From Anaerolineae bacterium (GTDB lineage: Bacteria > Chloroflexota > Anaerolineae > Aggregatilineales > Phototrophicaceae), in assembly GCA_022822545.1 (NCBI GenBank), contig JAJEBE010000049.1:1-64000 (forward strand): DNA of 64,000 nucleotides. The letters are read 5' to 3'. The notes under the pieces were generated by a model that did no database searches, had not been told where the DNA came from, and saw nothing but the letters and a program-made list of their open reading frames with translations. Shown here piece after piece: positions 1 to 64,000 of the stretch. Made by a program: the position numbers and the translations under genes. Positions within the stretch are counted from its first letter, which is position 1, and every line of letters begins with the position of its first letter.

Positions 1-1
1 T

Positions 2-145
2 CCCGCCTATCGCATCAGCGGCTCGGCCGATATCACGCCGCGGATTTACGCGGTCGCGCGTGAACGAGACTGGGCGCTGCGGGAGTTGCGCCGAGACACG
101 GTCACGCTCGAGAGCTTTTTCAATCAACTGGCGACGACGGCATAG
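2..145 (+). CDS. C-terminal fragment of a protein, probably the ABC transporter ATP-binding subunit of the downstream cassette (truncated by window start)
   Basis: Open frame from base 2 to TAG at 143-145 (…RDTVTLESFFNQLATTA*), 9 bp before the permease start; the tail resembles ABC ATPase C-termini and the position fits a GldA-like ATPase. Confidence 0.5.
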   Translation, partial: PAYRISGSADITPRIYAVARERDWALRELRRDTVTLESFFNQLATTA

Positions 146-154
146 GAGACTCTG

Positions 155-3055
155 ATGCGAAAAATACTCTCCGTCACGGGCAAAGAACTGAAGCTCTATT
201 TCGGGTCGCCGATGGCTTTGATCTTCGTCGGCGTCTTTCTGGTGTTGACGCTCTTTGTCTTCTTCTGGGTCGATTCGTTTTTCGCGCGCGGCATCGCCGA
301 TGTGCGGGCGCTTTTCGCCTGGATGCCGCTGCTGATGATCTTCTTGGTGTCGGCGCTGACGATGCACTTGTGGAGCCGCGAAGATGACAGCGGCAATTTG
401 CAGGTGCTGCTGACGATGCCGGTGCGCCTGGTAGAGTTGGTCGCGGGCAAGTTCCTTTCGGCGCTGGCTTTGGTGGCGCTGGCCCTGGGGTTGACGCTCT
501 TCCTGCCGATGACGGTTGCTTCGCTGGGTAACCTCGATTGGGGACCGGTCATCGGCGGTTACCTGGCCGCGCTTTTGCTGGCTTCAAGTTATATCGCCAT
601 AGGCATGTTTGTATCTTCGCGGACCGACAACCAACTGGTGGCGCTGATCGGCACAGCCGTCATTTGCGGCGTTTTTCAAGCGGTTGGCTCGCCCGTGATC
701 ACCGACTTGTTCGGCGCGACCACCGGCGATCTGCTGCGTCAGTTTGGCGCGGGCAGCCGTTTCGAGAGCATTGAGCGCGGCGTAATTGACTTGCGCGATC
801 TGGTCTACTATCTGTCGCTGACCATGTTCTTTCTGGCTTTGAACATCCTCTCGCTGGATAGCAAGCGTTGGAGCGTCGGGGCGCATTTGCGGGCGCACCG
901 TTTGAATGGCCGCGTCAGCCTAATCTTGATCGGGGCGAATCTGCTGGCGCTGAATCTGTTGATCGCGCCTTTGAGCGCGGCGCGTTTCGACTTGACGCAG
1001 TACAGCGAATACAGCTTGTCCGATGTGACGAAGAATCTGCTGGCGGACCTGGGCGAGCCGCTGTTGATTCGCGGCTATTTCAGCGAAGAGAGCCATCCGG
1101 CTCTGGCGCCGCTTGCGCCGCGGATCAAGGATACTTTGCTGGAATATCAACTGGCGGCGGGGGGCAAGCTGGAGTTGGAGTTTGTAGATCCCTTGACCAA
1201 CCCCGAGCTGGAGCGTGAGGCGAATCAGATCTACGGCATTCGTCCGACGCCGCTGCAAGTGAGCGACCGCGGCGGCTTATCGCTGGTTAATGTCTACTTT
1301 GACGTGCTGATCGCGTATGGCGACCAAACGGCGACGTTGAGCTTCGCCGATTTGATCGAAGTCGTTGAATCGCCGCTGGGCGTAGAGGTGCGGCTGCGCA
1401 ATCTGGAATACGATTTGACGAGCGCCATACAGCGCGCGGTTTACGGCTTCCAAAGTCTTGACGCGGTGCTGGCGGCTCTGGAAGGACCGGCGCGGCTGAC
1501 TCTTTACGTATCGTCGGCAACAATGCCTGAGATGATGCGCGAAGTGGATGAGACGATGCGGGAAGTGACGCAGGAGATCGCCGAGACGAATCCGGCCAAG
1601 GTCAGTTTCGAAGTTGTCGATATGTCGATGGCGGATGCGGGCATAAGCGAGCAGGAGCTTTTTGATCGCTATCAGATTCAGCCGGTCGCGACGAGTTTCT
1701 TCGCGGTTGAGACGTTTTACTTGCATCTTGTCATCGAGGCGGGCGCTGACATTCAGGTCATCTATCCCGCTGGCGAATTGAGTCGGGTTGAGATTCGCAA
1801 CGCGATTGAATCGTCCTTGAAGCGCTCCTCCGCCGGCTTCCTTAAGGTGATCGGCTTGTGGACGCCGCCAGCGCCGCCGCCCGATCAGTTCGGGCAGCAA
1901 TTGCCGAGCTTGCAGCAGTACGGCATCCTGGAAGATACGCTGCGCGAGAATTACGAATTGCGTCGCGTATCGCTCGATGAAGGACAGGTGGCGGCGGATG
2001 TTGATGTCTTGATATTGCTGTCGCCGCACAGCTTGACCGACAAGCAACGCTATGCGATTGACCAATACATTATGCGGGGCGGTTCGGTGATCGCGGCGGC
2101 GGGACGTTATCGTCTCGGCATTGATCCTTATGTCGGCAACTTGCTGCTGGATGTGAATGAAGACGGGATTGCAGAGATGCTGGCGAGTTATGGCGTCATC
2201 GTCGAGGACAGTCTGGTGATGGATTATCAGAATGCGCCCTTCCCGCTGCAGGTGCAGCGCGACCTGGGCGATATGGTGGTCACGGAGATTCAGGCGCTGG
2301 ATTATCCTTTCTTCATTGACGCGCGCCCAAACAAGATGGACTTTGACAGCCCGGTTGTTCAGGGCTTGCCCTTGTTGACCATGAGTTGGACGTCGCCCGT
2401 CACGGTCGATGAGGCGCTGTTGGAAGCCGGGCAAGTTAGCACTTTGGTCAGCTCAAGCGACGCCGCTTGGGAAACAACGGCGGCGAACCCGCAGCCGGAC
2501 CTGGAAATGTATCCTGATCTCGGTTTCCCGGTGGGCGAGGAATTGGCCTCCTATCCGCTGGCGGTGGCGGTCGAAGGGTCCTTCAGCAGCTATTTTGTGG
2601 ACCGTCCGTCGCCATTTGAAAGCGAAGACGAGGCCGATGACGGCAAGACGATCGGATTGATAGAACGCTCACCCAACAACACGCGCCTGGTGGTCTTGGG
2701 CAGCGCCGAATTTGTCAATGACAATGTCTACCAGATCTCGGCGAATTTCGGCGGGGATCGTTTCTTCAGCAATCTTCAATTGCTTGCCAACGCGATTGAC
2801 TGGTTCACGGAAGATCTGTCGCTGGCGTCAATCCGCGGGCGGGGCAGCACGGCGCGCATCCTGCCGCCGATAGACGAGAGCGCGCAGAACCGTTGGGTGA
2901 TGATCAATTATGCTGTCGCTATTATTGGCTTGTTGCTGATTGGGGGCGTCTGGCAAATTCAGCGGCGCGCCGAGCAGCCGATTCAGTTGATTCCGCCGAT
3001 GGCTGCGCCGGAGCCGGTGGCGCCCGCCGATGAATTGAGCGAAGGAGAAGCCTAA
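155..3055 (+). CDS. ABC-2 type permease fused to GldG-like extracytoplasmic domain
   Basis: 966 aa; N-terminal multi-TM ABC-2 permease (KELKLYFGSPMALIFVGVFLVL…), then a GldG/ABC_transp_aux-like region (LRIRGYFSEE-type, DVLILLSPHSLTDKQRYAIDQYIMRGGSVI) and a C-terminal TM. Confidence 0.8.
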   Translation: MRKILSVTGKELKLYFGSPMALIFVGVFLVLTLFVFFWVDSFFARGIADVRALFAWMPLLMIFLVSALTMHLWSREDDSGNLQVLLTMPVRLVELVAGKFLSALALVALALGLTLFLPMTVASLGNLDWGPVIGGYLAALLLASSYIAIGMFVSSRTDNQLVALIGTAVICGVFQAVGSPVITDLFGATTGDLLRQFGAGSRFESIERGVIDLRDLVYYLSLTMFFLALNILSLDSKRWSVGAHLRAHRLNGRVSLILIGANLLALNLLIAPLSAARFDLTQYSEYSLSDVTKNLLADLGEPLLIRGYFSEESHPALAPLAPRIKDTLLEYQLAAGGKLELEFVDPLTNPELEREANQIYGIRPTPLQVSDRGGLSLVNVYFDVLIAYGDQTATLSFADLIEVVESPLGVEVRLRNLEYDLTSAIQRAVYGFQSLDAVLAALEGPARLTLYVSSATMPEMMREVDETMREVTQEIAETNPAKVSFEVVDMSMADAGISEQELFDRYQIQPVATSFFAVETFYLHLVIEAGADIQVIYPAGELSRVEIRNAIESSLKRSSAGFLKVIGLWTPPAPPPDQFGQQLPSLQQYGILEDTLRENYELRRVSLDEGQVAADVDVLILLSPHSLTDKQRYAIDQYIMRGGSVIAAAGRYRLGIDPYVGNLLLDVNEDGIAEMLASYGVIVEDSLVMDYQNAPFPLQVQRDLGDMVVTEIQALDYPFFIDARPNKMDFDSPVVQGLPLLTMSWTSPVTVDEALLEAGQVSTLVSSSDAAWETTAANPQPDLEMYPDLGFPVGEELASYPLAVAVEGSFSSYFVDRPSPFESEDEADDGKTIGLIERSPNNTRLVVLGSAEFVNDNVYQISANFGGDRFFSNLQLLANAIDWFTEDLSLASIRGRGSTARILPPIDESAQNRWVMINYAVAIIGLLLIGGVWQIQRRAEQPIQLIPPMAAPEPVAPADELSEGEA

Positions 3056-4098
3056 TGTTGAACCGAAGCAATCTTTTCCTGGCGGCGCTTTTGCTGGCGC
3101 AGATCGTCCTGATAGCCATCTCGGCGCTTCTCACAGGTGGCGCGGAGGAAAGAGCGGTTCAGCCGATACTTGCAAAGATGGCGGCAACTGATGTGGAGCG
3201 CGTCACAATCACCGATGACCTCGACAATGAGATGATCTTCGCGCGCAGCGCCGGGGGTTGGGTTTTGCCGGAGGCCGATAACTTCCCGCTCGATAGCGAG
3301 AAAGTCGATGAGATTCTGGACAAGCTGGCCAGTCTGAATACGCGGCGGCTGGTGGCGTCGAATCCGGCGAATTACGCTCGCCTGGAGGTCAAGGAGGATG
3401 AATTCCGCCGTCGAGTCGAATTGGAAGGCGCTGGCTCGGCAACGGTGCTGTACCTGGGCGGCAGCGGCGGAGTGGACACGGTCTACGCGCGGCGCGCCGA
3501 CGATGAGGCGGTCTACCTCGGCAGCGGATTGAATTCTTGGGAGCTGTCGACGCAGGTGTCCACTTGGCTGGACGCGACCTATGTGAATGTGCCTCTGGAT
3601 GATGTGCTTGAGATAAGCGTCCAAAATACCGGGGGAAGCTTCACATTCGCGCGCGATGGCGAGGACTGGTCTTACGCCGGCTTGAGCGAGGGTGATGTAT
3701 TTGAAGATACCAAGATCCCTATTATCCTCAGAAACGCGGCGAGCATCCGAATACTGGAGCCTTTGAGCCTGACCCCGAAGGACGAGTTCGAACTGGATCC
3801 GCCGGCAGCCGTGGTCGAGGTCAGGTATCGTCAGCGGGTGGAAGACGAGACGCTGGCAACCGACGAAAGCGACGAGACCGAAGCAGCGGACGATGAAGCC
3901 GTAGAAGTCGAGATTGAATACAAGGAAGCCAGCTACAGCTTGATCTTTGGCGCGGCCTTGCAGGATAGCGGTATCGTCATGAAGTCGTCGGATGCCGAGT
4001 ACTATGTGCTGGTGCGGGACACGATCTTCAACGCCTTTAATGACCTCAAACATGATGATTTGGTGAAGGCGCCGGAGGCAGAGCCTGAGAGCGAGTGA
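3055..4098 (+). CDS. DUF4340-like domain protein
   Basis: 347 aa, N-terminal TM anchor; overlaps the stop of the GldG-like gene (TAATG). Motifs such as GGWVLPEADNFPLDSEKVDEILDKLASLNTRRLVA and LYLGGSGGVDTVYARRADDEAVYLG are typical of DUF4340. Confidence 0.75.
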   Translation: MLNRSNLFLAALLLAQIVLIAISALLTGGAEERAVQPILAKMAATDVERVTITDDLDNEMIFARSAGGWVLPEADNFPLDSEKVDEILDKLASLNTRRLVASNPANYARLEVKEDEFRRRVELEGAGSATVLYLGGSGGVDTVYARRADDEAVYLGSGLNSWELSTQVSTWLDATYVNVPLDDVLEISVQNTGGSFTFARDGEDWSYAGLSEGDVFEDTKIPIILRNAASIRILEPLSLTPKDEFELDPPAAVVEVRYRQRVEDETLATDESDETEAADDEAVEVEIEYKEASYSLIFGAALQDSGIVMKSSDAEYYVLVRDTIFNAFNDLKHDDLVKAPEAEPESE

Positions 4099-4246
4099 GC
4101 CGAGGGGCCAACAAGGTTATACCGTACTGCAGGCTGTTCCAAATACGGGAGCAGCTTTTCTATATGTCCGCGCCGCCCTCGTTAATTCGCTCGGCCGCTC
4201 ATATAATGACCACCGTCTCTAGCCGATAAACAGACTAAGGACAGTT

Positions 4247-7246
4247 ATGGCAGCGCCTTTGACATTCCAGCAAGTCATCTTGAAATTGCACCAATTTTGG
4301 GCGGCGCAGGGCTGCCTGATCTGGGAGCCTTACAACGTTCAGTTGGGCGCGGGCACCGGCAACCCGGCGACGACATTGCGCGTGCTGGGCCCGGAGCCCT
4401 GGCGCGTGGCTTATGTGGAGCCGACGGTGCGGCCCGATGACGGGCGCTTTGGCGAGAATCCCAATCGGATGCAGAAGTATTATCAGTATCAGGTGATATT
4501 GAAACCGGACCCGGGCAATCCGCAAGAGTTATACCTGGCGTCGCTGGAAGCGCTGGGCATCAAGGCGCGCGAGCATGACATTCGCTTTGTCGAAGACAAT
4601 TGGGAGTCGCCGGCCTTGGGCGCCTGGGGGTTGGGCTGGGAAGTCTGGCTGGACGGGCAAGAGATCACGCAGTTCACCTATTTTCAGCAGGCGGGCGGCA
4701 TGACGCTCGATCCCGTCAGCGTGGAGATCACTTACGGCGTGGAGCGGATCGTGCTGGCTTTGCAAGGTAAGGACTCGGCTTGGGACATCGACTGGCTGGA
4801 CGGCGTCAACTACGGCGATGTGATGTTCAACGAAGAGGTGGAGCACTGTCGCTATTATTTCGATGTCGCCGATGTGGATGCCCTGAAGCTGGTCTATGAC
4901 ACCTATGAGCGGGAGTATGCGCGGGCGCTGGAGGGCGATGCGCTGATCTCGGCTTATGACTACGTGCTAAAGTGCAGTCATCTGTTTAACGTGCTGGATA
5001 CGCGCGGGGCGATCGGCGTGACCGAGCGAGCGACTTATTTTCGGCGCATGCGGGAGATGACGCGGACGATCGCGAAGCAGTATGTGGCGCAGCGTGAGAC
5101 GCTGGGCTACCCGCTGATGAAAATGGCGGAGAAATGGCCCGGCGCTGAGTTGCAGGTGGCGGGCGAGCCGCCGCCGGCGCCGACGGAAGCGGCGGATATA
5201 TTGATCGAGATCGGCGTGGAAGAGATGCCGGCCGATGATGTGGAGGCTTCGCGTAGGCAGTTGAGCGCACATGCTAAAGGTCTATTTGATGACCTACTTC
5301 TTACGTTTGAGAGCCTTAAAACGTATTCCACACCACGACGGATTGTCGTCATAGCTCGCAATGTCTCTCCGAGGCAAGTGGTAGAGAAGTTCTGGGCGAA
5401 GGGCCCGCCGGCCGATCGAGCGTTCGACGCCGATGGTCAGCCGACAAAGGCAGCAGAGGGATTCGCGCGCAGTAAGGGTGTACACGTCGCTAATCTAGTC
5501 GAAAAAACAATCGACGGCGGACGTTATGTCATGGCGGAAGTGTTCCCTGTAAGTCGCACTGCACTAGAAGCGCTTAGTGAAGTCCTGCCAGATTTCATCG
5601 CCTTTATCAGATTCGACAAGTCAATGCGCTGGAACGCGTCCGGCGTCCCTTTTTCGCGGCCGATTCGCTGGATTGTCGCGCTATTCGGCGAGGCTGTGAT
5701 TCCATTTGAGTTCGCGGGCCTGGCAAGTGGAAATGCGACGTACGGCTTGCGCCCACTGGGTTCGCCGCGGATAGAAGTCGATGGCCGGCAGAATTACGAG
5801 GATGAGCTGCGAAGGCAAGGCATCTTGCTCGATTCTGTCGAACGCCGTGCTGTGATACGGCAGCAAATCGACGCCTTGGCGGCGGAAGTCGGCGGTAAAA
5901 TTCCGGATGACGATGCGCTTTTGGCGGAAGTGACCAACCTGGTGGAAGCGCCGACGGCTTTTCGCGGCGAGTTCGACCGCGGCTTCCTCGCCTTGCCGCG
6001 CGATGTCTTGGTCACGGTCATGCGCAAGCATCAGCGCTATTTCGCCGTTGAGGATGCTGATGGCGAATTAATGAATTATTTCATCGCCGTGCGCAATGGG
6101 GACGATCAACATATTGACAAGGTAATTCACGGCAACGAGCAGGTGCTGCGCGCTCGTTTCTCAGACGCCCGCTTTTTCTTCGAGGCGGATATCAAGAAGC
6201 CCTTGCGAGAATACTTGACACGCTTGGAGACTTTGACGTTTCAAGCGGAACTGGGCTCAATGCGGGCGAAGAATGACCGCGTCGCGGCGACGGTCCAAGA
6301 TCTGGGCGAGTTACTGGGCTATGATGCGGAAGTTACCGCCGTAGCTCGTGAAGCGGCGCAACTGGTCAAGGCCGATTTAGCGACCAGCATGGTGGTTGAA
6401 ATGACATCGCTGCAGGGTGTCATGGGGCGCGAGTACGCCCGGCGAGAAGGGATTGATCCGGCGGTCGCCGAGGCTATTCGCGAGCATTGGCTGCCGGATG
6501 GCGTGGACGATGCCTTGCCGGCTTCGCGACCGGGGCAATTGTTGGCGCTGGCTGATAAGCTGGACAGCTTGGTCGGGCTGATCGCGGTTGGGCTGGCGCC
6601 CAAATCGACATCGGATCCATTTGGTCTGCGGCGCTCGGCGCTCGGCATCATTCGGATACTTGTGGAAGCGGATATCCAGATTGACCTGCGTACTTCGATT
6701 AAGCGTGTCTCGGAAAGCCAACCGGTTCCCGTCAGCATGAATGTGAAGCAGGGAGTGTTTGATTTTGTCAAAACCCGCCTCGAGAGTTGGTTGACTGAAA
6801 ACGCTTCCGCGTCTCGAGATGTCATCAGGGCGGTATTGACGGAGCAAGCGCAGAATCCGGCGGGGGCAGCCAGAGGCGTGACGGATTTAGCGGCCTGGGT
6901 GCAGCGGGATAACTGGGAAGCGCTGCTCGACAGTTTCGCGCGTTGCGTCCGGATTACGTGCGAGGAGAGGGCCCGAAGCGTCAATCCGGCCGCATTTTGT
7001 GAGCCGGCGGAGCATGAACTGTATCAGGCCTATCTGGCGGCGACAGACTGTGCCGATCAGTCGCTTGACGTTGACGCGTTTCTGTCAAGGTTTCAGTCGA
7101 TGGCGCCGGCGGTGACAAACTTCTTTGACAAGGTTCTGGTACACACCGATGACCTTGCGCTGCGCAACAATCGAATCGCCTTGCTTCAACGCATCAGCGC
7201 GATGCAGGACGGCAAGGCAGATCTCAGCGAGCTGGAGAATTTCTAG
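4247..7246 (+). CDS. glyQS: Glycine--tRNA ligase, fused alpha and beta chains
   Basis: 999 aa; N-terminal GlyQ signature ([72 protein letters not shown]), then GlyS ([14 protein letters not shown]…, [26 protein letters not shown]). Confidence 0.95.
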
Positions 7247-7403
7247 CGCGGAGTTGCTGCTGTTTTATCCGCTGCCGTGGCCCGCGGATCACATTGCGCC
7301 AGCTTTGTATAATTCTTACAACATGTTGGCGAGACGAATTTATGGTAGATGTTTTCACTCGCTACTATAATTTAGACGCCGATCAATTGAGGAGCGCCGG
7401 CCC

Positions 7404-9449
7404 GTGTCCGTGACGGACGAGATCAAGTCCCGCATCGACATTGTGAGCTATGTGCAGCGTTATGCGCCGGGGCTTAAGAAAGCCGGGCGCAACCACAAGG
7501 CTTGCTGTCCCTTCCATAACGAGAAGACGCCGTCCTTCGTAGTAAACCCGGCGCGGCAGACTTGGCACTGCTTTGGCGCTTGCGCTGAAGGCGGCGATCT
7601 CTTCACCTTTGCGCAGAAAATGCACGGCTGGGATTTCAAAGAAGCGCTGCGGGAATTGGCGCATGAGGCGGGTGTTCAGCTCAAGGCGCAGACGCCGGAG
7701 CAGAAGAGCCGCAGCGAACGCCAGGATGTATTGCGTGGCATAGTCGCCAGCGCCGCCGAGTTCTATCAGCGGACATTGCATCGAGGGGCGGGGACGAAGG
7801 CGCTGGTTTATTTGCGCGACAAGCGTGGCTTGAAAAGCGAGACCGTAGACGAATTCCAACTCGGCTATGCGCCGGAGAGTTGGGATTTTATGCTGCGGTC
7901 GCTGCGCCAGTTGGGCCACAGCGACGATGACATCGTCGAAGTCGGGTTGGCCGTCCGCAATGAGAATGGTCGCGTTTACGATCGCTTCCGCAATCGTTTG
8001 ATGTTTCCCATCCGCGATGATCGTGGACGTGTAGTCGGTTTTGGCGGCCGGGCGCTTGGCGCTGATGAGACGGCAAAATACATAAATTCGCCGCAGTCGG
8101 CGATATTTGACAAGAGCCGCTTGCTCTACGGTTTGGATTTAGGCAAGTCCGCCATTCGCGAGCGCGGGACTGTAGTGATCGTCGAAGGGTATATGGATGT
8201 GATTCAGGCGCATCAGGCGGGCTACGCCGATGTCGTCGCGCAGATGGGCACGGCGATGACGGAACCGCAGTTGCGGCTGGTTGCACCGCGATTCGCGAAG
8301 CGAATTGTATTGGCGCTGGATGCGGACGATGCCGGGCAAAATGCCGCGCGCCGCAGCCTGGAGGTGGCGCGGGACGCGCTGGCGCGAGATTATGCGGGCA
8401 AGCTCGCGATCGATATTGGCATCTTGCGTGTGCCGGCGGGCAAAGACCCGGACGATTACTTAAGAGAATCGCCGCAGGGCTGGGCCTCGCTGGTTGATCA
8501 GGCGCAAGGCGTCGCCGATTTCGTAATCGACATGGAGACGGCATCGCTGCCTGCCGATGCGAGCGTGCCAGTGCGTCAAGCCCTGGCGAAATCGATATTG
8601 CCGATCTTGCAGGCATCGGAGAACAACGTATACCGGCAAGAGAATATTCAGAAGCTGGCACGGCGGTTGCGCGTCAATGAGCGCGACATGCTGGCCTGGA
8701 TGCAGGAGCAGACTCGGGCCGATGCCAGGCGTACGCGACGGGCGGCGGAACCTCAGCAGCCATCGGAGCCGCCACCGGAGTACTGGGATAACGAATACGC
8801 TCTTGAATCGGCTGATGCCGCCGAGCTCGCCGAACCTTCCGCGATTGACGCGGGTATCCCGGCGCGGTCGCTCAAGCGCGCCATTGAAGCTTATTGCTTG
8901 AGTGTTTTGCTCAAGGAACCGAACTGGCTGTATCAGGTAAACAGGAAGTTGCGCGAGTTGGCTGGCGATGACGAAGCGCTCCTGGCCGGCCCCTTGCGCG
9001 AGTTGTGCGCCGACGACTTCACACAGAGCAACTACCGCGCGCTGATGATTTATTTGCAGGACTCGATGGCGCAGGACGATATGGAGCCGCTGGAATATCT
9101 CGCTAAAATTGTCGACGAGGAATTGCGCCCGGAACTCAGCGCGCTGCTGGTTGATGAGCCCGAGACGATAGCCGAACGGATTCGAGGCAACTTTCGGGTC
9201 GACTTAAACGATATACTCAGAAAGGGCGTTCGCCGGGGGCGGCCGGGCGTGAACGCGCGGGAGGAACTGGTCTGTCGCGCGCTGCAATTGCGCCTTGAGC
9301 GGCTGGAATATGAACGCGTGGAGATGCAATACCTGCACGAAGAGGCTGAGGCCGAATCACTGGCCGATGACAATCAGCGAAGCCAAATCGCCGAGAAGAT
9401 CATGCTGTCAATGCGGGCGAAAGCTCGAATCAATCTGGCGGTTAGCTAG
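7404..9449 (+). CDS. dnaG: DNA primase
   Basis: 681 aa, GTG start; zinc-binding CCPFHNEKTPSFVVNPARQTWHCFGACAEGGDLFTF and TOPRIM VVIVEGYMDVIQAHQAGYADVVAQMGTAMT. Confidence 0.96.
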   Translation: MSVTDEIKSRIDIVSYVQRYAPGLKKAGRNHKACCPFHNEKTPSFVVNPARQTWHCFGACAEGGDLFTFAQKMHGWDFKEALRELAHEAGVQLKAQTPEQKSRSERQDVLRGIVASAAEFYQRTLHRGAGTKALVYLRDKRGLKSETVDEFQLGYAPESWDFMLRSLRQLGHSDDDIVEVGLAVRNENGRVYDRFRNRLMFPIRDDRGRVVGFGGRALGADETAKYINSPQSAIFDKSRLLYGLDLGKSAIRERGTVVIVEGYMDVIQAHQAGYADVVAQMGTAMTEPQLRLVAPRFAKRIVLALDADDAGQNAARRSLEVARDALARDYAGKLAIDIGILRVPAGKDPDDYLRESPQGWASLVDQAQGVADFVIDMETASLPADASVPVRQALAKSILPILQASENNVYRQENIQKLARRLRVNERDMLAWMQEQTRADARRTRRAAEPQQPSEPPPEYWDNEYALESADAAELAEPSAIDAGIPARSLKRAIEAYCLSVLLKEPNWLYQVNRKLRELAGDDEALLAGPLRELCADDFTQSNYRALMIYLQDSMAQDDMEPLEYLAKIVDEELRPELSALLVDEPETIAERIRGNFRVDLNDILRKGVRRGRPGVNAREELVCRALQLRLERLEYERVEMQYLHEEAEAESLADDNQRSQIAEKIMLSMRAKARINLAVS

Positions 9450-9494
9450 CGCGCATTTCCTTTATGGCGAACGATCATTGCGGATAAGAGGAAG

Positions 9495-11054
9495 TTGAAA
9501 ATGGCGACAGACACTGAAGACGGCATCCGCGAGTATATCGGCTACGATGGGCATCTTGCCGACAACGATAGCGGTAATGGCGGCGCTGAAACAACTTCAG
9601 ATTTCAAGGTGGATGAATTGGCGGGCGATGATGCGCGGGCGGCGCGCGAAAGCATGCCGCTATCGGATGATCCGGTGCGGATGTACCTGAAGGAGATCGG
9701 GCAAGTGCCGCTGCTCGATAGCAACCGTGAAATGTGGTTGAGCACACAGATCGCCGCTGAGCGACACCTCGAAAGTTTGCGTGATGAATTGATGAGCCTC
9801 GATAAGCAGTCGGACAATCGGCGCGAGGCGAACTACCTTGATGTGGAACGCTTCGCTTACAAACGGCTTAGGGAAGATTGGGAAAAGCTGCTGGTCGCTG
9901 CGGAGGCGCAAGCGGTAGCAGCGCCGGATTTCATCAAGGTATTGGTGGAAGTAGAGGAAACGATTGTCAACTGGGACCGCGAGGCGGATTCCTACATTCG
10001 CGGTTATTTGAAGCAGCGGAATTGGGGCCGAGATGAAGAGTGGACGATCTTGGCGCAAGCCTTTTTTCGGGTAATACACGCCTTGTTTCTATTTCCGTTT
10101 GAACATCAGACGCGGATACAGCGTCACTTTCGCCGCGAGCATGCCCTCCCGACTTTGCAAGAATTTGACATGTGGATTGAAGATACGGTTGACCCGATCA
10201 GCTTGGCGAAGCAGCAACAGGAACAGGTGGAACAGCATGCGTCGATGTCATCCGAGGCTTTGACGCGCGCAAACCTGCGATTGGTTGTCAGCGTGGCCAA
10301 GCGCTATCTGGGGCGCGGCATAAGTTTTCTCGATTTGATTCAGGAAGGCAATATCGGGCTGCTGCGGGCGGTGAACAAGTTTGATCATACGAAAGGCTAC
10401 AAGTTCAGCACCTACGCTACTTGGTGGATTCGTCAGGCGATCAGCCGCGCGATTGCGGATCAGGCGCGGACGATTCGTATTCCGGTACACATGGTCGAGA
10501 CGATAAACCGGATGATGCGGGTCCAGCGCGAGCTGATTCAGTCGCTGGGCGCGGAGCCGAAAACCGAAGAGGTCGCGCTGGAAATGGATTTCCTCAGCGA
10601 TAGCGAGCGGAGTGAAATCAAGCAGCAGATGCGAGAAGGCAAGGAGTTGGATCCGGCGCTGAGCCGCAAGTTGCGCCGCGCCTCGCAGAAAGTACGCCGG
10701 ATTATGCGGATCAGCCAGGAACCGATGAGCCTTGATATGCCTGTCGGGCAAGAAGACAGCAGCCAACTGGGCGACTTTATCCCGGATGAAAATATGCTCG
10801 GACCGGTGGATGCGGCCGGCCGGCAACTGCTGAAAGAACAGATCAGATCGGCTTTGGGCATTTTGAGCGAGCGGGAGCGTCAGGTATTGGAAATGCGCTT
10901 CGGTTTGATTGACGGCTATGACAACACGCTCGAAGAGGTCGGGCGCTATTTCGGCGTCACGCGCGAGCGCATCCGGCAGATCGAGGCGAAGGCATTACGC
11001 AAGCTGCGCCATCCGACGCGTTCACGGCAACTTCGCGATTATCTTGAAATGTAG
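9495..11054 (+). CDS. rpoD: RNA polymerase primary sigma factor (sigma-70 family)
   Basis: 519 aa; region 2 [51 protein letters not shown] and region 4 [32 protein letters not shown]. Confidence 0.95.
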
Positions 11055-11086
11055 CTGCCTTCTTAGCGCAAAGGCAGAGACAGCAG

Positions 11087-11821
11087 ATGAATATTGAGCC
11101 GTTGCACAATTGGGACCTCAACCCGAAGGCGGCGATCGCATTGCAACGCGAACTTGCCTCGCGCTTGATAAGCGACCGCCCCCTTGATTTTGCCGAGATC
11201 CGAACCGTTGCCGGGGTTGACGTCAGTGTCAAAGCCGGCATGGCGCGCGCCGCGGTCGTGGTGATGAACTATCCCGGTTTGGAGATTGTGGAAACCGCAA
11301 GCGCGCAGCGAGAGTCTACGTATCCTTACATTCCAGGCTTGCTGGCATTGCGCGAGGGGCCGGTGGTATTAAACGCATTGGAGCGGATCAGGCGCCAGCC
11401 GGATGTCTTTCTCTTTGACGGTATGGGGCAGATTCATCCGCGGAAGATGGGTATCGCGGCGCATCTCGGATTATGGCTGGGACGCCCCACTATCGGATGC
11501 GGCAAGTCGCACTTTATCGGCGAATACGAATTGCCCGCTCGGGAAAAAGGCTGTCGCCAACCCTTAACCCACGCCGGCGAACAACTCGGTATCGTCTTGC
11601 GAACGCGAACGGGCGTGAAACCGGTATACGTCTCGGTCGGGCATTTGTGCGAGATCGACAGCGCCGTCGCCTTAATCTTGGCTTGCACTAGGAAGTACCG
11701 CTTGCCGGAGCCCATCCGCGCGGCGCATAAAGCGGCCAGCCTCGCAGCAGAGACGAATTCATTACAATCGTGTTTGCCTCAAGGACTTCCGAAAATGCCC
11801 AAGGGTACATCGAATGCTTAG
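11087..11821 (+). CDS. nfi: Endonuclease V (deoxyribonuclease V)
   Basis: 244 aa; VAGVDVSVK…, YIPGLLALREGPVVLNAL, FDGMGQIHPRKMGIAAHLGLWLGRPTIGCGKSHFIGEY, VYVSVGHLCEIDSAV. Confidence 0.93.
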   Translation: MNIEPLHNWDLNPKAAIALQRELASRLISDRPLDFAEIRTVAGVDVSVKAGMARAAVVVMNYPGLEIVETASAQRESTYPYIPGLLALREGPVVLNALERIRRQPDVFLFDGMGQIHPRKMGIAAHLGLWLGRPTIGCGKSHFIGEYELPAREKGCRQPLTHAGEQLGIVLRTRTGVKPVYVSVGHLCEIDSAVALILACTRKYRLPEPIRAAHKAASLAAETNSLQSCLPQGLPKMPKGTSNA

Positions 11822-11888
11822 GCTGAGGTTGATAACCTTGTATTAGAATTTGCTTAGGATTTGCCTTGCGCTTGATCCGATACAGGGA

Positions 11889-13115
11889 ATGAAAGTAAAG
11901 CGAAACAGTTACAGATTGTTTAGCCGGCGGCCGCAGCGCAGGAGCGGTTGCGCATCCTTGCTCGTCTTGCTGTTGGTGACGATGGCGGTAGTGGTAGTTG
12001 GACGGCACTGGATTGGGCTGCGGCTCAACCACAATCGCATATTTGGGCCGGCGGTAAGCTTGCCCCAGGCCTTCGCCGCCTTCAACAGAGGGGATCTCAA
12101 AGCAGCGTTAGAGTTTGCGCAACAGCTACTTGAGCGAGATGGCGCGGATACCGCCGCGTATGAATTGCTCGTGCGGGTGTTGATTTACCGCAGTTACAGC
12201 GACGTGAGACGAGAAGATGACCGTGCCAGGGCGCTGGAAGTAAGCCGGGAGGCGATAAGGCGCTTGCCGCGCGATTCGGACGTGCAGGCTTTACATGGCT
12301 ATGCGCTGCAAGCGACAGGATCTGCCGAGGAAGCCGGTCGCATTGTCCTGCGCATTGTAGAGCGCGAGCCGGATCATGTTCTGGCGCGGATCGTGCTATC
12401 GCTGTCTTATGGCGCGCGTGGCATCGCCCAGGCTGCGCTGCGCGAAGCGGAAGCCGGGCTTGAACTGGCGCTAAATCAGCGCAGGTACGAGCTTGAAGGT
12501 CATCGCGCCATGGCGCTGGCATACGGTGATATGGGCAATTATCGGGCTGCGCTGGAGGAACTTGACAAGGCGGTTGCTTACAATGGCAAGCTGATCCCCT
12601 TGCATTTTGAGAAGGCGCTCTTCGCGCTGCAACTCGGCGATGTTGACCAAGCTACGGTGTCTTACTTCACGATCATGGCTATGTCTGATGACAACGTGAA
12701 AGCGCGGGCGCGGTTATGCGAACTTTCGGAACGCTTGCAGGAACGCGATGCCGCGCTGCGATATTGCCAGGAGGTTACCGCGCTGGCGCCGCTCTGGGAC
12801 GAGGGCTGGTATGCCTTGGGACGGCTGTATTTTCTCGATGGCGACTACGAGGAGGCGAAATCCGCCTTCGGCCATTGCAGCCGCCTGCAAGTCGAAGGCG
12901 GCGTCGCTATACATGATAGACAGCTTGATTGCTGGTATTTGCAGGGGCAGTCGGCGGAGATAATCGGCGATTGCGACTCCTTGACCCTGATCTATCGGGA
13001 ATTCCAGAACATGGCGCGTGAAGCAAGCTTGCCGCAGACCTGGAGTTATCCGCCGGATGGACCGCCGATTTGCGCCAGCGCAGTGTTGCGAGCGCGGCAA
13101 GCGACGTCGCCGTGA
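11889..13115 (+). CDS. Membrane-anchored tetratricopeptide repeat protein
   Basis: N-terminal TM (CASLLVLLLVTMAVVVVGRHW) followed by repeated TPR-like helices. The 11850 start in the ORF track uses TTG; internal ATG at 11889 preferred. Confidence 0.7.
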   Translation: MKVKRNSYRLFSRRPQRRSGCASLLVLLLVTMAVVVVGRHWIGLRLNHNRIFGPAVSLPQAFAAFNRGDLKAALEFAQQLLERDGADTAAYELLVRVLIYRSYSDVRREDDRARALEVSREAIRRLPRDSDVQALHGYALQATGSAEEAGRIVLRIVEREPDHVLARIVLSLSYGARGIAQAALREAEAGLELALNQRRYELEGHRAMALAYGDMGNYRAALEELDKAVAYNGKLIPLHFEKALFALQLGDVDQATVSYFTIMAMSDDNVKARARLCELSERLQERDAALRYCQEVTALAPLWDEGWYALGRLYFLDGDYEEAKSAFGHCSRLQVEGGVAIHDRQLDCWYLQGQSAEIIGDCDSLTLIYREFQNMAREASLPQTWSYPPDGPPICASAVLRARQATSP

Positions 13116-13124
13116 AGTAATGTG

Positions 13125-14282
13125 TCAGGCCGTTTCCGCGTCAGCTTCATCTAGGGCGATGCGATAAAGGGCAATGGTAGCGTCTGTGACATGGCGCAAG
13201 GTGAATCCCGCGAGTACGATTTCGCGGCCTCTGGCGCCCATGGCGCGGCGCCGGGTCGGATCATCGATCAGTTGCTCGACGGCGGCGGCGAGGGCGTCAA
13301 TGTCCTTTGGAGGGACGAGCAAACCGTTGTCTTCGTGAAGTACAATTTCCCGGCAGCCGGGACTGTCTGTGGCGACGCAAGCGCGAGCGCAAGCAGCCGC
13401 TTCGATGAGGACCTTGGGTACGCCCTCGCCATAGGTCGATGGCAGACATGCAATATCGCTCTCCGCGTATACAGCGGGCATATCATCGCGTTTGCCCTGC
13501 CACTCGATCAGGCCGGCATTATGCCAGGCTTCAAGTTGCGCCGCCGGGACATTCAGGGGGCTGGTGCTTTCTTCGTATCCGACCACGCGAAAACGCGCCT
13601 TGCTGCGAAGCCGGCGCGCCACCTCGACAAAATCGCCGACGCCCTTTTGCCAGAGCAGGCGACCGGCAAAGAGGACAACCGGCTTATCCGATGGCGTCTC
13701 AGGGCGGGGGCGGAATTCTGTTTCGTCAACGCCGGAGCCGCGGATCAGTCTTGTCCTTTCGCGTTTAATCAAGCTCCGCTCCACAAAGCCCCGCTGGTCG
13801 TCCGGGTTCTGGAAGATCATGTGCGTGCGAGAGCCCGCCAGCGCAAACCGGAACGCTGGCCGACTGAGCAGAGCCAGGGTTTTCGCCTTGAGGTCGGCGC
13901 CGGCGAAGAGGTAGCCCAAGCCGCTCATGGCTTGAATGACTGGAATGCCGCCTGTTAATCTGGCCGCGATACCGCCGTAAATCACGGGCTTGATGCTGAC
14001 GTGGTGAAGCAGATCGGGCTGCAAGTCCGCATAGAGCTTGCGCAGGGCGAGCAAAGTCTTTAATTCGCGCAGTGGATTCATGCCATGCTGGCTTAATGGC
14101 AGCGGGTAGAAAGGGAAGCCGTTCTCGGTGATTTCGTTTACTGAAACGGCATCCGCGCCAGAAGTCGCGATATGGACATCAAATCCGGCGGCGCGCGCCG
14201 CAATCGCCAAAGGTAGGCGGTGGGAGACGAAGAAGCGCGCGATGTTTACGACGTAGAGCAACTTGTGAGGCTTCTGGCGCAA
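13125..14282 (-). CDS. Glycosyltransferase family 4 protein
   Basis: 385 aa; KPVVLFAGRLLWQKGVGDFVEVARRL and IACLPSTYGEGVPKVLIEAAACARACVATDSPGCREIVLHEDNGLLVPPKD. Confidence 0.88.
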   Translation of the reverse strand: MRQKPHKLLYVVNIARFFVSHRLPLAIAARAAGFDVHIATSGADAVSVNEITENGFPFYPLPLSQHGMNPLRELKTLLALRKLYADLQPDLLHHVSIKPVIYGGIAARLTGGIPVIQAMSGLGYLFAGADLKAKTLALLSRPAFRFALAGSRTHMIFQNPDDQRGFVERSLIKRERTRLIRGSGVDETEFRPRPETPSDKPVVLFAGRLLWQKGVGDFVEVARRLRSKARFRVVGYEESTSPLNVPAAQLEAWHNAGLIEWQGKRDDMPAVYAESDIACLPSTYGEGVPKVLIEAAACARACVATDSPGCREIVLHEDNGLLVPPKDIDALAAAVEQLIDDPTRRRAMGARGREIVLAGFTLRHVTDATIALYRIALDEADAETA

Positions 14283-14352
14283 GGATGTCCCCTTGGATCA
14301 ACTGAGCGCGAATGTCATTTGGCGCCGGCAACGACGGTGCTTGACACGGGGT

Positions 14353-14868
14353 CTATGATCCTTTTTGGACTTCAACCAGCGGAATTTCGCTGGTGTCGTC
14401 GACGCCGGCTATGGTCTCGCTCAGAGCCTCGACCGGCGCGTGACGAGCGAGGCGCGCGCCGGCCAGGACATAAACGAGCACACCCAAAGACGATAGTCCG
14501 AAGCTCGCGAGGATGCCAATCATTTGCAGTTGGCCGAAGAAAATGTCGCCGGCGTCATCGCGAATATGAGACCCGAAACCCAATATGTCCGCCAGGCCGG
14601 CCAACGCGGCGAAGAGCAATCCGGTTAATGCCAACCGTATCCCGACCTGCTGGCTGAGAGTGGCCGGCACTTCAAGATAAAAGGTGTACTTGATGTAGAC
14701 CATTGCGCCCAGTATCAGCAGGCTGTAGCCGGCAATAACCATCGTCACCTGAACGAGGCCGATGCCGGCGGTCGGCACTGCGCCGGTGACGCCGGGAAAC
14801 AGACCCATCAAACAGATCATGGCGCCAAGGGCGCCTAATGCGATGCCAACTTGCGCAAACCGCCACAT
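14353..14868 (-). CDS. Small multi-TM membrane protein of unknown function
   Basis: 171 aa with about four hydrophobic segments; 6 bp downstream of the dipeptidase gene on the same strand. Confidence 0.6.
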   Translation of the reverse strand: MWRFAQVGIALGALGAMICLMGLFPGVTGAVPTAGIGLVQVTMVIAGYSLLILGAMVYIKYTFYLEVPATLSQQVGIRLALTGLLFAALAGLADILGFGSHIRDDAGDIFFGQLQMIGILASFGLSSLGVLVYVLAGARLARHAPVEALSETIAGVDDTSEIPLVEVQKGS

Positions 14869-14874
14869 AAACGT

Positions 14875-15936
14875 TTATTCGACCGGCAAGGATTCCCTTA
14901 GTCTGCCGAGCATATTTCCCCCCAGAATCGCCGCCACATCCGGCTCGCTGAAGCCACGTTGCAGCAGAGCCCCCCGCAGAAGCCACAAGTCGCTGGATGT
15001 GTCGATCTCGTCCGGCAGGCTGGTGTAGGCATAGCCGCCGTCGATATCGCTGCCGAGCCCAACGTGATCGACCGAGCCGGTAAGCTGGCACACATAATCT
15101 ACCGCGTCAACCCAGTGCGAAATTGTCACACGGCGTTTTGGGTCGCTGGGGTGCCAGTCCTTCCTCAAGTAACGATTATACATCATGATGCCCATGACCC
15201 CATCGCGCTCGGCGAGCCTTACGATGAGTTCGTCGGATAAGCAGCGCGGACTGTCGTGAAAGTAACGCGGGTTGGCATGGCTGGCGATGATCGGCGCCTC
15301 GTAGCGCTCGGTGGCAGCGGCCGCGGCTCGGCCCGACAAGCCGGAGATATCGAGCAGGACATTGTAGCTGGCCATGACCTCAAGCAGGTCGTATCCGAGC
15401 CGGGTAAGTTCGCCGTCATAGCCGGCGACGTATCGGTTTGGCTGCCAGGCCGGCGCCAGGACGCGCAGACCGTCTTCCAGCCACTGTTCGCACTGCTGCG
15501 GCTCGGAGATAGGTTCCGCGCCTTTCATCAGCGGGACTATGCCTTGCAGATGTTGCCCCAGCGATTTGTCCTCGCGCCAGGAATCCAGCACCTTGGTCAG
15601 GTCAGCAGCGGAGAGAACAAGCTCAACCCGCTCGTTGTCATCGGCGAGCCGGCGGTAGTAATCCAGTTGCCAGCGGGCCAGCGCTTGGGCATCGCCGGTC
15701 CCGCGATAGGCATAGCGCTGCCAGGGTTGCAGCGTCGGCGAAGATTCGGCGATGACTTTTAAGCTGCCGAAGACGATGGCGATGCGGCCGAGCAGATTGT
15801 CGCGCAGGCTGGTCATTGCCGGCGGCAGATCGCGCTTCGGTTCGCTCTGGCGTTGGCGCCAAGCCCAAGTAGTGAAGTCGCGCCCAAGCTGTTGGGCGTT
15901 GAAGGCGATGTTCTGCTGCGCGTCAACGATGATCAT
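14875..15936 (-). CDS. Membrane-dipeptidase-like (peptidase M19) protein
   Basis: 353 aa; IIVDAQQNIAFNAQ N-terminus, IIASHANPRYFHDSPRCLSDELIVRLAERDGVMGIMMYNRYL, GSVDHVGLGSDIDGGYA. Confidence 0.88.
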   Translation of the reverse strand: MIIVDAQQNIAFNAQQLGRDFTTWAWRQRQSEPKRDLPPAMTSLRDNLLGRIAIVFGSLKVIAESSPTLQPWQRYAYRGTGDAQALARWQLDYYRRLADDNERVELVLSAADLTKVLDSWREDKSLGQHLQGIVPLMKGAEPISEPQQCEQWLEDGLRVLAPAWQPNRYVAGYDGELTRLGYDLLEVMASYNVLLDISGLSGRAAAAATERYEAPIIASHANPRYFHDSPRCLSDELIVRLAERDGVMGIMMYNRYLRKDWHPSDPKRRVTISHWVDAVDYVCQLTGSVDHVGLGSDIDGGYAYTSLPDEIDTSSDLWLLRGALLQRGFSEPDVAAILGGNMLGRLRESLPVE

Positions 15937-16469
15937 ATTGGGCGTCCGTCATGACTGTCTGCGATAGCCATAGGATTCAGAGGTTTCCAGGCGTCATGAT
16001 AGTCTAATTCGATCCCGAAAGCCGCGTCGAGAATTGCAGCATGTGTGGACACGGTCGCCTAAGCCATGCTCCTTGATTCCGGCGAAGTAATCAGAATCAT
16101 GAAATCGCCGCCTGTCAATGAGGAGCTTTTGCCATCACTTTGGCAGAGTTTATGATGAAGGGGACGATGGAACCACAAAGAAAAAATCAGGGAGATTGGC
16201 GCGTATTTGCCGGATTTAGGCAATGGAAATCGGGATGTTGGCAAAGGCTGAAGCGCAGTGTTGACGGGGGATTGGACGGTTTTCAGCGCGGGATTGGCGT
16301 TGGCGCGGAAAAACTTTTTCTGCGCCAATGTTATCTGGTCCGGGCTGGTTGTTTTGGCGCGAGCAGAATTTCGCCAATGAGGACAGGGAGCGAATGGGCG
16401 GCAGTCTGAGCTATTCGATTGTTAAGGCGCGGGCAGGGTCAGTGTAGCATGGATTGGCTGGTTATTCGA

Positions 16470-16481
16470 GAACAAATGTTC
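16470..16481. promoter_or_regulatory. LexA-like inverted repeat GAAC-AAAT-GTTC
   Basis: Perfect GAACNNNNGTTC in the 15937-16740 intergenic region; motif match only. Confidence 0.25.
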
Positions 16482-16740
16482 ATAAATTGGGAGATTCTTA
16501 GCAAAGTCGCCGGCAGGTCTCAACCTGGCTCGTAAATAATATGAAACGTCACCGCCGCAGATCTGTCTGGGGTGAAGTAGATTTGGGCGGCTTGAGCACC
16601 TTGCCAAGTGCTCACTCCTCAGCGTTGATACGGGGAATGACGACTCGCCGATGCCCTTAAGAAGGCTGGTCGAATGCGCCTGAATCTCCTAGAATCGCTT
16701 CTGCTTGGAGTTGCCAAGGATGCTTTCGAAGAGGCCATCG

Positions 16741-18396
16741 ATGCATATTCTGCGTGTCAACAATATCACGGTGAACTTTGCCGGACGCGAGCTGTATCGA
16801 GGCTTGTCCTGGGTCATCGGCGACAAAGATCGCATCGCGCTGGTGGGACCCAACGGCGCGGGCAAATCGACGTTGTTCAAGGCACTGACAGGGGAGGTTG
16901 AACTGGAGCGCGGGCATATATCGCGAGGGACCGGCTTGCGCATCGGCTACTTGCCGCAGGACATCAGCCTGCCGCCGGCTGCCACTCTGATTGAAGCGGC
17001 GATGATCAAGCCGCCGGAGTTGGCCGAGGCTGAGGGGACTTTGAGCGCGATCGAGAGCCAACTGGCCGATCCCGAGGTCTATGGCGACGAGGAGTGTCTG
17101 GCGCAGACTTTGTCGTGGCATGAAGCCGTGCTGACTCAATATGAACAAATGAACGGCGGCCGCCACGCGAGCCACGTTCGCGAGTTGCTGGCGATGCTGG
17201 GCTTCAGCGCCGATGACTACAACTTGCCCACAGGGGCCTTGTCCGGCGGCCAGAAGAAGATGGTCGCGCTGGTGCAGTTGGCGGTGTCCGCGCCCGATAT
17301 CTTGCTGCTTGATGAGCCGGACAATCACCTGGATATGCGCGGAAAGAATCAGTTGGAGCGTTTCATCCTCAACTACCGCAAGAGCGTTGTGATTATCTCG
17401 CATGACCGTTATCTGCTGGACGAGGTGGCGACGCAGACGGTCGAGCTGGAGAATGGCAAGCTCACCATCTATCACGGCAATTACTCGTATTATGTCAATG
17501 AGCGCGAGTTGCGGCGCTTGCGACAGCAGCAGCAATATGTGACGCAGCAGAAAGAGATCGCCCGTATTGAAGCGATGATCGAGCGTTTTGAGCGCTGGGC
17601 AAAGCAGGTACTGAGCCGCAAGCATATGTTGGCGGCGCGGCAGAGGCGGCGCATGCTGCAGAAAATGGAAGAACGCGGCGAGATCATCGAAAAGGTCTTC
17701 GACCCCAAGTTGATGGGCTTCAAGGTGGAGGGATGGCGCGGGAGCAAGAAGGCGCTTGAGCTTATTGATGTCTCGCTGGCCTTTGACGATGAACCACTGA
17801 TTCGGGACGCCAATCTCTTGTTGCGGCATGGCGAGCGGGTTGGCGTCATCGGGCCCAATGGCGCGGGAAAGACAGTGCTGCTGCGGATGATCCTCGGAGA
17901 ATTGGAAGCGAGCGCCGGGAGCGTCAAGGTCGGGCCCAGCATTCGCATCGGTTACTATTCGCAGGAGCATCAGACGCTGGAGGATTGGCTGGATCGAGCG
18001 CCGCTGGATCTCATCCGCAACTTGCAGAATAGCAATGAGCAAAGCGCGGTCAACTTCCTGCTGCGGATGGCATTCAGTTACGAGCAGGCGCGTCAGCCGA
18101 TCAGGACGTTGTCCGGCGGGGAACGAAGCCGCCTGCAACTGGCGCTGGTCATGCTGCGAGGGCCAAACTTGCTGCTGCTGGATGAGCCGACCAACAACCT
18201 CGATATCGCCTCGGTAGAGGTGCTGGAAGACGCGCTGGACGAATTCGTCGGCACGGCGCTGATAGTATCGCACGACCGATATTTTCTGGATCAAACGGTT
18301 GACCGGGTGGTGGAGATCGCTGAGGGAAATCTGCGGGAGTATGCGGGCGGCTATACCGAGTATCTTGAGGCGACAGGTCAATTGCAGGCCAGCTAG
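16741..18396 (+). CDS. ABC-F family ATP-binding protein (Uup/EttA-like)
   Basis: Two Walker A (GPNGAGKSTLFKAL; GPNGAGKTVLLRM) and two ABC signatures (LSGGQKKMVAL; LSGGERSRLQLAL), no TM domains. Start at ATG 16741 preferred over 16705. Confidence 0.92.
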   Translation: MHILRVNNITVNFAGRELYRGLSWVIGDKDRIALVGPNGAGKSTLFKALTGEVELERGHISRGTGLRIGYLPQDISLPPAATLIEAAMIKPPELAEAEGTLSAIESQLADPEVYGDEECLAQTLSWHEAVLTQYEQMNGGRHASHVRELLAMLGFSADDYNLPTGALSGGQKKMVALVQLAVSAPDILLLDEPDNHLDMRGKNQLERFILNYRKSVVIISHDRYLLDEVATQTVELENGKLTIYHGNYSYYVNERELRRLRQQQQYVTQQKEIARIEAMIERFERWAKQVLSRKHMLAARQRRRMLQKMEERGEIIEKVFDPKLMGFKVEGWRGSKKALELIDVSLAFDDEPLIRDANLLLRHGERVGVIGPNGAGKTVLLRMILGELEASAGSVKVGPSIRIGYYSQEHQTLEDWLDRAPLDLIRNLQNSNEQSAVNFLLRMAFSYEQARQPIRTLSGGERSRLQLALVMLRGPNLLLLDEPTNNLDIASVEVLEDALDEFVGTALIVSHDRYFLDQTVDRVVEIAEGNLREYAGGYTEYLEATGQLQAS

Positions 18397-19181
18397 TCAG
18401 ATTTTGCCAGGCCTCTGACGACAGCGCCGGGAATGGTGAATTCAAAGTCGTCATCGCGTATTTCCAGCGGCAGGCTGAAACCGCGTTTAATATCCGCCGG
18501 GGCGCCATCAAAGAGGGCCTTGATCATGCCGGCGTTTTGAGCGGGCGTCGCCATGCGTTTGGTCCAGGTAGCGAAGCGCAGGCTCAGGTCAAAGGTGAGG
18601 AGAACTTCGCTATCAAAGCCGACGCCGGCCAACATCGCAGTCCATTCGGACAGGCGGTAATCGCGGACGTGTGACGGGTCGCGCAGGAGTTCGATCGCTT
18701 GCAAAAAAGTATCCTGGGCGTAGTCTTCGGGCGCGACAATGTCGCTGATGAGCAGCCCGCCACCTGGCTTTAGCAGGCGACGAAACTCCGCCAGCGCTCG
18801 TTGCGGATGGGGCCAATGGTGCGCGCTATAGCGTGTGACAACGAGATCGAAGCTATGGGCCGGGAAGGGCAGGCGTTCCACATCGGCGAGTTGCGCCGCC
18901 ACGTTATGCACGCCGCGTTCCCGCGCCAGCGTTTCCACTTGCTCTAGCATGGCGGCGGTGAAGTCACAGGCGATGACGCGAGCGACGCGCGGAGCAAAGG
19001 CGAGCGATGTATGGCCGGCGCCGCAGCCGGCATCCAGTATGACGCTTTCCGGCTTGAGGGCGGAGGATGCGACCATGAGGTCAAGGTCATCGCCAACGGC
19101 GTGGACCTTGCTTGTCCGGTAATTGGCGGCGACATCGCTAAACCGTCGCCGCACTTGGTCTCTCACATCACGCATCGGCAT
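18393..19181 (-). CDS. Class I SAM-dependent methyltransferase
   Basis: 262 aa; VILDAGCGAGHTSLAFAPRVARVIACDFTAAMLEQ, LPFPAHSFDLVVTRYSAHHWPHPQRALAEFRRLLKPGGGLLISD. Confidence 0.88.
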   Translation of the reverse strand: MPMRDVRDQVRRRFSDVAANYRTSKVHAVGDDLDLMVASSALKPESVILDAGCGAGHTSLAFAPRVARVIACDFTAAMLEQVETLARERGVHNVAAQLADVERLPFPAHSFDLVVTRYSAHHWPHPQRALAEFRRLLKPGGGLLISDIVAPEDYAQDTFLQAIELLRDPSHVRDYRLSEWTAMLAGVGFDSEVLLTFDLSLRFATWTKRMATPAQNAGMIKALFDGAPADIKRGFSLPLEIRDDDFEFTIPGAVVRGLAKSD

Positions 19182-19230
19182 GGTCCCTTTGTGCTCCGGG
19201 CGAATCCCAGGGCAATCACTTCAAATTATG

Positions 19231-19370
19231 TTTACCACCGAGTACACCGAGTATTATAGAGTACAGAGAGAAAAGTTGATTAAACAGTTAAGTATCAGCG
19301 ACAGTTCCGCTTTCTGAAGGTCTAAAATCTACCAATATCTCTGTGTCCTCAATTTAACTTGGTGTAGAAG
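19231..19370. repeat. Approx. 140-bp element with inverted CCACCGAGTACACCGAG / CTTGGTGTAG ends
   Basis: TTTACCACCGAGTACACCGAGTATTATAGAG… at the left; right end reads in reverse complement CTACACCAAGTTAAATTGAGGACACAGAG. Related pair at 61009-61152. Confidence 0.5.
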
Positions 19371-19545
19371 GGCTGTGTCTACGCGCCCCTCGGTGGCGGA
19401 ATTTCAGCTTGGTTCTTCGTCATCCCATGCGTCATTAATTTAGAGGATTGTCTTGAGGCGAATCCAATTAGGGATTGTCATCAGAGAAAATTGTGATACA
19501 CTGATTTTGCGTTACTCCAAAGGACGGTCGAGATAAAGGTCAGTC

Positions 19546-19575
19546 TTGACAGAACGTTTCTTTTTGTTGTACACT
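19546..19575 (+). promoter_or_regulatory. Putative sigma-70 promoter for rpoB
   Basis: TTGACA (19546-19551), 18-nt spacer, TACACT (19570-19575); leaves a leader of about 175 nt before the rpoB start. Confidence 0.5.
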
Positions 19576-19756
19576 GCAAGCTTGCAGTCCTCATGCTGTC
19601 ACAACTTATCGAGTAAATGATAGAGGGTATAGACACATTACGTGTTGTATGCGCTTTAGCTATCCCTTACAAGTCTCGAATGACGAGGCTTAAGGTTCGT
19701 CGTGCATTCATTCCGTCCGGTCAGCTGCGTCATCTATTCCTCCAAGGAGCCGTGCC

Positions 19757-22700
19757 TTGAAACAATATTATAACGTGAAGAATTACGCTCGTACGTCTGA
19801 GATCCAGGAATTGCCATCGCTGATCGATATTCAGAAGAAGTCTTTTGTCGACTTCTTTTATGGCGGCCGGTTGAAGGAGCTTTTCGACGAGATCAACCCA
19901 ATCAAGAGTTTCAACGGCAACTTGTCGCTCTACTTCCCCGGCAGTCATGAAGATTCGGAGGAATTTGACTTCCAGCAACCTCCGGCGGATCACCGTCCCT
20001 ATACGCTTTTGAATGATTCGCAGAAGCCGAAGAAGGGCTTGCAGATGTATATGCAGGACCCGAAGTACGATGAAGATGAATGCATCGAGCGCGATATGTC
20101 TTATGCGGCGCCGATGTATGTTCAGGTGGCTATGGTCAACCACGAGCAAGGCGACGAGATTATCCGCCAGAACATTTTCATGGGTGAATTCCCGCTGATG
20201 ACCGAGAAGGGCACCTTTATCATCAACGGGACGGAGCGCGTGGTCGTCAGCCAATTGATCCGCTCGCCTGGCGTTTATTTTGATGTCGAAGAAGAGCGCG
20301 CTACCGGGCGTCAGTTGTCGAACGCCAAGTTGATCCCGGATCGCGGCGCCTGGATGGAGTTTGAGACGCGCAAGACAGATTACATCACGCTCAAATTCAA
20401 TCGCAAGCGGACCATACCGGTGACGATCTTGCTGCGGGCGCTGGCATCTGTCGAAGACGGCTTGCCGAAATCCAGCGCGCCGATCAAGACGGGCGAAGAC
20501 GAAGAGATCCTGGCGTTCTTCGCCGATGTCGATAACAACGAGACGCACAAGTATATCGAGAGTTCTATCAAGAATGAGCCGGTCTGGGAAGTCAAGAAGA
20601 ATCAAACACTGTCGGATGCCGCGCTGATTGAATTCTACAAGCGCATGCGTCCGGGTGATCCGCCGACGCTGGATAACGCGCGGGAGTATCTGAAGGGTCA
20701 ACTCTTCGACCAGCGGCGTTACGATCTGGAGCGAGTGGGCCGGTACAAACTGAATCAGCGCTTGGGTCTCGACGGAATCATTGACCCGTCGCATCGCACC
20801 ATAAGCAAGTGGGATATTGTAAAACTTGTTGAGCATATGATCATGATCAACAATGGCGGGCGCAAGCGCGACGACATTGATCACCTGGGCAATCGCCGCG
20901 TCAAGACCGTTGGCGAATTGATCGGGAACAAGTTGCGCATCGGTTTGCGGCGCATGGAACGGGTGGTCAAAGAACGCATGTCCATCCGCGAGGCGGAGCA
21001 GTTGACACCGGTCTCGCTGGTCAATATTCGGCCGATTGTGGCGGCGGTGCGAGAGTTTTTCGGCTCGTCGCAATTGTCGCAGTTCATGGAGCAGACCAAT
21101 CCGCTTTCGGAGTTGACGCACAAACGGACGCTGTCGGCGCTGGGGCCGGGCGGCTTGCGGCGGGAGCGTGCCGGCTTTGATGTGCGCGATGTGCATCACA
21201 GTCACTATGGGCGCATCTGCCCGATTGAGACGCCGGAGGGCCCTAATATCGGTCTCATTGGGCGCCTGGCGAGTTATGCGCGCGTGAATGAACTCGGTTT
21301 TATCGAGACGCCCTATCGCAAGGTTGTCAACATGATGGATGTCGGTGACCCGGGCCTGATTGGCCGTTCCGTTCGCGATGATGTCGAAAACGCGAAAGAA
21401 CGGATCGTCATTGAAGAAGGCGAGGTCATCGACAAGAAGGCGGTGACGAAGCTCAAAAGAGCGAAGATCAGCGAGGTTCCGGTCACGCCCTTCGCCACGC
21501 ACGAGATTGAATATCTCTCAGCGGACAGAGAAGACCGGTTCATCATCGCGCAGGCGAACGCTGTGCTTGACGAGCGCGAGCAGTTTGTCAGCAACCGCGT
21601 ATCGGCGCGTTATGAGCAGGGCTTTGTATCGGTGCCGCCGCAGCGGATCGAGTATATGGATATCGCCCCGCGGCAGATTGTGGGCATCAGCGCTGCGCTG
21701 ATTCCCTTCTTGTCGCATGACGCCGCCAACCGCGCCTTGATGGGCTCGAACATGCAGCGGCAAGCCGTGCCACTATTGACACCGGATGTCTCTGTAGTCA
21801 GCACGGGCATGGAGCGGCAGGCGGCCTCGGACAGCGGTCAGGTGCTGGTATCCGATATCGAAGCGGAAGTGACCAGCGTACAGGGGCACCGGGTGATCGT
21901 CCGCACAAAAGCCGGCGATGAACACATCTTCCAACTGCGGAAGTACGAGCGCTCGAATCAGTCGACTTGCATCGACCAGCGGCCGGTCGTGCGGAAGGGC
22001 GACTGGATCAAGCCGGGCGATGTCGTCGCGGACAGTTCATCGACCTATGATGGCCACCTGGCCTTGGGGCACGATGTCCTGACCTGCTTCCTGTCCTGGG
22101 ACGGCGGCAACTATGAAGACGCCTTGCTGGTCAGTGAAGATATGCTGAGGAATGACAAGTTCACCAGCATCCATATTGAGAAGCACGAGATAGAAGCGCG
22201 GGATACCAAGCTGGGACCGGAGGAAATCACCTACGATATTCCCAATGTTGGGGAAGAAGCGCTGAAAGATCTTGATGAGCATGGCATCGTGCGCATCGGC
22301 GCTGAGGTGGGACCCAACGATATTCTGGTGGGCAAGATCACGCCCAAGGGCGAGAAGGAGTTGTCGCCGGAAGAGAAGCTGCTGCGGGCTATCTTCGGCG
22401 AGCAGGCGCGCGAGGTGAAAGATTCGTCGCTGCGGCTGCCGCATGGCGATCGCGGCAAGGTGATTGACGTCAAGGTATTCACGCGCGATGAGCATCCGGA
22501 TTTGCCAGCTGGCGTGGAGAAGATGGTGCGCGTGAGCGTGGCGCAGCGGCGCAAGTTGACCGTCGGCGACAAGATGGCTGGACGGCACGGCAACAAGGGA
22601 GTCATTTCGAAGATTGTCTCGGTCGAGGATATGCCTTACATCGACGGCGGCGTGCCGGTTGAGATTATCCTGAACCCGCTTGGCGTGCCCAGCCGTATGA

Positions 22701-23773
22701 ACATCGGCCAGATCCTCGAATTGCATCTTGGCTGGGCGGCGGACCGCATGGGCTTCCGCGCTATCACGCCGGTGTTTGACGGCGTCCAGGAGCATGAGAT
22801 TCAGGCGGAGTTGGGACGTGCCTGGATGATCGATTGGGCTTGGCGGGTGACGACCGAGCGGGCCTGGGAGAATCAGGCGCGGCTGGCGGAGAGCGCGGGC
22901 ATGGACGCGGAAGACTTCGATGACGATATGCACGTCATCAGCGCCTATCTCTTCGAACGCGTGGGCGAGTCGGGCGCGTACAATAATGAGAAGATCATTC
23001 TTGAGCGGGACCCGATTTACGTGCGGCGGGTGGCGGTTGCGGAAATGCTGCGCGAATTCGGCTACGACCCCGACGAGATAATGATCTACGACAACAGTGA
23101 TCTCAGCGCCGAGGCGCGTGATGAGCGCGATTTGAAGGCGCTGGAAGTATCGGTCCGGCTATGGATTGAGCAGACGGCGCCTGAAAGCATTGAATTGGCG
23201 GAGGATCTCTCCCATCGCGATCTCTTTGAGATTGCCAATCGCGTGATGTTCGAGACGGGCAACCCTGTGCCGCATTATGGCAAGCAGACCTTGTATGACG
23301 GGCGCACGGGCGAACCCTTCGACCGACACGTGGCGGTGGGCTATGTGCATATGCTGAAATTGGCGCACCTGGTCGAGGACAAGGCGCATGCCCGTTCCAC
23401 CGGTCCCTACAGCCTGGTCACGCAGCAGCCGCTGGGCGGCAAGGCGCAATTCGGCGGTCAGCGCTTCGGCGAGATGGAAGTCTGGGCGTTGGAAGCTTAC
23501 GGCGCCGCCCATATCTTGCAGGAGATGCTGACGGTGAAATCCGATGATGTGCAAGGGCGGGTCAAGACTTATGAGAGCATCGTCAAGGGCGAGCCGATCG
23601 AAGAGCCCGGCATCCCCACCAGTTTCCGCGTATTGGTCAAGGAGTTGCAGAGCCTGGGTTTGTCGGTGGAAGCGATCACGGGCGCCGGCGATGTCATTCG
23701 CTTTGGCAAATACGATGAGCAGACGCGCAAGCCGCAGCCGGAGACGGGCCTGCTGGGTTTAGGGGCGGGTTAG
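19757..23773 (+). CDS. rpoB: DNA-directed RNA polymerase subunit beta
   Basis: 1338 aa, TTG start with upstream [74 protein letters not shown]-terminus [42 protein letters not shown]. Confidence 0.97.
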
Positions 23774-23801
23774 CGGCGTAGCCGGGAACAAGGAATCCAA
23801 T

Positions 23802-23837
23802 AAAGGATACATCACATGATGTGTCCTTTTTCTTTAT
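23802..23837 (+). terminator. Rho-independent terminator after rpoB
   Basis: AAAGGATACAT-CACATG-ATGTGTCCTTT hairpin (11-bp stem with one G-U pair) followed by TTTTCTTT. Confidence 0.85.
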
Positions 23838-23964
23838 AAGTATCCTGCCCGAGCGCGTTAGCTGTTCTTCGCCGCTCGTTTGTGAAGTGCCTAGCGGATG
23901 CCCGCTCGAATCATGTAGAATCCGGACTGTCGGAATATCCACGGAAAACCGAGCGCAAGCTTGC

Positions 23965-23993
23965 TTGATTTTGCCAAAATAGTGTGCTAGTCT
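23965..23993 (+). promoter_or_regulatory. Possible promoter for the nuo operon
   Basis: TTGATT-N17-TAGTCT with TGC directly before the -10 (extended -10-like), between the rpoB terminator and nuoA. Weak consensus match. Confidence 0.3.
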
Positions 23994-24039
23994 CACTACA
24001 GCTTGGATTGTTACAAAAAGCACAAATGGTTGAGGTCTG

Positions 24040-24402
24040 ATGTCGACCATCCTGGAATTCGGTCCCGTCGCCGCGCTGCTCGTCATAGCATCGATTCTCG
24101 CGCTTATCATCGCCAACATCTCGCGAGTGATGGGTCCGCAGCGGCCGAGCTATCGCAAGTCGGTGCCCTACGAGAGCGGCATGAAGCCGATCGGCCCGGC
24201 GACGCGCCGTTTGCCGGTCAAGTTCTACCTGGTCGCCGTACTGTTCATCATCTTTGATATTGAGGTTATTTTCTTTTTGCCGTGGGCGGTATCCATGCGT
24301 GACCTGGGTGTTTATGGTTTGGCGGTCATGGCGGTCTTCACGGTGATTCTGATCGTAGGCTTCGTCTACGAGTGGAAGAAAGGTGGTTTGGAATGGGAGT
24401 AA
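24040..24402 (+). CDS. nuoA: NADH-quinone oxidoreductase subunit A
   Basis: 120 aa; [41 protein letters not shown]. Confidence 0.95.
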
Positions 24403-24875
24403 GCTCAAAGCTGGGCAATTTAGGTGTCGTGACCACCACCTTGGAACAGGCCGTGAATTGGGGCCGAACCGGCGCGATGTGGCCGCTGCTATTCGGTTTG
24501 GCCTGCTGCGCTATTGAATACATGAGTTCGCAGGCCTCGAGTTACGATCTTTCGCGTTTCGGCATGGAGTTGAACCGGGCGACGCCGCGTCAAGCGGATC
24601 TGCTGATTGTATCGGGTCGCTTGACGCGCAAAATGGCGCCGGTTGTGCGGCAGCTTTACGATCAAATGGCGGAACCGAAATGGGTTATTTCGATGGGCGA
24701 TTGCGCTTCTTGCGGCGGCGTTTACAACAACTATGCGATTGTGCAAGGCGTTGACGAGATCGTCCCGGTCGATGTGTATATCGCCGGTTGTCCGCCGCGC
24801 CCGGAGCAATTGTTGCACGGCATCTTGACGCTGCACGAAAAGGTCAAGAGCGAACGCATCGCCGATTGGGCCTAA
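24393..24875 (+). CDS. nuoB: NADH-quinone oxidoreductase subunit B
   Basis: [87 protein letters not shown]…[15 protein letters not shown]; start at 24393 overlaps nuoA. Confidence 0.97.
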
Positions 24876-24918
24876 GATTGGACTGACCGAGAAGAGGGGC
24901 AACGAGGGAAGCGGGAGT

Positions 24919-25479
24919 ATGGAAATACCGGCGGCGCGCAACCCGGTTGATGTATTACGTGAATCCTTCGGGGAGGCGATTCTCTTCGTCAAGGAATTCC
25001 GCGGCGAAACAACCGTTGTTGTCGAGGCGGCTCGCTCATCTGATGTCCTGGATTTCCTGCGCGTCAGCTTCGGGCTTGTCTACAATATGCTCTCGGATGT
25101 GAGCGCGGTTGATTATTATCCTGACGATTACGGTGAGGGTTTTGACAGCGATTATCGGCCGGAGCGCTTTGCGGTCTCTTATCACCTTCTGTCTATGCTT
25201 TACAATCGCCGTTTGCGGGTGAAGGTTTTCGCGGAGGAAGAAGATCCGCGGCTGCCTACGGCGACGGTGGTCTTTCCGGCGGCGAATTGGCTCGAGCGTG
25301 AAATCGCGGATATGATGGGAATCGTCTTTGAAGGGCACGCCGATCAACGCCGGCTCTTGATGCCGGACAATTGGTACGGTCACCCGCATCGGCGTGATTA
25401 TCCGCTGGGCAAAGAAACGGTCGCCTTTTCCTTCAACGAGGCGGAAATCCGCAAGCACAAGCCCTTCGCCACAGATTAG
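24919..25479 (+). CDS. nuoC: NADH-quinone oxidoreductase subunit C
   Basis: 186 aa; SAVDYYP…RFAVSYHLLSM, WLEREIADMMGIVFEGHADQRRLLMPDNWYGHPHRRDYPLG. Confidence 0.94.
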   Translation: MEIPAARNPVDVLRESFGEAILFVKEFRGETTVVVEAARSSDVLDFLRVSFGLVYNMLSDVSAVDYYPDDYGEGFDSDYRPERFAVSYHLLSMLYNRRLRVKVFAEEEDPRLPTATVVFPAANWLEREIADMMGIVFEGHADQRRLLMPDNWYGHPHRRDYPLGKETVAFSFNEAEIRKHKPFATD

Positions 25480-25493
25480 ATTTCGGGGTCGAT

Positions 25494-26762
25494 ATGGCAG
25501 TCGCATCACCACCGCAATCCATAGAAGAGCAGCGTCGCTGGGAGGGCAGCCTCGATCAGTTGCGCGGGTTGGTATCCGAACGCGCGATCACCGGCGAGAC
25601 GATGCTGCTCAACATGGGCCCGCATCACCCGAGTACGCACGGTGTGCTTCGCCTGCTGCTGGAGTTGGATGGTGAACAGATTGTTTCCTGCTTGCCCGAT
25701 ATCGGCTTCCTTCATACTGGCATCGAGAAATCTATTGAGGACAAGAGTTACGAAAAGGCGCTGCCGCTGACGGACCGCATGGATTACCTGTCGCCGATGT
25801 CGAACAATATGGCCTATGCGGCGGCGGTGGAAAAGCTGCTTGATCTGGATGTGCCGGAGCGCGGTCAGATAATTCGCGTCGTCTGCCTTGAGCTGGCCCG
25901 CTGCGCCAGTCACCTGGTCTGGCTGGGCACGCACGCCATTGACATGGGCGCGATGAGCGTCTTGCTTTACGCCTTCCGTGAGCGTGAACGCATCCTCGGC
26001 ATGTTCGAGATGCTCTCGGGCCAGCGTATGATGAGCAGCTATATCCGTCCAGGCGGAGTCTGGCGTGATGTGCCGGATGACTTCTTGCCGACGATCAAAC
26101 AATTCTTGAATGACTTCCCGGCCAAAGTCGACGATTACGAGGCCTTGCTGACGCAGAATCCGATTTGGAAAGACCGGGCGCAAGGCGTCGGCGTCATTGA
26201 GCCGGATGTGGCTCTCGCTTATGGTTTGACCGGACCGGCCTTGCGGGGCAGCGGCGTCAACTGGGATCTACGTAAAGCGCAGCCTTATTCGGGCTATGAG
26301 ACATACGACTTCAATGTGCCGCTGGGCGAACATGGCGATGTTTATGATCGTTACTTGATTCGCATTCACGAATTCCGCGAAAGCATGAAGATCCTGAATC
26401 AAGCGGTGGCGCGGTTGGAGCAGGTCAAGGGACCCTACCGTTCAGAGAATCGAAAATATTGCCCGCCCTTGCGCAGCGAGTTGGGGCAGAGCATGGAGGC
26501 GGTGATCCACCACTTCAAGCTTTGGACTTACGGTTATGACGCGCCCGATGACGAAATCTATAACGCCATCGAAAGCCCGCGCGGCGAAATCGGCTGTTAC
26601 ATTCACGGCACCGGCGGGAACAAACCAAGGCGGGTTCATTTCAAAACTCCGTCCTTCATTCACATCAGCGCTCTGCCGGTGATGGCGAAAGGATATTTGC
26701 TGGCCGATATGGTGGCGATAATCGGCAGCGTTGATATTGTTTTGGGCGATTGCGATAGATAA
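25494..26762 (+). CDS. nuoD: NADH-quinone oxidoreductase subunit D
   Basis: 422 aa; MLLNMGPHHPSTHGVLRLLLELDGEQ, SFIHISALPVMAKGYLLADMVAIIGSVDIVLGDCDR. Confidence 0.97.
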   Translation: MAVASPPQSIEEQRRWEGSLDQLRGLVSERAITGETMLLNMGPHHPSTHGVLRLLLELDGEQIVSCLPDIGFLHTGIEKSIEDKSYEKALPLTDRMDYLSPMSNNMAYAAAVEKLLDLDVPERGQIIRVVCLELARCASHLVWLGTHAIDMGAMSVLLYAFRERERILGMFEMLSGQRMMSSYIRPGGVWRDVPDDFLPTIKQFLNDFPAKVDDYEALLTQNPIWKDRAQGVGVIEPDVALAYGLTGPALRGSGVNWDLRKAQPYSGYETYDFNVPLGEHGDVYDRYLIRIHEFRESMKILNQAVARLEQVKGPYRSENRKYCPPLRSELGQSMEAVIHHFKLWTYGYDAPDDEIYNAIESPRGEIGCYIHGTGGNKPRRVHFKTPSFIHISALPVMAKGYLLADMVAIIGSVDIVLGDCDR

Positions 26763-26805
26763 GCATTAAGCGGATGCTGGCGGTTCAGGTCTTGGGCTTA
26801 AGGCT

Positions 26806-26832
26806 GGATTCCCGCTGAAGAGCAGGGAATCC
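26806..26832 (+). other. Intercistronic hairpin between nuoD and nuoE
   Basis: GGATTCCC-gctgaagagca-GGGAATCC, perfect 8-bp stem, no T-tract; within the nuo operon. Confidence 0.5.
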
Positions 26833-26853
26833 GTTTATGAGGGAACGTATCGA

Positions 26854-27360
26854 ATGGCGATAATCGGCAATCCGAAATACGAAGCGCGCATTGATCATCA
26901 CCTGGCGAAGTATGAAACGAAACGCTCGGCGGTCATGCCCCTGCTGTATATCGCGCAGGAAGAATACGGTTGGGTGAATCCCGAAGGCATTGAAGAAGTC
27001 GCGCAGATCCTTAATCTGGATCCGACGCAAGTTAAGTCGATCGCCGGTTTTTATACCATGTATTCGGAGAGGCCGAAGGGCGAGTACTGGTTGCAAGTCT
27101 GCACCGATTTGCCTTGCGCTCTCAAAGGCGCGGATGACTTTCATGCCTGGCTTAAAGAGGAGTTGGGAGTGGAAGAAGGCGGGACGAGCGCGGACGGCAT
27201 GTTCACCGTGGAGCATGTGATGTGCCTGGCCGCTTGTGACAAAGCGCCGATGCTGCAATGCAACTTCCATTATGTTGAGAATCTCGATCAAAACAAGATG
27301 CGCGACTTGCTGGCGAAATGGCGCCAGGAGGCGGCGGGCGCCTCAAACGGGCATCGTTAA
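26854..27360 (+). CDS. nuoE: NADH-quinone oxidoreductase subunit E
   Basis: 168 aa; EEYGWVNPEGIEEVAQILNLDPTQVKSIAGFYTMYSERPKGEYWLQVCTDLPC, CLAACDKAPMLQCN. Confidence 0.95.
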   Translation: MAIIGNPKYEARIDHHLAKYETKRSAVMPLLYIAQEEYGWVNPEGIEEVAQILNLDPTQVKSIAGFYTMYSERPKGEYWLQVCTDLPCALKGADDFHAWLKEELGVEEGGTSADGMFTVEHVMCLAACDKAPMLQCNFHYVENLDQNKMRDLLAKWRQEAAGASNGHR

Positions 27361-27407
27361 TAGGGCATTGCGCCGCTTGGACGAGAGTTACGGAACTGAA
27401 GGGGATT

Positions 27408-28664
27408 ATGCACATTCTCTTGCGCGGACGCGAAATTGCGAATATCAAGCAGCTTGACGTATACGAGGCGCATGGTGGCTTCGCCGGCTTAAAAGTGTCG
27501 CTTGCGATGAAGCCGGCCGAGGTCATTGATGTCGTCAAGGCCTCCGGCTTGCGAGGGCGTGGCGGCGCGGGCTTCCCCACAGGAGTGAAGTGGAGCTTTA
27601 TACCGCAGCACGAGCCGATCAAATATGTCACCGTCAACGCGGACGAGAGCGAGACCGGCACCTTCAAAGACCGCGAAATCATGGAGGAGAATCCTTATCA
27701 GCTCATCGAGGGTTCTCTGATCTGCGCCTACGCGATTCAGGCGAAGGCGGTTTACATTTATTTGCGCGGCGAATTCTGGGATATTGGCGACCAACTGGAT
27801 GCCTGCATCGAAGCCCTGCGCGAAAAAGGTTATGTCGGCAAGAATATCATGGGCTCGGGCTACGATTGCGAGGTGTACACGCATCTTGGCGCTGGCGCTT
27901 ATATCTGCGGCGAAGAGAGCGCGCTCCTCAACAGCCTGGAAGGCTACCTGGGTCAGCCGCGCGTGCGACCGCCTTTTCCGGCGCAGAAGGGTGGCGGTTT
28001 GTACAAGGAAGCGACCGTTGTCAACAATGTCGAGACTTTGGCCAATGTGCCATTCATTCTTACGGAAGGCGCTGAGGTTTTCAAGGCGATCGGCACCGAG
28101 CAGAGCGCCGGCAACAAGGTCTACTGTGTCAGCGGTCACGTGAAGAAACCGGGCAATTATGAGTTGCCAATGAATACCACATTTCGCGAGTTGCTATACG
28201 AACACGCCGGCGGCCCCTTGCACGAAGACCGCGCTTTCAAGGCGATGTTGCCCTCCGGCGGGTCGGGGCCTATCGTGCCCTTGACCGATGAAGTGCTGGA
28301 TACGCCGATGAGCTATGAAGACGCCGAGAAGATCGGGACGATCATCGGCTCGGCTTCGATCATCATTATGGACGAGACAGTGGATATGACCTGGGTCGCG
28401 TCCAAAGTGACCAAGTTCTTCAAGCACGAAAGCTGCGGCAAATGTACGCCCTGCCGCGAGGGCACCTATTGGCTGGACAAAGTGATAGACCGCATTTTGG
28501 ACGGACGGGGCTCGCCGGATGATGTCAAACGCATCGCTGATGTGGCGGAGAATATGGCTGGCACGACGCTCTGTGCCCTGGGCGACTTTGCCGCCAACCC
28601 GATCATCCATACGATTCGTCATTTTCCCGACGATTTTGCGCAGCATGTGCAGGCGCAGGGCTGA
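27408..28664 (+). CDS. nuoF: NADH-quinone oxidoreductase subunit F
   Basis: SGLRGRGGAGFPTGVKWSFIP, NADESETGTFKDREIMEENPYQLIEG, ESCGKCTPCREGTYWLDKV. ATG at 27408 preferred. Confidence 0.97.
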   Translation: MHILLRGREIANIKQLDVYEAHGGFAGLKVSLAMKPAEVIDVVKASGLRGRGGAGFPTGVKWSFIPQHEPIKYVTVNADESETGTFKDREIMEENPYQLIEGSLICAYAIQAKAVYIYLRGEFWDIGDQLDACIEALREKGYVGKNIMGSGYDCEVYTHLGAGAYICGEESALLNSLEGYLGQPRVRPPFPAQKGGGLYKEATVVNNVETLANVPFILTEGAEVFKAIGTEQSAGNKVYCVSGHVKKPGNYELPMNTTFRELLYEHAGGPLHEDRAFKAMLPSGGSGPIVPLTDEVLDTPMSYEDAEKIGTIIGSASIIIMDETVDMTWVASKVTKFFKHESCGKCTPCREGTYWLDKVIDRILDGRGSPDDVKRIADVAENMAGTTLCALGDFAANPIIHTIRHFPDDFAQHVQAQG

Positions 28665-28667
28665 GGC

Positions 28668-29009
28668 ATGGAAGACGTGACTGCACACGGAAGCGCAAAC
28701 CGATCTGGCTTTTTGAGTCGAGTGGTTCGATCCGTCTTCCGGCCGAGTTTGGAGCGCGAGCGCGAATTTTATCGTCGGCTCCGCGACCTAAGCGCGACCA
28801 TTGACGAAGCGCCCGACTCGATTACGCATGTGGTTTTGCGCGGCGAGCTTTATCTGGAGCGGGGCGAGTACCAGCGGGCGAAAGTGGACTTTGAGCGGGC
28901 GCTTGCTCTGGCGGAGAAACTCGACGCTGCCAAGGGCTGGCTCATCGTAGAACAAGTGATGCGCGACCGCGCGCTACAGGGCTTGAAAGTGGTGGAGCGG
29001 CGCCTCTGA
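28668..29009 (+). CDS. Small TPR-like protein encoded between nuoF and nuoG
   Basis: 113 aa, starts 4 bp after nuoF stop; SITHVVLRGELYLERGEYQRAKVDFERALALAEKLDAAKGWLIVEQV resembles a TPR pair. Confidence 0.7.
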   Translation: MEDVTAHGSANRSGFLSRVVRSVFRPSLEREREFYRRLRDLSATIDEAPDSITHVVLRGELYLERGEYQRAKVDFERALALAEKLDAAKGWLIVEQVMRDRALQGLKVVERRL

Positions 29010-29050
29010 CTTATGCGCCGAGTAGCCGAGATGGTGATGTGGAGGCATGA

Positions 29051-31585
29051 ATGTCCGATACGGTGAAGATCAACATCGATGGGACAGATTATGAAGTAGC
29101 GGCCGGATCGAATCTGGTGGATGCCGCGAAGTGGCACGCCGGCAACGACATTCCGGTCTTCTGCTATCATCCCAAGATGGACCCGGTGGGCATGTGCCGG
29201 ATGTGCCTAGTGGAATTGGGCACACCGGCGAGAGATCGCGCCACGGGCGATATTGTGCTCAATGACGACGGGTCGCCACAAATCCGCTACTTCCCCAAAT
29301 TGCAGACGGCTTGCACCACCACTGTCAGCGACGGCATGCATATCAAAACGAATACGCAGCAAGTGATTGACGCGCGTAACGATGTGCTGGAGTTCCTGCT
29401 CAGCAGCCACCCGCTGGACTGCCCCATCTGCGACAAGGGCGGCGAGTGCCCGTTGCAGAACTTGACGATGCGGCATGGTCCGCAAGCATCAAGAATGTAT
29501 TTTGAAGACAAGCAATTATTGGAGAAACATTATCCGCTTGGCGACCTCATCTTTCTGGACCAAGAGCGCTGCATTCAATGCGCGCGCTGCGTTCGCTTTC
29601 AAGATGAAATTGTGGGAGATGATGTGCTGGCTTTCCATGAACGTGGGCGGCGTCTGCAAATCATTACCAATTCCGACCCCGGTTTCGATACCTATTTCAG
29701 TGGCAACACGACTGATATTTGTCCGGTCGGCGCATTGACCACGGCCGACTTCCGCTTTGGCGCCCGGCCCTGGGAATTGACCGACGTGCCGAGCATCTCG
29801 CCTTGGGATGCGGCCGGCGAGAATATCACCCTCAGCATGCGCTTGGATCGTGACTTTGGCGGCAAGGCGCTTATCAAGCGGGTGATGCCGCGACAGAATG
29901 AACTGGTCAACGAAATCTGGATCAGCGACAAGACCCGCTTCGGGCACCATTTCACGCGTAGCGACGATCGGCTGGTTACGGCGCAGATCAGGACAGGCGA
30001 TGCTCTGCGTGAGTCGAATTGGGATAGCGCTGTTTCTGAGATTGCCCAGATCTTGCGAGATGCGGGCGGCGATGTGGCCGCGATCGCCGGCAGCGGCATG
30101 TCGAACGAAGACTTGTGGGAATTGCGGCGACTGATGGAAGGGCTCGGCAGTTCCCGGTTGGGGGCTTGGCCCCCGACGCATGGCGGCGCGGAAGCGGTTG
30201 CTGAAGTCGGCGTGGGCTTTGGTACGAACCTGGGTCAGTTGGGCAAAGGCGATGCCATATTGGTAATCGCCTGCGACCTGGAGGAAGAAGTGCCGATTTG
30301 GCGCTTGCGCTTGAAACAGGCGCAGGATCGTGGCGCCTACCTGGTCGTCGCCAACGCGCGTGATACGCGGCTGGAAGACTTCGCCGTGCAAGGCGCGCGC
30401 AATGACAGAGTCGTGGAAGGCGATGCGGTTCGCTACGGCGCCGGTGAAGCCGTCGGCGTCATGCGTGACCTCAAGAAGTCGCACAAGAAAATCGCCGAGC
30501 GTTTGAGCAAGGCGGAGAACCTTGTGATCGTTGCCGGCGCCGAGGGGCTGACGCTGGCTGGCAGCCGCGCGCTGGCACAGGCCGCCCGCAACTTTTTGGC
30601 CGAAAGCGGTCACGCTGGGACACGGAATAGCGGTCTGCTCTCGCCGCTGCCGGGCGCAAATGGCATGGGGCTGCACTATCTGGGCTTCAGGCCCGATGCC
30701 AGCCTGGATATCGCGGCCAGCCCGCCGAAGGTGCTGCTTGTGGCGCAGGCCGAGTTGTTTGATGACGATCCGGCCGCGCGCGCCTGGCTCAGCCAGGTTG
30801 AAACCGTGATTTACGCCAATTTCTTTGATGACGGCATCTCGGAGTTTGCCGATTTTGTTTTGCCGCTCCAGACCTTCGCCGAGCGCGATGGCAGCTTTGT
30901 CAACGGCGAACGGCGGGTACAGCGCTTCACCCTGGCGCAAGGTCCGGTAGGGCAAGCGCTGCCGGCCTGGAAGCTCTTCGGCAGCATCCGCCAAGAAATG
31001 GGCATGAGCCATCTCAAACCATCGGCGGCGGCGGTGATGCTGGAAATCAGCAAGAATGTCAGCGTTTTCGAGGGGATGCGTTACAAGGCGCTGGCGCAAG
31101 TCAAGCGGCAGTTCCCCGATGTCGGCGGTCGCGACCAGTATTACGGCGGCACCGCTTACACGAACACCGGCGGCGTCGGCATTCAAATCCCGGCGATTGC
31201 TGACGATGACAAGAAGCTCAAGCCGGTTGACCTGGCCGAGAGTGACGATGTGGTCGCTGCCGACGGCGAGGTGTTGATCATGCCGATCATGCGACTTTAC
31301 AATCGGCAGCGCAATTTTCGCCCGTCCCTGTTGCTGGAGCCGCGGATCCTGGCGCCTTACGCCATCATTCATCCGGCTGACGCGCAGGCCCTCGGCATCA
31401 TTCAGGGCGATGTCATCGACATTTCAGCCGGCGATTCGATCATACGCGCGCGGGCGTCGGTGAGTGACGAGATAGCCGCTGGCGTCGTAGCGCTGCCGCG
31501 ACATATGACGGACGCGGCTGCCCCCATGTCAATATGCAGCGGAGCAATTAGCCGGGTCGCGCAAGCGGTCGCTTCGGCGGACTGA
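29051..31585 (+). CDS. nuoG: NADH-quinone oxidoreductase subunit G
   Basis: 844 aa; HPKMDPVGMCRMCLVELGTPA, SSHPLDCPICDKGGECPLQNLTMRHGP, QERCIQCARCVRFQDEIVGDDVLAFHERG, GNTTDICPVGALTTADFRFGARPWEL. Confidence 0.95.
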   Translation: MSDTVKINIDGTDYEVAAGSNLVDAAKWHAGNDIPVFCYHPKMDPVGMCRMCLVELGTPARDRATGDIVLNDDGSPQIRYFPKLQTACTTTVSDGMHIKTNTQQVIDARNDVLEFLLSSHPLDCPICDKGGECPLQNLTMRHGPQASRMYFEDKQLLEKHYPLGDLIFLDQERCIQCARCVRFQDEIVGDDVLAFHERGRRLQIITNSDPGFDTYFSGNTTDICPVGALTTADFRFGARPWELTDVPSISPWDAAGENITLSMRLDRDFGGKALIKRVMPRQNELVNEIWISDKTRFGHHFTRSDDRLVTAQIRTGDALRESNWDSAVSEIAQILRDAGGDVAAIAGSGMSNEDLWELRRLMEGLGSSRLGAWPPTHGGAEAVAEVGVGFGTNLGQLGKGDAILVIACDLEEEVPIWRLRLKQAQDRGAYLVVANARDTRLEDFAVQGARNDRVVEGDAVRYGAGEAVGVMRDLKKSHKKIAERLSKAENLVIVAGAEGLTLAGSRALAQAARNFLAESGHAGTRNSGLLSPLPGANGMGLHYLGFRPDASLDIAASPPKVLLVAQAELFDDDPAARAWLSQVETVIYANFFDDGISEFADFVLPLQTFAERDGSFVNGERRVQRFTLAQGPVGQALPAWKLFGSIRQEMGMSHLKPSAAAVMLEISKNVSVFEGMRYKALAQVKRQFPDVGGRDQYYGGTAYTNTGGVGIQIPAIADDDKKLKPVDLAESDDVVAADGEVLIMPIMRLYNRQRNFRPSLLLEPRILAPYAIIHPADAQALGIIQGDVIDISAGDSIIRARASVSDEIAAGVVALPRHMTDAAAPMSICSGAISRVAQAVASAD

Positions 31586-31603
31586 TAATAGAGGAAGACA
31601 GGT

Positions 31604-33172
31604 ATGAGCCGTAATCTGAAAATCGGCATTGGCGTAGTCGCAGTCGCTCTGTTCGGCCTCGTCGTCGTTGTAGCGCTGGTTCTCGCCAATCTCGGCGCGA
31701 TCGCGACCTGGATCGGCTTTGATGACGCCGGCAACCTGGATGGGCGCCAAGGCGCGATCGGCATGCTGCTGAACCCGGAACCGCGCGTGCAGAATGTGAT
31801 TCAATGCGAAGACGACGCTGGCTGCTCGGCGCTCTGGCCAATCATATTTGCCGCTGGTTTCGCCTTTGTCATCGTCACCGGCTTCGCTTATACCACCTTG
31901 CTGGAACGGCGCTTGCTGGCATTCTTGCAGCATCGCGTTGGTCCGAATCGCGTTGGTCCGCTGGGTTTCATGCAGCCGGCGGCTGACGGCCTCAAGCTCG
32001 TTTTCAAAGAGGACTTGATGCCGGCCGGCGCGGACAAGTGGGTTTTCCGCCTGGCGCCCATGATCAAGGTGGTTCCGATTTTGATGATCGCCGCGGTTAT
32101 ACCGATGGGGCCTGATCTGGTGATACCCTGGTTTGCGCCGTCGCTCGGCGATGTCTGGTATCAGGTGCCGCAGGGTTTGGTCGATTCCAATGTGGGCATC
32201 CTTTGGGTGATCGCGATTACCAGCATCGCGACCTATGGCGTGGTATTGGCGGGCTGGTCCAGCGACAACAAGTACGCCATGTTGGGCGCGCTGCGGGCAT
32301 CAGCCCAGATGATTAGCTACGAGCTCAGCATGGGCTTGACACTGGCCGTGCCCGTCATGATCGTGGGCAGTATGGCCATCGGCGATATCATCGACGCGCA
32401 GCGCAACATCTGGGATTGGTTCGTTTTCCAGAATCCACTGGCGGCGGCGGTCTTGATTCTAGCGCTCTTGGCGGAAACCAACCGCGCGCCCTTTGATTTG
32501 ACCGAAGCCGAGCAAGAATTGACTCAAGGTTATATGACCGAATACAGCGGCATGAAATTCGCCCTGTTTATGATGGCGGAATACCTAGGCATGATCGCTG
32601 TTAGCTTGGTGGCGGCGGCGGTATTCTTCGGCGGCTACCACCTCTGGCCGATGGATGGCTTGCCAGTATTGGCGCCGGTCATTTTCATTGGCAAGGTCTT
32701 CCTCATGTTATGCGGCATGATCTGGATTCGGGCGACTCTGCCGCGCATCCGCTATGACCGCTTGATGCAGTTCGGCTGGAAAGTCATGATTCCGCTAGCG
32801 CTGCTGGCGGTCGCCTGGACGGCTGTTTCGATAGTCGTGGGCGATGCCATGGGCGGCGATGCCTATCCCGTTATCTCCGGCGCAGTATTCGTGATAGTGC
32901 TGGTCATCGGCGGTTTGGCGCTGCGCCGTATGAGCCGCGACCAAGACATTGAAGAAGCGATCCCGCTGGAAGACGACCCGGCCTATACTGGCGAGCGGCG
33001 CGGCCTGGGCTGGGCGCTGGTGCATCTGGTCGGCATGTTAATCGCGATTCCGCTGGTTCAAATCCGCTTTCTGGTAAGATCGCTGGAAGGAATGGCGAGC
33101 TTCGGGCGCACGCCGGAAGAAGATCGCTTGCTTGAAAGTGGCGAGACAGCGCTCAAACGAGCGGGCGATTGA
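31604..33172 (+). CDS. nuoH: NADH-quinone oxidoreductase subunit H with N- and C-terminal extensions
   Basis: 522 aa; LERRLLAFLQHRVGPNRVGPLGFMQPAADGLKLVFKEDLMP, AETNRAPFDLTEAEQELTQGYMTEYSGMKFALFMMAEYL, WIRATLPRIRYDRLMQFGWKVMIP. Confidence 0.95.
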   Translation: MSRNLKIGIGVVAVALFGLVVVVALVLANLGAIATWIGFDDAGNLDGRQGAIGMLLNPEPRVQNVIQCEDDAGCSALWPIIFAAGFAFVIVTGFAYTTLLERRLLAFLQHRVGPNRVGPLGFMQPAADGLKLVFKEDLMPAGADKWVFRLAPMIKVVPILMIAAVIPMGPDLVIPWFAPSLGDVWYQVPQGLVDSNVGILWVIAITSIATYGVVLAGWSSDNKYAMLGALRASAQMISYELSMGLTLAVPVMIVGSMAIGDIIDAQRNIWDWFVFQNPLAAAVLILALLAETNRAPFDLTEAEQELTQGYMTEYSGMKFALFMMAEYLGMIAVSLVAAAVFFGGYHLWPMDGLPVLAPVIFIGKVFLMLCGMIWIRATLPRIRYDRLMQFGWKVMIPLALLAVAWTAVSIVVGDAMGGDAYPVISGAVFVIVLVIGGLALRRMSRDQDIEEAIPLEDDPAYTGERRGLGWALVHLVGMLIAIPLVQIRFLVRSLEGMASFGRTPEEDRLLESGETALKRAGD

Positions 33173-33224
33173 CGGGCCTTCGTAGATTTCTGACCGAGAA
33201 CATTGAACCGAGGGGTTGCACAGG

Positions 33225-33719
33225 ATGAATGTAGTTAAGGGTTTTGCCACAACCTTAAAGCACTTGATGGATGATGCGGTTACCGTGCAGTATCCGGAAC
33301 AGGTGCAGAAATTTCACGATCGTTACAAGGGGCGGCACCATTTGCGCCGTTACGAAAACGGCCTGGAAAAGTGCATCGGCTGTTCGCTCTGCGCGGCCGC
33401 TTGCCCGGCCGACGCCATTTGGGTGGAAGCGGCGGAAAACACCGATGACGAGCGTTACAGCCCGGGCGAACGCTATGCCAAGACCTACGAGATCAACATG
33501 CTCCGCTGCATCTTCTGCGGCTACTGCGAAGACGCCTGCCCGACCGAAGCGATCCAGCTCGGTCATGAACACCAGATGTCCTTTACAGACCGGCGCGATG
33601 CGATCTATGTCAAAGACATGTTGATTGACCCGCCGCTGGAAGATGCGCCGGGTACGCCTCAGGCGGTAAAGCCGGGAAGCTTCGATCGGTCGATACCCGA
33701 TATGGAAGATCCGTCCTAG
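33225..33719 (+). CDS. nuoI: NADH-quinone oxidoreductase subunit I
   Basis: Two 4Fe-4S motifs CIGCSLCAAACPADAI and CIFCGYCEDACPTEAI; ATG at 33225. Confidence 0.96.
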   Translation: MNVVKGFATTLKHLMDDAVTVQYPEQVQKFHDRYKGRHHLRRYENGLEKCIGCSLCAAACPADAIWVEAAENTDDERYSPGERYAKTYEINMLRCIFCGYCEDACPTEAIQLGHEHQMSFTDRRDAIYVKDMLIDPPLEDAPGTPQAVKPGSFDRSIPDMEDPS

Positions 33720-33816
33720 CGACGCCAAATCGGTCGTGATTCAAGTTTTGTAAATTGAAGAGCGACGCCATTTGTGCTAAAGTGCGCAATCGCATTTATC
33801 TTGGGAATTAGCTCGT

Positions 33817-35205
33817 ATGGAATGGTTGTTTCTGGTCGTGAGTTTTGTGGCGGTCCTGGCGGCTGGCATGATGCTGACGCGGCAAAACGCAGTACATAGC
33901 GCTCTATTTCTCATTGTCAATTTTGGCTGCGTGGCCTTCCTCTATTTGATGCTGGATGCGCCCTTCCTGGCCATGGTGCAGGTGACAGTGTACACCGGCG
34001 CCATCATGGTTCTTTTCTTGTTCGTCATTATGCTGCTCGGCGCAGAGGCGACCACCGATACCTCCGGGCGCATGCGTTGGCTGGGTTTCGCCGGCACCGC
34101 TGTCGCCATCATACTCTTGTTGATCTTTGCCTTTCCCCTCGCGTCAGATATGCTGACCGACGAGATTGTCGAGCCGCCTGAGACCAGCGCGCGACTGCGC
34201 GTCATCAACGCGATACCGGGTGGCGATAGCGAGTCCGTCACAATCATGGACATGGGAAGGTCCATTACCTTGGAAGGCATCGTCACAGGCAGCGTTCTGT
34301 TCGACGGGACTGACGATGCTTTGGATGACTTGCGCATTGATGATGTCGTATATGATTATGGGCGTGACGCGACTCAACACTATACTGTATTGCCGGCCGG
34401 CGAATATAACGTGATTGCCGGAGTTGAACTCGCCGGATTCGCCACAAGCCCATTGCTGATAGAAGCCGTAACCTTGACTGCTGATTCCGCGCATTCTGTG
34501 GTTTTCTACGAAAATGTTGAGGGCATCGTTGATGTTGTGCTGATGGAAGATGATGTCAGCGCGCCCGCTGTGGGAAAGATGCGGCTTACGGTCTTCAATG
34601 CGGTGACAGATAAGCAGGTTTCGCTAATTGACATCGGTCAATACACGACGCGAGGCAGCCTGTGTGAAGACGATTCCTGCAGTTCGCTGATTCCCCATCG
34701 GGTCTTGATTGAAGAATTGCCGGCCGGCCAGCAGACCAGCCTTGAGCTGGAAGAAGGGTCGTACAACCTGGCTTTCGTCGATCAGGATCAGGCGGTATTG
34801 CGGACGCTTGCCGATTATGGCGCCGAACGCGGAATCATCGAAACGCGCGTCTTCGTGCGGGAACCGGGTGTCCCGGGCAGCGAGCCAAGTTATCGCGCCG
34901 CGGTCTTCAATGCCATCGCGATCCCGGCTTTCGGCAGTCCGGAGGCTGTGGGGCAGGTCCTGTTCATTGAGTATGTGCTGCCGGTGATGCTGGTTGGCAT
35001 GCTGCTTTTGGTAGCGTTGATCGGCGTCATCGTCCTGGCGCGGCCGGACGCCCTGGCGCAAGCCGAACGCCGTCGGATCAATCGGCGCCGGCGTGTCAAC
35101 CGCCCGCTGGTCAGCGTGATTTCGCAGCAGACCGGCTCGGATGTATTAAGCGGCGACTATATGGCGAAGTTGACCGGCGGCTCAGATGACAGCGCTGACG
35201 ACTAG
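33817..35205 (+). CDS. nuoJ: NADH-quinone oxidoreductase subunit J with large extracytoplasmic insertion
   Basis: 462 aa; NuoJ core NAVHSALFLIVNFGCVAFLYLMLDAPFLAMVQVTVYTGAIMVLFLFVIMLLG and LFIEYVLPVMLVGMLLLVALIGVIVLARPD, separated by about 260 hydrophilic residues. Confidence 0.93.
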   Translation: MEWLFLVVSFVAVLAAGMMLTRQNAVHSALFLIVNFGCVAFLYLMLDAPFLAMVQVTVYTGAIMVLFLFVIMLLGAEATTDTSGRMRWLGFAGTAVAIILLLIFAFPLASDMLTDEIVEPPETSARLRVINAIPGGDSESVTIMDMGRSITLEGIVTGSVLFDGTDDALDDLRIDDVVYDYGRDATQHYTVLPAGEYNVIAGVELAGFATSPLLIEAVTLTADSAHSVVFYENVEGIVDVVLMEDDVSAPAVGKMRLTVFNAVTDKQVSLIDIGQYTTRGSLCEDDSCSSLIPHRVLIEELPAGQQTSLELEEGSYNLAFVDQDQAVLRTLADYGAERGIIETRVFVREPGVPGSEPSYRAAVFNAIAIPAFGSPEAVGQVLFIEYVLPVMLVGMLLLVALIGVIVLARPDALAQAERRRINRRRRVNRPLVSVISQQTGSDVLSGDYMAKLTGGSDDSADD

Positions 35206-35224
35206 CTGCGGAAGAGGGTAGGCG

Positions 35225-35533
35225 ATGAACCCAATCGGCACCGAGCCCTACATCGTACTCAGCATGGTGCTTTTCCTGATGGGGGCGCTGGGCGTCCTCA
35301 TGCGGCGCAATGCCATCCTGCTCTTCATGTCGGTTGAGTTGATGCTGAATTCGGCGAACCTGGCGCTGGTGGCCTTCGCCCGCGAATGGGGCCAGGTCAA
35401 TGGGCACGTCTTCGTGTTCTTTGTGATGACGGTGGCGGCGGCTGAAGTCGCTATCGGTTTAGCTTTGATCGTAAATATTTTCCGCGAACGCCAAAGCATC
35501 AATATTGACGAATTGCGCCAGATGCAAGGCTAG
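35225..35533 (+). CDS. nuoK: NADH-quinone oxidoreductase subunit K
   Basis: 102 aa; [37 protein letters not shown]. Confidence 0.96.
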
Positions 35534-35563
35534 CGGACCGCCGTCGAAAGAGGCGCTAACGGT

Positions 35564-38077
35564 ATGGAAAATCTTCCACTCATGGTTCCCTTGGTGATAT
35601 TCGTTCCGGCGCTCGGGGCGATTATCAACTTCTTCTTTGGCGCGCGTCTTGGGGAGAAGTGGTCAGGCTATATCGGCTGCTTCGCATCCATTTTTGCCTT
35701 CATTGTTTCGCTATTTCTTCTGTCTTGGGTGACCGGCACCAACGGCAGCGCGGCCGTGGTCAACCCGCCATTCTTTGATGGCTGGCTGCGCATCGAATCG
35801 ATCGGCCTGGACATTTCCTGGCAGATGCGGGTGGATTCGCTCAGCGTGACGATGATGCTGGTCGTCACCGGCGTCGGCTCCCTAATTCATATGTACGCCC
35901 GCGGTTATATGCATGGCGACAAGTGGTATCCGCGTTTCTTCGCCTATTTGAATATGTTCCTCGCCTTCATGTTGATCCTGGTGACGGCGAACAACTTCCT
36001 CATGCTATTTGTCGGCTGGGAGGGGGTTGGGCTTTGCTCCTTCCTGTTAATCGGCTTCTGGTGGGATAAGAAAGCGCCGGAAGGCTGGAAGAACAGCAAC
36101 GCGGCGCGCAAGGCATTCATCGTCAATCGCATCGGCGACTTCGGCCTGCTGATGGCGATGTTCTTGATCTTCTGGACCTTTCGAACGCTCGACTTCGTCA
36201 AGGCGGGCGAACTGCCTAATACAGAACCGAAGTATCTGGTGCATTGGCGCGAGCACAATGGCTTGCTGGCGCACGAGAGCGATACGGACCACAGCGAGGA
36301 AACGGACGCCGCTGGCGAAGACGACTATGCCGATGGGGGGCACGGCGCGCAATATGAGTGTGTGCCCGCGGATGCCCAGTCCCACGGAGATGACCACGCC
36401 GACGACGAGCACAGCGGCGACTATGGCGAGTCGAACCCCCTTGCGAAGGATATCCGCGCTCTCTACTGCGACAATCACCGCTTTGATACCGATCTTCTCG
36501 GCGTCTTCGGGCAGACCACCGAGCGCTTCGGCAATGGCGAGGTCGTGGACTTCGGCGGCTTCCAGATTGCCTTCGAGGATGTGATCTTCTTGATTGCGCT
36601 GTTCATGCTGCTTGGGGTGACCGGCAAGTCGGCGCAGATCCCGCTCTTTATCTGGCTGCCGGACGCGATGGCGGGCCCCACGCCGGTCAGCGCCTTGATT
36701 CACGCCGCCACGATGGTCACGGCTGGCGTCTATCTCATGGTGCGGTCGAATGTATTTTTGTGGGAACTCAACCACGCCGGTTATGTGCTGGGCTTGATTA
36801 TCACCCTGGTCGGCGCGGGAACGGCGCTGGTCGCTGGTTTCATCGCGCTGGGGCAATGGGACATCAAGCGCGTGCTGGCCTATTCGACGATATCGCAGCT
36901 TGGCTTTATGGTGGCGGCGGTAGGCATCGGCGCTCACGTCGCCGCGATGTTCCACCTGGTCACGCACGCCGTGTTCAAAGCCCTGCTCTTCCTCGGCAGC
37001 GGCTCCGTCATCCACGGCGTTGAGCATGGGCATCATCACGCGCACGATCACGGACACGGCGATGACCACGGCGGTCATCACGAGGACTTCGACCCGCAAG
37101 ATATGCGGAATATGGGTGGCCTGCGTAAGCGCATGCCAATCACTTATCTCACATATCTGGTTGGAACATTGGGCTTGGCGGGGATCTTCCCCTTCGCCGG
37201 CTTCTGGTCGAAGGACGAGATTTTGGCCGATGCCTGGTTCGAAGGCTTTGAGCTGAACGAAACCAGCGGATTCATCGCCTTCGGTGTGCTGTTGGTCGCG
37301 GCTGCCTTCACCGCCTTCTACATGTGGCGGCAGGTAGTGCTGGTCTTCTTTGACGACGCCCGCAGCGAAGCGGCTGAACGCGCGCCGGAAAGCAGCGGCG
37401 CCATGCTGCTGCCCCTGGTTATTCTGGCGATATTCACTTGCGTCATCGGCTTGATTAATGTGCCAAAAGCGACGCCAATATTTGACGGAATCTACCATCC
37501 CTACGAATTCAAGCACTTCCTCGAGCACAGCCTGGTCAGCGTCTCCCGCGGCCACACGCTGGACTTCAATCTGCTGATCGCCGGCATTGCCCTGGCTTTA
37601 GGCATCGTCTCGATTGTCATCGCCCACCGCGTCTACAAAGGCAAGGGCCTGGCGAGCGGCAACCGCGATCAATTGGAGACCAGCGCGCCCTCAAGCGGTC
37701 TCTTCAAGCTGGCGAACGCACGCCTGTATTGGGACGAATTCTACGCCGCTCTCATCGAGAAACCCTTTAATCGGCTGGCCGATTTCCTGGCTGACCGCGT
37801 GGATTGGGAGTTCCTGCACGATTACTTCCACGATCGGATCATCAAGCGAGGCTTCGATACGATCGGAGATATTCTCAGCAAGCCTATCGACCTAGGCATC
37901 GTTGATGGCGCGGTCAATGGCGTCGGCCTTTTCGTGCAGCGCGCGGCCAATTGGATGCGCCGTTCGCAGACCGGCTATGTACGCCTTTACGCGGTCGTGC
38001 TCTTCATCGGGGTTGTCGTTGTGATCTTGGTCATGCTCATACCATTTATTCAGGCTCTGCTCCAAAGTGGCGCTTAA
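35564..38077 (+). CDS. nuoL: NADH-quinone oxidoreductase subunit L with acidic/His-rich insertions
   Basis: 837 aa; GWEGVGLCSFLLIGFWW, LLGVTGKSAQIPLFIWLPDAMAGPTPVSALIHAATMVTAGVYLMVR, FPFAGFWSKDEIL. Confidence 0.96.
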   Translation: MENLPLMVPLVIFVPALGAIINFFFGARLGEKWSGYIGCFASIFAFIVSLFLLSWVTGTNGSAAVVNPPFFDGWLRIESIGLDISWQMRVDSLSVTMMLVVTGVGSLIHMYARGYMHGDKWYPRFFAYLNMFLAFMLILVTANNFLMLFVGWEGVGLCSFLLIGFWWDKKAPEGWKNSNAARKAFIVNRIGDFGLLMAMFLIFWTFRTLDFVKAGELPNTEPKYLVHWREHNGLLAHESDTDHSEETDAAGEDDYADGGHGAQYECVPADAQSHGDDHADDEHSGDYGESNPLAKDIRALYCDNHRFDTDLLGVFGQTTERFGNGEVVDFGGFQIAFEDVIFLIALFMLLGVTGKSAQIPLFIWLPDAMAGPTPVSALIHAATMVTAGVYLMVRSNVFLWELNHAGYVLGLIITLVGAGTALVAGFIALGQWDIKRVLAYSTISQLGFMVAAVGIGAHVAAMFHLVTHAVFKALLFLGSGSVIHGVEHGHHHAHDHGHGDDHGGHHEDFDPQDMRNMGGLRKRMPITYLTYLVGTLGLAGIFPFAGFWSKDEILADAWFEGFELNETSGFIAFGVLLVAAAFTAFYMWRQVVLVFFDDARSEAAERAPESSGAMLLPLVILAIFTCVIGLINVPKATPIFDGIYHPYEFKHFLEHSLVSVSRGHTLDFNLLIAGIALALGIVSIVIAHRVYKGKGLASGNRDQLETSAPSSGLFKLANARLYWDEFYAALIEKPFNRLADFLADRVDWEFLHDYFHDRIIKRGFDTIGDILSKPIDLGIVDGAVNGVGLFVQRAANWMRRSQTGYVRLYAVVLFIGVVVVILVMLIPFIQALLQSGA

Positions 38078-38092
38078 GGAGAACGCGTTCCC

Positions 38093-39700
38093 ATGGACGT
38101 AACTGGACTTTCGCTTACTACCATCACCCTGTTCCTGCCTTTGATCGGGCTCGCCATTTTGGTCTTCATGAATGGCGAAACGCAGAAGAGCAACCTGAAA
38201 TGGGTGGCTTTTGTCACGAGTTTGGTGACCTTTGTCGCATCAGTGGTGATGTGGATTAACTTTGACCCGAGCACGGCCGAGTTGCAAATGGTGCAGCGCA
38301 ATACCTGGGCCGAAGTCTCCCTGGGCGAGTCCGTCATCAACGTCAGCTACTTCGTCGGCGTCGATGGCATCAGTATGCTGCTTGTCCTCTTGACCACCTT
38401 CATCATGCCGATCGCAATTCTCGGCTCCTTCGGCAGCAACATCTTTGAAGAGCGCGGACGCGAAAAACTCTACTACATCTTCCTCATGCTGCTCGAGTGG
38501 TCGATGATCGGCGTCTTCGTCGTGCACGATCTCATCATCTTCTACGTCTTCTGGGAAGTGACCCTGGTGCCGATGTACTTCCTCATCGGTATCTGGGGCG
38601 CGGAAGAGCGCATCTACGCCGCCGTCAAGTTCTTCCTCTACACCATGGCCGGCTCGATCCTGATGCTGATCGCGATACTTTATGTCGGCAATCGCTCCGG
38701 CACCTTCAGCACCTACAGCGCCGGCGGCGATGTCGGCGTGATCGAAAAGGTGCAGAACTTCGATGGCGAGGGCACCTATTGGGATGCCCTCGGCCCGGAT
38801 GGCGAGGGCGAAGACGCCGGCTTCCTGCTGGACTCGGTGGAGAGCTTCCTCTTCCTCGGCTTCCTGGTGGCCTTCGCGATCAAAGTGCCGATCTTCCCCT
38901 TCCATAGCTGGCTGCCGGATGCGCATGTGCAAGCTCCGACTGCCGGCTCGGTGATCCTGGCTGGCGTGTTGCTGAAGATGGGCACCTACGGCATCGTCCG
39001 CTTCAATTTGAACTTATTCCCCGAAGCGACGGTAGCATGGGCGCCGACCATCGCCTTCCTCGGCGTGGTCGGAATCATCTATGGCGCTTGGGTCAGCTAC
39101 GCTCAAAACAACGTCAAGAAGCTGGTCGCCTATTCATCGGTCAGCCACCTTGGTTTCGTCGTGCTGGGCATTTTCGCGCTGAACTCGCAAGGCTTGCAGG
39201 GCGCGACCTTGCAAATGGTCAACCACGGCATCAGCACAGGCGGCCTCTTCTTGATCGTCGGCATGCTTTACGAACGCTGGCATACTAAGGAGATGGCGGA
39301 TTACGGCGGTATCTGGAAGGTTATGCCACTCTTCGGCGCGATAAGTCTGGTCATCTCCTTGAGCAGCATGGGTTTGCCCGGTCTCAATGGCTTCATCGGC
39401 GAATTCACGATCTTGCTCGGCTCGCTGGGCAGCGATTATCTCGGCTTCGCCTTCACCCTCTTCGGCACGCTCGGCGTCATCCTGGCGGCGGTCTACCTGC
39501 TGAAGATGTTCCAGCATGTCTTCATGGGCGAGTTCAAGAAACCGCTGGCGGATGAAGCCGGTTACAAACTGACCTGGTATGAGAAAGCGGCTTATATCCC
39601 GATCATCATCATGATCTTCTGGATGGGCTTGCAGCCGATTGTATTCTTCAACTTGCTGGATGTTTCGGTGGATAGCATCGTCGCTATGTTCGTTGGCTAG
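38093..39700 (+). CDS. nuoM: NADH-quinone oxidoreductase subunit M
   Basis: 535 aa; FFLYTMAGSILMLIAILY, AFAIKVPIFPFHSWLPDAHVQAPTAGSVILAGVLLKMGTYG. Confidence 0.96.
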   Translation: MDVTGLSLTTITLFLPLIGLAILVFMNGETQKSNLKWVAFVTSLVTFVASVVMWINFDPSTAELQMVQRNTWAEVSLGESVINVSYFVGVDGISMLLVLLTTFIMPIAILGSFGSNIFEERGREKLYYIFLMLLEWSMIGVFVVHDLIIFYVFWEVTLVPMYFLIGIWGAEERIYAAVKFFLYTMAGSILMLIAILYVGNRSGTFSTYSAGGDVGVIEKVQNFDGEGTYWDALGPDGEGEDAGFLLDSVESFLFLGFLVAFAIKVPIFPFHSWLPDAHVQAPTAGSVILAGVLLKMGTYGIVRFNLNLFPEATVAWAPTIAFLGVVGIIYGAWVSYAQNNVKKLVAYSSVSHLGFVVLGIFALNSQGLQGATLQMVNHGISTGGLFLIVGMLYERWHTKEMADYGGIWKVMPLFGAISLVISLSSMGLPGLNGFIGEFTILLGSLGSDYLGFAFTLFGTLGVILAAVYLLKMFQHVFMGEFKKPLADEAGYKLTWYEKAAYIPIIIMIFWMGLQPIVFFNLLDVSVDSIVAMFVG

Positions 39701-39708
39701 GAGAGAGC

Positions 39709-41247
39709 ATGTTTGAGTCGCCGTCTATTGCGGAATTTCTGGCGGATTCCAACCTGGCATCCACATTGCCCGGCACACTCTTGCTGGCCTGGACTCTGCT
39801 GCTGGTGATCGTTGATCTTTTCACCGACGAGGAACGCCAGCACTGGACACCGATTCTGGCTTGTGTCGGCCTGGGCCTCAGCTTCCTAGCCAATATCGCC
39901 GTCTATTCGCTGGCGGAGGGCGAGCAAGTGGCTCTTTACGGCATGTTCATTGCCGATGCATTCACCGGCTTTTTGAACTTCGTGATATTGGTCGCCACGC
40001 TGATCGCGGTTCTGATGAGCTGGGATTACCTCAAGCGCGCCGGTATCCATCGTGGCGAATACTATATCCTCGCGCTTATCTCCTCAGCCGGCGCCATGTT
40101 CATGGTCGGCGCAAACGACTTGATCACCGTCTTTGTCGCGCTCGAATTGCTGAGCATTCCGCTATACATCCTCGCCGCCTTTCGTTCCATAAAGAACGAC
40201 GGCAGTGATCTGGCGCTCAAGTCCGAAGAAAGCGGCATGAAGTATTTCATCTTGGGCGCATTTTCCAGCGCCTTTCTGGTTTTCGGCGCGGCCCTGGTTT
40301 ATGGCGCGACCGGCACGACCAATCTCCCGCAGATATTTGACATCGCCGGCGGCATCGTCGGCGAGACATCAAGCGGGACATTCTATCTGTTGGTGGGTGC
40401 CGCGCTGCTGATCGTCGGGCTGGGCTTTAAGGTGGCGGTCGTGCCCTTCCACATGTGGACGCCTGATGTCTACGAAGGCGCGCCGACACCAGTGACCGCC
40501 TTCATGAGCGTGACGGCAAAGATCGGCGGGTTTGCGGCGCTGCTGCGCGTCCTTATCACGGGGCTGTCCGTGCTGGTATTGGCCGAGGGCGATGCGGTGG
40601 CTTGGCAGGCGACCGCCACGATCATCGCAATCCTCACGCTCGTCCTGGGCAATTTCGTGGCGATCTCGCAGCGGAATCTCAAACGTATGCTGGCTTATTC
40701 CTCCATCGCCCACGCCGGCTACATCATGGTATCGGTTGCGGCGGCTGGCAGCGCGAACGTCATTGACGCGGCCACACAGGGAGCCTTGGTCTACATGCTC
40801 GCCTACATGTTCACTAATCTGGGCGCCTTCGCTGTCGTCATGACGATTGAGCGTGAAGATGGCAGCGGCGGCAATATTGATGATATCAACGGCCTGGCGC
40901 AGTCTCGGCCGCTTCTGGCGATGGCCATGACGATCTTCATGCTCAGCCTGACCGGCGTACCCCTAACCGCCGGTTTTGTTGGCAAATTCATGATTTTCTC
41001 CGCCGCCCTTCAAGCGGGCTTGTTTGGCCTGGCCGTCATTGGCGTACTCACAAGCGTCGTCAGCGCCTTCTACTATATTCGCGTGGTCGTCAATATGTAC
41101 CTGCGCGATAGCGAAGGCGAGTTGCAGCCGCCGCTTGATACACAGTACCTGCGCTGGGCTATCAATATCGCGCTGGCTGGCACTCTGGTTTTTGGCATCT
41201 TCTACCCCTTGGCGACCAACCTGGTCAGTATGGTGAGCATCGCTTGA
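39709..41247 (+). CDS. nuoN: NADH-quinone oxidoreductase subunit N
   Basis: 512 aa; LELLSIPLYILAAF, SEESGMKYFILGAFSSAFLVFG, VPFHMWTPDVYEGAPTPVTAFMS. Confidence 0.96.
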   Translation: MFESPSIAEFLADSNLASTLPGTLLLAWTLLLVIVDLFTDEERQHWTPILACVGLGLSFLANIAVYSLAEGEQVALYGMFIADAFTGFLNFVILVATLIAVLMSWDYLKRAGIHRGEYYILALISSAGAMFMVGANDLITVFVALELLSIPLYILAAFRSIKNDGSDLALKSEESGMKYFILGAFSSAFLVFGAALVYGATGTTNLPQIFDIAGGIVGETSSGTFYLLVGAALLIVGLGFKVAVVPFHMWTPDVYEGAPTPVTAFMSVTAKIGGFAALLRVLITGLSVLVLAEGDAVAWQATATIIAILTLVLGNFVAISQRNLKRMLAYSSIAHAGYIMVSVAAAGSANVIDAATQGALVYMLAYMFTNLGAFAVVMTIEREDGSGGNIDDINGLAQSRPLLAMAMTIFMLSLTGVPLTAGFVGKFMIFSAALQAGLFGLAVIGVLTSVVSAFYYIRVVVNMYLRDSEGELQPPLDTQYLRWAINIALAGTLVFGIFYPLATNLVSMVSIA

Positions 41248-41359
41248 CTCTCAGCCGTAAGCTGCAGCGGAGACAATTCGCGGCCGCTCTGGCGCTTCGC
41301 AAGGCTCTGACGCGCGCGTTTGGACGCAGCGACTATAGAGTTTGAACTGCTGAGCAGAC

Positions 41360-42277
41360 ATGACACATCAAGAACGCGAGGGCTTCATCTGGATCTTGCT
41401 GGCGGCCGCCGGCTTCTCCGTGATGCCTTCCATGGTCAAGATAACCTATTTGCACTCCGCGCTTGAACCGGTGGACATCGCGATCTGGCGCTTCGTCATA
41501 GCGGCGCCCCTGATGTGGCTGATGGTCATCGTCGGCCGGTGGTCCGCGACTGTCCGGCGACAGAGCGACGCGCCGGTGAAGCAAGTTTTCCTCATCGGCA
41601 TTTTGCTGTCTGCCGCTGTATTGGCGGCCTTCTTTGCGCTGCAACGCTTGCCAGCCAGCACCTATATCGTTCTTTTCTTCACCTATCCCGCGATGGTGGT
41701 TTTGCTCTCGGTATTAATAGGCGAGCGGATCGGCTACCGAGCTTGGCTGGCGCTGGCGCTGGCCTTAGCCGGCGTCGTGCTGACGGTGCCCGACTTCTCC
41801 GGGTTGAGCGTAGGCGATATGTTCGGCGTCGCCCTCGTCTTGGGTAATGCCGCCATTGTCGCTGTCTACTATATTCTTTCGAAGCGAGCGCTGAATGGCG
41901 TGCACGACATGTCCGGCTCAAGCGCCTGGATGATGCTCGGCACCCTGCTCGTCATGCTGCTGCTGGTTCCCTTTCGCGGCTTGGAAATGCCGGGTAATCC
42001 GCTGACATTCTTGATGCTCATCGGCATCGCCACTTTGGGCACGGTTCTCCCAGTCTTCGCGATCAACCTCGCGATTCAAAAGATTGGAGCGGCGCGCGCC
42101 TCTCTGATAAGCACCGTTGAACCGCCGCTTTCGATGGTCATGTCAATGCTTCTACTGGGTGAAGCGATATTTGCGCTACAATGGCTGGGCGCGGCTTTGA
42201 TTGTCAGCAGTGTCATTATCCTGCAATTCCGTTCGCGCAACCGGATTGATGTTAGCATCGCGCATGAGGCAGGCTAA
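41360..42277 (+). CDS. EamA/DMT family transporter
   Basis: 305 aa, about ten TM segments; VDIAIWRFVIAAPLMW and RASLISTVEPPLSMVMSMLLLGEAIFALQWLGAALI. Confidence 0.85.
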   Translation: MTHQEREGFIWILLAAAGFSVMPSMVKITYLHSALEPVDIAIWRFVIAAPLMWLMVIVGRWSATVRRQSDAPVKQVFLIGILLSAAVLAAFFALQRLPASTYIVLFFTYPAMVVLLSVLIGERIGYRAWLALALALAGVVLTVPDFSGLSVGDMFGVALVLGNAAIVAVYYILSKRALNGVHDMSGSSAWMMLGTLLVMLLLVPFRGLEMPGNPLTFLMLIGIATLGTVLPVFAINLAIQKIGAARASLISTVEPPLSMVMSMLLLGEAIFALQWLGAALIVSSVIILQFRSRNRIDVSIAHEAG

Positions 42278-42287
42278 AGAGTTGTCT

Positions 42288-42815
42288 ATGAGCGACGGCG
42301 AAGGATTGACGCGAGAACTGCGAAATGACCTGAAGCGCAACCGCGAGGGCAGATTGTCATCGCGGCAGTGGCGGCACCTCATTACCGAGCCGCTGACGAC
42401 CTTGCTGCTGCTTACAGTGCCGTTGGTGTTGCTGGTGGGGCGCTATGGCCTGGCGGGACGGCTGATTGTTCTGGCAATTGTGGCTGGATTTGTTCTGACG
42501 ATGGGCTCGCGGGCGCTGCTGTTCGCGCGCGTCAGGCTGTCATATCGAGTGCTCTATGCGGAAGGGCTGCCGGCGCGCTGGAAGTTCTGGCGCAAGACCA
42601 CATTGACCAGCAAATCCGGCGACGCGGTCCGCTTTGACCATCGCCTTGGCGACCGGCTCAAGCTCAAACCCGAGCAAGCCTTGCACGTCTACTATGCTGA
42701 AGCCGGCGGCCGGCGCATCTTGCTGAGTACGCTGCCGAAGCGACATCCGCAGACTGAATTGGCGGAACCGAGCGACGACTTCGAGCGCATCGGCGGACGG
42801 GTATACGCCGACTAG
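42288..42815 (+). CDS. Hypothetical membrane protein
   Basis: ATG at 42288; two hydrophobic segments (TTLLLLTVPLVLLVG, LIVLAIVAGFVLTMG), no clear family. Confidence 0.6.
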   Translation: MSDGEGLTRELRNDLKRNREGRLSSRQWRHLITEPLTTLLLLTVPLVLLVGRYGLAGRLIVLAIVAGFVLTMGSRALLFARVRLSYRVLYAEGLPARWKFWRKTTLTSKSGDAVRFDHRLGDRLKLKPEQALHVYYAEAGGRRILLSTLPKRHPQTELAEPSDDFERIGGRVYAD

Positions 42816-43669
42816 ACCAACTGACCGCTCATTTCAAGAACTTCCGAACCGTCTTCTTCCACCCACACGCCACACTGACCACCACCTTCGGCGATGTCGA
42901 GGTCGACAGTCCTGCCGTCAAAACGCAGGACCGGGTGATAGTACTTCGCGACCTGCTCCGCAGCGGCATCAATATAATGTCCGATTAGCGCGCGGCGGAA
43001 GCGGGATTCGGAGCGGTTGGGGAAACTGCCATGGATCAACTGACCGTTGAAGAAAAAGACATCGCCCGCTTTCATGATCACTGGTTCCGGCTGCATATCG
43101 GCGGAGAGAGGCACGGTGACATCGGTGAAGCTTTCGCTGGTATCGGCGTCGACCGGGCATAGAATGGGCAACTCATGGCTGCCCGGCACCACTTGCAGGC
43201 AACCGTTTTCTTCATCGCAATCATCCAACGCCATCCAGGCCGCGATGCAAGTGCCGGGTTGGACGCGCAAATAATATTGATCCTGATGCAAGGCCTGGCC
43301 GCGCGCGCCCGCCGGTTTGAAGTACAGCATGGTTTGGACCGCCAGCGGCTCCTTGCCCAGCAGTTGCCGGAAGACCGCCCCCAAGCGCGAGTCAATCATC
43401 CAGTCGAGGCTGACCTGATCCCAGCGGTGCATGTGGATGAGACGCGGATAACGCTTCAGCGGATCATTGCTGCTCATGTTAATGCCGCCGAAGTCGCCTG
43501 GATATGTTCCCTTGTGGCGCATATCCATATAATGCTGGCGGAAGCTCGCCACTTCGGCCTCCGTGAACAGCCCGGAAACGGTGACGCAGCCGCGCTCCTT
43601 GAACCTTTGAACATCAACTTGCATGGCTTGCGCCTCCCGCGCGCTGAATTGCGCTTTTTCTAATTTCAC
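42812..43669 (-). CDS. Phytanoyl-CoA dioxygenase (PhyH) family protein
   Basis: 285 aa; LHQDQYYLRVQPGTCIAAWMALDDCDEENGCLQVVPGSHELPI and FFFNGQLIHGSFPNRSESRFRRALIGHYID (HxD…H). Start could be internal (43624). Confidence 0.85.
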   Translation of the reverse strand: MKLEKAQFSAREAQAMQVDVQRFKERGCVTVSGLFTEAEVASFRQHYMDMRHKGTYPGDFGGINMSSNDPLKRYPRLIHMHRWDQVSLDWMIDSRLGAVFRQLLGKEPLAVQTMLYFKPAGARGQALHQDQYYLRVQPGTCIAAWMALDDCDEENGCLQVVPGSHELPILCPVDADTSESFTDVTVPLSADMQPEPVIMKAGDVFFFNGQLIHGSFPNRSESRFRRALIGHYIDAAAEQVAKYYHPVLRFDGRTVDLDIAEGGGQCGVWVEEDGSEVLEMSGQLV

Positions 43670-43711
43670 CTACAATCTTTACCATTAAGTCTAAACCACG
43701 AGGATGTCATT

Positions 43712-44197
43712 GTGCAAGTGATGGGCGTGAATGATGTTCAGGCGGCCTTGGATGCGCTGGCGCTGGATACCCGGGTGGCCGAGTTTGATGATTCTACCGC
43801 TACCTCGCAGCAGGCGGCGGATATGGTTGGCTGTCAATTGGGCCAGATCGTGAAAAGCCTCGGCTTCATGATCGACAAATCGACGCCTGTCCTCGTGCTT
43901 GCCAGCGGCGACCAGACGATTGACGAGCGCAAGTTAGCGGCGCTATTCGAGGTCGGGCGGAAAAGAGTGCGGATGATGAGCGCAGCGCAATGCCTGGAGC
44001 TGCTGGGTTATGCGCCCGGCGGCGTACCGCCGATCGCGCATCGCAATAATGGCATCGCCGTTTATTTGGACGATACGCTGAGGCGCTTCCAGACAGTATA
44101 CGCCGCTGGCGGCGCGGCCAATGCGATTTTTCCGATCGAGTTGATGACCCTGCGCATGGTGACCGGTGGCGCATTTGCCGATCTCGCGCGGGCATAG
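43712..44197 (+). CDS. YbaK/EbsC (aminoacyl-tRNA deacylase-like) protein
   Basis: 161 aa; TSQQAADMVGCQLGQIVKSLGFMIDKSTPVLVLASGDQTIDERKL, GYAPGGVPPIAH. Confidence 0.87.
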   Translation: MQVMGVNDVQAALDALALDTRVAEFDDSTATSQQAADMVGCQLGQIVKSLGFMIDKSTPVLVLASGDQTIDERKLAALFEVGRKRVRMMSAAQCLELLGYAPGGVPPIAHRNNGIAVYLDDTLRRFQTVYAAGGAANAIFPIELMTLRMVTGGAFADLARA

Positions 44198-44215
44198 CTC
44201 CGGTACGACCGCCGT

Positions 44216-46201
44216 CTAACGCTGCACGACATTCAACGTCGTCAAGTAATACTCTCCGCCAATTACGTCTCCGCTGGGATAGGCCAGCCTAAGCAGCTTG
44301 CCGGACTGCGATTCTTTGGCCGCCAAGAGCAGGTCGTAACTCCCGCTGCGGATTTCGCATGGAATGTCGATTGTTGTGCGGTCGCGATAATATCGCTTAG
44401 GCGTCCAATCGCTGGTGAACCGGTCAGCCGGCACCGAGTTGGCGATAGCAAGCTGCCCATCGCCATCCGCGTCGGCGAGGATGATGCTTATAGTGTATGG
44501 CGTCGCGTCTTGCTCGCGAATCTGCCACCAGCTTTCAATCGTTACTGCTTGGCAGGGTGAAACGCTCCACTCGCCTTTTAATTCCCAGGCATACAGGCGC
44601 AAGCTGTCGCCGAGATCCAACAACGGACCCTCGTTGGCCGGAACGCGGGCGTATTCGGACAGGCTGTAGGCCGTCTCGTATTCTTCGTCCCAGCTGATGG
44701 AGCGGATGTGAGCGTAATTGTGATCCAACCAGCGTTGCAGGGCGTCACGATGCTGGTTGCCGCCACCTTCTTGTACGTGCCATAGTTGACTGTGTGGAAG
44801 CAAGTTCGCTTCAAAGCTTTCAACGTCAAACTGCTTTATCTCATTGACGAGAGCCTCAGGATAGACCAGGGGCACGACGGAATCTTGCGGGTCCACAATA
44901 TGAAACATTCGCTCATTGACCATGCCGCCCGCTGTGAAGTCCATCAGGTAATAGGCCGCAGCCAGGAGCCGGCCCCAAGCCCAATTGAATTCGCTGACGA
45001 CGATGCTGTCGCTGCGGTAGCTGGCGGACATTTCCCTGACGATCTCTCGGTAGGGCCCATTTGAAGTTTGAACGAAGATATTTTGCGGAGCCTGGAAATA
45101 AACCAGCGCCAGCAGAAGTAATGCTGCCCTTAATGGTAGCGTAAGTAAGCCCAAAGCCATAAGCATAACAACCAAAGGGGCCAAGATAACGGCATTTCTT
45201 GCTGACCAGGCGCTAACAAACTGGCCGGCGAAGACAGCCGTTGCCAAAATCAATATGAGTAACGCAAGCGGAAATAGCATCGCCGGAAGCCGCTTGTTGC
45301 GTGTGATGCCCGCGCGTTGCAAAAGCCCCTGCGCTGGGAACAGAAATTGGAATGAAATCAGACTCAGAATGCCGAGGAAATAATACACAAATGCGGGTTG
45401 GAACGCAGTGTCGCCGATGAATCGCGACCAGCCAGCCAAATTGCCTGGAAGGTTGTACCAATAAGTATTGTGCTTGGTAACAAATATGGTATGTACGAAT
45501 GGCAACAGCCATCCGAGCATCGACGCGGCGATGAAGCCCCACATCAGGAATGAATCGAGCCATTGTTTACGATCGAAGCGTCCGAACAACAAAAGGCATA
45601 AGATATGCGCGGGGAAAACAAAAAGAGAGAAGAAATGTGTATAAATCGCGCCGATACCGGCTGCGACGTAGACAAACATTAGCATTGCTGACGGTCGGCG
45701 CAGCCAGCGCAAGAACGTCAAATGTAGCGCCATCGTAAGCATGATCACCATCGGATATGGGCGCAATTCATACATCAAGTTGCTGGCAAAGCCATATAAC
45801 CCCAGCAAGCCCACCGCATAAAAGCCGCAGCGCCGTCCGCCAAGCTGCGCGCCAAATTGATAAATGAGGGCGAAAGTAATGAGATTGGTGAGCTTGGCCA
45901 GCCAGCGAGCGACTTCCTCACTGATTCCAAATAACTTTAGCCAGGAAGTTGCCAGCAGCCGCCAGCCCGGCGGGTGAATATCTGCCGCGGTATACTGCGC
46001 CAACTCTGATGGCGAAAACAGAACAGACATATGAACGATAACTACTTCATCCTCGCGATAATTTCGGTTGCCATAAACTGAGGCATGAAGCAGCGCATTC
46101 AGCAAGATCAAGCAAGCGGCCGCCAGAATCGCCAAACTCGCTGATGCCTGCGCGGACAGTCGCGAATCGGGGCGCAATGGAGTGCTGTTTGAAGTTTCCA
46201 T
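44216..46201 (-). CDS. Multi-TM glycosyltransferase-like protein (GT39/PMT-like)
   Basis: 661 aa; N-terminal YREDEVVIVH…DIHPPGWRLLATSWLKLFG, many TM segments, soluble C-terminal domain. Confidence 0.68.
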   Translation of the reverse strand: METSNSTPLRPDSRLSAQASASLAILAAACLILLNALLHASVYGNRNYREDEVVIVHMSVLFSPSELAQYTAADIHPPGWRLLATSWLKLFGISEEVARWLAKLTNLITFALIYQFGAQLGGRRCGFYAVGLLGLYGFASNLMYELRPYPMVIMLTMALHLTFLRWLRRPSAMLMFVYVAAGIGAIYTHFFSLFVFPAHILCLLLFGRFDRKQWLDSFLMWGFIAASMLGWLLPFVHTIFVTKHNTYWYNLPGNLAGWSRFIGDTAFQPAFVYYFLGILSLISFQFLFPAQGLLQRAGITRNKRLPAMLFPLALLILILATAVFAGQFVSAWSARNAVILAPLVVMLMALGLLTLPLRAALLLLALVYFQAPQNIFVQTSNGPYREIVREMSASYRSDSIVVSEFNWAWGRLLAAAYYLMDFTAGGMVNERMFHIVDPQDSVVPLVYPEALVNEIKQFDVESFEANLLPHSQLWHVQEGGGNQHRDALQRWLDHNYAHIRSISWDEEYETAYSLSEYARVPANEGPLLDLGDSLRLYAWELKGEWSVSPCQAVTIESWWQIREQDATPYTISIILADADGDGQLAIANSVPADRFTSDWTPKRYYRDRTTIDIPCEIRSGSYDLLLAAKESQSGKLLRLAYPSGDVIGGEYYLTTLNVVQR

Positions 46202-46233
46202 CTGCTTTGCTCAATAACTGTCTACAATGGTTT

Positions 46234-49200
46234 CTAACTCGCGTCCGCCATTAGATTCACCCGGTCTCCAAGCTTAACCAGAATATCCAGCAACCGCTCC
46301 TGCCACTCCTCGTCCCCGGCGGGAATGCGCACCTCCGTCCGCGTCACTTCGATATCCCGGCCCAGCGTCAGCGCCAGCAGTTCGCGCCGGACGGTCGCCA
46401 GGTAAGGCAGTTTGATCAGGACTTGCTCCCGCGGCATTCGCACATGCGTCGCGCGCACCGCCAGCGCCAGCACTTTCACGCGTATTTGATACAACAAACC
46501 CTCCACCGCGGCCGGCAGCGGACCAAAGCGATCAATCAGTTCCCGCTGCATCGCCTCGATCTCTTCCAGGTTCTGGATATTGCCGATGCGGCGATAGAGT
46601 TGAAGCCGCAGCGCCATCTCCGGTATCCAGTCCGTCGGCAAATATGCGGGCAAGGGCAAATCGATGATGATGCGTTCGCGGGCGGAAGCTGGCGCGGGCT
46701 CCGTCCCGTTTGTCGCTGCGCCGCGCTGATCCTTGACCGCTTGCTGGAGCATCTCGCTATAGAGATGCAAGCCGACGCTGGCGATATGACCGGATTGCCG
46801 CATGCTGAGGATATCGCCGCTGCCGCGAATCTCCAGATCACGGATCGCGATCTGGAGGCCAGCGCCAAGTTGCGTATTCTCCGCCAAAGTTTCCAGCCGA
46901 GTTCGCGCCTCTTCCGTGAGCGTGCCACGGTCGTGAAAGAAGTAGGCATAGGCTTGCTGCGCCGAACGGCCCACGCGCCCGCGAAGCTGATACAACTGCG
47001 CCACCCCGAAGTAATCCGCCCGATCGACTATCAAGGTGTTGACGCGCGGCATATCAATGCCGTTCTCTATGATCGATGTCGACAACAGAATATCATACTC
47101 GCCCCGCGAAAACTCGGACATGATCGTTTCAAGCGCGCGCGGTGACATTTGCCCATGCGCGATCGCGATTGAAGCTTCCGGCACTATCCGCTCAAGCTTA
47201 ACCCGGGTGCCATGAATGGTCTTGACGCGGTTATGCACGACGAAGACCTGCCCGCCGCGTTCAAGTTCACGCATGATGGCTCGCCGGCTCAAGCGGTCGT
47301 CCCATGAGCCAACTTGCGTTATCACCGGCAAGCGCTCTTCCGGCGGCGTCTGAATCATGCTTATATCGCGGATGCCGCTCAGACTAAGATACAGCGTCCG
47401 CGGGATCGGGGTGGCGGTCAACGTCAAGATGTCAATTCGCGAGCGCAGCTTCTTGAAATGCTCCTTGTGCTTGACGCCGAAACGCTGCTCCTCGTCGATA
47501 ATCATCAGACCAAGTCTTTTGAAGCGTATATCTTTGGACAGCAGGCGATGCGTGCCGATGACGATATCGACCTCGCCGGACGCCAGCTTCTCCACGATCT
47601 GCTTCTGTTGCGACGCGTTGCGGAAGCGCGACATCATTTCCAGCTCGACCGGAAACGCCGCCAGGCGCCCGCGGAAAATATCGTAGTGCTGCTGCGCCAG
47701 CACAGTAGTCGGCACGAGCACCGCCACCTGCATGCCGTCCTGTATCGCCTTGAAAGCGGCCCGCAGGGCCACTTCCGTTTTGCCGAAACCGACATCGCCG
47801 CATATCAAGCGATCCATCGGCTTGCGGTCGTTCATATCGGCTTTGACTTCCTGGATCACTCGCAGTTGGTCTTCAGTCTCGACGAAAGGAAAACCGGCTT
47901 CCATCTCGTGCTGCCAGGCGGAATCCGCGCTAAAGGCATGACCAACAGCAAGAGCCCGCCGGCTGTAGATGGCGAGCAGTTCACGCGCTTCTTCTTCGGC
48001 GTTGCGCCGCGCCTTGTCCCGCGCTTTACTCCACTGATCGGCCTTGCCCAGTTGGTTCAAAGCGGGCGCTTTGTCGTTGGCGCCGACATAGCGCGAGAGA
48101 CGATCGGCCTGGTGAATTGGCACGTAGATCGAATCCTCGCTGCGGTATTCGACCAGCAGGTATTCGCGCTCGCTGCTGTTGACGGTCCGGTGGCGCAGGC
48201 CTTTGAATCTCCCGATGCCGTAATCCACGTGGACCACATAAGTGCCTTCTTGCCAGTCGGTATAGCTGGTATCGGCCGGCTTGGCGCGCGCTTTCCCGAC
48301 GCTCTCGCGCCGCCGCCGCGGCTCGGGACGGGCCCAGCCAAAAATCTCGGCGTCCGTGATGAAATGCATCGGACCCTGCGAGCCCTGCAGCGACCAGCCT
48401 TCCGCCGCCGCCCCGCGGACGAAGCACAGCGTGCCCGCTTTTGGAACCTCGTCAATGACACTCACCGTCGGAATGATGTTGGAAGCGTCCTGCTCGTACC
48501 ACAGGTTTTCCAAGCGCTCGACCTGTTCCGTCATGATGACGACAGAGTCGCCATGGCGCAGATGCCGCCGCACCTGGTTGAGCATCAGGCGCAATTGCCC
48601 GCCGAAGCGCTCGCCCGGTGCAAACGGCGCTGGAGACTCAGACTCGGTCAAAGTGGATACCGCCGCTGTTCTGCGGCCCCCGATCTGCGTCTTCAGCTCA
48701 GACCAAGTCATATACGGCGGCGGGTGTTCCGGCGCTATCTGATAAGTCGATTCGGCTTCGGCGCGGTTGTCTTCGGCATCCTTGGCGGATTCCAGCGCTG
48801 TTTCTTCCAGGAATTGTGGATCCTCAATGAGGATCAGAGCTTCATCGCCCGCGTAATCGAGCAAGCTGGCTGGCTGGCAGAGGTATGGCAGATAATGTTC
48901 GAGGCAGGGAAAAGCGCTGCCCTGCTTCAATGATTCGATATCGGCGCTGGCGCTGGAAAAATCTTCCGGGTCGCTGCTGATCCCCTTCGCCCACTCCTCC
49001 AGGCGCTCGCCAAGCGGCGCAGTCAAGCGCGGCAACGCCTCGCGCGCCGGGCAGATTCTCGCCGATTGCACATGCCTGATGCTTCGCTGATCCGCCGGAT
49101 CAAAGCGCCGCAGGCTGTCTATCTCGTCGTCAAAGAATTCGATGCGCAGGGGATACTCGCCCGCCAGCGGGAAAATATCGAGGATGCCGCCGCGTCGGCT

Positions 49201-49743
49201 GAAACTGCCCGGCTCGATGACCAGTGGCGCCGGCTCATAACCCATGCCGATCCAGCGCAGGATCAGGCTTTCCATTTGGATTCGCTCACCCTGAAAAAGT
49301 TCAATCGTGGCGCTCTGGAATTCTGCCGGCGGCAAGGTCTTTTGCATCAGCGCGCGCATAGAGGCGACCACGATCGGCTGATGCCCTTCTTGCGGCTGTG
49401 CGAGCGCGGACAATGCCGCGATGCGATTGCGAATGACGCTGAGATCCCAAGGCGCCCGATCGTAAAAGAGGGCTGACGGTTCGGCGAAGCGATAGAGCCG
49501 ATCCGGTTGATCCAGCCAAAGGGGCAGTTGCTCGCTGACATTGTAAGCGCGGCGCGCGGCCGATGTCAGGTAGATCAAAGGTCCGCGCCAGTCCGTCGCC
49601 AAAGCCGCCAGCAAAAAGGGACGGGCAGAGCGCGCGACATTCAAGCCCGCCTGTGATTGCTGCGCCGAGAACGCTTCCAGCATCCGCTGATAGTCGGCTG
49701 TGTCTCGTAACGCGTCTAACAAACCCGCCAGTTTCTGCGACAT
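46234..49743 (-). CDS. mfd: Transcription-repair coupling factor
   Basis: 1169 aa; [114 protein letters not shown]. Confidence 0.97.
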   Translation of the reverse strand: [1169 protein letters not shown]

Positions 49744-49886
49744 GATTGCCTTGTTCTGTCCTCAACCAGGAAGGCATCAGTATAGCAAAGCGCCGGTCAG
49801 GGGACTAGACGGGCTAGCCCTCCAACAGAGCAATCGCGCCTAAGTAGTTCCAACTTGGTCATGAAAAACCCGGAAATCAAGCCGCC

Positions 49887-49945
49887 TTGTAGGGGCGACC
49901 TGCCAGGTCCCCCGCCTACGCGACCCTGTAAGTCGCCCGCCCGTC
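49887..49945. repeat. GTAGGGGCGACCTGCCAGGTC-type palindromic intergenic repeat, copy 1
   Basis: TTGTAGGGGCGACCTGCCAGGTCCCCCGCCTACGCGACCCTGTAAGTCGCCCGCCCG; related copy at 50423. Confidence 0.5.
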
Positions 49946-50035
49946 CACAACCCCAAGCCAACGGTCCCGCCAAATGGCAGCTTCCGCCGCTTTTAAATCG
50001 GCTATTATTCCCTTGGCAGAATCGCCTTAATGCGC

Positions 50036-50047
50036 GAACATATGTTC
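50036..50047. promoter_or_regulatory. LexA-like inverted repeat GAAC-ATAT-GTTC
   Basis: cGAACATATGTTCa, perfect 12-bp palindrome about 290 bp upstream of the mfd start. Confidence 0.35.
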
Positions 50048-50169
50048 AAGAATCGCTGCACACACTTGTAGCAAGCGTAAAACTGGGACCAAAATGCCTG
50101 CCCTGATTTCCTTCCCGAATTGCCGCGCAGCTGGCGCCAGGCTCGCTCATGGCAACCTCTGCGCAGCGG

Positions 50170-50312
50170 CGCCACAGATTGCCAGATTGCCAAAAAAGTT
50201 TTTCTCGGCAACTGTTACGCAGCGAGCATATCACGCGCCGACGCGCCATCCGCCCTTCAGATGGCCAGATGGCCAAAAAAAGTTTTGTCGACAAACGATC
50301 GGCGGCGAGCGC
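50170..50312. repeat. Two imperfect ~60-bp direct repeat units
   Basis: Unit 1 CACAGATTGCCAGATTGCCAAAAAAGTTTTTCTCGGCAAC…GCAGCGAGC; unit 2 TTCAGATGGCCAGATGGCCAAAAAAAGTTTTGTCGACAAAC…GGCGGCGAGC, about 81 bp apart. Confidence 0.65.
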
Positions 50313-50422
50313 GTACTGCGAACACATGGGGCATGCCGCTTCCGATGGATGACACAAGTAATTCCAACGAAGTAATGGGAACATAAGGCAAAGTAAAGAG
50401 ATGGGCAAAAAAATCGAAATCA

Positions 50423-50453
50423 TTGTAGGGGTGACTCTGTGAATCGCCCGTCG
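50423..50453. repeat. GTAGGGG-type palindromic intergenic repeat, copy 2
   Basis: TTGTAGGGGTGACTCTGTGAATCGCCCGTCG, shares the TTGTAGGGGYGAC head and TCGCCCG tail with copy 1. Confidence 0.4.
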
Positions 50454-50800
50454 ATAACATCCGCTACAGATCACTTTTTCGCATGACTAACTTGGGGCTA
50501 CTGAGAACTACGCTGTTCCAATGATGGGCCCGCTTGAGCGCCTGGGCCTGCCGAAAACCGTCGCGGAAAAAAGACGGAAAAAGACGGATAAAGGACGAAT
50601 AATAGATGGCTGTCGGACATAAAACTTCAAGTTCTTTACAATGACTTGGTTCTATATAGATTCATTTAGAGTTGTTTTATGGCTTGTCGATTTGCCATCC
50701 AATTAAGGCAAGAAGGTGAAGAGGAGGCTTGAATATGGCTTTGCGCCGTTTCGTCGCGGCTGCCCAATCGGAAGCGGACGCAGCCGGCGCTCACCGTCCC

Positions 50801-52009
50801 CTAGTCCACCAGCGCCTGATATGCGAGCGCGCGAAAGTCCTGCTGGAAGAACAGCATGTTGTCCATCAGCTGCGTCATGATGATGCCGACCAGTTGCTCC
50901 TGCGGGTCGACCCAGAAATTGGTCGCGGCGGCGCCGCTCCAGCCGTAGTTGCCATCCGAGTTGAGCACGCGGGTCTGCGCCGCATCCATGACGACATCAA
51001 AGCCCAGGCCGAAGCCGCGGCCGGAGATCTCGGCAAAGCCGATCGCGAGGGGCAGGAGCTCCGGCTTGATATGGTTGCGCGTCATAAATTCCAGGGTCTT
51101 GCGCCCGATAATGCGAACATCGTTCGCCTCGCCTTCGTTCAAGAGCATATTGGCGAATTGCCAATAATCGGACATGGTGGAGACCAGGCCGCCACCCCCG
51201 GAGGGCGCGCTGGCCGGCTTGCTGTAGTCATGCCAGGGGATATGCGGCGCGCCCTTGTATTCGTGGAAGCTGCCGTCCTGGATATTGTGCTGGTAGAGCT
51301 TGGCGAAGCGGTCAAGCTTGTCCGCCGTTACGTGGAAAGCGGTGTCGGTCATGCCAAGCGGCCTAAAGATGCGCTCGGCCAGGAAGTCTTCAAAGGGCAT
51401 GTCAGAGAGCAACTGCACCAGGTAACCGCAGACATCGGTGGCGATGCTGTAATTCCAGGCGCTGCCAGGCTGGAAGCGCAGGGGAAGCGCCGCCATACCA
51501 GTGATCTTTTCTTCCAGGGAGGCGGTTTCGCTGCGGAAGATCGAATCGCGATACATATCGTCGATCGGCGAATCAAAGTGGAAGCCGTAGCTCAAGCCGG
51601 CGGTATGCGTGAGCAGATGATGGATATTCATAGGCGGGTTTTGCGCGACCAGCTTCTGCCCCATGTAGTCGTAGCCGCTGAGCACCTTGGTATTGCCGAA
51701 GGCGCTTATGTAGCGGCTGACAGGATCGACCAGTTGGAACTTGCCTTCTTCGTGCAGCATCATCAAAGCGATCGATGTGATCGGCTTGGTCATGCTGTAG
51801 ATGCGGAAGATGGTGTCCTTCTCCATCGGGCTGCCCTCTTCGGCATCACGGTAGCCGCAAGTTTCAAAATGAACGACTTCAGAATCGCGGGCTACAAGCG
51901 TGACAAAGCCGGCGACTTGTTCCCGGTCGATGTATTCCCCCAGCCGGTTGCTGATGCGATTAAGGCGTTCGGCCGACATGCCGACGACTTCGGGTGCGAT
52001 AACTTGCAT
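50801..52009 (-). CDS. Serine hydrolase (class C beta-lactamase/esterase family)
   Basis: 402 aa; FRIYSMTKPITSIALMMLHEEGKFQLVDPVSRYI (SxxK), WNYSIATDVCGYLVQLLS (YxN), GYNWSGAA-like tail (GNYGWSGAAATNFWVDP). Confidence 0.9.
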   Translation of the reverse strand: MQVIAPEVVGMSAERLNRISNRLGEYIDREQVAGFVTLVARDSEVVHFETCGYRDAEEGSPMEKDTIFRIYSMTKPITSIALMMLHEEGKFQLVDPVSRYISAFGNTKVLSGYDYMGQKLVAQNPPMNIHHLLTHTAGLSYGFHFDSPIDDMYRDSIFRSETASLEEKITGMAALPLRFQPGSAWNYSIATDVCGYLVQLLSDMPFEDFLAERIFRPLGMTDTAFHVTADKLDRFAKLYQHNIQDGSFHEYKGAPHIPWHDYSKPASAPSGGGGLVSTMSDYWQFANMLLNEGEANDVRIIGRKTLEFMTRNHIKPELLPLAIGFAEISGRGFGLGFDVVMDAAQTRVLNSDGNYGWSGAAATNFWVDPQEQLVGIIMTQLMDNMLFFQQDFRALAYQALVD

Positions 52010-52048
52010 GTGACACTCCTGCTTTTCTCTGTGATATGTGGACAGGTC

Positions 52049-53086
52049 TTATGTAGATTCGAGTGTTTCTTGCAGGGCTCGGCGCATGTCCAGGGCTTTG
52101 GGATGCTGCGGATTGATCGCCAGCGCTCGCTGCACTTCTTCCAGCGCCGCCGCCCGGTCGTCATTTTGGCAGAAGTACTGCGCCAGGATGAGGTAGCGGT
52201 TCACGGCGCGCTTCCTGTTTTCCTGCGCGAGGTAGCCTTCGGCGATTTCCCGCTGTTCCGCAACCAAGGAGGGACGGATAGACACGGCCTTCACCAATTC
52301 GACAAGGGCTTGCTCCTGCTTGCCGGCGCTTCTGTACAGATGCGCCAACTTGAGGTGGTTGGCGACGGCATCGTCGATGCGCCCGAGTTTCTTCTGCAGC
52401 GCGATGAGTCTCATCAGCGGCTTGGGGTCCGACGGCGCCAATTCCTGCGCGCGTGCCGCGGCTGTGAGCTGCGCTTCAAGATCGCGCGGCTTCGGCGCGC
52501 GCCGCGACGCGCTGGCATCGCCGTTGAAGCGCGTCATCGCTTCTTCAATGCCGTCGCTCAGCCAAACCTCAACAGCATCGGCAGCGCGGCCCGCCAACTC
52601 ATTTGCGCGTATGAGATCATCGCCTTTGAAGGGTTGAAGCACGTAGTTGACCGGATCCATCTTGCCGGGCGGCCGCCCGATGCCAAAACGCAGGCGGGCG
52701 AAGTCTCTGCTGCCGAGGTGCTGAATGATGCTGCGCAGGCCGTTTTGACCGCCGTGCCCGCCGGATTGGCGCAAGCGCAGAATTCCAAAAGGCGTATCGA
52801 GGTCATCGTGCACGACGAGCAAGTTCGACAGCGCAATGTCGTAGAAGTCCATCAACTGACGCAGGGATTCGCCGCTGCGATTCATATAAGTCATGGGCTT
52901 GGCGAGTTTGATCGGAATGCCCTGGATTTGCCCGCTCCAGACAAGCGCGCGTTTCTCGCTGCGGCCCGCGCCGAGGTTGTAACGCGCCGCCAACATGTCA
53001 ATGACGCGAAAGCCGATATTGTGGCGGGTCTTTTCGTATTTGCGCCCGGGATTGCCCAGGCCGACGATTAAGCGCTTGGAACTCAT
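52049..53086 (-). CDS. pth: Peptidyl-tRNA hydrolase with C-terminal TPR extension
   Basis: Start ATG at 53086 (MSSKRLIVGLGNPGRKYEKTRHNIGFRVIDMLA); KPMTYMNRSGESL, VVHDDLDTPFGILRLRQSGGHGGQNGLRSIIQHLGSRDFARLRFGIGRP; followed by about 150 aa of TPR-like sequence. Confidence 0.92.
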   Translation of the reverse strand: MSSKRLIVGLGNPGRKYEKTRHNIGFRVIDMLAARYNLGAGRSEKRALVWSGQIQGIPIKLAKPMTYMNRSGESLRQLMDFYDIALSNLLVVHDDLDTPFGILRLRQSGGHGGQNGLRSIIQHLGSRDFARLRFGIGRPPGKMDPVNYVLQPFKGDDLIRANELAGRAADAVEVWLSDGIEEAMTRFNGDASASRRAPKPRDLEAQLTAAARAQELAPSDPKPLMRLIALQKKLGRIDDAVANHLKLAHLYRSAGKQEQALVELVKAVSIRPSLVAEQREIAEGYLAQENRKRAVNRYLILAQYFCQNDDRAAALEEVQRALAINPQHPKALDMRRALQETLEST

Positions 53087-53159
53087 GCGATTCTCGGCTG
53101 CTGTTGCGTCGGCCGTATGGTAGCAGAGGGCGCGGAATATTGTCCAGCGAGAGCGGCGC

Positions 53160-53930
53160 CTAGAGCGGGCTGTCATCGACGTAACGGGGGTAGGTGGATT
53201 TCGCCGCGTCGGCAAGGCCCAGGTCAATATCGATGGTGACGAAGGGTGTTTCAGCGCTGGTCGTGGCGAGCACGGCGCCATCGGGGTCACAGAGCCAGCC
53301 GGCGCCGCCCAGGTCGACGCCACCCGCTTGGCCGGCGTGGTTTGAAGAAAGGCAAAACGCGCCGGAGACGACCGCGGCTGTTTGGCCGCCGGCCAGCCAT
53401 TTGGCGTTGCTGTGCCGGGGTGTGCTACGCGGATTGAGCAGCAGGCGCGCGCCGCGCTTGGCATAATCGCGGGCGTGCTGCAAAAACCAAATCTCGGTGC
53501 AGATCATGAAGCCGAGTGAGAGACCATCGTTGTGTATCACTTGAAAATCGACCGGCGCGCGATCGTACCAGTTCGCTTCCCAATAACCGTCGTCGTTGGG
53601 CAGGTAGGTCTTGGCATGTGTCCAACGCAATCCGTCGCGGCGCGTCCACAGATAGGCGATATTGTGGCGTTTTGCGCCAATGTTTCGTGGGGCGGCGCCG
53701 GCAACCCTGTCAACGGGGAGTTGCGGCAGCCGGGCAAACCAGTTTTCGTGGGCGGCGACCGCGCTTTGCCAGGCCGCTTCATTCGGCGTCGGGTCGGCGC
53801 AGAACCAGGGAGCAAAGCACATCTCCGGCAGAAGGACGAATTGCGACTTGCTCTCGGCCAGGTGGTCAATGAGCCGTCGCCACTCGGATTCCAGCCGGTT
53901 GGCGTCCAGTTGAGTGATGGTTGCGCGCAC
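53160..53930 (-). CDS. Carbon-nitrogen hydrolase (nitrilase superfamily)
   Basis: 256 aa; FVLLPEMCF (Glu), THAKTYLPNDDGYWEANWY (Lys), LGFMICTEIWFLQHARDYAKRGARLLLNPRST (Cys). Confidence 0.85.
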   Translation of the reverse strand: MRATITQLDANRLESEWRRLIDHLAESKSQFVLLPEMCFAPWFCADPTPNEAAWQSAVAAHENWFARLPQLPVDRVAGAAPRNIGAKRHNIAYLWTRRDGLRWTHAKTYLPNDDGYWEANWYDRAPVDFQVIHNDGLSLGFMICTEIWFLQHARDYAKRGARLLLNPRSTPRHSNAKWLAGGQTAAVVSGAFCLSSNHAGQAGGVDLGGAGWLCDPDGAVLATTSAETPFVTIDIDLGLADAAKSTYPRYVDDSPL

Positions 53931-53945
53931 GGTATTGGTCTCGGC

Positions 53946-55886
53946 TCAGGCCAATTGGCGCTGCTGGCTGAATTGGGTCTCGTAGAGATTGGCGTACAAG
54001 CCGCCCTCTTCAAGCAGCTGCGCATGCGTGCCGCGTTCGACAATCGCGCCGCGATCAAGCACGAGAATCAGGTCAGCGGCGAGGATGGTGCTTAGCCGAT
54101 GGGCAATAACGATGCTGGTGCGGCCGCGCATGATATGGCTGAGCGCGTCTTGAATCAGCGCTTCGGATTGGCTGTCGAGGTGGCTGGTGGCTTCGTCAAG
54201 GACGAGGATGCGCGGGTCTTTCAAGACGACGCGCGCGATCGCCATACGCTGTTTCTCGCCGCCACTGAGGCGATAGCCGCGTTCGCCGACGATGGAGTCG
54301 TAACCATCGCGGAGCCCGGTGATGAAGTCGTGAATATGGGCGACTTTGGCAGCCGCTTCGATTTCGGCTTGTGCCGCATCAGGCTTGGCGTAGAGCAGGT
54401 TGGTGCGGATGGTGTCATGGAAGAGGTAGGTTTCTTGCGTGACCATGCCGATGTTCTCCGCCATGGTGCTCAAGGTCAGGTCGCGCAGGTCCTGCCCGTC
54501 CAGGGTGATGCGACCGTCGCTGGGGTCATAAAGGCGAGGGATTAGGTAGGTCAGCGTGGTTTTGCCGGCGCCGCTGGGGCCGACCAAGGCGACCAGTTGC
54601 CCGGGAGCTATTTCAAAGGAGAGCTTGTCCAGCGCCAATTCGCGCGCTTGATGTAAAGGGGCGCTGGCCGCGCTGCCGTTGCCGCGTTGTTGGGGATCGC
54701 CGGATCGAGTGGCGGCTACGCTGTGCATACGGCCGATGCGCTCGACATCGGTGAGCAACTGGCGCCGGTCAATTTCGTAGCGGAAGGTGACATCAGCGAA
54801 GGCCAACTCGCCGCGAACATCGCTGAGATGGAGGGCATCGGATTTTTCTTCGATCTCCAGCGGCAGATCGATGATTTCGAAGACGCGTTCAAAGCTGACG
54901 ATGGACTGGGCGAAATCGACCGGGGCGTTGGTCAAGGCTTGCAGCGGTGTGTAGAGCTGGGTGAGGTAGGTGACGAAGGCGACAATGTCACCGATGGTGA
55001 ATTGGTCCTGGATGACCAGAATGCCGCCAATCCAGTAGACGAGGGCAGTGCCGGCGACGCTGACCAGCCCAATGAGCACGAAGAACTGCGTGCCCAGGAT
55101 GGCGCGCAAGATGCCCGAATCCCGGACATCGGCGGCGCGTCTTTCAAAGTGCTCGACTTCGGCGTCGATGCGCCCGAAGAGCTTGACGAGAAGCGCACCG
55201 CTGATATCGAGGGTCTCGTTCATCATGGCGTTCATTTGCGCGTTATAGCCCATCTGCTCGCGGGCTATCTCTTTCAGTCGACGGCCCAGGCACCGGGCGA
55301 AGAAGATGAAGAGGGGCAGCACGAGAATGCCGAGTATAGTCAACTCCCACTTCATGCTGATCATCACGGCCAGGGTGGCGACGACGGTGATGATGTTGGT
55401 GATGAGCGAGACGATGGTATTGCTTATGGCGTTCTGGGCGCCGACCACATCATTGTTGAGGCGGCTCATCAACTCGCCGGATTTCGTATTGGTGAAAAAG
55501 CGCAGCGACATCTTTTGCAGGTGGTGGTAAAGCGAGACGCGGAGGTCATAGATCACGCCTTCGCCGATGGAGACGTTGAGCTTGCGCTGAATGATGCGGA
55601 TGCCGCCACTGACGAGCGGGATCGCAAGCAGGCCCAGAACCAGCAAGTTGAGCTTGCCGACATCTTTTTCGGGCAGAGCCGAATCTATGATTTCGCGGAA
55701 GATGAGTGGGCTGAGCAGGCCGAGGCCGGTTGTCAAGAGGATGGTGCCGAGCATCCCGGCGATTTGCAGGCGATAAGGTTTGGCGTAGGCGAGAACGCGC
55801 AACAACAAGCGCCGGGTGACGTTGGGTTTGGTTGTTGCGTCGGCTCCGTGCCAGTAGCGGAACCAGCCGCCGCCTTTCATCATCAT
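53946..55886 (-). CDS. ABC transporter, fused permease and ATP-binding protein (exporter type)
   Basis: 646 aa; six-TM domain, Walker A GPSGAGKTTLTYLI, signature LSGGEKQRMAIARVVLKDPRILVLDEATSHLDSQSEALIQDAL. Confidence 0.93.
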   Translation of the reverse strand: MMMKGGGWFRYWHGADATTKPNVTRRLLLRVLAYAKPYRLQIAGMLGTILLTTGLGLLSPLIFREIIDSALPEKDVGKLNLLVLGLLAIPLVSGGIRIIQRKLNVSIGEGVIYDLRVSLYHHLQKMSLRFFTNTKSGELMSRLNNDVVGAQNAISNTIVSLITNIITVVATLAVMISMKWELTILGILVLPLFIFFARCLGRRLKEIAREQMGYNAQMNAMMNETLDISGALLVKLFGRIDAEVEHFERRAADVRDSGILRAILGTQFFVLIGLVSVAGTALVYWIGGILVIQDQFTIGDIVAFVTYLTQLYTPLQALTNAPVDFAQSIVSFERVFEIIDLPLEIEEKSDALHLSDVRGELAFADVTFRYEIDRRQLLTDVERIGRMHSVAATRSGDPQQRGNGSAASAPLHQARELALDKLSFEIAPGQLVALVGPSGAGKTTLTYLIPRLYDPSDGRITLDGQDLRDLTLSTMAENIGMVTQETYLFHDTIRTNLLYAKPDAAQAEIEAAAKVAHIHDFITGLRDGYDSIVGERGYRLSGGEKQRMAIARVVLKDPRILVLDEATSHLDSQSEALIQDALSHIMRGRTSIVIAHRLSTILAADLILVLDRGAIVERGTHAQLLEEGGLYANLYETQFSQQRQLA

Positions 55887-56023
55887 AAGGGCCTCCTGCT
55901 AGGACTATAGCATAGCGGAAGAACAAGGCGGAATGTAACTGCCCATTCGGCTAGGTGTCGAGCCAGGGAAGAGACAAAAAATGAGAATCAAGCCGGAGCA
56001 GGCAGGCTGCCGGAAAAGCCGGA

Positions 56024-56416
56024 CTAGCGGTCGAGCGCCAAGCCCCGGATGATGGCGCGGGCATCGGAAAGGTTGGGCGCGAACAGGACTTCCCGTCCTT
56101 CCACGTCGTTATTGAGGGTCTTCTGCAAAGTCTGGTAAATCGTCCGCAGGGCGCCGTTTGCGCCTACCACAACGCGAGCGCCTTCGTTCGGGCGCGCTTC
56201 GCCACTGGCAAGAAGATTCTTCGCGCCGGTTAATATATCGCGGGGGATGGCGGCGCCTTCCAGATCGATGATGAGATCGACAAAGTGTTCCACGCTGCCG
56301 ATCAAACTGTCCGCTTTCTGCACCGCTTCTTCGAGTTCGTCCCAAGTCCATTCCGATTCGAACTCGAGGAGGATGATCGTTTTCTTCTTGTTGTCCCAGC
56401 GGGTGACGATTGCCAT
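56024..56416 (-). CDS. Small soluble protein of unknown function (STAS/SpoIIAA-like character)
   Basis: MAIVTRWDNKKKTIILLEFESEWTWDELEEAVQKADSLIG…; alternating beta/alpha pattern, no catalytic motif. ORF extends to 56437. Confidence 0.6.
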   Translation of the reverse strand: MAIVTRWDNKKKTIILLEFESEWTWDELEEAVQKADSLIGSVEHFVDLIIDLEGAAIPRDILTGAKNLLASGEARPNEGARVVVGANGALRTIYQTLQKTLNNDVEGREVLFAPNLSDARAIIRGLALDR

Positions 56417-56547
56417 CTCGCCTATCCTGTTAAACATTCAGCACTCAAGATTATACGCAGTATTATGCCAGCAGTTGTGGGCGATGCCAATCTCAAAATG
56501 GCGCGCTTGCCTCGTGGCCGCCAGCTAAATGCCGAGTTCGCGCGGTT

Positions 56548-57336
56548 TCAGTTTTCCGCGATCTGGAAGGCTATAGGTGTGGACAGCGGGGTATCGTCGA
56601 CGCGTATCTCGACGCTCCAGGAACCAGGGAAGAATGTCGTATCGGTCTGGTCGATGAAGAACCAGATGCAATTGTCGTTGATGTCGTTCTCGGCTTCAAA
56701 GCTGAAATAGGCGACTTCTGTCCCGCGGCGATACCAGCGCGAAGAAATGCTGGCGCCGGCGGCTATGTTATGCGCTTCGGCTACGATGTAAATCGCCTGG
56801 GACTGTGGGGTGAACCTGGGATTGCTGTCGATCGCGCAATCGAAATCGTTGACGCCCGATGCCATCACGATATTTTCGAGGCGGGGACGGTTATCATCGG
56901 GCGCGGGCTGCGGATTTGTCGCCGTGGCGGTGGCGGCGGCCGGTATATCGGTAGGGCGGGAAATCGGAGTGATGGCGCTGGCGGCTGGCGCGCGCGCGTC
57001 GATTGGCGTCGGCGGCGGAATCAATGTCGGGCCGCTCTTGATCAAGCTTACGCTGGTCTCGACATAGTTTGTGTCAGTGCCGAGGCTGCTTAGGCTATGC
57101 TGCAGCAAGCCACCGGCTTCTTCCGCTTGCCCGACGCGAGTGCCCGCGTATTCGAGGGTGGTTTTCATGCGCGCGCGGACAACGGTAGCGGTCGCGCGCA
57201 AATTCTCGATCTCTGAGCGTATCTGGCTGTATGCGGTGGCGGTCATCTCTGGCGCGCCGGAAGCGCAACCGGCGAGGACAGAAGCGGAGAGTATGGCCAG
57301 GGCAGTGGCGACAATGAGGTAGGGTCTGACGATCAT
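56548..57336 (-). CDS. Predicted lipoprotein of unknown function
   Basis: 262 aa; signal peptide and lipobox LSASVLAGC, helical region, Pro/Thr-rich linker, C-terminal beta-rich domain. Confidence 0.7.
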   Translation of the reverse strand: MIVRPYLIVATALAILSASVLAGCASGAPEMTATAYSQIRSEIENLRATATVVRARMKTTLEYAGTRVGQAEEAGGLLQHSLSSLGTDTNYVETSVSLIKSGPTLIPPPTPIDARAPAASAITPISRPTDIPAAATATATNPQPAPDDNRPRLENIVMASGVNDFDCAIDSNPRFTPQSQAIYIVAEAHNIAAGASISSRWYRRGTEVAYFSFEAENDINDNCIWFFIDQTDTTFFPGSWSVEIRVDDTPLSTPIAFQIAEN

Positions 57337-58004
57337 TGTGGAATGATTATAGCCAATGAAAGCAAAACCGCCCTGTACATGACTGGGCGGAAGCGCGGAG
57401 TGGAAGCGCCGGGGACCTGCCCCCCGGGTCCGCTGGTTTCGAATCTCGCAGATCTACAAGCTTAGCCCTCTGATGAGTTTCGCTTCATGCAGTCCCAGAG
57501 CGCGCGGTACACATGAGGCTAGCCGATGGGACTTGGCGCCATCTTATCGGCGTGGACGGCGGGCACCCTAACTTTTTATGACACTCGTTGCAGATCGCAA
57601 AGGGAGACGATACTGCAGGAGCGGTAGAGGACTTTTTGCCTCTACACCCTCATCCCGTTTGCCTAAGCAACCATAGGAAGGGGTTGGAAATTGGGTTTTG
57701 CACCTATGTGCGTTGCCAGTTTAACGTGTCTTGGCGCCACGGCTTGCACTGCGGTTTCAGCCACCAACGTCGAATCTAGTTCGCTCCCATGATGGCTGGC
57801 GACGTTTGCCGACCCAATACGGCTGATGTCACCACGCAAACGCAGTGTAACATAGTCTGGGCGGGTTGTGAAGAGGATTTGGAATAGAAGCGCATTAGAA
57901 GCGGCAGTTCGGCGCAAGGGCGAGCGAACCTAACATATCTGCTTGATTGCGGTATGATTGCGATGTTGAACGCGTAGAGCGCGCGAGAAACGAAAGGTGA
58001 CTTT

Positions 58005-58997
58005 GTGGATGTCTTGATAGTTGGCGCGGGGATGTCTGGCCTAATGGCGGCGCGGAGCTTGCAGGCGCGCGGACTGGCCGTTCGTCTTTTGGAGAGCGGG
58101 CGAAGCGTCGGGGGGCGGCTGGCGACGCGGCGGATCGGCGAAGGGGGCTTGGCGGATCACGGCGCGCAGTTTTTCACCGTGCGCGGCGAGACGCTGCGGC
58201 AACAAGTAGAAGAGTGGCTGGCGCTGGATCTGGTCTATGTTTGGGGGACGGGCTGGTCCGATGGCAGCGTCAAACGAACGGCGGGCGATGGGCATCCAAG
58301 GTACGCCACGCGCGGCGGCATGAATCGACTGGCCAAGCATCTGGCGCAGGGTCTGGACATCAAGCTGAATCGCTTGGTCTTGAGCGCGCGAAAGAGCGTC
58401 TCTGGCTGGACGCTGGAAGATAGCGAGGGGGATTTGCATGCGGGCGCTGGCTTGATACTGACGCCGCCTATGCCGGAAACGTTGGCTTTGCTGACACGGA
58501 GCGGGGTCTATCTGCACGATGATGATATGGTTGACCTGCGGCGGATCCGATTCGGCCCCTGCCTTTGCGGCATACACGAGATCGATGGCGATGCGGATTT
58601 GCCGGCGCCGGGCGCGGTGCAGAATTTCCTGAGCGACATTTATTGGGTGGCGGATAATGAAGCGAAAGGCATCTCGAAGTCGACGATAGTCACCAGCCAC
58701 GCCAACGCGAAATTCAGCCGACAGAATTGGGACGCCCCCGAAGAAGATATTGTGCGCGAGCTGGAATCAGCGGTCTCGCCCTATTTGAGTCCCGGCGCGA
58801 AGATCAGCCACACGCAACTTAAGAAGTGGCGTTATTCCGTGCCATTAACGACGCATCCGCAAGAGTGCGTGCTGGCGCGAGACCTTCCGCCATTGGTATT
58901 CGCCGGCGACGCCTTTGGCGGCCGTGGCCGCGTCGAGGGCGCTTTCATGTCGGGTATTGCTGCCGGCGATGCGATGGCTGACGAACTGACAAAATGA
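58005..58997 (+). CDS. FAD-dependent oxidoreductase (renalase-like)
   Basis: 330 aa; VLIVGAGMSGLMAARSLQARGLAVRLLESGRSVGGRLATRR…DHGAQFFTVR; C-terminal PPLVFAGDAFGGRGRVEGAFMSGIAAGDAM. Confidence 0.88.
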   Translation: MDVLIVGAGMSGLMAARSLQARGLAVRLLESGRSVGGRLATRRIGEGGLADHGAQFFTVRGETLRQQVEEWLALDLVYVWGTGWSDGSVKRTAGDGHPRYATRGGMNRLAKHLAQGLDIKLNRLVLSARKSVSGWTLEDSEGDLHAGAGLILTPPMPETLALLTRSGVYLHDDDMVDLRRIRFGPCLCGIHEIDGDADLPAPGAVQNFLSDIYWVADNEAKGISKSTIVTSHANAKFSRQNWDAPEEDIVRELESAVSPYLSPGAKISHTQLKKWRYSVPLTTHPQECVLARDLPPLVFAGDAFGGRGRVEGAFMSGIAAGDAMADELTK

Positions 58998-59764
58998 GAG
59001 TTGCGCTGCTGCGTCATCCGCGCCCGCGTTTCTTACCGCTCATACTTCTTGTAACCGCGATTGCCGCGATTTCACTGGGCGGCTTGGCGATTTACTTTGG
59101 CGCGCCGGCCGGTGAAGTCATGGCTGAGGCGGAAGCAGCGCTGCGCTCAGGTGGGTCTGTCAGCGTCCGTCGCGATTCCTGGATTGTCTTTAAGCCACGG
59201 GCCGACAAAGCCCTCAGCGGTCTTATCTTCTATCCCGGCGGCCGCGTCCCGCCCGAGGCTTATGCGCCCCTGGCGCGGGCTGTGGCCGAGGCAGGTTTTC
59301 TGGCTGTCATCACGCCCATGCCGCTTAACCTCGCTGTTCTTGATATAGGAGCGGCTTTGGCTGTCATTGAAGCGCATCCGCAGATTTCGACCTGGGTCAT
59401 CGGCGGGCATTCCCTGGGCGGCGCGATGGCGGCTCGTTATGCGTATGAAAATCCGGACAAGGTCGATGGATTGGTTCTGCTGGCGGCATACCCGGAAGCG
59501 CATATTGATTTCCGGGAAGGGCAACTGGCTGCCGCGACGGTGTATGGCGACCGCGACGGTCTGGCTTCTGTTGACGAGGTGGCAGGATCGTTTCAGCAGT
59601 TGCCGGCCGATGCGCTGACGGTCTTGATTGAAGGCGGCAACCATGCGCAGTTTGGCTGGTACGGGGAGCAGGCGGGCGATGAGCCGGCAGAGATCAGCCG
59701 TGACGAACAGCAAAAACAGATTATCGATGCAGTGTTGCGGTTGATGCGCGAGGCTGGAAAATAA
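58994..59764 (+). CDS. Alpha/beta hydrolase
   Basis: 256 aa; N-terminal TM, GLIFYPGGRVPPEAYAPLARAVAEAGF, VIGGHSLGGAMAARYAYENPDKVDGLVLLAAYP; ATGA overlap with the previous gene. Confidence 0.85.
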   Translation: MRVALLRHPRPRFLPLILLVTAIAAISLGGLAIYFGAPAGEVMAEAEAALRSGGSVSVRRDSWIVFKPRADKALSGLIFYPGGRVPPEAYAPLARAVAEAGFLAVITPMPLNLAVLDIGAALAVIEAHPQISTWVIGGHSLGGAMAARYAYENPDKVDGLVLLAAYPEAHIDFREGQLAAATVYGDRDGLASVDEVAGSFQQLPADALTVLIEGGNHAQFGWYGEQAGDEPAEISRDEQQKQIIDAVLRLMREAGK

Positions 59765-59828
59765 ATCTAATCCCTGTTAGATTAAATTGCCGGACGGCAA
59801 TTCAATTTATCGTGGAAGGAGGGCAGCG

Positions 59829-60983
59829 ATGGCGGGTCCGCAATTTCAATTGAGTGAAGAACAAGAGATGCTGGTGCGCATGGCGCGCGATTTTGTAGCG
59901 GACAATATTATCCCGGTGGCGGCTGAATATGATGAAAAGTCGATATTTCCAGAAGACATTTTTCACAAGGCGCGCGAACTTGGCATCGTCAACATGCTGA
60001 TCCCGGAAGAATATGGCGGCGTCGGCGCCTCGGCGTTTGAAGAGGTGCTGGTTTCCGAGGAGCTGGGTTATGGCTGCACCGGTATCAGCTCGAGCCTGGG
60101 CGTGAATTCACTGGCGATGTTGCCGATTCTGATAGCGGGCGATGAGCAGCAGAAGGCCTATTGGCTCGGCGAGCGGGCGGGCGAGCAAGGACAGTTCTGC
60201 TCGTATGGCGTCACGGAAGCGAATGCCGGCTCAAACGTGGCGGGCATAGAGACGCGGGCGGACAAGAAAGGCGCCGCCTATATCATCAATGGCAGCAAGA
60301 CATTCATCACCAACGCGAGCCATGCGCATTTCTTCACCATCTTCGCCAAGACTGATCTTTCCGCTGGGCATCGGGGCATGACCTGTTTCATCGTTGACCG
60401 TGACTCGCCTGGCGTCAACGTGGGCAAGAAGTTCGATAAGCTGGGTCAGCGCGCGTCGGATACGGCCGAGATCGTATTTGAGAATGTTGAGGTTTCGCAA
60501 GAGAATATCGTGGGCGAGGTCGGCCAGGGCTTCTACATCGCGATGAAAGTATTCGATTACAGTCGACCGGGCGTGGCGGCGGCGGCTTGCGGCTTGCAGC
60601 GGCGGGCGTTGGAAGAGAGCGTTCGGTATGCCAATGAGCGGGAGGCCTTCGGCGTGCCGATTTATCAGCATCAGGCGGTGGGACACAAGATCGCTGATAT
60701 GGCGATCAACTACGAGGCCTCGCGTTTGCTAACGTGGCAGGCGGCCTGGCAGGTTGACGCCGGGATCAGCAATCCGAGGATCCCCGCTTATGCCAAAGCC
60801 TTTGCCGCTGATATGGCGACCAAGGCGGCGGTGGACGCGGTGCAGGTCTTTGGCGGCTACGGCTATATGAAAGAGTACCCGGTAGAGAAACTGCTGCGCG
60901 ATGTCAAGATCTTCCAGATCTATGAAGGCACGAGCGAGATTCAGCGCAACATCATCGTGCGTGAATTATTCCGCGGTTTATGA
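59829..60983 (+). CDS. Acyl-CoA dehydrogenase
   Basis: FCSYGVTEANAGSNVAGIETRADKKGAAYIINGSKTFITNASHA, VQVFGGYGYMKEYPVEKLLRDVKIFQIYEGTSEIQRNII; ATG 59829 with GGAGG upstream. Confidence 0.95.
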   Translation: MAGPQFQLSEEQEMLVRMARDFVADNIIPVAAEYDEKSIFPEDIFHKARELGIVNMLIPEEYGGVGASAFEEVLVSEELGYGCTGISSSLGVNSLAMLPILIAGDEQQKAYWLGERAGEQGQFCSYGVTEANAGSNVAGIETRADKKGAAYIINGSKTFITNASHAHFFTIFAKTDLSAGHRGMTCFIVDRDSPGVNVGKKFDKLGQRASDTAEIVFENVEVSQENIVGEVGQGFYIAMKVFDYSRPGVAAAACGLQRRALEESVRYANEREAFGVPIYQHQAVGHKIADMAINYEASRLLTWQAAWQVDAGISNPRIPAYAKAFAADMATKAAVDAVQVFGGYGYMKEYPVEKLLRDVKIFQIYEGTSEIQRNIIVRELFRGL

Positions 60984-61008
60984 ACGGGACGTGGGATGCG
61001 ACTCAGAG

Positions 61009-61152
61009 CCACAGAGTTCACAGAGGAAAAAAGAGGATACTTGGTTGGCGCAGTTTCGGGCTTAGGGCGGCGGCAGATGTTGAGAGAGCGCCCGATTGAT
61101 TACTAGGATAACCTTGATGTCCTCATATTGGCTCGGTGTATTCGGTGGTAAA
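61009..61152. repeat. Approx. 144-bp element with inverted CCACAGAGTTCACAGAGG / CTCGGTGTATTCGGTGG ends
   Basis: Left CCACAGAGTTCACAGAGGAAAAAAGAGG; right end in reverse complement TTTACCACCGAATACACCGAGCCAATATGAGGACAT, closely matching motifs at 19231-19370. Confidence 0.5.
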
Positions 61153-61194
61153 AGCGTATTAGGCGCAGCTGGTCTGGTTTGCTTGAATTCTGTC

Positions 61195-61223
61195 TTGACA
61201 GCGGGTAACGCGCTTGATAAGAT
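61195..61223 (+). promoter_or_regulatory. Putative sigma-70 promoter for rpsL (str operon)
   Basis: TTGACA (61195-61200), 17-nt spacer, TAAGAT (61218-61223); about 190-nt leader before rpsL. Confidence 0.55.
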
Positions 61224-61410
61224 GCGCGATTGCACACCCGGCCGATAACCTCCTCGAACGAGGCGCTGACGGCTGAACTGAGCGAATATGGCGAAAGTGC
61301 TTTGCCTGCGCGAAGGGGCTCGTCATAAAGAATGAAAAATAGGCGTTTTGTTGCGCCTGTTTGCATGTCTAAAAAGAAAAGTGTGGAATTAGAGAGCGAC
61401 GGAGTCATAA

Positions 61411-61827
61411 ATGCCAACGATTAATCAGTTGGTGCGCAAAGGGCGCCGGAGCAAGGGCAAGAAGAATAAAGCGCCCGCGCTTCAGTACACCTTTAACGCG
61501 CTTAAGAACCGGCGGTCACGCCAGCAGAAGGGGGCGCCGCAGAAGCGTGGCGTCTGCACGCAAGTCAAGACGATGACGCCGAAGAAGCCAAATTCGGCTC
61601 TGCGCAAGGTTGCGCGAGTGCGTTTGACCAACGGCATTGAAGTGACGGCGTATATTGGCGGCGAGGGCCACAACTTGCAGGAGCACAGCGTTGTTCTGGT
61701 GCGCGGCGGTCGCGTGAAGGATTTGCCGGGCGTCCGTTACCACATCGTGCGGGGCACGTTGGATACCAGCGGGGTTGACGGCCGCGAGCAGGGACGAAGC
61801 AAATACGGGACCAAGAGGCGCAAGTAA
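61411..61827 (+). CDS. rpsL: 30S ribosomal protein S12
   Basis: 138 aa; [12 protein letters not shown]…[71 protein letters not shown]. Confidence 0.98.
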
Positions 61828-61834
61828 GTCGCTT

Positions 61835-61852
61835 GGCGGGATCAAGCCCGCC
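61835..61852 (+). other. Hairpin in rpsL-rpsG spacer
   Basis: GGCGGG-atcaag-CCCGCC. Confidence 0.5.
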
Positions 61853-61924
61853 CGAGGAGGCGTCAAGCGTGATGCGCTGCTCGCTATCGGGCGAAGACGG
61901 TTTGCGAGATTAGGAGTTTGAGGT

Positions 61925-62392
61925 ATGCCGAGGAGAAATCGACCGCCGAAGCGAATGCCACCGCCTGACGTCAAGTTTGGCAATTTGCATGTGGCGATGT
62001 TTATCAATCGCATGATGCATGGCGGCAAGAAGAGTTTGGCGACGCGGATCATGTATCAAGCGCTGGATGCCATGGGCGAGCGGACGAAGAAAGATCCGAT
62101 TGAGGTCTTCGAGATCGCGATTCGGAATGTGACGCCGGCGGTCGAGGTGAAACCGAAGCGCGTTGGCGGCTCGACCTATCAAGTGCCGATAGATGTGTCG
62201 CATGAACGAGGGGTGACGCTGGCAATGCGCTGGCTGATTCAGTTCGCGCGCGACCGCAGCGGCCGGAGCATGGCCGAGAAGCTGACGAATGAACTGCTAG
62301 ATGCCTACAATGGGCAGGGCAGCGCCATCCGCCGCAAGGACGAGACGCATCGTATGGCAGAGGCGAACCGCGCCTTTGCTCATTTTCGCTAG
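61925..62392 (+). CDS. rpsG: 30S ribosomal protein S7
   Basis: 155 aa; [63 protein letters not shown]. Confidence 0.98.
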
Positions 62393-62399
62393 ATCGTAG

Positions 62400-62418
62400 C
62401 CCGCCGGAAACAGGCGGG
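62400..62418 (+). other. Hairpin in rpsG-fusA spacer
   Basis: CCCGCC-ggaaaca-GGCGGG, 13 nt upstream of the fusA ATG. Confidence 0.5.
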
Positions 62419-62431
62419 AAGTGAATGGGAA

Positions 62432-64000
62432 ATGTCCAAGACCAATCCGGGCTTTGATCTCAACAGAGTGCGCAATATCGGAATCATCGCGCACATTGAC
62501 GCCGGCAAGACAACCGTCACCGAGCGGGTTCTCTATTACACCGGAATGGTGCACAAGATCGGCGAAACTCACGAGGGTTCGGCGACGACGGATTATATGG
62601 AGCAGGAGCGGGAGCGCGGTATCACGATTACATCGGCCGCGGTCACGGCGAGTTGGGATGATCATCAGATCAACATCATTGACACGCCGGGCCATGTGGA
62701 TTTCACGGCCGAAGTGCAGCGCAGTTTGCGCGTGCTGGATGGCGGCGTGACTGTGTTTGACAGCGTTGCCGGTGTCGAGCCGCAATCGGAAACAGTTTGG
62801 CGGCAGGCGTCGCAATACAATGTTCCTCGGATGTGTTTTGTCAATAAGATGGATCGTATCGGCGCCGATTTCGACCGCTGCGTCACTATGATGATTGATC
62901 GTTTGAAGGCGAATCCCGTCGTGATTCAAGTGCCGTATGGCAGTGGCGAGAACTTCGAAGGCATCATCGATCTGCTGAAGATGGAGTTGATCACTTACGG
63001 CAACGACGAAGGCACGGATATCAATTATCATACGATTCCCGAGAGTCACAGGGAAATGGCGGAAACGCGCCGTGGCGAGATGATCGAAAAGATCGTCGAG
63101 CACGATGAGTACTTAATGATGAAATTCCTCGAAGAAGAGGAGATCACTGACGAGGAGATTCTTGCCGGTTTGCGCGCCGGCACGATATCGGGCGCGTTGC
63201 ACCCGGTTATGTGCGGCTCGGCGCTGAAGAACAAAGGTGTGCAAGCGCTTTTGAATATGGTTGTGGCTTTGCTGCCATCGCCGCTGGATATCCCGCCGGT
63301 TAAGGGCGAGCGGCCGAAAGACGGGGTGGAACTGCTTCGCCGCGCCGATGACGAGGAACCCTTGGCGGCGTTGGTCTTCAAGATCGTCTCCGATCCTTAT
63401 GGCAGGTTGGCGTTCACCCGTGTTTATTCCGGCGTTCTCAAAGCGGGCACGATGGTGGTAAACACGGCCAACGGTCAGCGCGAGCGCATAGGCCGAATCG
63501 TACGCATGTTTGCCGACCGGCGCGAAGATGTCAAAGAGGTGCACGCGGGCGATATCGCGGCGGTTATCGGCATGAAGGAAACTTTCACCGGCGATACCTT
63601 GAGCGCGCCGAACCAGCCGATCCTGCTCGAGAATATCTCATTCCCCGATCCGGTGGTTGAGGTCGCAATCGAGCCAAACACCAAAGCCGATCAAGACAGG
63701 ATGGGTATCGGTTTGCGGAAACTGGCGGAAGAAGACCCGACCTTTCAGATCGAGGTAGACGACCAGTTGGGTCAGACCAAGATCAAGGGCATGGGCGAGT
63801 TGCACCTGGAAGTTTTGGTGGACCGCCTGATGCGAGAATACGGTGTTGAAGCCAGAGTCGGCCGGCCGCGGGTTGCTTACCGTGAAACGATCACTCGAAC
63901 CGTGGAGATCGATACGACCTTCAGGCGGCAGACGGGCGGCGCGGGTCAGTATGCCCGCGTTACGATTCGCTTCGAGCCGATACCGGAAGAAGAGAAGGAT
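62432..64000 (+). CDS. fusA: Elongation factor G (truncated by window end)
   Basis: Open in frame from ATG 62432 to the window end: [82 protein letters not shown]. Missing from the ORF list because it lacks a stop. Confidence 0.97.

Follow-up and report, generated by a model that had tools for sequence, protein, structure and literature searches.

A tandem DUF4397-like module within the TM4–TM5 loop of NuoJ, a core subunit of complex I, in one order of Anaerolineae

Complex I has 14 core subunits, which are regarded as almost invariant. In the window (the whole 64,000-nt stretch of Anaerolineae DNA analyzed here), the nuoJ gene encodes a protein far longer than the 184 aa of Escherichia coli NuoJ or the 145 to 252 aa of the solved NuoJ relatives that we found. 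What are the additional residues, on which side of the membrane do they lie, and what might they do for the enzyme?

Results

As judged from ORFs, Pfam, and tblastn, the long ORF follows nuoI and precedes nuoK in a nuo operon that has all 14 genes (Table 1). Oxidored_q3 (PF00499) matches two stretches of the 462-aa ORF, split around an insert (E 4.2e-37; 127.5 bits versus a cut-off of 33.2), and alignment with E. coli NuoJ shows that Y59 and G61 of the TM3 motif are kept. A low-confidence AlphaFold model has five helices, at residues 2 to 18, 25 to 45, 51 to 78, 88 to 113, and 375 to 408.

Table 1 Features of the nuoJ locus, in window coordinates
Feature	Positions	Strand	Evidence
nuoA-B-C-D-E-F-(TPR-like ORF)-G-H-I-J-K-L-M-N operon, complete	24040..41247	+	ORFs; Pfam (A, H, J, K, L); tblastn matches of each gene in relatives
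nuoJ, 462 aa	33817..35205	+	ORF and Pfam
NuoJ core TM1–TM4, residues 1–115, TM3 gate region Y59/G61 conserved	33817..34161	+	PF00499 residues 16–112; E. coli NuoJ alignment
Insert, ~residues 116–371, in TM4–TM5 loop	34162..34929	+	Alignment with E. coli NuoJ and insert-less relatives
Half a (~116–250), DUF4397; Pfam match 34366–34611	34162..34566	+	Pfam
Half b (251–371), diverged DUF4397-like copy, more constrained	34567..34929	+	hhalign to half a; weak Pfam match in L030; dN/dS
Cys283 and Cys288, invariant in 19 genus members	34663..34680	+	Genus alignment
FGSP motif and TM5, residues 372–411	34930..35049	+	Alignment
NuoJ C-terminal tail, conserved arginine run, expected cytoplasmic	35050..35202	+	Genus alignment, charge pattern

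By alignment, the insert comprises approximately 255 residues, running from the end of TM4 to the FGSP motif at the start of TM5. The same loop of insert-less relatives is about 20 to 45 aa long, and the net gain of an insert carrier is about 235 aa. Pfam and alignment thus agree with the earlier note, made from the sequence alone, that a large hydrophilic insert lies in frame between TM4 and TM5. Its placement at 34138 to 34947 is right in location and a few residues too wide on each side, and its size of ~260 aa is right in being large, the net gain falling a little under that figure.

Searched with the whole protein, Pfam places DUF4397 (PF14344) between the two PF00499 stretches, at residues 184 to 265 (E 6.8e-10; 40.0 bits versus a cut-off of 30.6). 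Half a scores 25.8 bits once excised, under the cut-off, because the domain is then cut short; half a of a family-f3 relative (L030) reaches 65.3 bits, and DUF4397 was matched in all eight diverse insert-bearing NuoJ proteins tested. Half b of the window gave no Pfam match, placing it outside DUF4397 by profile, and half b of L030 matches weakly, below the cut-off (E 0.0023; 18.9 bits). Profile–profile comparison by hhalign relates half b to half a (Prob 89%, E 2.2e-6), and since its kinship comes from this comparison, we call half b DUF4397-like only. The two similar halves read by the earlier note are therefore borne out; its assignment of both to DUF4397 stands for half a, above the Pfam cut-off, and is replaced for half b by relatedness to half a. 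Within half b, C283, C288, and Y/R/G positions are invariant across the genus, and Cys283 and Cys288 may form a disulfide.

A full-length NuoJ model was computed with AlphaFold from a shallow alignment of 19 related sequences of the genus. The insert is predicted to be all-beta, with block-mean pLDDT of 73 to 91 over residues 121 to 340 and dips to ~62 near 181 to 190 and 271 to 280. Confidence in the placed membrane helices is low, as can be expected when the alignment is shallow and nearly invariant. Compared with the PDB by Foldseek, the model matches the extracellular domain of PepT2 best (E 7.2e-10; target-length TM-score 0.58–0.70) and that of PepT1 next. Folding the insert alone returned the same top hits (E 1.1e-6), but half b was then modeled with poor confidence, and we therefore rely on the full-length model. 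These Ig-like matches and the all-beta model support the beta-sandwich predicted in the earlier note. A PDB sequence search with the insert gave nothing below E 0.98, and sequence kinship to the PepT-type Ig-like pair was not found.

A review of complex I structures describes NuoJ/ND6 with five TM helices and with the TM3–4 loop between the peripheral and membrane arms (PMC10212512); the TM4–5 loop should therefore face outward. With 15 K+R versus 42 D+E, the insert is acidic, and the tail after TM5 carries a conserved arginine run, both of which fit outer placement of the insert. The window's genome and others in the phylum also encode stand-alone DUF4397 proteins in which signal peptides were recognized by eye. 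From the published topology, the charge pattern, and these DUF4397 relatives, we infer that the insert of this organism is on the outer face of the membrane, as had been proposed from general NuoJ topology.

Exported forms of the domain were seen at two other loci. One (L142:2149–4788, − strand) encodes an exported-looking protein of ~840 to 880 aa with at least two DUF4397 domains. The other (L146; G742:C12, family f128) encodes a stand-alone tandem DUF4397 protein with a signal peptide and an LPXTG-like C-terminus, the module in wall-anchored form. The genome that holds L142 also has a second cluster resembling that of complex I, ordered A-H-J-K-L-M-M-N and so including two nuoM genes (L141:7567–17238, G000 contig C23); tblastn found neither nuoB–G nor nuoI alongside it, and its NuoJ is an ordinary 174 aa.

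Across the window's order (class Anaerolineae), the insert is present in about 132 of 151 genomes, a count that includes nuoJ genes split over contigs. Carriers comprise all 34 members of the window's genus, 56 of the remaining 61 genomes in that genus's family (f1), 17/18 of f3, 5/5 of f4, 10/11 of f7, and 10/10 of f8, or about 132 of the 139 genomes of these five families. Among the seven that lack it, one (G363, family f3) has a clean short NuoJ, and no main nuoJ was recovered from the other six. The 12 genomes of families f2, f5, and f6 have a short NuoJ or none. Insert-bearing NuoJ was absent from 277 further genomes of the class and 361 of the rest of the phylum (~638, some lacking any NuoJ match), and scores drop outside the order from 269 bits over the full length to at most 145 over the N-terminal core. 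Long open frames in G573, G077, G051, and G079 were rejected as extended NuoJ, being ordinary NuoJ read into an upstream frame. One member of the window's genus (L045) is bin20 (MPMG) of a study of the sponge Aplysina aerophoba (PMC5649159).

On a tree of nine other Nuo subunits, the insert state changes twice, and none of 500 shuffles gave a number as low. The best reading is that the insert was gained once, in the ancestor of f1+f3+f4+f7+f8, and lost once, in G363. The homologue search and phylogenetic mapping that the earlier note suggested thus yield, within Chloroflexota, an ancestral trait of most of the order, not a peculiarity of the window's genome.

Between members of the genus, dN/dS is ~0.16 (0.09–0.21) for the insert and ~0.02 (0–0.08) for the NuoJ N-terminal core; several pairs have dS >1 and are less reliable, and those with dS <0.7 agree. 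Half b (0.05–0.16) is more constrained than half a (0.13–0.25). The insert is under purifying selection, kept as a protein but with weaker constraint than the core. Folding requirements would account for some of this selection, and may account for all of it.

The rest of the operon was surveyed for features that track the insert, and no partner gene doing so was found within the nuo operon of the compared genomes. NuoH has an N-terminal extension (window 31604–31900) in which an additional hydrophobic segment and a Cys-x6-Cys pair precede TM1. This pair is common to the carrier families, to insert-less f5/f6, and to the loss genome G363, and is not found in f2; its occurrence in f5/f6 and G363 makes it older than the insert, and we rejected it as a co-gained partner feature. 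NuoL (837 aa, window 35564–38077) has acidic and His-rich loops (HDHGHGDDHGGHHED and others) that are possibly metal-binding. A long NuoL also occurs in the absence of the insert, and so its length is not specific to carriers and was likewise rejected as co-gained. Between nuoF and nuoG lies a small TPR-like ORF (113 aa, window 28668–29009) whose TPR matches are below Pfam cut-offs; it has the same operon position, or one nearby, in most examined genomes of the order.

The TM4–TM5 loop of NuoJ has received other additions. Family f125 (L135, L136) carries an unrelated insert of ~100 aa, with a marginal Pfam match to the CheA P2 domain (23.5 bits versus 23.0), and family f66 (L137) an unrelated one of ~70 aa. 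These inserts indicate that the loop is a site where an otherwise rigid enzyme tolerates additions. A search of open-access literature gave no description of a DUF4397-bearing NuoJ, an absence that is not proof, and none of the three papers found there to mention DUF4397 has complex I in its title or abstract; the architecture, which the earlier note thought undescribed, appears so in that literature.

Discussion

The gene would encode the predicted working NuoJ of a 14-subunit, NADH-dependent complex I. We put at about 0.95 the probability of this architecture, a tandem domain pair within NuoJ. The common ancestor of the five carrier families acquired, once and in frame, an Ig-like tandem of DUF4397 domains such as secreted Chloroflexota proteins contain, inserted into the extracytoplasmic TM4–TM5 loop and kept since. 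The insertion left the five-helix core and the TM3 gate unchanged, and the module is predicted to project outward from the membrane arm at the H-A-J-K region. The insert is no part of the pump, since relatives lack it and the gate residues of TM3 are unaltered; and because the sister families and G363 do without it, any role is not essential to the enzyme.

We hypothesize, at slightly better than even odds, that the insert functions in docking or bracing, as a noncatalytic platform. A division of labor between the halves is also hypothesized: half b, which is more constrained, adjoins TM5, and has the possible disulfide, would seat on the outer face of complex I, and the acidic, faster-evolving half a would face a partner, either another respiratory complex or an envelope component. 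Taken to its most specific form, a docking domain built into a core proton-channel subunit would direct formation of a specific supercomplex or an envelope tether, as an integral equivalent of the accessory proteins that mitochondrial complex I carries on its outer face. This form of the proposal, whose supercomplex and envelope options the earlier note had raised, is tentative, and the odds are against it.

The main rival is an internal brace that has no outside partner. The module would clamp the outer ends of TM4 and TM5 together with loops of NuoH, NuoA, and NuoK, stabilizing the E-channel region or blocking a relocation of TM4 like that which distinguishes the deactive mammalian enzyme (PMC10212512). 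Such a clamp fits an insert tethered at both ends, to TM4 and TM5, whose more constrained half adjoins TM5 and is modeled with better confidence in the full-length protein than alone. Both halves of a brace should be constrained, yet half a evolves fast, and to our knowledge deactive states of the mammalian, TM4-relocating kind have not been established for bacterial complex I; we regard the partner-free brace as unlikely. We think it less probable still that a permissive outer loop tolerates the insert as a passenger, a folded domain with no selected task other than to avoid misfolding. Unrelated inserts in the same loop of f125 and f66, the loss in G363, and evolution several times faster than that of the core all suit a passenger, but it has been retained in about 132 of 139 carrier-family genomes, the remainder mostly lacking a recovered main nuoJ, and half b contains the genus-invariant cysteines and Y/R/G positions.

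Nothing beyond the unusual length of this NuoJ speaks for an artifact, whether an assembly chimera of nuoJ with a DUF4397 gene, which the earlier note had named as a possible refutation, or the misreading of a cytoplasmic loop as an external one. About 132 assemblies, from many genera, share these junctions, and in one genome (G368) the insert-bearing nuoJ sits on a single 5.63-Mb contig; this recurrence rules out both chance and the chimera; the published topology and the charge pattern argue against a cytoplasmic loop. Together, these artifacts are extremely improbable.

A two-domain outer module gained once and kept through most of an order would mean that the core of complex I can evolve new outer surfaces, here on a subunit that sits at the proton-channel junction. 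The insert-less families f2, f5, and f6 and the loss genome G363 are natural controls. For annotators, the long NuoJ genes of this order are not chimeras, and DUF4397, a domain of unknown function, gains a defined place in a known machine.

The window NuoJ resembles NuoJ/Nqo10/ND6 (PF00499) in operon position, five-TM core, and the TM3 motif with Y59 and G61, and differs by the ~235 extra residues of its TM4–TM5 loop. A domain-sized insert in that loop is shared with f125 NuoJ, whose ~100-aa addition lacks DUF4397 and represents an independent event. Secreted or wall-anchored Chloroflexota DUF4397 (PF14344) proteins, such as L146, likewise have two tandem, extracytoplasmic DUF4397 domains, but as stand-alone exported proteins rather than as an insert within a polytopic enzyme subunit. 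The best fold match, the extracellular domain of mammalian PepT1 and PepT2, is a tandem Ig-like pair inserted into an outer loop of a polytopic transporter; it belongs to another protein family, and the likeness is one of architecture only. The PepT2 and PepT1 domains can be removed with no appreciable loss of transport, and they bind a partner (PMC4597091).
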